Program-made: the position numbers and the translations under genes
Notes under the pieces: model-generated
Seen by the model: the letters and a program-made list of their open reading frames with translations, nothing else
Database searches by the model: none
Told to the model about the DNA's origin: nothing
Assembly (NCBI RefSeq): GCF_028292965.1
Contig: NZ_JAQGLG010000060.1
Span: 1 to 34,211, forward strand
Direction: 5' to 3'
Origin: Sphingomonas bacterium
GTDB taxonomy: Bacteria > Pseudomonadota > Alphaproteobacteria > Sphingomonadales > Sphingomonadaceae
Length of the DNA: 34,211 nucleotides
In this document: piece by piece, positions 1 to 34,211 of the stretch
Layout: each line of letters opens with the position of its first letter
How positions within the stretch are numbered: the first letter of the stretch is position 1

Positions 1-11
1 TCGACAATCCC

Positions 12-1064
12 ATGGCATTGAGCAACGACAAGTCCTCCGGCGAGCGCGCGAAGGCGCTCGAGGCGGCACTGGCGCAGATCGACCGCGCGTTCGGCAAGGG
101 CTCGGCGATGAAGCTGGGCTCGAAGCAATCGATGGAAGTCGAGACGATCTCGACCGGCAGCCTGGGGCTCGACATCGCGCTCGGCGTCGGCGGCCTGCCG
201 CGCGGCCGTGTGATCGAAGTGTACGGCCCGGAAAGCTCGGGCAAGACCACGCTCGCGCTCCACGTCATCGCCGAGGCGCAGAAGACCGGCGGCACCGCCG
301 CGTTCGTCGATGCCGAACACGCGCTCGACCCGGTCTATGCCAAGAAGCTGGGCGTCAATATCGACGAGCTGATCGTGTCGCAGCCCGACACCGGCGAGCA
401 GGCGCTGGAGATCGTCGATACGCTGGTGCGCTCCAACGCGATCGACGTGCTGGTGATCGATTCGGTCGCCGCTTTGGTGCCGCGCGCCGAGATCGAGGGC
501 GAGATGGGCGACAGCCATGTCGGCCTGCAGGCCCGGCTGATGTCGCAATCGCTGCGCAAGCTGACCGGTTCGATCAGCCGCTCGCGCTGCATGGTGATCT
601 TCATCAACCAGCTGCGCATGAAGATCGGCGTGATGTACGGCAACCCGGAGACGACGACGGGCGGCAATGCGCTGAAATTCTACGCCTCGGTCCGGCTCGA
701 CATTCGTCGCACCGGCCAGATCAAGGATCGCGAGGAGATTGTCGGCAACACCACCCGGGTGAAGGTCGTCAAGAACAAGGTCGCGCCGCCGTTCAAGCAG
801 GTCGAGTTCGACATCATGTACGGCCAGGGCGTGTCGAAGATCGGCGAAATCCTCGATCTCGGCGTCAAGGCCGGCCTGGTCGAGAAATCGGGCGCCTGGT
901 TCTCCTATGACAGCGTGCGCATCGGCCAGGGCCGTGAGAACGCCAAGGCGTTCCTCAAGGAAAACAGCGAAATGGCCGACCGGCTGGAGGCGGCGATCCG
1001 TCGTCACACCGACAAGGTCGCCGAAGAGATGATGGCCGGCCCCGAAGAGGATGACGATCTCTGA
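12..1064 (+). CDS. recA: Recombinase RecA
   Basis: DNA-dependent ATPase that forms filaments on single-stranded DNA, catalyses strand exchange in homologous recombination and stimulates LexA self-cleavage in the SOS response. The 350-residue length is normal. Walker [10 protein letters not shown] is at residues 72-80 and the Walker B strand VLVID near 145-149. The ATP-coupled loop around [20 protein letters not shown] and the acidic C-terminal tail ending EEDDDL are also present. Only 11 bases precede the start, so the promoter and any SOS box lie outside the window. Two hairpins follow the stop. No recX-like gene follows, unlike the recA-recX-alaS order of enteric bacteria; alaS lies about 6.7 kb downstream. 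Identification is secure. Confidence 0.98.
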
Positions 1065-1073
1065 TCCGCGGAT

Positions 1074-1098
1074 CCGACGCCGTTCATGACGGCGTCGG
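1074..1098 (+). other. Perfect hairpin just after recA
   Basis: Arms CCGACGCCGT (1074-1083) and ACGGCGTCGG (1089-1098) are exact reverse complements around a 5-base loop, starting ten bases after the recA stop. No T-run follows, so it is more likely a 3'-end stabiliser or an accessory to the terminator at 1173-1200 than a terminator on its own. Confidence 0.6.
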
Positions 1099-1172
1099 AA
1101 CCAAAAGGCGGTCCGCGCATTTTTCGATTCAACGATTTCAACTGGCGGTGTGTTATCCGTCGCAAAGCCCGG

Positions 1173-1204
1173 AAAGGCCCGCCCGCGTCGGCGGGCCTTT
1201 CATT
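1173..1204 (+). terminator. Intrinsic terminator after recA
   Basis: A perfect 11-bp stem, AAAGGCCCGCC (1173-1183) with GGCGGGCCTTT (1190-1200), closes a 6-base loop. The T-rich stretch TTTCATTTT follows. The stem begins with A-run and ends with T-run, so it could work in both directions. It separates recA from the downstream genes. Confidence 0.8.
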
Positions 1205-1282
1205 TTGTGGACTGTGTCGCGCGGGATCGGATCGCTTTCATGGAAGTGTCGTCCGGCCTATGTTCGCTTCGATGGAGAGGCG

Positions 1283-1750
1283 ATGACCGGCAGTGACGAC
1301 ACCGAAAGCCGGATAGGCGCTTTCATCGATCACTTCACGCCCGAGATCGCGATGCGCGCCCATGCCTGTCGCGCAGCACTGCGCGCCCGGCTGCCGACCG
1401 CATTCGAACTGGTCTATGACAATTATCAGGCGCTCGCGATCGGCTATGGTTCGAGCGAGCGGCAGAAGGATCTCGTGCTGTCGTTGGCGCTCTATCCGCG
1501 TGTCGTACGTCTCTTCTTCTATTATGGCGTGACACTGCCCGATCCTGCGGGTCGACTTTCGGGCGAGGGCAATCAGGTTCGTCATGTGCTACTGGAAGGG
1601 CCAGAGACGCTGGCCGATCCTGCGGTCGAGGCGTTGATCGCCGCCGCCCTTGCGCAGGGAGAGCGACCGATGCCGGATGGCATGACTGGCGCAAGCATCA
1701 TCAAATCGATCTCAACCAAACAGCGGCCGCGCCGCCCGGGACAAGCATGA
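1283..1750 (+). CDS. DUF1801-like protein
   Basis: A 155-residue cytoplasmic protein resembling the DUF1801 (YdhG-like) family. The core has an N-terminal helical part, the segment FELVYDNYQALAIGY, a strand pair around LVLSLALYPRVVRLFFYYG, and a basic C-terminus. Biochemical function is unknown for this family. I chose the ATG at 1283 because GGAGAGG (1274-1280) precedes it closely; a longer reading from 1148 would start inside the recA terminator. Its stop overlaps the methyltransferase start (ATGA at 1747-1750), so the two are probably co-translated. The family call is by eye and moderate; that it is a real gene is likely. Confidence 0.65.
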   Translation: MTGSDDTESRIGAFIDHFTPEIAMRAHACRAALRARLPTAFELVYDNYQALAIGYGSSERQKDLVLSLALYPRVVRLFFYYGVTLPDPAGRLSGEGNQVRHVLLEGPETLADPAVEALIAAALAQGERPMPDGMTGASIIKSISTKQRPRRPGQA

Positions 1751-2577
1751 CTTTTGCGAACGACTGGGCCGGCGCGGTCGGCGATGTCTGGGCGGACGAG
1801 TGGCAGCGCACCGACCGCGGCTTCGGTGCGATGACGCCGTATCTCGATGCGGCGATTCTCGCTGCCGCGCCGGAACAGGGCAGGGCGATCGATATCGGCT
1901 GCGGCGCCGGCGGGACCAGCATCACCCTGGCCAGGGCGCGTCCGGGGCTGAAGGTCACCGGGATCGATCTCTCTTCCACGCTGGTCGACACCGCGCGGTC
2001 GCGTGCGTCCGGGTGCGACAATCTGTCCTTCCGTGTCGCCGACGCGACGGCGAACCCGGATCTGGAAGGCACGGCCGATCTGCTGGTGTCGCGCCACGGC
2101 GTGATGTTCTTCGATGATCCGGTGGCGGGGATGGCGGCTTTGCGTCGGCTTGTCGTGCCGGGTGGCGCGTTGGTCTTCTCCTGCTTCGACAGCGTCACGC
2201 GCAATCGATTCGCGGCCGACCCGATGGCCGCTGCGACCGGGCGCGAGCCACAGCCGGCAACGGAATATACGCCCGGACCGTTCGGTTTCGCATATCCCGA
2301 TTTCGTCACGGCGACGCTGACGGCAGCGGGATGGGGCGCGCTTCGCCATGAAGCGGTCGCCTTCGATTACCGTGTCGGGGCCGGCGACGATCCGATCGCC
2401 GACGCGGTGAGCTTCTTCACCCGCATCGGCCCGTCGGCGCCCTTGTTGCGCGCCGCAACGCCCAAGGAACGGCCGGCAATGCTCGCCCGCCTGACCGACG
2501 TCGTCGCGCGGCATCTGCACGATGGCGTGGTGGATTTCCCGGCCGCCGCATGGCTATGGTCGGCACGGGCAGCATAA
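1747..2577 (+). CDS. Class I SAM-dependent methyltransferase
   Basis: A 276-residue Rossmann-fold methyltransferase. Motif I, AIDIGCGAGG, at about residues 47-56 binds S-adenosylmethionine. The acidic residue after strand 2 (VTGIDLSSTLV) fits ribose binding, and VADATANPDLEGTADLLVSRHGVMFFDDP covers motifs II and III, as in the UbiE/Methyltransf_11-25 group. The substrate cannot be read from the sequence. The start overlaps the stop of the upstream DUF1801-like gene by four bases, and the GST gene follows after nine bases, so these three form an operon. Small-molecule methylation or detoxification is an inference from the neighbouring GST. Confidence 0.85.
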   Translation: MTFANDWAGAVGDVWADEWQRTDRGFGAMTPYLDAAILAAAPEQGRAIDIGCGAGGTSITLARARPGLKVTGIDLSSTLVDTARSRASGCDNLSFRVADATANPDLEGTADLLVSRHGVMFFDDPVAGMAALRRLVVPGGALVFSCFDSVTRNRFAADPMAAATGREPQPATEYTPGPFGFAYPDFVTATLTAAGWGALRHEAVAFDYRVGAGDDPIADAVSFFTRIGPSAPLLRAATPKERPAMLARLTDVVARHLHDGVVDFPAAAWLWSARAA

Positions 2578-2586
2578 GGAACCGGT

Positions 2587-3219
2587 ATGACGATCATCGT
2601 CCATCACCTCGAGAATAGCCGGTCGCAGCGTATCCTGTGGATGCTCGAAGAACTCGAGCTGCCTTATGAGATCAAGCGCTATGAGCGCGACAAGAAGACC
2701 ATGCTCGCGCCGCCCGAACTGAAGCGCGTCCATCCGCTCGGCAAATCACCGGTGATCGAGGACAATGTCGATGGCCGGATCGTTGCCGAGACCGGGGCGA
2801 TCGTCGAATATCTCGTCGAAAAGGCCGATGGCCGGCTCGGTGCGCCGGCGCACCGCGACGACGCGCTACGCTATCGCTTCTGGCTGCATTATGCCGAAGG
2901 ATCGATGATGCCGCCCTTGCTGATCAAGCTCGTGCTCAGCCGCGTGCCGATCATGGGCAAGGTGGCAATGAAGCGCATTCAGCCGATGATCGACGTGCAT
3001 CTCGACTATGTCGAGAGCGAACTGTCGCAGCGGCCATGGTTCGCCGGCGACGAAATGACCGCCGCCGATGTGATGATGAGCTTCCCGATCGAGGCCGCGC
3101 GTAGCCGCGCCGGCCTAGATGCGTCGCGCCCGGCAACGATCGCCTGGCTGGCCAAGGTCCATGCGCGGCCCGCCTATCAGGCCGCACTCGCCAAGGGTGG
3201 GCCTTACGCCTACGCCTGA
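2587..3219 (+). CDS. Glutathione S-transferase family protein
   Basis: A 210-residue cytosolic GST. The N-terminal thioredoxin-like domain (about 1-80) opens TIIVHHLENSRSQRILWMLEEL; the HPLGKSPVIED segment carries the cis-proline before VIED and ETGAIVEYL is the glutathione-contacting SNAIL-like site. The C-terminal all-helical domain (about 90-210) includes DEMTAADVMMSFPIEAA with the conserved N-cap/hydrophobic staple region. AAGGAACC lies upstream of the ATG. It is the last gene of the 1283-3219 operon and its 3' end overlaps the convergent symporter gene by ten bases. The specific substrate is unknown. Confidence 0.9.
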   Translation: MTIIVHHLENSRSQRILWMLEELELPYEIKRYERDKKTMLAPPELKRVHPLGKSPVIEDNVDGRIVAETGAIVEYLVEKADGRLGAPAHRDDALRYRFWLHYAEGSMMPPLLIKLVLSRVPIMGKVAMKRIQPMIDVHLDYVESELSQRPWFAGDEMTAADVMMSFPIEAARSRAGLDASRPATIAWLAKVHARPAYQAALAKGGPYAYA

Positions 3220-4511
3220 CCGCTGAGCCCATGGCCGGGCGCGTGGGGCGGTTCGATCTCGGACGGTAAGGGCGTTTCGAACCCACCCTCCCATTTCGCC
3301 ACCACGCTCGCCGCGATGGCGTTGCCGAGGACGTTGGTCGCCGAGCGGCCCATGTCGAGGAAATTGTCGATCGCCAGGACGATCAGCAAGCCGGCCTCGG
3401 GAAGACCGAAATGCGACAAATTGGCCGCGATCACCACGAGGCTGGCGCGCGGCACGCCGGCGATGCCCTTCGACGTCACCATCAGCATCAGCAGCATGCC
3501 GATCTGCGTGCCGAGCGGCAGATGGATGCCATAGGCTTGGGCGATGAATAGCGACGCGAAGGTCATGTACATCATCGAGCCGTCGAGATTGAACGAATAG
3601 CCGAGCGGCAGCACGAAGCTGGAAATACGCGGCGGAATGCCGAACCGGTCCAGCGCCTCCAGCGTACGGGGAAAGGCGGCTTCCGACGAGGCGGTGGAGA
3701 AAGCGAGCAGCGCGGGTTCGCGGATGTAGCGCAGCAGCGTGAAAATGCGCGGGCCGATGATCAGGAAGGCGAGGCCAATCAGCAGCGCCCATAGCGTGCC
3801 CAGGCCGATATAGACGCTGCCCATGAAGTAGGCGAGATTGACGATGACGCGCGGACCATGCTCGATCAGCGTCGCCGCCACCGCCGAGAACACCGCGATC
3901 GGGGCGAAGCGCATGACGTAATTGGTGACCTGCAGCATCACCGCGACCAGCCCTTCGAGCCCGCGAACGATCGGTTTGGCGCGCTCGCCCACCGCCGTGA
4001 TGGCGACGCCGAAGAACAGCGAGAAGATGACGATCGGCAGGATTTCGTTGGTCGCCATGACGTCGACGATCGACGCCGGGAAGATGTGTTTGATGAATTT
4101 GATCTTGTCGAACGCGTCCTTGTCGACGCCGATATCGACCGGCGTGGCCGGGATCGGCAGGTTGAGGCCGACGCCCGGCTGCAACAGGTGGACGAGGAGC
4201 AGGCCGAGGGTCAGGGACAAGAGGCTGGCGCAGATGAACCAGGCCAGCGACTTGATGCCGACACGGCCGAGCGCGCCGGTGTCGCCCATATGCGCGATGC
4301 CGACGACCAGAGTCGAAAATACCAGCGGCGCGATGACCATCTTGATCAACTGGAGGAACGCGGTGGTCGCCAGCGAGAAATAGCTGGCGATCTCCTTCAG
4401 CGTCGCTGCCGCAGCGGGCGTGCCGTCGTCGAAATGGGTATTGACGGCCCAGCCGACCACTATGCCCAGCACCAGGGCGATCAGGATGAAGAGCGTCAGC
4501 CGCTTGGCCAT
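3210..4511 (-). CDS. Dicarboxylate/amino-acid:cation symporter (DAACS family)
   Basis: An inner-membrane secondary transporter of the DctA/GltP family, expected to co-transport dicarboxylates or acidic amino acids with Na+ or H+. The protein has 433 residues with about eight membrane helices and two re-entrant loops. Family motifs are present: the serine-rich FSTASSEAAFP (271-281), SFNLDG (306-311), SKGIAGVP (347-354) and DMGRSATNVLGN (386-397), the last carrying the Asp and Arg that contact substrate. I chose ATG at 4511 because GGGGGAA precedes it; an upstream in-frame ATG at 4544 adds eleven unlikely basic residues. The exact substrate is not determined. Confidence 0.9.
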   Translation of the reverse strand: MAKRLTLFILIALVLGIVVGWAVNTHFDDGTPAAAATLKEIASYFSLATTAFLQLIKMVIAPLVFSTLVVGIAHMGDTGALGRVGIKSLAWFICASLLSLTLGLLLVHLLQPGVGLNLPIPATPVDIGVDKDAFDKIKFIKHIFPASIVDVMATNEILPIVIFSLFFGVAITAVGERAKPIVRGLEGLVAVMLQVTNYVMRFAPIAVFSAVAATLIEHGPRVIVNLAYFMGSVYIGLGTLWALLIGLAFLIIGPRIFTLLRYIREPALLAFSTASSEAAFPRTLEALDRFGIPPRISSFVLPLGYSFNLDGSMMYMTFASLFIAQAYGIHLPLGTQIGMLLMLMVTSKGIAGVPRASLVVIAANLSHFGLPEAGLLIVLAIDNFLDMGRSATNVLGNAIAASVVAKWEGGFETPLPSEIEPPHAPGHGLSGQA

Positions 4512-4549
4512 AAATTCCCCCGGGATTCGACGGCGCGCAGCCAAGGGGA

Positions 4550-4577
4550 TTGCGGCCGGTCGGTCAAGCGCCTTATG
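4550..4577 (+). promoter_or_regulatory. Possible promoter for the 4606 gene
   Basis: TTGCGG (4550-4555), a 16-base spacer and CTTATG (4572-4577) resemble the TTGnnn-N16-CTAnnn pattern seen before other genes here, although the -10 begins CTT instead of CTA. It would give a leader of about 20 bases containing the GGGGAGA ribosome binding site. Confidence 0.3.
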
Positions 4578-4605
4578 TCCGGCAACCTATTGCGGGGAGA
4601 GACGT

Positions 4606-4908
4606 ATGAGCCTGATGATCCTCGCCATGTTGCAAACAGGGACCCCGCTGCCGGAAGCCCCGGCACCGCCCGCGCCACTGCCTTTTGGCGAAAGCGCGAC
4701 GGACGATGGCGGCTTTGCTCTCACCGTGGCGAGCTTGCCCGCGGACAAGATGTCCGAAGCGCAGGATATGCTCGACGCCGCGGCGGCAAAACGTTGCGGG
4801 GACAAGGCAGTCGTGGCCGGCGAACAGAGTTATGACCAGTCAACCAGTTCCGATGGTCTTCCGTGGCCGACCGTCACGCATTTGCGGATGACCTACAAAT
4901 GCGCCTGA
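4606..4908 (+). CDS. Small protein of unknown function
   Basis: I do not recognise this 100-residue protein. It starts with a short hydrophobic stretch (MSLMILAMLQ), then a Pro/Ala-rich segment, then a compact region with two cysteines (KRCGDKA and the terminal YKCA) that could pair if the protein is exported. The start is supported by GGGGAGA a few bases upstream and by a promoter-like sequence. The 3' end overlaps the start of the M24 peptidase gene by ten bases, which argues for translation as an operon. The hydrophobic N-terminus is short for a signal peptide, so location is uncertain. Confidence 0.6.
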   Translation: MSLMILAMLQTGTPLPEAPAPPAPLPFGESATDDGGFALTVASLPADKMSEAQDMLDAAAAKRCGDKAVVAGEQSYDQSTSSDGLPWPTVTHLRMTYKCA

Positions 4909-6149
4909 ACCGTCGCGAGATGATTGCCGCCGGTGCCCTGCTGCCCTTGCTGGGCAGTGCCGCCATCCTGCGGGCGGCCGAGCCCGATTTGTCGGCACTG
5001 TCCGACATGACGCGCGGCGTGGTGCCGATCGGCGCGGCCGAGCGCAGCGCGCGAATCGCGCGCGCGCAGGCGCTGATGAAGGCGAAGGGCATCGGCGCGG
5101 TGCTGATCGAGCCGGGTTCGTCGATGATCTACTTCACCGGGGTCAACTGGCACCGCAGCGAGCGGCTGACGGCGGCGGTGCTGCCGGTCGAGGGTGAACC
5201 GTGCATCGTCACGCCGTTCTTCGAGGAACCCTCGGTGCGCCAGACGCTGGGCGTGCCGGCCGAGGTGCGGGTGTGGCAGGAAGACGAGGATCCGCTCAAG
5301 CTCGCTGCCGCCTTCCTGAAGGAGCGCAAGCTCGCCGCGCAGCCGATCGGGATCGAAGAGACGGTGCGTTATTTCGCGGTCAACGGCCTCGCGCGAGCGT
5401 TGCCGGGGGCGAAGATCGTCTCGGCCAATCCGGTGATCCGCGGTTGCCGGATGATCAAGACCGCGCCCGAGATCGCGCTGATGCAGCTGGCGACCGATGT
5501 GACGATCGCCGCCTATCGCTGGACCTGGCCGCGCGTCGAGGCCGGCATGGCGCCGTCCGACATAGGCGCCCTGATGAACGCCGCGACGCAGAAACTGGGT
5601 GGCAGCCCGGAATTCGCGTTGGTGCTGATCGGCCCGGCGGCAGCGCTGCCCCATGGCAGCCGCGAACCGCAGCGGGTCGCCGACGGGCAGATCGTGCTGA
5701 TGGATTGCGGCTGCACCGTGCAGGGGTATCAGTCCGACGTGTCACGCACCTTCGTCCATGGCGCGGCGAACGCCGAGCAGCGCAAGGTGTGGGGCCAGGT
5801 GGCGCGAGGCCAGCAGGTCGCTTTCGCGGCCGCCAAGGTGGGCGCGCCGGCCGGGAGCGTCGATGACGCGGTACGCGCCTTCTACGCGTCGCAGGGTTAT
5901 GGGCCCGGATATAAGCTGCCCGGCCTGTCGCATCGCACGGGCCATGGCATCGGGCTCGATGGGCATGAGCCGGTCAATCTGGTTCACGGCGAGACCACCC
6001 CGCTCGCGCCCGGCATGTGCTTCTCGGACGAGCCGGGCCTGTATCTGCCGGGCAAGTTTGGCGTCCGCCTCGAGGATTGTTTCCATATGACCACGGCCGG
6101 CCCGCGCTGGTTCTCCGAACCGCCCAAGTCGCTCGACGCGCCGTTCTGA
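4899..6149 (+). CDS. M24 family metallopeptidase (Xaa-Pro type), probable Tat substrate
   Basis: A 416-residue Xaa-Pro aminopeptidase/prolidase-like enzyme. An N-terminal creatinase-like domain (about 45-180) precedes the pita-bread catalytic domain. All five dinuclear metal ligands of family M24 are visible: D269 (MDCGC), D280 (SDVSR), H349 (GHGIGL), E378 (DEPGLY) and E392 (RLEDC). The N-terminus MRLNRREMIAAGALLPLLGSA resembles a twin-arginine signal, suggesting folded export to the periplasm. I chose ATG 4899 so the RR motif sits at the extreme N-terminus; a GTG at 4863 would add twelve residues. The stop overlaps the next start by one base (TGATG). Confidence 0.9.
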   Translation: MRLNRREMIAAGALLPLLGSAAILRAAEPDLSALSDMTRGVVPIGAAERSARIARAQALMKAKGIGAVLIEPGSSMIYFTGVNWHRSERLTAAVLPVEGEPCIVTPFFEEPSVRQTLGVPAEVRVWQEDEDPLKLAAAFLKERKLAAQPIGIEETVRYFAVNGLARALPGAKIVSANPVIRGCRMIKTAPEIALMQLATDVTIAAYRWTWPRVEAGMAPSDIGALMNAATQKLGGSPEFALVLIGPAAALPHGSREPQRVADGQIVLMDCGCTVQGYQSDVSRTFVHGAANAEQRKVWGQVARGQQVAFAAAKVGAPAGSVDDAVRAFYASQGYGPGYKLPGLSHRTGHGIGLDGHEPVNLVHGETTPLAPGMCFSDEPGLYLPGKFGVRLEDCFHMTTAGPRWFSEPPKSLDAPF

Positions 6150-7051
6150 TGAGCAATCGCATTCCCGTTTTCATCAACGCCGGCGGCGGCACCGCGGCGG
6201 CCAAGGGCGACAAGCTGCGTGACGAGGTGGAAGAGGCGTTCGCCGAAGCCGGCGCGACGATCGACCTTTTGTTGCTCAAGGGCGGAGAATTGCAGGAGGC
6301 GGTCAAGGCCAGAGCAAAGGAGCCGCTGGTCGTGGTCGGTGGCGGCGACGGCACCTTGGGTTCCGCCGCGCAGGCGCTGGTCGATCATGGCGGGGCGACG
6401 CTCGGCATCCTCGCGCTCGGCACGCATAACCATCTGGCCAAGGAACTCGGTATTCCGGTCGATCTCAAAGAGGCCGCGAAACTGATCGTCGCGCGACCGA
6501 CGCGGCGGATCGATCTGGCACGGGTCAACGGCCGGGTGTTCGTCAACAACGCTTCGGTCGGCTTCTATCCGCTGCTGGTGCGCGAGCGGGATGCACATCA
6601 GGAAAGACATGGGCTGCCGAAATGGCTCGCCAACATTCCCGCGACGCGTGAGGCATTGCGCCGCTTGCCGCAGCACCGGCTGCATCTCGAATTGCCGGAC
6701 GGTCACCGGCATGTGACCACACCGATGCTGTTCGTCGGCAACAACCGTTATGCGATGGAGGCGGGCAAGGTTGGCCAGCGTGAGGCGCTCGACGCCGGCG
6801 TCATGTCGATCTTCGCTGTGTCGGCACGCACCGGCGGCGCGCTGATCGGCATGGTATTGCGCACGTTGATCGGCCGTTCCGACGCTTCACGCGACTTTGC
6901 CGCGATCGGCGAGGCCCGGCATTTCACGGTCGATGACGGGTCGAGCGACCGGGAGATCGCGCTCGACGGCGAGGTGGTCGAGCTCGACATGCCGCTGGAG
7001 TTCAGCATCGAGCCCGGCGCGCTGCAAGTGGTGGCGCCGGCGAAGGCCTGA
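6149..7051 (+). CDS. Diacylglycerol kinase family lipid kinase
   Basis: A 300-residue member of the DAGK catalytic family (YegS/DgkB-like, also including sphingosine and ceramide kinases). The nucleotide-binding motif GGGDGTLGSA is near residues 66-75, with LGTHNHLAKELGIP, equivalent to the usual GTxNdfAr element, about 20 residues later. NNASVGFYPLLV and a C-terminal beta domain with DGEV(V/E)E complete the fold. It phosphorylates a lipid hydroxyl with ATP; diacylglycerol is the default guess. Sphingomonads carry abundant sphingolipids, so a ceramide-type substrate is possible but unproven. Its start overlaps the peptidase stop by one base, so it belongs to that operon. Confidence 0.88.
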   Translation: MSNRIPVFINAGGGTAAAKGDKLRDEVEEAFAEAGATIDLLLLKGGELQEAVKARAKEPLVVVGGGDGTLGSAAQALVDHGGATLGILALGTHNHLAKELGIPVDLKEAAKLIVARPTRRIDLARVNGRVFVNNASVGFYPLLVRERDAHQERHGLPKWLANIPATREALRRLPQHRLHLELPDGHRHVTTPMLFVGNNRYAMEAGKVGQREALDAGVMSIFAVSARTGGALIGMVLRTLIGRSDASRDFAAIGEARHFTVDDGSSDREIALDGEVVELDMPLEFSIEPGALQVVAPAKA

Positions 7052-7109
7052 CCGGGCGTTGCTCGAAGCGAGCAATCGCTCATTGCCAATGCGGCCATTT
7101 CGGATCAAT

Positions 7110-7127
7110 CTGACGTCATGACGTCAG
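7110..7127. promoter_or_regulatory. Perfect 18-bp palindrome over the TetR start codon
   Basis: CTGACGTCATGACGTCAG equals its own reverse complement and contains two overlapping TGACGTCA palindromes. The central ATG (7118-7120) is the predicted start of the TetR-family gene. This is the size and symmetry expected of a TetR-type operator, so autorepression is likely but inferred. In RNA the same sequence could also fold over the start codon. Confidence 0.6.
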
Positions 7128-7714
7128 CCCTGCGAAAGACGCCGGTTCAACCCCGAGCGCATGTCACGATCGAGCAGATCATCGAGGCGGCGGCGCAAGT
7201 GATCGAGGAGCGTGGCCTGCTCGGCTACAATACCAACGCCGTGGCCGCGCGGGCGGGGGTCAGCATCGGTTCGCTCTATCAATATTTCCCGGGCAAGGAT
7301 GCGATCATGCTCGCGCTGGCGCGGCGTGAGACCAAGGCGCTGCGGAGTGACATTTACGATGCGCGGCTCGACGCCGGTAGTCGCGAGGCGTTGATCCGCC
7401 TGATCGATGCGGCGGTGCGGCATCAATTGCGCCGCCCGACACTCGCCCGCGTCATCGATCTTGAGGAGGAGCGGCTGGCGCGGGACGCCGACGAAACCGT
7501 GGCGCACGCATTGCGCGAGGCATTCGACGGCGCCTTGCGGCGCCCGGGCATGCGACGCCTCGCGGAAACCGCGCTGGCGGTGGATGACCTGATCGCGATC
7601 GTCACCGGCATGATCGACGCGGCGGCGATGCGCGGCGAGCGCGATGCGCCCGCACTGGCACGTCGGGTGCGCGCTGCGGCATTCGGGTATCTCGATCGCG
7701 CCCAGACGGCTTGA
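7118..7714 (+). CDS. TetR/AcrR family transcriptional regulator
   Basis: A 198-residue repressor-type protein. The N-terminal helix-turn-helix spans about residues 17-62, with the recognition region NTNAVAARAGVSIGSLYQYFPGKDAI typical of the family. The C-terminal helical part (about 75-198) would bind a ligand and dimerise. No Shine-Dalgarno sequence precedes the ATG. The start codon sits in the middle of a perfect 18-bp palindrome, so the protein probably controls its own gene. The target genes are not evident; the divergent choices are few because both neighbours run in the same direction. Start choice is constrained, since there is no other ATG before residue 65. Confidence 0.88.
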   Translation: MTSALRKTPVQPRAHVTIEQIIEAAAQVIEERGLLGYNTNAVAARAGVSIGSLYQYFPGKDAIMLALARRETKALRSDIYDARLDAGSREALIRLIDAAVRHQLRRPTLARVIDLEEERLARDADETVAHALREAFDGALRRPGMRRLAETALAVDDLIAIVTGMIDAAAMRGERDAPALARRVRAAAFGYLDRAQTA

Positions 7715-7738
7715 GCCTGATGGCGCCGTCGCCTAAGC
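7711..7738 (+). promoter_or_regulatory. Predicted alaS promoter (leaderless)
   Basis: TTGAGC (7711-7716), 16 bases, CTAAGC (7733-7738). The -10 ends seven bases before the alaS ATG, so transcription would begin at or next to the start codon. That fits the absence of a ribosome binding site. A short hairpin CGTCGC/GCGACG (7727-7742) overlaps the -10. Confidence 0.5.
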
Positions 7739-7745
7739 GACGTGC

Positions 7746-10391
7746 ATGACATCGACCAACGACATCCGCCGCGCATTCCTCGACTATTTCGAAAGCGAGG
7801 GGCATGCCCGCATCGCCTCGGCGCCGCTGGTGCCGCAGAACGACCCGACATTGATGTTCGTGAATGCCGGGATGGTGCCGTTCAAGAACGTCTTCACCGG
7901 GCTGGAATCGCGACCTTATGTTCGCGCGACGTCGAGCCAGAAATGTGTCCGCGCCGGCGGCAAACATAACGACCTCGACAATGTCGGTTATACCGCGCGG
8001 CACCATACTTTCTTCGAGATGCTCGGCAATTTCTCGTTCGGCGATTATTTCAAGGAACAGGCGATCGTCCATGCCTGGACCTTGCTGACGCGTGATTTCG
8101 GAATCGACCCGAACAAACTTACCGCCACCGTCTATCATACCGATGACGAGGCGTTCGACCTGTGGAAGAAGGTCGCCGGCCTGCCCGAGAGCCGCATCAT
8201 CCGCATTCCGACCAAGGATAACTTCTGGGCGATGGGCGACAATGGCCCGTGCGGGCCCTGCTCGGAGATATTCTACGACCATGGCGACCATATCTTCGGC
8301 GGCCCGCCGGGGTCGCCGGACGAGGATGGCGACCGTTTCGTCGAGATCTGGAACCTGGTTTTCATGCAATATGAGCAGGTCGCCAACGAGATCGTCGGCG
8401 AGCTGCCCAAGAAGTCGATCGACACCGGCATGGGGCTCGAGCGCATCGCGGCGGTGATGCAGGGCGTGCATGACAATTATGACACCGATACCTTCAAGGC
8501 ACTGATCGCCGCCTCGGGTGCGCTGACGCATACCGCGACCGATGGCGCCAACACCGCCAGCCACCGCGTGATCGCCGATCATCTGCGCACCTCGGGCTTC
8601 CTTGTCGCCGATGGCGTGCTGCCGGCCAATGAGGGGCGGGGTTATGTGCTGCGGCGAATCATGCGTCGGGCGATGCGCCATGCCCATATCCTCGGCGCCA
8701 AGGACCCGTTGATGCACCGGCTGGTGCCGGCGTTGGTCACCGAGATGGGTGCGGCCTATCCCGAATTGCTCCGCGCCCAGCCGCTGATCGAGGCGACGCT
8801 GCAACAGGAAGAAACACGCTTTCGCCAGACCTTGGACAAGGGTCTCAAGCTTCTGGATGAAGCGACGGCGGGGATGAAGACAGGCGATACGCTGGCCGGC
8901 GAGACCGCGTTCAAACTCTATGACACGTTCGGCTTCCCCTATGATCTGACCGAGGATGCCCTGCGCGCCCAGGGCCTGGCGGTCGATCGCGCGGGTTTCG
9001 ATACCGCGATGGCGGAGCAGAAGCGCGCCGCGCGTGCTGCATGGAAAGGGTCCGGCCAGCAGACGTCGGACGATTTATGGTTCGATATCGCCGAAGAGTC
9101 GGGCGGTACTGAATTCATCGGCTATACGTCCGAGGAAGGTGAGGGCGAGGTCATCGCGCTTGTTCGCGACGGGCAGCGCGTCGAGCGCGCCGCGGCGGGC
9201 GAGACGGTCGATGTGGTGGTCAACCAGACGCCCTTTTACGGTGAGAGCGGCGGGCAGGCCGGGGATGCGGGCATCGTTGCCAACGACAAGGGCCTGCGCG
9301 GTGCCGTCGAGGATACACAGAAGCATCTCGGCCGCATCTGGGCGCACCGCACGAAGATCGAGACAGGTGAGATCGCGGTCGGGGATGCGGTGCATCTGAC
9401 GGTCGATCACGATCGCCGTGATGCCATCCGTGCCAACCATTCGGCAACGCATCTGCTGCACGCGGCCCTGCGGGAGCGGCTGGGGACGCATGTCGCGCAG
9501 AAGGGCAGCCTGGTCGCGCCCGATCGGCTGCGCTTCGACTTCTCGCAGCCGACCGCGGTCGATGCGGCGTCGCTGGCGGCGGTCGAGGCCGATGTGAACG
9601 CCTATATCCGCCAGAATGATGTGGTACAGACGCGCCTGATGACGCCCGAAGAGGCGATCAAGGAAGGTGCGATGGCGCTGTTCGGCGAGAAATATGGCGA
9701 CGAGGTGCGGGTCGTGTCGATGGGGCGTGCGGGCGACGAAGTCTATTCGCTCGAGCTGTGCGGTGGCACGCATGTCAATGCCACCGGCGATATCGGGCTG
9801 TTCAAGTTCGTTGGCGAGTCCGCCGTGTCGTCGGGCGTGCGCCGCGTCGAGGCGCTGACCGGCGAAGCGGCGCGGGCCTGGCTTTCGGCGCGCGACGAGA
9901 AGTTGCGCGAGGCCGCGGCGGTGCTGAAGTCGTCACCGGATGAGGTGCCGGCGCGCGTCGCCGCGTTGGTCGAGGATCGCCGCCGCCTGGAGCGCGAGCT
10001 GGCCGAGGCGAAGAAGGCGCTGGCACTGGGTGGCGGCGGTTCGGCTGAGGCGGCCGGGCCGGAGCGGATCGGCGACGTTTCGTTCCTCGCACAGGTCGTT
10101 GACGGGCTCGACCCCAAGGCGCTGCGCGGCACGGTCGACGATATCAAGCAGCGGCTCGGCTCGGGCATCGCGATGGTCGTCGCGACCAATGACGGGCGCG
10201 CCTCGGTCGCGATCGGCGTGACCGATGATCTGACGGGCTCGCGCAATGCGGTCGATCTGCTGCGCATCGCTGTGACGGCGCTGGGTGGGCAGGGTGGCGG
10301 TGGCCGGCCCGACATGGCGCAGGGCGGCGGCCCGGATGGTGCCAAGGCAGCTGACGCGGTGGCGGCGGTCAAGGCTGCGCTGGCAGGCTAA
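7746..10391 (+). CDS. alaS: Alanyl-tRNA synthetase
   Basis: Charges tRNA-Ala with alanine in the cytoplasm and hydrolyses mischarged Ser/Gly-tRNA-Ala. The 881-residue length is typical. The class II catalytic domain begins [14 protein letters not shown], with the motif 2 region [19 protein letters not shown]. The editing domain has the zinc ligands H565 and H569 (HSATH) and C672 and H676 (CGGTH). The C-terminal C-Ala/DHHA1 domain ends in a glycine-rich [16 protein letters not shown] segment. There is no convincing ribosome binding site; the predicted promoter would give a leaderless transcript. The 3' end overlaps the convergent GNAT gene by four bases. Confidence 0.98.
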
Positions 10392-11071
10392 TTGCGGGTC
10401 AGCACCGTGAAGGTCACTGGGCGGCGCAGGCGGAAGCCGAGCCGCTCGTACAGCGCGATGGCACTGTGATTGTCGGCATAGCTGTGCAGGAACGGTGTTT
10501 CGCCGCGCGCGATCATCCGTGCCGCGACGATCGGCATCAGTGCGCCGGCCAGCCCGCGACCGCGGAAATCGGGATGGGTGCAGACACCGCTGACCTCGCG
10601 GTAGCGATCGATATGCAGACGTTCGCCGGCCATCGCGGCAAGGCGACCATCGATTCGCACGCCGATGAAATTGCCGAGTTGATGCGTGCGCGTGAAGAAC
10701 GGCCCTGGCTGGGTCAGCGTCGCCAGTGCGAGCATTTCAGGGGCATCTTCATCGCCGAGTTCGAGGACTTCGAACTGGTTCTCCGCCGGCGGTGTCGGGC
10801 GCCCGGCGACCATCTGGTGGCACAGGGCGCTGCGATGGAGCGTCAGGCCGGGCGGCACCGGCCAGGCACTCGTCTCGACCAGCCCGATCATGCCGCCGGA
10901 CGGGCATAAGGCCGCCAGCGCCTCTATCGAGCTGGCGCTGCTGTCCGCTGCGGCTGCGAACAGGCCGAGGTCGGGTGCGAAACGCAGTGCCGGTGGCGCT
11001 CCGATGGCGCAGGCGCGCTGCGTGCCGGTCAGGGCGTGCCAGATCGGACGGTCGAGTGGGTGGTCGCTCAT
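10388..11071 (-). CDS. GNAT family N-acetyltransferase
   Basis: A 227-residue acyl-CoA N-acyltransferase of the FR47/GNAT type. The acetyl-CoA pyrophosphate-binding motif A is visible in [18 protein letters not shown], followed by the alpha4-beta6-beta7 part [20 protein letters not shown], with the usual Asn and the YERLGF signature. The N-terminal third is less conserved. The acceptor substrate is unknown. Its start overlaps the stop of the upstream antiporter gene by four bases, so both come from one transcript. The functional link between the two is not clear. Its 3' end overlaps alaS by four bases. Confidence 0.88.
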
Positions 11072-12828
11072 GTCTTGCGCACGCGGCGAATGCGCGGCTC
11101 GCGGTCGAGCGCGGCTTCCTGCATGATTTCCTTGCGCAATTCGTCGCGTTTCTCATGAATCGAAGCGATCACCGGACCCATCGCCACGCCGAGATCGACC
11201 AGCACGGACTCGGACAGTTGCAGCGAGCTTTCCAGCGTTTCCGGCACCGCATCGGTGGCGCCGGCGCGGTAGAGCTGTGCGGCGTGCGCCGTGTCACGCG
11301 CGCGGGCGATGATCGTCAGGCCGGGCACCCAGCCGCGCACACGACGCGTCAGCCGTACGCCGAGTACCGGATCGTCCATCGTCAGCACCAGCGCATCGGC
11401 ATGGCCTAGCCGCAAGCGGTCGATCAACTCGGGCCGCGAGACGTCGCCGAACAACACCGGATAACCCTCGGCACGCGCGGCTTTGACCGCATCGATATCG
11501 GCCTCGACCGCGACATAGCGCCGGCCGTGCACGGCGAGCATGTCGGCGACCATCCGGCCCACGCGGCCGAAGCCGATCACCACCGTGCCCGGACCTTCGG
11601 CCGGAATGTCTTCCTCGGCGAGGCTGTCGGATTGCCGCTCGATGCGGCGCGCCGCGAATCGACCGAGCGTGGCGAGCAGCGGGGTGATGGTCAGGCCGAT
11701 GGCGGTGACGGTTTGCCAGAAATTCGCCGTGGCGGAATCGATCAGCTGGATTTGCGCGGCGGTGCCGAGCACGATCAGCGTGGTTTCCGACGGGCTGCCC
11801 ATCAGTACACCGGTTTCGGCCGATGGGCCGGTGCGCACGCCGGCCAGCTTGAGCAGGCCGAAGGTCACCAGCGCCTTGACCGCGACGACCCCGAAAATGG
11901 CGAGCAGCAGATCCGGCCAGCTGGCGAGGATCATCTGCAGGTCGAGGCGCAGGCCGATGGTGATCAGGAACACGCCGAGCGCGAGCCCCTTGAACGGCGC
12001 CGTCATCACCTCGACCTCACTGTGATAGTCGGTCTCGGCGATCAGTAGGCCGGCGAGCAACGCCCCCATGATCGGCGACAGGCCCGCGGCCGCCGTGGCC
12101 AGGCTGGCGACAATCACCACCAGGAGCGACGCGGCAAGGAACAGCTCGGGGCTCTTGGTGCGCGCGGCCTGGGCGAACAGGCGCGGCAGCACGAAGCGCC
12201 CACCGACGAACAGCGCCGCGATCGTCAGGCTGCCGCGCAGTAGCACCCCGGCGATCGATTCGAGCCCGCCGGTCGCGCCCGGCGCGAGCGCGGCGAGGCC
12301 GAAGATGATCGGGACCAGCGCGAGATCTTCGAACAATAGCATCGCGAAGGCCGAGCGACCGACCGGTCCGGCGGTGCCGGCGATCGGCAGGACCAGCGCC
12401 GTCGATGACAGTGCCAGCGCCAGGCCGAGGCCGATAGCACCAACCCAACTGATGCCCGTGAGATGTAGCGCGATCCCGAGCACCAGCCCGGCGCCGATCA
12501 ATTGCGCCGCGCCGGTGCCGAACACCGCGGCGCGCATCGACCAGATGCGTTTGAACGACAATTCGAGACCGATCGAGAACAGCAGCAGGATGATGCCAAG
12601 CTCGGCAAAGGGTTCGATCGCGTGCGGATCCGAGATGGTGATATAATAAAGCCAGGGGTAGCGTGGCACGAGTCCGCCGAGCATCGACGGGCCGACCAGG
12701 AGGCCGACCAGGATGAAGCCGATCACCGGACTGATCTTGAACCGCGCAAAGGCCGGTATGACGAGCCCCGCTGCGCCGAGAATCACCAGCGCGTCGCTGA
12801 ACCCCTGGTTTTCGAGCCCCAATGCCAT
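11068..12828 (-). CDS. CPA2 family cation:proton antiporter with TrkA-N domain
   Basis: A 586-residue inner-membrane monovalent-cation/H+ antiporter of the KefB/KefC/YbaL type. Residues 1-390 form about twelve membrane helices, with the CPA2 core signature around LLFEDLALVPIIFG (164-177) and the SPIMGALLAGLLIAETDY segment (251-268). A cytosolic TrkA-N (RCK) domain follows, with the nucleotide-binding motif GFGRVGRM at 419-426 and the acidic VEAD after the second strand. It probably exports K+ in exchange for protons under nucleotide or redox control. AAGG precedes the ATG. The FAD monooxygenase is divergent, with only 38 bases between. The stop overlaps the GNAT start. Confidence 0.92.
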   Translation of the reverse strand: MALGLENQGFSDALVILGAAGLVIPAFARFKISPVIGFILVGLLVGPSMLGGLVPRYPWLYYITISDPHAIEPFAELGIILLLFSIGLELSFKRIWSMRAAVFGTGAAQLIGAGLVLGIALHLTGISWVGAIGLGLALALSSTALVLPIAGTAGPVGRSAFAMLLFEDLALVPIIFGLAALAPGATGGLESIAGVLLRGSLTIAALFVGGRFVLPRLFAQAARTKSPELFLAASLLVVIVASLATAAAGLSPIMGALLAGLLIAETDYHSEVEVMTAPFKGLALGVFLITIGLRLDLQMILASWPDLLLAIFGVVAVKALVTFGLLKLAGVRTGPSAETGVLMGSPSETTLIVLGTAAQIQLIDSATANFWQTVTAIGLTITPLLATLGRFAARRIERQSDSLAEEDIPAEGPGTVVIGFGRVGRMVADMLAVHGRRYVAVEADIDAVKAARAEGYPVLFGDVSRPELIDRLRLGHADALVLTMDDPVLGVRLTRRVRGWVPGLTIIARARDTAHAAQLYRAGATDAVPETLESSLQLSESVLVDLGVAMGPVIASIHEKRDELRKEIMQEAALDREPRIRRVRKT

Positions 12829-12866
12829 GGCGGCACCTTGGCGGCTGGTTGCGCGTTTGTCAGCCG

Positions 12867-14081
12867 ATGTCTGAGTCCGAAACCGATGTTGTGATTATCG
12901 GCGGCGGCCCGGCCGGGATGGTCGCGGGGCTTTTGCTGGCCCGTGCCGGCGTGAAGACGATCGTGCTGGAGAAGCACGGCGACTTCCTGCGCGATTTTCG
13001 CGGCGACACGGTCCATCCCTCGACTTTGCGCATCTTCTCCGAACTCGGCCTACTCGATGCGTCGCTCGAGCGACCGCACCAGAAACTCTACGAGATCGGT
13101 GGGCGGATCGCCGGGCGTGAGATGAAACTGGTCGATTTCAGCCATCTGCCTGTGCCTGCCCCGTTCACCGCGCTGATGCCGCAATGGGATTTCCTCGACT
13201 TCATTGCCGGCGAGGCACGGCATTATCCCGATTTCTCTTTGCGCCAACATTGTGAGGCCGTGGCGCCGATCGAGGAAGACGGACGTGTTGTTGGGGTGCG
13301 AACCGGCGACGGCGAGGAAATCCGCGCGCGGCTGACGATCGCGGCCGACGGGCGCGATTCGCATTTTCGCGGCGCGCTGCCGCAGACGAAAATCGGCGCG
13401 CCGATGGACGTGTTCTGGTTCCGTCTGCCCAAGATCGCGCAACCGACCAATGACAGCATGGGCGTGTTCGAAACCGGCCGGCTGTTCGTGCTGATCGATC
13501 GCGGCGATTATTGGCAATGCGCCTTCGTCTTTCCCAAGGGCGCGGTGGAGAAGATTCGCGGCGAGGGGCTGGCCGCGTTCCGCGATCGGGTGCGCGCCGT
13601 CGGGCCGGAGACGGCGGGCGTCGACGCGGCGATCAACGACTGGGAGCAGGTCAAGCTGCTGACCGTGACGGTCGACCGGCTCGATCGCTGGCACCGGCCC
13701 GGGCTGCTGCTAATCGGCGATGCCGCGCATGCCATGTCGCCGATCGGTGGCGTGGGTATCAACCTGGCGATCCAGGACGCCGTGGCGGCCGCCAATATCC
13801 TCGCCGCGCCACTCACACGCGGTGAGGATGTCGAGGCGTTGTTGCCCCGGATCGCCGCACGCCGCCTTTTCCCGGTCAGGATGACGCAGGGGATGCAGCG
13901 CGCGATTCAGGACCGCGTGATCGCGCCATTGCTGGAAGGCGGGACGTCGCTCAACAAACCGCCACTGGTGGCCCGGGCGTTCGACCGGTTCGCGCTGCTG
14001 CGCCGCATCCCGGCGCGGCTGATGGGCCTCGGCGTCCGGTCGGAGCATGTGCGCTCGCCCGACGCCGGCCGACGCAGTTAG
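12867..14081 (+). CDS. FAD-dependent monooxygenase (PHBH/UbiH fold)
   Basis: A 404-residue group A flavoprotein hydroxylase-like oxidoreductase. The three family fingerprints are visible: the ADP-binding GGGPAG at residues 12-17, the DG motif ADGRDSHFR in the middle, and the GD motif LLIGDAAHAMSPIGGVG near 281-297. It would use NAD(P)H and oxygen to hydroxylate or epoxidise a small molecule; the substrate cannot be read. I chose ATG 12867 (MSESETDVVIIGGG), which places the dinucleotide fold at the N-terminus as usual; an upstream ATG at 12822 would overlap the divergent antiporter gene. No obvious partner gene is adjacent. Confidence 0.9.
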   Translation: MSESETDVVIIGGGPAGMVAGLLLARAGVKTIVLEKHGDFLRDFRGDTVHPSTLRIFSELGLLDASLERPHQKLYEIGGRIAGREMKLVDFSHLPVPAPFTALMPQWDFLDFIAGEARHYPDFSLRQHCEAVAPIEEDGRVVGVRTGDGEEIRARLTIAADGRDSHFRGALPQTKIGAPMDVFWFRLPKIAQPTNDSMGVFETGRLFVLIDRGDYWQCAFVFPKGAVEKIRGEGLAAFRDRVRAVGPETAGVDAAINDWEQVKLLTVTVDRLDRWHRPGLLLIGDAAHAMSPIGGVGINLAIQDAVAAANILAAPLTRGEDVEALLPRIAARRLFPVRMTQGMQRAIQDRVIAPLLEGGTSLNKPPLVARAFDRFALLRRIPARLMGLGVRSEHVRSPDAGRRS

Positions 14082-14112
14082 GGCGAACGAACCGCTTCCG
14101 GTCCGCTCGCCC
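14081..14112. terminator. Hairpin between convergent genes
   Basis: GGGCGA (14081-14086) pairs with TCGCCC (14107-14112). The inner CG and ACCG pair with CG and CGGT around a CTTC tetraloop, with two mismatches. It lies between the monooxygenase stop and the convergent icd stop, as expected for a bidirectional terminator. Only a short T-run (ACTTTA) follows on the plus strand. Confidence 0.5.
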
Positions 14113-14144
14113 CAACTTTATCGTCATCGCACGAGACGTCGGCT

Positions 14145-15368
14145 TCAGCCGGTGATTGCACCCATCTTGTTCTCGAGATTGACGCGCACCGCCTCGAAGA
14201 ACTGCTCGGTGGTCATCCAGGGCTGTTCGGGGCCGATCAGGATGGCGAGATCCTTGGTCATCGCGCCATTCTCGACCGTCTCGATGCAGACGCGCTCGAG
14301 CGTCTCGGCGAACGCGGTCACCTCAGGCGTGCCGTCGAACTTGCCGCGATATTTGAGGCCGCCGGTCCAGGCGAAGATCGAGGCGATCGGGTTGGTCGAG
14401 GTCGCCTTGCCCTGCTCGTGCATGCGGAAGTGGCGCGTGACGGTGCCGTGGGCCGCCTCGGCCTCGACGGTCTTGCCGTCCGGCGTGAGCAGCACCGAGG
14501 TCATCAGGCCGAGCGAGCCGAAGCCCTGCGCGACCTGATCCGACTGCACGTCGCCATCGTAATTCTTGCAGGCCCAGACGAACTCGCCATGCCATTTGAG
14601 CGCGCTGGCGACCATGTCGTCGATCAGGCGATGCTCATAGACGATGCCGGCTTCCTTGAACTTGTCCTTGAATTCGCTCTCGAACACTTCGGCGAACAGA
14701 TCCTTGAAGCGGCCGTCATAGGCCTTGAGGATGGTGTTCTTGGTCGAGAGATACACCGGCCAACCGAGGTTGAGCCCGTAATGCATCGAGGCGCGGGCGA
14801 AATCGCGAATCGAATCGTCGAGATTGTACATCGCCATGGCGACGCCCGAGCCGGGGAAGTGGAACACTTCTTCGTCGATCACGGTGCCGTCGTCGCCTTC
14901 GAACACCAGGCGCAGCTTGCCGGGGCCGGGGACGCGATAGTCGGTGGCGCGATACTGGTCGCCGAACGCGTGGCGGCCGACGACGATCGGGTGCGTCCAG
15001 CCCGGGATCAGGCGCGGGACGTTTTTGATCACGATCGGTTCGCGGAACACCACGCCGCCAAGGATGTTGCGGATCGTGCCGTTGGGCGACTTCCACATCT
15101 TCTTGAGGCCGAATTCCTCGACACGCTGCTCGTCGGGGGTGATCGTCGCGCACTTAACGCCGACGCCATATTTCTGGATCGCCTTGGCGCTGTCGACGGT
15201 GATCTTGTCGTCGGTCTCGTCGCGCTTGGCGATGCCGAGGTCGTAATATTCCAGGTCGATATCGAGATAGGGGAGGATTAGGCGTTCACGGATCCACTGC
15301 CAGATGATCCGTGTCATCTCGTCGCCGTCGATTTCCACGACCGGCGTCTTTACCTTGATCTTCGCCAT
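14145..15368 (-). CDS. icd: Isocitrate dehydrogenase, NADP-dependent
   Basis: TCA-cycle enzyme oxidising isocitrate to 2-oxoglutarate with NADP+ and release of CO2. The 407-residue length and sequence (start [32 protein letters not shown] substrate loop; [15 protein letters not shown]) match the homodimeric, mitochondrial-like type used by alphaproteobacteria, not the E. coli type. Metal-binding aspartates lie in the YDGDVQSD region, and [12 protein letters not shown] is the coenzyme loop. AGAAGG precedes the chosen ATG; the open frame runs much further upstream through psd in antisense, which is not coding. A promoter-like TTGATC-N16-CTAGAC lies upstream. It is monocistronic and divergent from psd. 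Confidence 0.97.
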
Positions 15369-15406
15369 CGGTACCTTCTGTTCTAAGGGAGGGAGGTTGG
15401 CGACGC

Positions 15407-15434
15407 GTCTAGGGGCAAGGTGTGCGGTGATCAA
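15407..15434 (-). promoter_or_regulatory. Predicted icd promoter
   Basis: On the minus strand TTGATC (15434-15429), a 16-base spacer and CTAGAC (15412-15407) match the pattern seen before psd, alaS, rpsB, pyrH and rpmE. The start of transcription would be near 15399, giving a leader of about 31 bases with the AGAAGG site. Confidence 0.55.
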
Positions 15435-15462
15435 CCTTCCGTATGGCACCCTTTGCACCGTG

Positions 15463-15495
15463 CTGTGCACAGTGGGTGTTATAGTTAGATAACAC
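15463..15495. promoter_or_regulatory. Two palindromes between icd and psd
   Basis: CTGTGCACAG (15463-15472) is a perfect 10-bp palindrome. Four bases on, GTGTTAT (15476-15482) and ATAACAC (15489-15495) form a perfect inverted repeat with a 6-base gap. They lie upstream of both predicted promoters of this divergent region and are candidates for regulator binding. The regulator is unknown. Confidence 0.45.
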
Positions 15496-15504
15496 GGTTT
15501 GTGA

Positions 15505-15532
15505 TTGTCTCGCGCGCCATGGGCGGCTAGAA
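15505..15532 (+). promoter_or_regulatory. Predicted psd promoter (leaderless)
   Basis: TTGTCT (15505-15510), 16 bases, CTAGAA (15527-15532). The -10 ends seven bases before the psd ATG, the same distance as at alaS, so the transcript would begin at or beside the start codon. An AGAAGGG stretch overlaps the -10 and could alternatively act as a ribosome binding site from an upstream start. Confidence 0.5.
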
Positions 15533-15539
15533 GGGCGCG

Positions 15540-16271
15540 ATGGCATCGATCGAACAGCCGGAGCCCGGCAAACCCGTCATCAAATGGCGTGTCCCCGACA
15601 TGCACCCCGAGGGGCGCAAGTTCGTCCTCATCGCGGCGGTACTGGTCCTGCTCGGATATCTGTGGCTGGGCTGGTTCGTCGCCTGGCCGCTGATCGGGCT
15701 GACCTTGTGGGTGGCCTTGTTCTTCCGCGATCCGATCCGCGTCACGCCGCAGGGCGAGGGACTGATCACCGCGCCCGCCGATGGCCTGATCACGCTGATC
15801 CAGCGTGTTCCGGTGCCGCGCGAGATGGCCGGGCCCGATGGGCTGGGCGATGGCGCGTTGGTGCGTGTGTCGATCTTCATGTCGGTGTTCGACGTGCACA
15901 TCAACCGCACACCGGTTGCGGGCACGATCAGGCAGGTCGTTTATATCTCCGGCAAATTCCTCAACGCCGACCTCGACAAGGCGAGCGAGGAAAATGAGCG
16001 CCAGCATATCGTGGTCGAAAGCCGCGATGGAAAGCGCGTCGGTTTCACCCAGATCGCCGGCCTCGTCGCGCGGCGCATCGTACCATTCGTCAAGCCGGGC
16101 GACATGGTGGCGAGCGGCCAGCGCATCGGCCTGATCCGCTTCGGCAGCCGGGTCGACGTCTATCTGCCCGAAGGCACCAATTGCCAGGTCTTGATCGGCC
16201 AGCGCAGCGTTGCCGGCGAGACGGTGCTCGGGCGTACCGATGCGCCGACGCCCACCGGCATCACGCAGTGA
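15540..16271 (+). CDS. psd: Phosphatidylserine decarboxylase (short form)
   Basis: Membrane-associated pyruvoyl enzyme converting phosphatidylserine to phosphatidylethanolamine. The 243-residue length fits the short Psd-A type. Two membrane segments lie at about 28-62. The conserved APADG (78-82) and FDVHINR (117-123) hold catalytic residues. The self-cleavage site is RFGSRVDV, with cleavage expected between G202 and S203; S203 becomes the pyruvoyl group. The gene is followed after ten bases by pssA, which makes its substrate, so the pair forms a PE-synthesis operon. The start at 15540 is supported by the reading frame and by the nearby promoter-like sequence. Confidence 0.96.
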
Positions 16272-16281
16272 CGGCAACGTT

Positions 16282-17100
16282 ATGAGACGACCGCGTCCGC
16301 CACGTGTTCCCCGCGGCCTGCCGCTGCGCGCGGTTGCGCCCAATGCGGTGACGGCACTTGCCTTGTGCTCAGGGCTGACCGGCATCCGCTTCGCCATTGC
16401 CAGCCAGTGGGAACTGGCCGTGGCGATGGTGCTGATCGCTGGCGTGCTCGACGGCCTGGACGGGCGCATCGCACGCATGCTGCACGGCGAGAGCCGTTTC
16501 GGCGCCGAGCTCGATTCGCTCAGCGATGCGATTTCGTTCGGCGTTTCGCCGGCGTTGATCCTCTATCTCTGGTCGCTGTCGGCATTGCCGCGCGTCGGCT
16601 GGCCATGCGCGCTGTTACTGGCGGTGTTCTGTGCACTGCGTCTGGCGCGTTTCAACGCCAATATCGATGTTACCGAACAACCACATAAATCGGCCGGGTT
16701 CCTGACCGGCGTTCCCGCGCCGGCGGGCGCGGCGCTGGCAATGCTGCCGCTCTTTCTTTGGTTCATCACCGACGAGCCGATGCTGCGCTCGCCCTATATC
16801 GTCGCGCCTTGGGTCGCGCTGGTCGCGGTGCTGATGGTGTCCAGCATCGCCACGTTCAGCTGGTCGTCATTGAAACTGCGGCGGCACATTCGCTTCGAGG
16901 CGATCCTCGTCGTCGTCGTGCTGTTCGGTGCGCTCATTTCGGCGACCTGGATCACGCTGGCCACAGTCACCTTGGCCTATCTCGCCACCTTCCCGTTCAG
17001 CATCCGCGCTTATGCGCGGGTCAGGCGGCTGCGCGCAGCGGCATCCGCGCCGACAGCGCCGATGCCGAGCGAATCCGCGCCCGCACCCGATTCTCGCTGA
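16282..17100 (+). CDS. pssA: CDP-diacylglycerol-serine O-phosphatidyltransferase
   Basis: Inner-membrane enzyme joining CDP-diacylglycerol and serine to give phosphatidylserine and CMP, the step before Psd. The 272-residue protein has a complete CDP-alcohol phosphotransferase signature, DG-x2-AR-x8-G-x3-D-x3-D, from D60 to D82 (DGRIARM ... GAELDSLSD). About seven to eight membrane helices follow. The N-terminus is basic ([12 protein letters not shown]). The membrane-integral type and pairing with psd are the usual arrangement outside enterics. I chose ATG 16282, after the psd stop. The last 80 bases overlap, in antisense, a probable small membrane protein gene. Confidence 0.95.
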
Positions 17101-17254
17101 GGATCAACGCCGGCTGGCGGAGCAGCGCAGGGTCGCCTTCACCGCGCAGCAGCGCGGATATGCGCGGCAGGGCCGGAACGAGCGTGAACGCGAACACCGA
17201 CATCGCACCAGCGAACGCCGCGGCGAAAACCAGGAACCCCATGACCGTCATCAT
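17021..17254 (-). CDS. Small single-pass membrane protein, unknown
   Basis: A 77-residue protein that I do not recognise. Residues 5-27 (MGFLVFAAAFAGAMSVFAFTLVP) form a clear membrane helix, and the rest is a basic cytoplasmic tail. AGGGAG lies about eight bases before the ATG, which is as good a ribosome binding site as most in this window. It is convergent with pssA and overlaps its last 80 bases in antisense, which lowers confidence. The non-overlapping part carries the membrane segment. An upstream hypothetical in the gap before rpsB is consistent with a short independent gene. Confidence 0.5.
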   Translation of the reverse strand: MMTVMGFLVFAAAFAGAMSVFAFTLVPALPRISALLRGEGDPALLRQPALILSENRVRARIRSASALSARMPLRAAA

Positions 17255-17342
17255 CGCCCAACTCCCTGTTATCCGGGCCGAGTTACGTTGCTCACAGCGG
17301 CGAGACCGCGAATAAGTTCCGTTTCCCTGCTTCGATCGCCTT

Positions 17343-17360
17343 ATGTTCCATTAATGTTCC
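17343..17360 (+). repeat. ATGTTCC direct repeat upstream of rpsB
   Basis: ATGTTCC occurs at 17343-17349 and again at 17354-17360, eleven bases apart, about one helical turn. It sits 25 bases before the predicted -35 of rpsB, where an activator could bind. It is short and may be chance. Confidence 0.3.
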
Positions 17361-17384
17361 CACTGTCAAGCGTGGAATACGATC

Positions 17385-17412
17385 TTGCGTGTGGGGCGCA
17401 GTTCGGCTATCG
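17385..17412 (+). promoter_or_regulatory. Predicted rpsB-tsf promoter
   Basis: TTGCGT (17385-17390), 16 bases, CTATCG (17407-17412). Transcription would start near 17419, leaving a leader of about 90 bases before rpsB. Confidence 0.5.
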
Positions 17413-17431
17413 GCCCCGCCTCAACCCGCAT

Positions 17432-17481
17432 GGGAAGCACACATAACCGGTGTCCGGAGCAATTCGGATTACTCGTTTCCC
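17432..17481 (+). promoter_or_regulatory. Structured rpsB leader
   Basis: GGGAAGC (17432-17438) can pair with GTTTCCC (17475-17481), including one G-U pair. Inside, TCCG and CGGA (17453-17456 and 17465-17468) can form a smaller stem. The element lies in the predicted rpsB 5' leader, where S2 autoregulation is known in other bacteria. The fold is drawn by eye. Confidence 0.35.
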
Positions 17482-17509
17482 AGAGGCTCAACCGGAAAGG
17501 AACTATCCT

Positions 17510-18493
17510 ATGGCGGCTCCAGTCGTCACCATGCAGCAATTGCTCGAAACGGGCGCGCACTTCGGCCACCAGACGCATCGCTGGAATCCGAAGATGAAAC
17601 CCTACATCTTTGGCGACCGCAACGGCGTCCACATCCTCGATCTGTCGCAGACCGTGCCGCTGTTCGCACGTGCGCTCGAATTCGTCAGCGACCGCGTCGC
17701 CTCGGGTGGTAAGGTCCTGTTCGTCGGTACCAAGCGCCAGGCGCAGGAGCCCGTCGCTGACGCCGCGCGTCGCTCGGGCCAGCATTTCGTCAACCATCGC
17801 TGGCTGGGCGGCATGCTCACCAACTGGAAGACCATCTCCAACTCGATCAAGCGCCTCAAGACGCTCGAAGAGCAGCTTTCGGGCGACACGCACGGCCTGA
17901 CCAAGAAGGAAGTGCTCCAGCTCACCCGTGAGAAGGACAAGCTCGAAATGTCGCTCGGCGGCATTCGCGACATGGGCGGCATTCCGGACGTGATGTTCGT
18001 GATCGACGCCAACAAGGAAGAACTGGCGATCAAGGAAGCCAACACGCTCGGCATCCCGGTCGTCGCGATCCTCGATTCAAACGTCAGCCCGGACGGCATC
18101 GCCTTCCCGGTGCCGGCGAACGACGACGCCAGCCGCGCCATCCGCCTGTACTGCGAGGCAATCGCCATCGCCGCGACGCGTGGCGGCCAGGAGCAGCAGG
18201 CTCGCCGTGGCGTCGATGTCGGCGCAATGGACGCCCCGCCGGTCGAAGAAGCGCTGACCGTCGAGGCGGCTCCGGCCGCCGAGGTAGAGGCCGCTCCCGA
18301 GGTCGAAGCAGCTGCCCCGGTCGTGGAAGCTGCGCCAGTGGTCGAGGCTGCTCCGGCAGTTGAAGCCGCTCCGGTGGTCGAAGCGCCGATTGCCGAGGCG
18401 GCTCTCGCCGTCGAGGCCGCCCCCGCTGCCGAAACCGTTGCCGACGAGACGCCTGAGCTCGCCGCCGAGGAAGAGCGCCAGCTCGACGCATAA
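17510..18493 (+). CDS. rpsB: 30S ribosomal protein S2 with long Ala/Val/Glu/Pro tail
   Basis: Component of the 30S subunit. Residues 1-230 are a standard S2, including [21 protein letters not shown] without interruption and FVGTKRQAQ. The protein has 327 residues, against about 240 in E. coli. Residues 240-327 form a low-complexity acidic tail dominated by VEAAP-type units (about 251-305). I chose ATG 17510, preceded by GGAAAGGA; the longer reading from 17450 lies in the leader. It is co-transcribed with tsf, 85 bases downstream, the usual pair. A strong hairpin lies between them. The tail's role is unknown. Confidence 0.97.
18257..18421 (+). repeat. VEAAP-coding repeats in rpsB
   Basis: This stretch encodes repeated units such as [20 protein letters not shown] and [12 protein letters not shown] within the S2 tail. 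DNA copies differ at wobble positions (for example gtcgaggctgctccg, gttgaagccgctccg), so the repetition is kept at protein level and is not a recent DNA duplication. Confidence 0.75.
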
Positions 18494-18509
18494 GCGTCGC
18501 CGAACCGTC

Positions 18510-18550
18510 ATGCGGGCGGGGTAGGGCGACGAGCCTTACCTCGCCCGCAT
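18510..18550 (+). other. 17-bp hairpin between rpsB and tsf
   Basis: ATGCGGGCGGGGTAGGG (18510-18526) pairs along its whole length with CCTTACCTCGCCCGCAT (18534-18550), using two G-U pairs, around a 7-base loop. No T-run follows, so full termination is unlikely. It could adjust the tsf:rpsB ratio by partial termination, mRNA processing or 3'-end protection. Confidence 0.7.
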
Positions 18551-18578
18551 CCACATTCTGAGTAGAAGGACGATAGAC

Positions 18579-19511
18579 ATGGCCGAGATCACGGCAGCAG
18601 CGGTGAAGGACCTGCGCGAAAAGAGCGGCGCGGGCATGATGGATTGCAAGAAGGCGCTGACCGAAGCGAATGGCGACATGACGGTCGCGCTCGACTGGCT
18701 GCGCACGAAGGGCCTCGCGGCCGCCGCCAAGAAATCCAGCCGCACCGCGGCGGAAGGGCTGGTCGGCATTGCCGTCAACGGCACCAGCGGCGCGGTGATC
18801 GAGGTCAATTCCGAGACCGACTTCGTCGCCAAGAACGATCAGTTCCAGGGTTTCGTCCGTGACGTCGCTTTCGTCGCGCTCGAATTGGGTGACGATCTCG
18901 AGACGATCAAGGCCGCCTCGCTCGGCCCCAAGACCGTCGAAGAGACGCTGACCAACAACATCGCGACGATCGGTGAAAACCAGTCGCTGCGCCGCGCCAG
19001 GCGTCTGACCGTCTCGTCGGGTGCGGTCGTGTCGTACATGCACAACCAGGCGTCGCCGGGTCTCGGCAAGATCGGCGTGCTGGTCGCGCTCGAGAGTGAA
19101 GCCGATGCGGATGCGCTCCAGGCGCTGGGCAAGCAGATCGCGATGCACATCGCCGCTGCCTTCCCGCTGGCGCTGAACGAGGACGGCCTCGACCCCGAAA
19201 TCGTCGAGCGCGAGCGCGCCATCGCCACCGAAAAGGCGGCCGAGAGCGGCAAGCCGGCCGATATCATCGCCAAGATGGTCGACGGCGCGATCGCCAAGTA
19301 CCGCAAGGAAAATGCCCTGGTCAGCCAGCTGCTGGTGATGGACGGCAAGACGAAGATTTCCGACGTCGTCGCCAACGCCGCCAAGGCCGCCGGCAAGCCG
19401 ATCGAGCTGAAGGACTATGTCCGCTTCCAGCTCGGCGAAGGCATCGAGAAGGAAGCCAGCGACTTCGCCGCCGAAGTCGCCGCCGTGTCGGGCGTGCCGC
19501 AGAACGCCTGA
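18579..19511 (+). CDS. tsf: Translation elongation factor Ts
   Basis: Guanine-nucleotide exchange factor that reactivates EF-Tu. The 310-residue length is normal for alphaproteobacteria. The N-terminal UBA-like domain (1-55) includes [16 protein letters not shown], and the nucleotide-exchange motif TDFVAKN is at residues 80-86, with SDFV-like core repeats after it. AGAAGGA precedes the ATG. It is the second gene of the rpsB-tsf operon and is followed by a clear intrinsic terminator. Confidence 0.98.
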
Positions 19512-19529
19512 TCCGCACCGAATGAAGAT

Positions 19530-19561
19530 GGGGGCCGCGTCGCGAGGCGCGGCCCCCTTTT
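19530..19561 (+). terminator. Intrinsic terminator after tsf
   Basis: GGGGGCCGCG (19530-19539) and CGCGGCCCCC (19548-19557) form a perfect 10-bp GC stem with an 8-base loop, followed by TTTT. It ends the rpsB-tsf transcript. Confidence 0.85.
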
Positions 19562-19590
19562 CGCGTCGCCTTCCCATCCGCGCTATCCGC

Positions 19591-19618
19591 TTGGCTTCGC
19601 TCGCGCGCGTGCCTAAGG
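19591..19618 (+). promoter_or_regulatory. Predicted promoter of the pyrH-fabZ operon
   Basis: TTGGCT (19591-19596), 16 bases, CTAAGG (19613-19618), just after the tsf terminator. The start would be near 19625, about 25 bases before pyrH. No clear Shine-Dalgarno sequence precedes pyrH. Confidence 0.5.
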
Positions 19619-19649
19619 TCGCGCCGCCCTTCCCAACCGTCGAGATTTG

Positions 19650-20372
19650 ATGACAACCCCCCGCTACAAACGCATCCTCCTGAAACTCTCGGGCGAGGTA
19701 TTGATGGGGGAGGGTGGCCTCGCCATCGACCCCGCCGTTACCGCCCGCGTCGCCGGCGAGATCGCCGATGCCAAGGCCGCGGGTTATGAACTGTGCGTCG
19801 TGGTCGGCGGCGGCAATATCTTCCGCGGCATGGCTGGTGCCGCACGCGGCATGGACCGCGCGACCGGCGATTATATGGGCATGCTCGCCACGGTGATGAA
19901 CGCGCTGGCGGTGCAGAATGCGCTCGAGCAGATCAATGTCGAGACGCGCGTCCAGTCGGCGATCCCGATGTCCAGCGTTTGCGAGCCGTTCATCCGCCGA
20001 CGCGCGATGCGCCATCTCGAAAAGGGCCGGGTGGTGATCTTCGCCGCCGGCGTCGGCAGTCCGTTCTTCACCACCGATAGCGGCGCCGCGCTGCGCGCCG
20101 CGGAGATGAAATGCGACGCCTTGTTCAAGGGGACGTCGGTCGACGGCGTCTATGATGCAGATCCCAAGGTCGTTCCGACCGCAACGCGTTATGCCACCGT
20201 TTCCTACGACACGGTGCTTGCGGACAATCTCAAGGTGATGGATGCAAGCGCCATCGCGCTGTGCCGTGACAACAATATCCCGATCGTGGTGTTCAACATC
20301 CGCGAGCCCGGCAATCTCGCCGCGGTGCTGCGTGGCGAGGGCGTCTCGACGATAGTGCAAAAGGAAGGATGA
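19650..20372 (+). CDS. pyrH: UMP kinase
   Basis: Hexameric bacterial UMP kinase of the amino-acid-kinase fold; converts UMP and ATP to UDP and ADP in pyrimidine synthesis. The 240-residue protein shows the N-terminal [14 protein letters not shown] phosphate loop, [11 protein letters not shown], and [20 protein letters not shown], all typical of PyrH. I chose ATG 19650 over the TTG immediately before it. It heads the operon, with frr three bases downstream, as in many bacteria. Confidence 0.97.
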
Positions 20373-20375
20373 GCC

Positions 20376-20933
20376 ATGGCTGTCTATGACAAGGCCGATC
20401 TCGAACGCCGCATGGCCGGCGCGGTCGAAGCGCTGAAGCATGATCTGGTGGGCTTGCGCACCGGTCGTGCGTCGACCTCATTGCTCGATCCGGTGACCGT
20501 CGCTGTTTATGGCGCGCAGATGCCGCTCAATCAGGTCGCCACCGTGTCCGTGCCCGAGCCGCGCATGCTCTCGGTGCAGGTGTGGGACAAGACCAATGTC
20601 GGACCCGTCGACAAGGCGATCCGCTCGGCCGGTCTGGGCCTTAACCCGATCGTCGACGGCACCACGCTGCGCCTGCCGATCCCCGACCTGACCGAGGAGC
20701 GCCGTAAGGAGCTCGCCAAGCTCGCTGGCCAGTACGCCGAAAAGGCCCGTATCGCTGCGCGCAACGTGCGCCGCGACGGCATGGACAATCTCAAGACCGA
20801 CGAGAAGAAGGGTGTGTTCGGCGAGGACGAGCGCAAGCGCCACGAGACCGAGGTGCAGAAGCTCACCGATTCGACGATCGCCGACATCGATGCCGCCGCG
20901 GCATCGAAGGAAAAGGAAATTCTGGGCAAGTGA
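20376..20933 (+). CDS. frr: Ribosome recycling factor
   Basis: With EF-G and IF3 splits post-termination ribosomes. The 185-residue length is standard. The three-helix bundle is recognisable from [14 protein letters not shown] (N-terminal helix), the small beta domain including [15 protein letters not shown], and the C-terminal helices with AARNVRRDG and the conserved RR. The gene begins three bases after the pyrH stop, with AAGGAAGG upstream, and its stop overlaps the uppS GTG start by GTGA. Confidence 0.97.
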
Positions 20934-21673
20934 AGCCGCTCGCCGCCCCTGCGCCCGATGCGGCGACGGGCTCGGCCAGCCTGCCCCGTCACGTCGCCAT
21001 CATCATGGACGGCAATGGGCGCTGGGCGAAGAAGCGCCATTTGCCGCGTCTCGCCGGGCATCGCCAGGGCGTCGAGGCGGTACGCAAGGTGAGCCGCGCG
21101 GCGCGCGCCATCGGCCTGGAGGCGCTGACGCTCTACGCTTTTTCGTCGGAGAATTGGCGGCGGCCGCAGGAGGAAGTCGGCGACCTGATGGGGTTGCTGC
21201 GGCTGTTCATCCGCACCGATCTCGACGAACTGGTGCGCGAGAATGTCCGCCTGCGCGTGATCGGCGATTATCGGCGTTTCTCGCCCGATCTGGTCGCGCA
21301 GGTCGACGATGCTCTCGCCCGCACGGCGAGTAATAGCGGGCCGATCCTCGTCATTGCCCTCAACTATGGGGCGCAGAGCGAGATCGCCGCGGCGGCACAG
21401 CGGCTCGCCGAAAAGGCCGTCGCGGGCACGCTCGATCCGTCGGCGATCGACGTCGACAGCTTCGCCGCCGAACTCGACACCGCCGATCTGCCGCCGCTCG
21501 ATCTGCTGATCCGCACCTCGGGCGAGGTGCGGCTGTCGAATTTCCTGCTGTGGCAGGCGGCTTATGCCGAGCTGCTGTTCGTCGATGCGTTATGGCCGGA
21601 TTTCAACGGCGATACGCTGGCCGAGGCGGTCGGCGTGTTCGGCCAGCGCCAGCGTCGGTTCGGCGGTTTGTGA
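20930..21673 (+). CDS. uppS: Undecaprenyl diphosphate synthase
   Basis: Cis-prenyltransferase extending farnesyl diphosphate with isopentenyl diphosphate to the C55 lipid carrier for cell-wall and surface glycans. The 247-residue length fits. [15 protein letters not shown] (21-35) carries the catalytic Asp27; the distal [15 protein letters not shown] and the [14 protein letters not shown] segments are conserved. The start is GTG at 20930, overlapping the frr stop (GTGA); the next in-frame ATG is at 21005, inside the active-site motif, so GTG is almost certainly right. Confidence 0.96.
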
Positions 21674-22494
21674 ACGATACGAAAACGCCCGCGCGGCTTT
21701 CCGAGCTGCAATTGCGCATCCTTGTCGGTGTCGCGCTGATCGCCGTGGCGAGCGTCGCTTTGGTGTTCGGTGGCGTCGCCTTCTGGGTGCTGTGCGTGGT
21801 GCTGGCGCTGTTGATGATGGCGGAATGGGCCGATCTGGTCGGCGCGCCGGCGCCGGGCAAGCGGCTGGCGCAGTTCACGCTGTCGGTGCCGCTGGCGATC
21901 ATGGCGCCGCTGCTCGGCGACGGACCCGGCTTCCTGGCGCTCGGCCTGCTGGCCGGGGCGGCATTCTTCGTGGTGATCGTCACGCGTCACCCGCGCCTCG
22001 CGCTCGGCGTCCTGTATGTCGGCCTGCCCGTGCTCGGCCTGTTGCTGCTCCGCCGCCAGTCCGAGGGCGTGGTGTTCACTTTATGGGCGCTGGCGCTGGT
22101 ATGGGCATGCGACATCGGCGCCTATTTCGCCGGCCGCGCGATCGGCGGGCCGAAGCTTGCACCGAAGATCAGCCCCAACAAGACCTGGGCCGGCCTTGGC
22201 GGCGGCGTTGTCGCGGCGAGCCTGTTGGCGGCTGCGATGCACTGGCAATATGGCCTGCCCTGGCGCCTGACGCTGGCCACGCCGGCGCTTGCCGTGCTCG
22301 CCCAGGCCGGCGATTTCTATGAAAGCTGGCTCAAGCGCCGCGCCGGCGTGAAGGACAGCGGCAACATCCTGCCCGGCCATGGTGGTGTGCTCGACCGGCT
22401 CGACGGGTTGGTGCCGGTCGCACCGGTCGCGGCGTTCCTCGCCGTGGGGCTGCCGAAGCTTTATCATCTGCTGCCCGCGTCCTCCTTATGGTGA
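21670..22494 (+). CDS. cdsA: Phosphatidate cytidylyltransferase
   Basis: Inner-membrane enzyme making CDP-diacylglycerol from phosphatidic acid and CTP; the product feeds pssA elsewhere in this window. The 274-residue protein has about seven membrane helices and an intact CDS signature at residues 219-245: SWLKRRAGVKDSGN followed by LPGHGGVLDRLD. I chose GTG 21670, which overlaps the uppS stop (GTGA) and puts the first membrane helix about 15 residues in; the longer frame upstream lies inside uppS. Its stop overlaps dxr by seven bases. Confidence 0.95.
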   Translation: MNDTKTPARLSELQLRILVGVALIAVASVALVFGGVAFWVLCVVLALLMMAEWADLVGAPAPGKRLAQFTLSVPLAIMAPLLGDGPGFLALGLLAGAAFFVVIVTRHPRLALGVLYVGLPVLGLLLLRRQSEGVVFTLWALALVWACDIGAYFAGRAIGGPKLAPKISPNKTWAGLGGGVVAASLLAAAMHWQYGLPWRLTLATPALAVLAQAGDFYESWLKRRAGVKDSGNILPGHGGVLDRLDGLVPVAPVAAFLAVGLPKLYHLLPASSLW

Positions 22495-23648
22495 AGACGG
22501 TCTCGATTCTCGGCGCGACCGGTTCGGTCGGCAGTTCGACGCTCGACCTTGTCGAACGCGAGCCCGAACGCTTCCAGGTGCTCGCACTGACCGCCAATTG
22601 CGATGTCGACAAGCTCGCTGCGGCCGCGATCCGGACCAACGCCCGGCTTGCCGTGGTGGCGGACGAAAGCTGCCTGCCCGGGCTGCGCGATGCGCTGGCG
22701 GGGACGGGTATCGCGACCGCCGGCGGTTATCAGGCTCTGCTCGACGCGGCAGCAATGGGTGCCGACTGGACGATGGCGGCGATCGTCGGGTGCGCCGGGC
22801 TCGAGCCGGTGATGGCGGCCATCGCCCAGGGCGGCACGGTCGTCCTCGCCAACAAGGAACCGCTGGTTTCTGCCGGCGAAGTGATTCTTGCGGCGGCGGC
22901 GGCCAGCGGCGCGACGCTGTTGCCGGCCGATTCGGAGCATAATGCGATCTTCCAGTGCTTCGATCCGGCGCGACCGGAACGGGTGCGGCGGATTATTCTC
23001 ACCGGCAGCGGCGGCCCGTTCCGCGATCGTTCGCTCGCCGAGATGCGTGACGTCACACCGGAACTGGCCGTGGCGCATCCCAATTGGTCGATGGGCGCGA
23101 AGATCTCGATCGATTCGGCGACGATGATGAACAAGGGCCTCGAACTGATCGAGGCGGCCCGCCTGTTCCCGGTGCCGACCAGCCGCATTGAGATCGTCAT
23201 TCACCGCCAGTCGGTGATTCATTCGCTGGTCGATTACGTCGACGGCTCGGTGCTGGCACAGCTCGGCCCGCCCGACATGCGCACGCCGATCGCGCATTGC
23301 CTCGCCTGGCCCGATCGCATGGCGACGCCGATGGCGCCGCTCGATCTGGTGGCGATCGGCCGACTCGATTTCGAGGCGCCCGATCCAACGCGCTTCCCCG
23401 CACTGCAACTGGCACGCGATGCGGTCGAGGCCGGCGGCGCGCGCCCGGCGATCCTCAACGCCGCAAACGAAGTGGCGGTGGCGGCATTTCTCGCCCGCCG
23501 CATCGGCTTCCTCGAAATTGCCGCAATCGTCGCCGATACGCTGTCGCGTTACGACCCGGCGGCCCCGGCGACGCTCGATGCCGTGCTGGCGGTTGACGGT
23601 GAAGCCCGAAGGATCGCGGGCGAACGTGTAGAGGATTGCGTCGCTTGA
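22488..23648 (+). CDS. dxr: 1-deoxy-D-xylulose-5-phosphate reductoisomerase
   Basis: Second step of the MEP isoprenoid pathway: NADPH-dependent rearrangement and reduction of DXP to MEP. It supplies IPP for UppS in the same operon. The 386-residue length is normal. The NADPH fold GATGSVGSSTLDLVE is at residues 8-22; NKEPLVSAGE and DSEHNAIFQCF carry metal and substrate ligands, and MMNKGLELIEA is the conserved substrate-binding helix. The ATG lies seven bases inside cdsA. The stop overlaps the TTG proposed for rseP. Confidence 0.97.
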   Translation: MVKTVSILGATGSVGSSTLDLVEREPERFQVLALTANCDVDKLAAAAIRTNARLAVVADESCLPGLRDALAGTGIATAGGYQALLDAAAMGADWTMAAIVGCAGLEPVMAAIAQGGTVVLANKEPLVSAGEVILAAAAASGATLLPADSEHNAIFQCFDPARPERVRRIILTGSGGPFRDRSLAEMRDVTPELAVAHPNWSMGAKISIDSATMMNKGLELIEAARLFPVPTSRIEIVIHRQSVIHSLVDYVDGSVLAQLGPPDMRTPIAHCLAWPDRMATPMAPLDLVAIGRLDFEAPDPTRFPALQLARDAVEAGGARPAILNAANEVAVAAFLARRIGFLEIAAIVADTLSRYDPAAPATLDAVLAVDGEARRIAGERVEDCVA

Positions 23649-24778
23649 TCCAGAATCCCGGTTTCTTTTTCACCATCATGGCCTTCGCGCTCGTCATCGG
23701 GCCGCTGATCTTCGTCCATGAAATGGGCCATTATCTCGCTGGGCGATTGTTCCGCACCAAGGTCGACGCCTTCTCGATCGGCTTCGGCCCGGAGTTGGTC
23801 GGCTGGACGGATCGGCGCGGAACACGTTGGAAACTCAGCGTCTTTCCGCTCGGTGGCTATGTGAAATTCGCCGGCGACATGAACGCGGCGAGCGAGCCCG
23901 ACCCGGCCTGGCTCGAATTGCCACCGGAAGAACGGGCCATGACGCTGCCGGGCAAGCCGGTATGGCAGCGCGCGATCATCGTCGCGGCCGGGCCGGTGGT
24001 AAACCTGTTGCTGGCGGTGCTCATCCTCGCCGGTTTCGCTTATGCTTATGGCGAGAATGTCACGCCGTCGGTGGTCGGTGGTGTCGTGGCGGGCAGCCCT
24101 GCTGCGGGTGCAGGCCTGCAGACAGGCGACCGAATCACAGCACTGGGCGGTACATCAGTCGAGACTTATGGCGATATGCTGGGCTACACGATGCTACGCC
24201 CGGCCGAACGGATTACGATCGACTTCGTTCGCGGCGGCGTCGCTCGGCAGGCCACCGCTACCATCGGCACCGTTGTTCAGAAGGATGCCTTCGGCAATGC
24301 CGGAAAAATCGGCAGGCTCGGCATTGCGCCAGCGCCGTTCGTCACGCGCACGGTCAGCCTCTGGGAGGCGCCTTATGTCGGCCTGTACAGGGTGCGCGAG
24401 ATACTCAGTGGCCAGATGGCCGCGATCGGCCAGATCATCACCGGCAGACGCTCGATCGACGAATTGGGTGGCCCGATCAAGATCGCGCAATATTCTGGCC
24501 AGCAGTTCACGCTGGGTGCCCGCGAGTTGATCGGTTTCATCGCGATGGTTTCGATTAATCTGGGATTCATCAACTTGTTGCCAATCCCTATGCTCGATGG
24601 TGGCCACCTGTTCTTTTATGCGATCGAGGCGGTGCGGCGGCGACCGGTCGAACCCCATGTTCAGGAATGGGCCTTCCGTGGCGGCCTCGCCGCGATCCTG
24701 GCGTTGATGCTGCTCGTGACGTTCAACGACCTCGCTGGTTTCGGCCTGTGGAAGAATCTCGGCGGGTTGATCGGTTGA
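23645..24778 (+). CDS. rseP: Site-2 metalloprotease RseP (M50)
   Basis: Inner-membrane intramembrane zinc protease that performs the second cut of regulatory membrane proteins (RseA in E. coli; MmpA in Caulobacter). The 377-residue protein has HEMGH (25-29) in the first membrane helix, a PDZ domain with GSPAAGAGLQTGDRITALGG, and the distal MLDGGHLFF motif that supplies the third zinc ligand. One PDZ is evident, not two. I propose the TTG at 23645, overlapping the dxr stop (TTGA); a TTG at 23636 or ATG at 23678 are alternatives, the last being too close to HExxH. bamA follows. Confidence 0.93.
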   Translation: MIQNPGFFFTIMAFALVIGPLIFVHEMGHYLAGRLFRTKVDAFSIGFGPELVGWTDRRGTRWKLSVFPLGGYVKFAGDMNAASEPDPAWLELPPEERAMTLPGKPVWQRAIIVAAGPVVNLLLAVLILAGFAYAYGENVTPSVVGGVVAGSPAAGAGLQTGDRITALGGTSVETYGDMLGYTMLRPAERITIDFVRGGVARQATATIGTVVQKDAFGNAGKIGRLGIAPAPFVTRTVSLWEAPYVGLYRVREILSGQMAAIGQIITGRRSIDELGGPIKIAQYSGQQFTLGARELIGFIAMVSINLGFINLLPIPMLDGGHLFFYAIEAVRRRPVEPHVQEWAFRGGLAAILALMLLVTFNDLAGFGLWKNLGGLIG

Positions 24779-24833
24779 CGTGGTTGAGGCAGGGCTGTCG
24801 CGCCCGAGACTTTTCTCCGATTGGGGTGGCATA

Positions 24834-27572
24834 GTGACGATCAAGGTTTCCACGTTCGGCGCCCGCGCCACCGCCCTGCTGCTCGGGGGGACGGTACTGG
24901 CCGGCGTGCCGGTATCCGCCTTCGCGCAGACGGCGCCCGTACAGGCGCCACCTGTTGCGCCGGCACGGGTTGCCGCAGCATTGCCCGCCGCACCCGTGGC
25001 GCAGGTGATCAAGTCGCTGCGCGTCGAGGGTTCGCAGCGCATCGAGCCGGAGACCGTGCTCTCCTACACCAAGCTGCGCATCGGCCAGGCCTATACCAAC
25101 GAGACGCTCGATCAGGCGATCAAGGATCTCTACGCCAGTGACCTGTTCGCCGACGTGTCGATCACCGGCGCCTCGTCGGGCGAGATCGTGCTGCGCATCC
25201 GCGAGAACCCGATCATCAATCGCATCGTTTTCGAAGGCAACAAACGGCTCAAGGAAGACAAGATCCGCAAGGAGATCAAGCTCGCGCCGCGGCAGATCTT
25301 CACCCGCACTGCGGTCCGTCAGGACGTCGCGCGCATCATCGAACTGTATCGCCGCCAGGGCCGTTTCGCCGCGTCGATCGAACCGAAGATGGTCGCGCTC
25401 GACCAGAATCGCGTCGACATCATCTTCGAGGTCAATGAAGGGCCCAAGTCCAAGGTCCGTCAGATCAACATCCTCGGCAACGAGGTGTTCTCCGACGGCA
25501 AGCTGCGCGAGCAGATGGCGACCAAGGAAGCGCGCCTGAGCCGCCTGCTGAGTTCGAGCACCAGCTACGATCAGGATCGTCTGGCCTATGACCAGCAGAA
25601 GCTGCGCCAGTTCTACCTGACCCAAGGCTATGCCGATTTCCGCGTTACCTCGGCCGTCGCCGAGCTGACGCCGGACAAGAAGGACTTCATCATCACCTAT
25701 GTGGTGGAGGAAGGTAAGCGCTACAAATTCGGCGATGTAACCGTCGACAGCGACATTCGCGATTTCGACAACAAGAAGCTCGCCGCCAGCCTCGGGATCA
25801 TCAAGGGCAGCTGGTACAACGCCAAGCGCGTCGAGGATTCGGTTGATTCGCTGAACCAGGCCGCCGGCCTGTTTGGCTACGCCTTCACCGACACCAATCC
25901 GGAATTCCAGCGCGACCCCGAAACGCTGACGATGTCGATCAACTTCCACATCGCGCAAGCGCAGCGGACCTATGTCGAGCGCATCGACATCAACGGCAAC
26001 ACCCAGACGCAGGACAAGGTGATCCGGCGCGAGATCCGCATCGCCGAGGGTGACGCGTTCAACAGCTTCCAGGTCAAGCGCTCGCAGGACCGCATCAACT
26101 CGCTCGGCTTCTTCCAGGAGAAGTTCGAGATCAAGCAGGTGCCGGGCTCGTCGCCCGACCGTGTCGTGCTCGAAGCGAACGTCGAAGAGAAATCGACCGG
26201 CGAGCTGTCGCTCTCGGCCGGTTTCTCGAGCCTCGAGAAGTTCATCATCCAGGCGTCGATCACGCAGCACAATTTCCGTGGCAAGGGCCAGGAGTTGCGC
26301 GCCAGCGTAAACTATTCGACCTATTCCAAGTCGGTCGAACTGGGCTTCACCGATCCGTATCTGTTCGATCGCAACATCGCCATCGGCGGCGACATCTTCC
26401 GCCGCGATTACAATGCGTTCAACTATGTCGGCGATCAGCGTCAGACGACCTACACGCAGGTTTCGACCGGCTTCCAGATTCGCGCCGGCATCCCGCTGAC
26501 CGAATTCTGGTCGCTCTCGGCACGTTACGGGCTGACCTATGATCAGGTCGGGCTCGACCAGAGCACCTATTTCACCAACGGCGCGTGCGATCCGCTCAAG
26601 GCCGGGCGTTATCTGTGCGAAGCGATCGGCAACCGCTGGACCTCGTCGGTCGGCTATTCGCTGATCTTCGACAGCCTCAATAGTCGCCTCCACCCGACGG
26701 CAGGTCAGCGCATGGTGTTCAGCCAGGACTTCGCCGGGCTGGGCGGAGACGTGCGCTATATCCGCACGCGCTTCGAGGGTTCGAAATTCTTCAACGCCGG
26801 TCATGGCTTCATCTTCTCGGCCAATCTCGAGGGCGGCTACATCGCGTCGCTCGAGGGGAGCAAGGGGGCGGGCGTCGACCCCATTCGTATCACCGATCGC
26901 TTCTATCTCGGCGAGCCCGATTTCCACGGCTTCGATATTCGCGGCGTCGGCCCGCGCATCAAGCGTACGCCGTACATCACCGATGCCACGGGCGCTCAGG
27001 TGCTGGCGACCGACAAGACGCAAATCGCCGACGATGCGCTGGGCGGCCGGGCCTATTATCTCGGCCGACTGGAAATGGAGATTCCGCTCGGTTCGGGTGC
27101 GCATGAATTGGGTCTGCGGCCATCGATCTATATCCAGGCGGGTGCACTTTTCGGTATCACGCAGCCTTTGCCGACCGCGACCTTCCCGAGCGTGACCGAT
27201 CCTGTCACCGGCAGGACCACGGTTCTGCCGCTTGATCAGCAACAGCTCGACAGCGCAGGACGCTCGCTGTTCATCGTACCGACGACTGATGGGACCAACC
27301 CGGGCTTGGCGACGACCTGCCAGATCGGTTATTCCGCGACCAGCGGTGGCGCTTGTACCGGCACCTCGATCAACACCGCCTACACCATTCCGATCTCGCC
27401 ATTTGCCGAGACCTTTGTCGGCAATTCGTCACGGCCGCGCATCTCTATCGGTGCCGGCGTCAACTGGAACTCACCCTTCGGGCCGCTCCGCATCGATCTC
27501 GCTTATGCCTTGCTTCACGACAAGGGCGACGACACCAAGATTGTAACATTCAACGTAGGGACACAATTCTGA
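24834..27572 (+). CDS. bamA: Outer membrane protein assembly factor BamA
   Basis: Central Omp85 subunit of the BAM complex, inserting beta-barrel proteins into the outer membrane. About 912 residues: a signal peptide (1-31, cleavage near AFA-Q), a Pro/Ala linker, five POTRA domains to about residue 440, and a 16-strand barrel ending VTFNVGTQF with C-terminal Phe. The loop-6 motif reads FHGFDIRGVGPR. Two extracellular insertions carry cysteine pairs (GACDPLKAGRYLCE; TTCQIGYSATSGGAC). I chose GTG 24834, putting the signal peptide at the N-terminus; a GTG at 24780 would add eighteen residues in front. The last base overlaps the ompH start. Confidence 0.95.
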   Translation: MTIKVSTFGARATALLLGGTVLAGVPVSAFAQTAPVQAPPVAPARVAAALPAAPVAQVIKSLRVEGSQRIEPETVLSYTKLRIGQAYTNETLDQAIKDLYASDLFADVSITGASSGEIVLRIRENPIINRIVFEGNKRLKEDKIRKEIKLAPRQIFTRTAVRQDVARIIELYRRQGRFAASIEPKMVALDQNRVDIIFEVNEGPKSKVRQINILGNEVFSDGKLREQMATKEARLSRLLSSSTSYDQDRLAYDQQKLRQFYLTQGYADFRVTSAVAELTPDKKDFIITYVVEEGKRYKFGDVTVDSDIRDFDNKKLAASLGIIKGSWYNAKRVEDSVDSLNQAAGLFGYAFTDTNPEFQRDPETLTMSINFHIAQAQRTYVERIDINGNTQTQDKVIRREIRIAEGDAFNSFQVKRSQDRINSLGFFQEKFEIKQVPGSSPDRVVLEANVEEKSTGELSLSAGFSSLEKFIIQASITQHNFRGKGQELRASVNYSTYSKSVELGFTDPYLFDRNIAIGGDIFRRDYNAFNYVGDQRQTTYTQVSTGFQIRAGIPLTEFWSLSARYGLTYDQVGLDQSTYFTNGACDPLKAGRYLCEAIGNRWTSSVGYSLIFDSLNSRLHPTAGQRMVFSQDFAGLGGDVRYIRTRFEGSKFFNAGHGFIFSANLEGGYIASLEGSKGAGVDPIRITDRFYLGEPDFHGFDIRGVGPRIKRTPYITDATGAQVLATDKTQIADDALGGRAYYLGRLEMEIPLGSGAHELGLRPSIYIQAGALFGITQPLPTATFPSVTDPVTGRTTVLPLDQQQLDSAGRSLFIVPTTDGTNPGLATTCQIGYSATSGGACTGTSINTAYTIPISPFAETFVGNSSRPRISIGAGVNWNSPFGPLRIDLAYALLHDKGDDTKIVTFNVGTQF

Positions 27573-28245
27573 TGAAGACCAATATCAAGCTGTTGCTGGC
27601 GGGCGCGATGATCGCCCCTGTGGCATTGCTCGCGGCGATGCCGGCCAGTGCGCAGGCCGTCGCGGTTGCCGATCCGGAAGGCGCGATCGCCGCGACCAAG
27701 GCATTCACCGCCGCCACGACGCAAATCCAGACCACCTACAAGGCGGTGCTCGATCAGGCCCAGGCGCGTCGCACCGCGATCCAGGCCGAGCTGCAGCCGC
27801 TCTACACGGTGCTCGACACCAACCATGACGGCCAGCTCAGTCAGCCCGAGATCGATGCCGCCAACGCCGCGCACCGCCCGGAACTGGCCTCGATCCAGTC
27901 GAAGCAGCAGGCCGCCCAGGCCGAGCTCGGCCGTCTCGAAGGCCCGGCGACGCGCGCGCAGCAATATGCCGTCGAGCAGATCTCGGCCAAGCTCGCCCAG
28001 GCGATCCAGAGCGCGATGAGCAAGCGCGGCACGACCGTGCTGCTCAAGCCGGCATCGGTGTTCACCGCGCAGCCGGCCGGCGACCTGACCCCGGCGATCA
28101 CCGCCGAGCTCGACACACTGGTGCCGAGCGTCAGCATCACCCCGCCGGCAGGCTGGCAGCCCGGCCAGCAGCAGGCGGCACCAGCCGGTGCTGCGCCCGG
28201 CGGCACTCCGGCACCAGCCGCTCCCGGCCGTCGCGCACCGGGCCG

Positions 28246-28249
<4 letters not shown>
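27572..28249 (+). CDS. ompH: OmpH/Skp-family periplasmic protein with EF-hand loop
   Basis: Periplasmic chaperone-like protein encoded directly after bamA, the usual place of skp/ompH; Skp carries unfolded outer-membrane proteins to BAM. 225 residues: signal peptide 1-28 (PASAQA), then the OmpH pattern beginning [17 protein letters not shown], coiled-coil-forming helices to about 150, a tip strand region, and a Pro/Gln/Ala-rich tail from 190. Unusually, residues 82-93 ([12 protein letters not shown]) match a canonical EF-hand calcium loop. Its start overlaps the bamA stop by one base and its stop overlaps the fabZ GTG. Chaperone role is inferred from family and position. Confidence 0.88.
27815..27850 (+). 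other. EF-hand calcium loop coded within ompH
   Basis: The twelve residues [12 protein letters not shown] have Asp, Asn, Asp, Gln, Ser and Glu at loop positions 1, 3, 5, 7, 9 and 12, Gly at 6 and Leu at 8. This is the full consensus of an EF-hand loop. The helices expected on each side (LQPLYTVL and IDAANAAH) are present. Confidence 0.75.
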
Positions 28250-28722
<473 letters not shown>

Positions 28723-28737
28723 GCCTGAGACATATTG

Positions 28738-28765
28738 TTGCTACCCCGGCGCGGCTCTGCTAGGG
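28738..28765 (+). promoter_or_regulatory. Predicted rpmE promoter
   Basis: TTGCTA (28738-28743), 16 bases, CTAGGG (28760-28765). It lies after fabZ and before the terminator-like hairpin at 28777-28806, so transcripts from it would include that hairpin in their leader. A separate 8-bp inverted repeat, GGCGCGGC/GCCGCGCC (28748-28773), overlaps the spacer and -10. Confidence 0.5.
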
Positions 28766-28776
28766 GCCGCGCCTTC

Positions 28777-28806
28777 GCTGCTGGTCGGAAACCAGCGGCA
28801 TTTTTT
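28777..28806 (+). terminator. Terminator or attenuator before rpmE
   Basis: GCTGCTGGT (28777-28785) and ACCAGCGGC (28791-28799) form a 9-bp stem with one G-U pair and a 5-base loop, followed by six T residues (28801-28806). The T-run ends 17 bases before the rpmE ATG. It may end the pyrH-fabZ transcript, attenuate rpmE, or both. Confidence 0.75.
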
Positions 28807-28823
28807 GTCGAGGAAGTTTACCC

Positions 28824-29051
28824 GTGAAGAACGACATCCACCCCGATTATCACACCATCAAGGTGCAGATGACCGACGGCACCGTGTTCGAGACCCGCTC
28901 CACCTGGGGCAAGGAAGGCGATCTGATGACGCTGGATATCGATCCGCTGGCGCATCCGGCCTGGACCGGCGGTCGTGGTTCGATGCTTGATTCGGGCGGC
29001 CAGGTGGCACGCTTCAACAAGCGTTTCGGCGGGCTCACGCTGAAGAAGTGA
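28824..29051 (+). CDS. rpmE: 50S ribosomal protein L31
   Basis: Large-subunit protein bridging 50S and 30S. 75 residues. It starts [19 protein letters not shown] and contains HPAWTGG and [10 protein letters not shown], typical of the alphaproteobacterial form. The CxxC zinc ligands of the E. coli zinc-type protein are absent; there is no cysteine at all, so this is the zinc-independent (C-minus) form. GAGGAAG precedes the ATG. Its leader contains a terminator-like hairpin. No partner gene is evident. Confidence 0.96.
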
Positions 29052-29063
29052 GGCGGTTGGCGG

Positions 29064-29087
29064 GGCGCCGTCGTTAACGGCGCCTTA
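29064..29087 (+). terminator. Weak terminator-like hairpin after rpmE
   Basis: GGCGCCGT (29064-29071) and ACGGCGCC (29077-29084) form a perfect 8-bp stem with a 5-base loop. Only TTA follows, so termination is likely partial. Confidence 0.45.
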
Positions 29088-29111
29088 GCCATCCCGCCTT
29101 AAACTGCCGGC

Positions 29112-29447
29112 ATGGAAGCCAGGCAGACCAATATCTCATCCGAATATGAGCCGGCGGTGGTCAACCGCCGGCGCGCACCGCGTGCGCCCGTGTCGCTCGA
29201 TGCAAAGCTCGGGCGCGGCGGGCTCGACCGCACTTTGTGCCGCATCACCGATCTGTCGCGCGAAGGCGCGCGGATCCGCAGCTATTCGGCGCTGAAAAAG
29301 GACATGACGATCTGGCTGACTTTGCCGGGCGTCGGCCAGGTCGCAGCGATGGTCAAATGGGCCGATGACTTCGAAGCCGGCTGCCTGTTCCGCGAGCCGC
29401 TCGCCGAGCACACCTATGAAAATCTGGTCGAGGTCGGCGCCGTCTGA
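29112..29447 (+). CDS. PilZ domain protein
   Basis: A 111-residue stand-alone PilZ domain, the usual cyclic-di-GMP receptor. The two binding motifs are recognisable: the basic N-terminal RxxxR-like NRRRAPR (about 18-24) and DLSREGARI, matching (D/N)xSxxG (about 47-55). The C-terminal strands include VKWADDFEAGCLF. No output domain is attached, so it probably acts by binding a partner. A short hairpin separates it from rpmE. Ligand binding is inferred from the motifs; degenerate PilZ proteins do exist. Confidence 0.85.
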   Translation: MEARQTNISSEYEPAVVNRRRAPRAPVSLDAKLGRGGLDRTLCRITDLSREGARIRSYSALKKDMTIWLTLPGVGQVAAMVKWADDFEAGCLFREPLAEHTYENLVEVGAV

Positions 29448-29464
29448 CGTACCGACAAGGCGAT

Positions 29465-29554
29465 TGGCGGAGAGAGTGGGATTCGAACCCACGGTGAGCT
29501 TGCACCCACGGCGGTTTTCAAGACCGCTGCCTTAAACCACTCGGCCATCTCTCC
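29465..29554 (-). tRNA. tRNA-Ser(UGA)
   Basis: Read on the minus strand, a 90-base tRNA begins GGAGAGATGGCCGAGTGG and ends with TCTCTCC, discriminator G and an encoded CCA (29467-29465). The acceptor arms pair over seven bases. The anticodon loop CTTGAAA gives anticodon TGA. A long variable arm (between the anticodon stem and GGTTCGAATCC) marks it as serine. It decodes UCA and other UCN codons. Confidence 0.97.
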
Positions 29555-29562
29555 GCATCGGA

Positions 29563-29608
29563 GCATCGTGCTGAAAAGTGGGAACCGGTTTTCAGCTCTT
29601 CACGATGC
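29563..29608. repeat. Imperfect palindrome upstream of tRNA-Ser
   Basis: GCATCGTG (29563-29570) plus CTGAAAA (29571-29577) on the left pair with TTTTCAG (29589-29595) and CACGATGC (29601-29608) on the right; the right side carries a 5-base bulge. The loop contains GGAACCGG. It resembles dispersed intergenic palindromes common in alphaproteobacteria, which I cite from memory only. Confidence 0.65.
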
Positions 29609-29624
29609 GACAAACGAAAACGCC

Positions 29625-29653
29625 GCATAGAGGCGACAGGCTATTTCGTGCAA
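29625..29653 (-). promoter_or_regulatory. Predicted tRNA-Ser promoter
   Basis: On the minus strand TTGCAC (29653-29648), a 17-base spacer and CTATGC (29630-29625). The primary transcript would start near 29617 and carry the palindrome at 29563-29608 in its leader, removed by RNase P. Confidence 0.45.
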
Positions 29654-29728
29654 GTCCTGCGACCATAAGGGGTTCATGTCGCCGGGGCGCTGTGGCACAG
29701 TCGCCTCATGCGGGGATATATCAGCAGG

Positions 29729-30754
29729 ATGAAGCGGATCGGCAGCGGCGCGCTGGCCTTTGCCGCATTGTGCAGCGTTGCGGGCGCGGCGCCGGCGCAG
29801 GATGAAAGCGGCTTCCAGGCCTATCTCGTTACGCTCAGGGCGCAGGCACAGGCCGCCGGCGTCAGCCGCGCGACGATCGACGCGGTGTTCCCGACGCTGA
29901 CGCTCAACCCGCGTGTCGTGCAGCTCGACCGCGGTCAGCCCGAGAGCGATCCCAATGCGCCCGTGCCCAATTACGCGCCGTATCGCGCCGCTCATATCGA
30001 TACCGCGCGCATCAGCCGCGGGCGCGCGGCCTATCAGGCGCAGCGTTACCGGCTGCAGCGGATCGAACAGCAGACCGGCGTGCCCGAATCGATCATGGTG
30101 GCGATCTGGGGCAACGAGACCGCCTATGGCACGGTGATGGGGAATTTCGACATTCCGCGTGCACTGGCCAGCCTGGCTTATGACGGCCGACGTCGCGAAC
30201 TGTTCGCCGCCGAGTTCGTCGATTCGCTCAAGATGATCGATCGCGGCGTGCCGGCGGAGCGCCTCAAGGGCAGTTGGGCCGGGGCAATGGGCGGGCCGCA
30301 ATTCCTGCCCTCGGTCTATCTGCGTCTCGCGCGCGACGGCGATGGCGACGGCCGTGCCGATATCTGGAACAGCGACGCCGACACGCTCGCCTCGATCGCC
30401 AATTACTTCGCCAATGCCGGCTGGCGGCCGGGCCAGCCCTGGGGACTGGCGGTGAGCGTACCGCCGGGCTTCGACCGCAGCACGGTCACCAACAAGCTGC
30501 TCTCGCCGCGCTGCCCGCGGGTGTTCACGCGACAGAGCGGGTGGAAGACGATGGCCGAGTGGCGCGCCATGGGGCTGGTGCCGGAATCGCGCGGCTGGCC
30601 GCGCGATTCCGTGCTGGCGACGTTGATCGAACCCGACGGGCCCGGCAAGACGGCCTATCTGCTGACCGGGAATTACCGCGTGATCCTCGATTATAACTGC
30701 TCCAATTTCTATGCGCTGTCGGTCGGCCTGCTGTCCGACGCGGTGGAACAATAA
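29729..30754 (+). CDS. Lytic murein transglycosylase (MltB-type)
   Basis: Periplasmic enzyme cleaving the MurNAc-GlcNAc bond of peptidoglycan with formation of 1,6-anhydro ends (GH103-like, SLT_2 fold). 341 residues with a signal peptide of about 23 residues (ending APAQD, no lipobox). The catalytic Glu130 lies in AIWGNETAYG, and SWAGAMGGPQFLPSVYLRLARDGDGDG is the family signature. It has no peptidoglycan-binding extension. I prefer ATG 29729, which gives a clean signal peptide; ATG 29708 adds seven residues and is possible. It is followed after one base by the RlpA-like gene and then by dacA. Confidence 0.93.
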   Translation: MKRIGSGALAFAALCSVAGAAPAQDESGFQAYLVTLRAQAQAAGVSRATIDAVFPTLTLNPRVVQLDRGQPESDPNAPVPNYAPYRAAHIDTARISRGRAAYQAQRYRLQRIEQQTGVPESIMVAIWGNETAYGTVMGNFDIPRALASLAYDGRRRELFAAEFVDSLKMIDRGVPAERLKGSWAGAMGGPQFLPSVYLRLARDGDGDGRADIWNSDADTLASIANYFANAGWRPGQPWGLAVSVPPGFDRSTVTNKLLSPRCPRVFTRQSGWKTMAEWRAMGLVPESRGWPRDSVLATLIEPDGPGKTAYLLTGNYRVILDYNCSNFYALSVGLLSDAVEQ

Positions 30755-30755
30755 G

Positions 30756-31643
30756 ATGATGCTCAGCGTGATGCTGCTCGCCGCCCTGCAAGCCGAGCCG
30801 CGTACGGCGCGCCCGTCTGCGGGGATCTCCGAATCACCCCAGGCACGCATGCCGGTATCGTCGATCGATGGCAGCCCGCCCGAGGGCGCGGGGCCGCGCG
30901 GCACCTCGGGCGAGCAGCGCTACGATGCGGTGGGTCTCGCCGGCGTTGGCGACCACGCCGGTGATCCCCAGGCGATTACCGCAAGCACCGATGCGCTGCC
31001 GCAGGGCAGTTTCGTCGAGTTGACCGCGCTGGACAGCGGCAAGACGATCGTCGCTTTGGTCAGCGGCCACGGCACCGGCGGCGGCGTTGTGGGCCTGTCG
31101 CCGGGCGCCGCGCGCCTGCTCGGGCTCGATGGCGGTTCGGCGGCGGTGCGCGTGCGTGGCGTCACGCCGACGCCCCAGGACCAGGTCGCGCTGCGTGGCG
31201 GCCGCAGCGCGGGGTCGCGGCTCGATGCGCCGACCTCGTTGCTGACCGCCTTGCGCAAGCGGCTACCCGCTGGCGCACCGGCGCGCGTGGTACAGCGACC
31301 ACAACCGATCACCCGGCCGACGGCACAGCCGGGCGCATCTTACGCCCCGCCGCGCGACCCCGCGCCGATGCCGGAGCCTGTCCGGCAACCGGCGCCTTCC
31401 TATGCAGCGCCGCGTGCCGTACCGGCACCGGCCGCCTCGGGCTGGTACGTCCAGGTTGCGGCCCTGTCGTCGCTCGAGCGTGCCCAGGCGCTGGCCGCCA
31501 GCCTCGGCGGTGGCCGCGTCGTGTCGAACGGCGGCATCCACCGCGTGCAGATCGGTCCTTATGGCAATGCGACAACCGCGGCACAGGCACGTGACGACGC
31601 CGCACGGCGTGGTTATGGCGGTGCGCGCATCGTCCATGACTAG
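30756..31643 (+). CDS. Degenerate RlpA-like protein with SPOR domain
   Basis: A 295-residue envelope protein. After a short hydrophobic start, residues 51-134 follow the double-psi beta-barrel of RlpA: EQRYDAVGLA, LPQGSFVELTALDSGKTIVA, and VVGLSPGAARLLGL. The catalytic NDRGP of RlpA is replaced by SGHGT (103-107). A Pro-rich linker (175-228) holds two SYAxPR units. Residues 229-294 form a SPOR domain (GWYVQVAALSS ... RVQIGPYG), which binds denuded septal glycan. There is no lipobox. It lies between a lytic transglycosylase and dacA, the classic mltB-rlpA-dacA order. Confidence 0.82.
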   Translation: MMLSVMLLAALQAEPRTARPSAGISESPQARMPVSSIDGSPPEGAGPRGTSGEQRYDAVGLAGVGDHAGDPQAITASTDALPQGSFVELTALDSGKTIVALVSGHGTGGGVVGLSPGAARLLGLDGGSAAVRVRGVTPTPQDQVALRGGRSAGSRLDAPTSLLTALRKRLPAGAPARVVQRPQPITRPTAQPGASYAPPRDPAPMPEPVRQPAPSYAAPRAVPAPAASGWYVQVAALSSLERAQALAASLGGGRVVSNGGIHRVQIGPYGNATTAAQARDDAARRGYGGARIVHD

Positions 31644-31688
31644 GTCGAAACACTCCCGTAACCCCAGCGTAAAGACGGACCCGACACG

Positions 31689-32852
31689 ATGAAGAAACTG
31701 CTCGCCGCCACCGCCCTGACGTTCGGAATGGCCGTTCCCGGCATGGCCGCCGCGCCGACCTTCGACACACCGGCGCCGGTCGCGTTCATGGTCGATACCT
31801 CATCGAACGCGATCCTCTACGCCAAGGATGCCGATCGCCGCATGCCGCCGGCCTCGATGGCGAAGATGATGACGGTCTATGTCGCGTTCGACCTGATCAA
31901 GCACGGTAAGCTGTCGCTCAGCCAGCAGATCGAGGTGCAGCCCGAGACGTGGCGCAAATGGCATTCGCAAGGCTCGACCATGTTCCTCGGCGTCGGCGAG
32001 AAGCCGACCGTGGCGGACCTGCTGAAGGGCATCGTCACGCTGTCGGGCAATGATGCCTGCGTCGTGCTCGCCGAGGGCATCTCGGGCACCGAGGAAGCCT
32101 TTGTCAGCGTGATGAACCAGAAGGCCGTCGAGCTCGGCCTGACCAACAGCCATTTCGGCACCTCGAACGGCTGGCCCGACAATGGCGTGACCTATGTCAC
32201 CGCGCGCGACCTGGCCAAGCTGGCGACCGCGACGATCAACAACTTCCCGGATCTCTACAAGACCTATTACTCGCTGCCGAACTTCACCTGGGGCAAGACG
32301 CTCGGCGCGGGCAACCCGATCAGCCAGGACAATCGTGACCCGCTGCTCGGCAAGGTCGCTGGCGCCGATGGCCTCAAGACCGGCCATACCGAAGAAGCCG
32401 GCTATGGCTTCACCGGCTCGGCCAAACAGGGCAATCGCCGACTGGTCCTGGTGCTCGCCGGGCTGGGCAGCGCGGGCCAGAGGATCGACGAATCGGTCAA
32501 GTTCATGAACTGGGGCTTCCGTGCCTGGCAGGCCAAGCAGATCGTCGCCAAGGGCAAGCTGGTCGAAACCGCCGAGGTCCAGTTGGGCAGCGCCAACCAT
32601 GTCGGCCTGATCGCGCCCGATAACCTGACGGTCACGCTGCCCGGCGGCGCGACGCCCGACATGCAGGGCCGCGTCGAATATGACGGGCCGATCAAGGCGC
32701 CGATCAAGGCCGGCGACCACATTGCCGATCTCGTCATCATGACGCCCGACATGCAGCCGCAGCGCGTGCCGCTGGTTGCCGCCGAGGACGTGCCGCTGGC
32801 CGGGTTCTTTGGCCGCGCCTGGGCCGGCCTGAAGGGGCTGTTCGGCGGGTGA
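31689..32852 (+). CDS. dacA: D-alanyl-D-alanine carboxypeptidase (PBP5/6 type)
   Basis: Periplasmic serine peptidase (S11) removing the terminal D-Ala of peptidoglycan stem peptides. 387 residues. Signal peptide 1-21 (GMAAAP). The three penicillin-binding motifs are intact: SMAK at 56-59 (nucleophile S56), SGN at 119-121 and KTG at 230-232. A C-terminal beta domain follows, then an amphipathic tail (AGFFGRAWAGLKGLFG) that would anchor it to the outer face of the inner membrane. The stop overlaps the tmk GTG start. Confidence 0.96.
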   Translation: MKKLLAATALTFGMAVPGMAAAPTFDTPAPVAFMVDTSSNAILYAKDADRRMPPASMAKMMTVYVAFDLIKHGKLSLSQQIEVQPETWRKWHSQGSTMFLGVGEKPTVADLLKGIVTLSGNDACVVLAEGISGTEEAFVSVMNQKAVELGLTNSHFGTSNGWPDNGVTYVTARDLAKLATATINNFPDLYKTYYSLPNFTWGKTLGAGNPISQDNRDPLLGKVAGADGLKTGHTEEAGYGFTGSAKQGNRRLVLVLAGLGSAGQRIDESVKFMNWGFRAWQAKQIVAKGKLVETAEVQLGSANHVGLIAPDNLTVTLPGGATPDMQGRVEYDGPIKAPIKAGDHIADLVIMTPDMQPQRVPLVAAEDVPLAGFFGRAWAGLKGLFGG

Positions 32853-33478
32853 CACGCGGGCGCTTCATCTCGCTGGAAGGCGGCGAGGGGGCGGGCAAGT
32901 CTACCCAGGCGAAGCGGCTGGCCGAGGCGCTGGCGGCGCGCGGCATCGAGACGCTGGTCACGCGCGAGCCCGGCGGCAGCGAGGGCGCGGAGGCGATTCG
33001 CGGCCTGCTGATGCAGGGCGAGGTGACGCGCTGGAGTCCGCATACCGAGGCGTTGCTGTTCGCTGCCGCGCGGGCGGACCATGTCGAGAAGCATATCAAC
33101 CCGGCGCTTGGCGCGGGGACCTGGGTGATCTGCGACCGCTTCATCGATTCGTCGCGCGCCTATCAGGGCGTCGCCGGCGGGATCGATGATGCCGCGGTGC
33201 TGGCGTTGCACGGCTTCGGTTCGCGCGGGTTGTTGCCCGATCGCACCTTCGTGCTCGAACTCTCGCCCGAACAGGGCCGCGCCCGCGCAGAGGTGCGTGA
33301 CGGCGCCGGAGCCGACCGCTTTGCCGCGCGCGGGGAGCAATTCCATGCCGATGTCGCGGCGGCCTTCCGGCGTTTCGCCGAGGTCGAGCCGGACCGTTTC
33401 CGACTGATCGATGCCGGCGGCGCGGCGGATGAGGTGACAACTGCGCTGCTCGCCGGGCTGGCCGACCTGCTGTCATGA
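32849..33478 (+). CDS. tmk: Thymidylate kinase
   Basis: Phosphorylates dTMP to dTDP with ATP. 209 residues. The P-loop GGEGAGKST is at 11-19. VTREPGGSEGAE holds the DRE-like dTMP contact, and CDRFIDSSRAYQG (about 95-107) the conserved DR(Y/F) motif. The C-terminal LID segment is GRARAEVRDGAGADRF. The start is GTG overlapping the dacA stop (GTGA). The stop overlaps the holB start (ATGA). tmk-holB is a widespread replication pair. Confidence 0.96.
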   Translation: MTRGRFISLEGGEGAGKSTQAKRLAEALAARGIETLVTREPGGSEGAEAIRGLLMQGEVTRWSPHTEALLFAAARADHVEKHINPALGAGTWVICDRFIDSSRAYQGVAGGIDDAAVLALHGFGSRGLLPDRTFVLELSPEQGRARAEVRDGAGADRFAARGEQFHADVAAAFRRFAEVEPDRFRLIDAGGAADEVTTALLAGLADLLS

Positions 33479-34211
33479 CATTGCCGCTGGGCAACGAAGC
33501 GGCGCACGACGCCTTTGCCGCCGCCGTGACGAGCGGGGTGCTGCACCATGCTTGGCTGTTCGCCGGACCGATGGGTGTCGGCAAGGCGAGCTTCGCGCGC
33601 GCCGCCGCGCTGCGCCTGCTGGCCGAGGGTGCGTCGCCGGGCGCGCTGCCGCCGGGTTTCGATGTGCCCGAAGTCGACCGCACGCGCTCGCTGGTCAATG
33701 CCGGATCGCATCCCGATTATCGCGAGATGACGCGGCTGCCCAAGGATGCCGACAAGCCCGACCAGGACCTCGCGCGCAGCATCACCATCGCCCAGGTGCG
33801 TGCGCTCCAGCCGATGTTCGCGACCACGCCCTCCATGTCGTCGCGCCGCGTGGTGCTGATCGATGCGATCGACGATCTCGAACGCGGCGGCGCCAACGCG
33901 TTGCTCAAGAATCTCGAAGAGCCGCCACAGGGCACGATCTTCCTGCTCGTCAGCCACGCGCCGGGCCGGTTGCTGCCGACAATCCGCTCGCGTTGCCGCC
34001 TGCTGCGCTTCGAAGCGTTGGGCGATGAGGCCATGACGTCGATCCTGCGCGAACGCCTGCCCAAGGCCGATGATGCCGAGATCGCCGCCTTGGCGCGGGC
34101 GGGGGAGGGCTCCCCGGGAAGGGCGCTGGGGTATGCCGGGCTCGACCTCGGCGCGCTCGACGACGCGCTGGCGGCGATCGCGCGCGACGGCGATCGCGGC
34201 AACAAAAGACG
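33475..34211 (+). CDS. holB: DNA polymerase III delta-prime subunit, 3' end beyond window
   Basis: Clamp-loader subunit. The frame is open from ATG 33475 to the end of the window (245 codons) with no stop, so the gene is cut by the window edge. An AAA+ fold is evident: GPMGVGKASFA (31-41) is the P-loop, with Ala in place of the first Ser/Thr after Lys; the VVLIDAIDDLERGGANALLKNLEEPP segment spans Walker B and the following helix, and TIRSRCR is the conserved SRC motif. The start overlaps the tmk stop by four bases. Delta-prime usually has a weak or inactive ATP site, so the Ala is not surprising. Confidence 0.95.
   Translation, partial: MTLPLGNEAAHDAFAAAVTSGVLHHAWLFAGPMGVGKASFARAAALRLLAEGASPGALPPGFDVPEVDRTRSLVNAGSHPDYREMTRLPKDADKPDQDLARSITIAQVRALQPMFATTPSMSSRRVVLIDAIDDLERGGANALLKNLEEPPQGTIFLLVSHAPGRLLPTIRSRCRLLRFEALGDEAMTSILRERLPKADDAEIAALARAGEGSPGRALGYAGLDLGALDDALAAIARDGDRGNKR

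Follow-up and report, generated by a model that had tools for sequence, protein, structure and literature searches.

The periplasmic chaperone Skp (OmpH family) is a textbook ATP-free chaperone, and in Escherichia coli, too, its gene lies directly after bamA. The solved E. coli protein (1SG2, 1U2M) consists of a body and a helical tentacle; one account describes the tentacle tips as rich in positive residues and the tentacles as having no mutual interactions (PMC9820271), and another describes arms that become more rigid once a client is bound (PMC8573040). The closest solved relative of the protein studied here, by sequence and by fold, is the OmpH-like CC_1914 of Caulobacter crescentus (4KQT).

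EF-hands are known from calcium proteins such as calcium binding protein 2 (2JNX), the polcalcins and a periplasmic calcium-binding protein of Caulobacter, in which a 12-residue loop of the DxNxDGxLxxxE type sits between two helices. In known EF-hands the ion is also held by the backbone carbonyl of position 7 and a water, glutamate rather than aspartate at position 12 is the calcium-type residue, and most hands are paired. Titles and abstract openings in the literature yielded no description of a calcium site in Skp/OmpH (a weak absence, as subscription journals are thinly covered), and passages from reviews of Skp make no mention of a metal site. Here we describe a Skp/OmpH protein from a Sphingomonas bacterium, encoded in a 34,211-nucleotide stretch of DNA ("the window"), whose tentacle tip is predicted to be a solitary EF-hand.

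Gene, locus and protein identity

By its sequence, the ORF at 27572–28249 is a Skp/OmpH periplasmic chaperone encoded between bamA and fabZ (Table 1), in agreement with an earlier note on this DNA that had proposed both the family and the post-bamA position. Its product matches PF03938 (OmpH) over residues 30–180 with 48.7 bits, above the curated cut-off of 32.4, and in the window lpxD is absent between skp and fabZ. Among relatives with the same loop ("EF-type" Skps), OmpH was matched at E ≤0.1 by 22/22 members of a diverse set, signal-peptide residues A27 and Q28 were invariant in 59/59 diverse orthologs, and bamA lay directly upstream in 160 of the 161 placed loci (among loci before L321, which the neighbour-gene test covers), the remaining locus having fabZ and no upstream sequence. 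The Pro/Gln/Ala tail, which had been called unusual, turned out to be ordinary for the family and common to its orthologs; the structural model has low confidence there from residue 202 (pLDDT <50). Assignment to the XopAW-type calcium-binding effectors (NF041410) was rejected, with 21.6 bits against a cut-off of 120 and a match confined to residues 70–151 that reflects an EF-like stretch in common and not membership.

Table 1. Features of the skp locus (window positions; helices from the predicted structure).
Feature	Position	Strand	Remarks
bamA, upstream neighbour	24780..27572	+	POTRA and Omp85 domains
skp/ompH gene with predicted EF-hand tip	27572..28249	+	225 aa plus stop; PF03938 OmpH and Foldseek matches
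Signal peptide, residues 1-28, end ASAQ	27572..27655	+	Sec-like, judged by eye from sequence
Ascending tentacle helix (E-helix side), residues 57-83	27740..27820	+	model helix 29-55, mature numbering; overlaps loop positions 1-2
EF-hand loop, residues 82-93	27815..27850	+	[12 protein letters not shown]; ligands D82, N84, D86, E93
Short F-helix, residues 91-100	27842..27871	+	model helix 63-72, mature numbering; one-residue break at H101 before R102-P103
Descending tentacle helix, residues 102-138	27875..27985	+	model helix 74-110, mature numbering
C-terminal tail, residues 186-225	28127..28246	+	ITPPAxWQP motif, low-complexity stretch, terminal Arg; common to orthologs
fabZ, downstream neighbour	28246..28722	+	FabA-like PF07977; start overlaps skp stop codon

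A complete EF-hand loop with conserved ligands

On the translation, residues 82–93 are exactly the complete EF-hand loop that the earlier note had described, and together with residue 94 they fit the 13-position PROSITE EF-hand pattern. A chance match was rejected on two counts, i.e., the low rate at which the pattern arose in shuffled versions of the window protein (a fraction of 3.5e-5 of 200,000 shuffles) and conservation across the family; that members of a diverse family carry the loop in this gene, and with its ligands conserved, is stronger evidence that it is real than chance statistics. Since the window protein scores below the gathering cut-off of Pfam EF-hand_5 (11.5 versus 25.9 bits), we regard the loop as an EF-hand motif in an OmpH protein rather than the protein as an EF-hand family member. 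The hand is solitary, with no second one in the chain, and it is acidic (median charge −3 for the loop versus +2 for all other residues).

In 59 EF-type representatives sharing <65% identity, the side-chain ligands were D, N/D, N/D and E without exception, D82 and E93 being invariant and positions 84 and 86 exchanging only between D and N. The resulting ligand sets (DNDE in 53, DDNE in 4, DNNE and DDDE in 1 each) give a ligand charge of −3 in 57/59. Because EF-type rows were chosen by a loose pattern (D at position 1, D/N/S at 3 and 5, I/L/V/M/F/T at 8, D/E at 12), the choice of rows itself fixes D1 and accounts in part for the invariance of the other ligands; the S at 3 or 5 and the D at 12 that this pattern allows were absent from all 59. 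The codons for the ligands differ by synonymous changes among 178 loci, a count that includes repeats (GAT/GAC 56/122 at position 1; GAG/GAA 107/71 at position 12). Position 8 was hydrophobic in 95/95 representatives at <90% identity, with a single Thr in the later-read L346, and position 6 was Gly in 55 and Lys in 27 of these 95; a residue other than Gly there may weaken binding. Large hydrophobic residues precede the loop at position −1 (58/59) and position −5 (57/59), and in the F-helix, which is rich in Ala, position 13 holds a large hydrophobic residue in only 32/59.

A profile built from 22 EF-type Skps and compared with PDB sequences placed the OmpH-like 4kqt first (E 9.6e-11) and, apart from it, recovered mainly EF-hand calcium proteins aligned at the loop, e.g., polcalcin 1h4b (E 2.7e-4) and 2jnx, for which the whole-sequence E of 2.2e-6 sums several hands and the best single stretch has E 0.031. 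Individually, 10 of these 22 Skps matched Pfam EF-hand_5 at E ≤0.1 (best 0.0014). The likeness to calcium proteins lies in the loop and its flanking helices; unlike them, the proteins studied here bear a single hand, set on the tentacle of a chaperone.

Distribution among orthologs

Among the rows read, the loop occurs in the same gene in 162 genomes of 25 genera, all of one family (probably Sphingomonadaceae in the broad sense), which rejects a lone oddity of one genome or an assembly error. It is absent from 107 same-family genomes read, so that its distribution is patchy even within the genus, where 295 genomes were searched and the post-bamA protein was read in 167 (105 with the loop, 62 without). 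These proportions are biased, as reading followed rankings by similarity, either to EF-type proteins or to the OmpH model, and the latter ranking put proteins lacking the loop at the top. The counts leave out non-OmpH EF-hand loci (L089–L091, L119–L128), OmpH paralogs away from bamA (L009, L093, L100, L113, L114), loci with no usable OmpH (L060, L061, L378) and two from the LpxD search (L379, L380), and they include L054, a diverged protein beside bamA, as loop-less.

Outside the family, the loop was found in 0/58 OmpH proteins read (from 23 genomes of the same order, 26 of the same class and 9 of the same phylum, these last nine lying beyond the class); as only the best-scoring class and phylum rows were read (genomes matched: 137/337 and 107/339, respectively), other carriers are possible there. 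Three candidates were rejected, i.e., the betaproteobacterial L090, a non-OmpH protein with two EF loops, and L089 and L091, proteins with about four EF loops encoded away from bamA. The genome studied here has other EF-hand genes, a conceivable source of the loop by recombination, for which a stretch of 12 residues holds too little signal.

The earlier note had left occurrence in sphingomonads open and had named loss of the ligands in close relatives as a check; the answer to both is divided. The loop is widespread in one family, yet many close orthologs (~53% identity over the best segment) are without it. Ligands are retained wherever the loop is present (59/59 representatives), and the other orthologs carry an unrelated turn, an all-or-none pattern in which no half-degenerate loops were seen by eye among the non-matching rows read. 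Loop-less Skps of Sphingomonas, Sphingobium and other same-family genera share the locus, ~40–55% identity and a similar tail, but a turn of the APGAT, APNAN, ANPNQ or GGKP type replaces the EF loop.

Predicted structure and tip location

The model of the window protein, a predicted monomer with no ion (pLDDT 81.8, pTM 0.68; 25-row alignment, with the loop in only one other row), shows a small body and a long antiparallel helical tentacle, with lower confidence at the tip (block means of pLDDT 71–73). The best structural matches are OmpH/Skp proteins, loosely superposed. Foldseek returned 4kqt (E 3.8e-5), SkpA chains of 8gl8, Skp 1sg2_C (E 1.1e-2) and 1u2m as best matches, with probability 1.00 for 1sg2_C and 1u2m_C and loose fits over its first seven rows (TM to query 0.29–0.45, rmsd 8–10). 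VIA gave 4kqt at Z 11.2 (rmsd 8.4 over 152) and 1u2m_C and 1sg2_C at Z 9.3 (over 138), values under the Z of ~13 below which it warns of arrangements common to helical proteins; the helical bundles beyond its Skp rows are likely such arrangements and were not used.

In mature numbering, where the loop spans 54–65, the model is helical to residue 55, coil over 56–62 and helical again from 63. Loop positions 3–9 are therefore coil, and position 10 is where the F-helix begins, which is the arrangement of known EF-hands. The model of a loop-less ortholog has in its place a plain turn (62–66, own numbering) between helices 32–61 and 67–107. The loop is predicted to form the hairpin turn that caps the Skp tentacle, a place taken in the loop-less ortholog by a short plain turn. 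The helices that the earlier note had placed on either side of the loop do appear in the model; its location of the loop within the helical arms needs correction, as the models put it at the tentacle tip rather than mid-arm. Compared with the solved relatives, CC_1914 shows an 8-residue gap at the loop in the profile alignment, regains 4 residues close by and lacks the EF ligands, and E. coli Skp differs, by description, in its positive-rich tips (PMC9820271) where the loop here is acidic.

What the tip site may do

We favor, with some confidence, the explanation that the Sphingomonadaceae Skp tip is a solitary EF-hand that holds one Ca2+ and has a mainly structural role. Specifically, the tentacle-tip turn of this Skp ortholog would have become an EF-hand in which D82, N84, D86 and E93, with the position-7 carbonyl and a water, hold one ion, and this ion would neutralize the acidic loop and fix the turn between the two tentacle helices. 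The three arm tips of a presumed trimer would then be calcium-loaded folded knobs rather than flexible or basic tips, which would secure correct tip folding and may offer a surface on which clients are captured or passed on. Periplasmic Ca2+ is high and follows the medium, so the site probably carries its ion nearly always, which points to a mainly structural role. As loop carriers keep the metal-binding positions, calcium probably shapes how the arm tips are built or work; as 107 family genomes are without the loop, it is not essential to Skp function. The most likely reading is that the loaded loop acts as a staple by which calcium folds the arm tip and makes it stiffer.

A less probable alternative is that the loop cycles between empty and loaded states, the helix angle at the tip or a tip contact between protomers setting arm closure, trimer assembly or client release by periplasmic Ca2+. 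A solitary hand with an Ala-rich F-helix speaks against it, and so does periplasmic Ca2+, the usual levels of which are enough to saturate EF-hands. In its favor are the predicted position of the site at the tip and the acidity that the loop brings there, together with accounts of positive-rich and non-interacting tentacle tips in E. coli Skp (PMC9820271), of client-induced arm rigidity (PMC8573040) and of a Caulobacter periplasmic EF-hand protein induced by calcium limitation (PMC13171946). That a calcium-gated Skp evolved in the Sphingomonadaceae, with loading of the tip EF-hand opening or closing the client cage of the trimer, we likewise consider rather unlikely.

It is more doubtful still that tip Ca2+ bridges to anionic outer-membrane glycosphingolipids, BamA or acidic clients, a substitute, in bacteria that lack LPS, for the contacts with LPS that have been proposed for the E. 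coli chaperone. E. coli Skp binds LPS, and the genome studied here (94% complete) has no LpxC match (the control was positive in 4/14 genomes, E. coli included), only four sub-cut-off LpxD matches (best 29.1 versus 242.5 bits) and fabZ directly after skp; the basic tips described for E. coli Skp (PMC9820271) would fit as well. However, loop-less orthologs of the same family share the skp–fabZ arrangement, so the absence of LPS does not require the loop. Least probable is a look-alike without metal, in which selection for hairpin folding would have favored a turn rich in Asp/Asn together with a helix N-cap: out-of-family Skp tips often open the return helix with a hydrophobic residue, Ser/Ala and, two or three places further, an acidic residue (LSPEAF, LAEDAF and MSESER types resemble EF positions 8–12), and the window protein falls under the Pfam EF-hand cut-off, but a capping turn needs no combination of D1, N/D at 3 and 5 with exchanges that compensate each other, hydrophobics at 8 and −1, and E12, and the EF-type Skp profile finds real calcium proteins.

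A conserved calcium site right at the arm tips of Skp would help to explain how the arms of this chaperone are stabilized and how clients enter or leave. Natural matched pairs for testing these ideas exist in the orthologs that carry the loop and those that lack it, even inside a single genus, and an EF-hand that may have arisen inside a coiled-coil hairpin suggests an easy way in which proteins might acquire calcium sites. A calcium-gated Skp, if true, would make outer-membrane protein delivery ion-responsive in bacteria whose outer membrane lacks LPS.

The Loop Is Predicted to Lie at the Tentacle Tip

The earlier note had proposed an EF-hand loop within an OmpH/Skp-family chaperone encoded after bamA, and both translation and the family match bear this out (see the table). 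bamA lies directly upstream of skp and fabZ directly downstream, the fabZ start overlapping the skp stop codon, and the nearest named relative among the matches listed, Sphingomonas sp. AR_OL41, is 80% identical and carries the same loop.

Features of the skp gene, its product and the genes that follow
Feature	Position	Detail
skp	27572-28249 (+)	225-residue product; OmpH family model match
Signal peptide		assigned by eye
Helical hairpin	mature 29-110	AlphaFold model
EF-hand-type loop	residues 82-93 (mature 54-65)	from translation; hairpin turn in AlphaFold model
Coil in loop	mature 56-62	helix resumes at 63 (AlphaFold model)
F-helix	to mature 72	short; then one-residue break beside Arg-Pro and long return helix (AlphaFold model)
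Tail	residues 186-225	conserved ITPPAxWQP motif; near-invariant C-terminal Arg (57/58 representatives); Gln/Ala/Pro stretch of variable length between
fabZ, rpmE (L31)	28246-29051	follow skp in this order; the skp-fabZ junction lacks lpxD, and the gene next to fabZ is not lpxA

In the AlphaFold model (mean pLDDT 81.8) the protein follows the Skp plan, a small body with a single long hairpin of helices, and the loop falls at the predicted tentacle tip; the helix-loop-helix that had been anticipated is predicted there as the hairpin turn itself. Confidence is lower at the tip (71-73), probably in part because just one other alignment row has the loop. OmpH/Skp structures top the Foldseek and VIA lists, with loose superposition, and the model of a loop-less ortholog (locus L063) is a plain hairpin whose turn has five residues. 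Against proteins of known structure, a profile of 22 loop-bearing orthologs, themselves picked by loop pattern, matched OmpH-like 4kqt first and EF-hand proteins second, the latter aligned at the loop. The best EF-hand value, 2.2e-6 (2jnx), sums several hands (best single hand, 0.031); polcalcin, over its whole sequence, scored 2.7e-4.

Conservation of the Loop

Across 59 EF-type (loop-bearing) proteins of <65% identity, D82 and E93 are constant (59/59) and N84 and D86 swap with D or N only, an invariance that is partly circular as rows were chosen by loop pattern. Columns 82, 93, 84 and 86 rank 3, 4, 11 and 12 in conservation among 211. Loop positions 1, 3, 5 and 12 read DNDE in 53 proteins, DDNE in 4, DNNE in 1 and DDDE in 1; charge is gained at position 3 in five proteins, in four of which position 5 loses one, a compensation that would be expected at a metal site. 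Ligand codons differ synonymously among loci, and the helix before the loop carries a large hydrophobic at position -1 in 58/59 and -5 in 57/59. Ligand loss in relatives, which would have counted against the site, was all-or-none among the rows read: rows failing the pattern, read by eye, have unrelated turns (APGAT, APNAN, ANPNQ, GGKP, LSPEAF) and no damaged EF loops. As segment lengths overlap (30-43 residues in EF-type vs 27-35 in loop-less proteins), the change is as much a turn replacement as an insertion. Judged from these alignments, the loop is a real conserved feature of the Skp orthologs that carry it.

Distribution and History

Profiles of loop-bearing proteins were run on genus (295 genomes), family (397), order (246), class (337) and phylum (339), the OmpH model additionally on relatives and genus, and the best-scoring matches of all searches were read. 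Among these, the loop occurs in the same gene of 162 genomes from 25 genus codes and a single family code, f1, which we infer to be Sphingomonadaceae in the broad sense. It is absent from the best-scoring OmpH proteins read outside the family, in 23 genomes of the same order, 26 of the same class and 9 of the same phylum. Of 161 EF-type OmpH loci placed, 158 are flanked by both bamA and fabZ, whereas 2 show bamA alone and 1 shows fabZ alone because the fetched piece ends there; five further loci with an EF loop proved not to be OmpH genes.

Within the family, 107 of the genomes read have a loop-less post-bamA ortholog. Both forms occur in seven genus codes (g1, g36, g66, g88, g101, g111, g117), in different species, and no single family genome read has both. 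Some same-genus genomes hold a diverged loop-less OmpH protein away from bamA (loci L009, L093, L100, L113, L114).

A quick tree of 104 orthologs, built without the loop columns, requires 2 changes to account for loop presence vs a mean of 34 with shuffled labels; its starred branches force just 1, with 39/101 inner branches drawn open. One gain with later loss, or two gains, are both compatible with this tree, and the mixed genus codes suggest gene replacement or differential or repeated loss. Outside the family, Skp tips often carry a hydrophobic-Ser/Ala helix cap followed, two or three residues later, by an acidic residue; this resembles EF positions 8-12, and the loop may have been built ahead of it. 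Two phylum-level Skp tips (L387, SNGDVMSDSER; L388, KDGDVMSESER) bear an odd resemblance to the latter half of an EF loop, but are one residue short.

A Putative Calcium Site

Published accounts describe E. coli Skp as having positively charged tips and arms without mutual contacts (PMC9820271) and flexible arms that stiffen on client binding (PMC8573040), and describe Skp as forming around its clients with a very tight hold (PMC13067283). Here, in contrast to those positive tips, the loop is acidic (median charge -3), and one Ca2+ would neutralise and fold it. From sequence and model, a calcium-loaded structural staple at the arm tip is the most likely role; a calcium switch at the same place is less likely. 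Docking of the loop to anionic lipids or partners is possible: LPS contacts are probably not available to this Skp, since its own genome (assembly 94% complete) lacks any match to LpxC and has none to LpxD that exceeds the cut-off, and the skp-fabZ-rpmE order fits a genome without an LpxC match. However, loop-less orthologs sit in the same gene order, so LPS absence alone does not require the loop.

The own genome has 18 EF-hand_5 matches with E ≤ 1, one of which is this gene; the other 17 lie on contigs C28, C52, C55, C83, C89, C128, C247 and C252, several in tandem in one frame. Together with the periplasmic EF-hand calcium protein reported from Caulobacter (PMC13171946), they make periplasmic calcium proteins plausible in this organism. 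By its sequence, the EF-tipped Skp is a new form of a known chaperone family, with a putative Ca2+ site.
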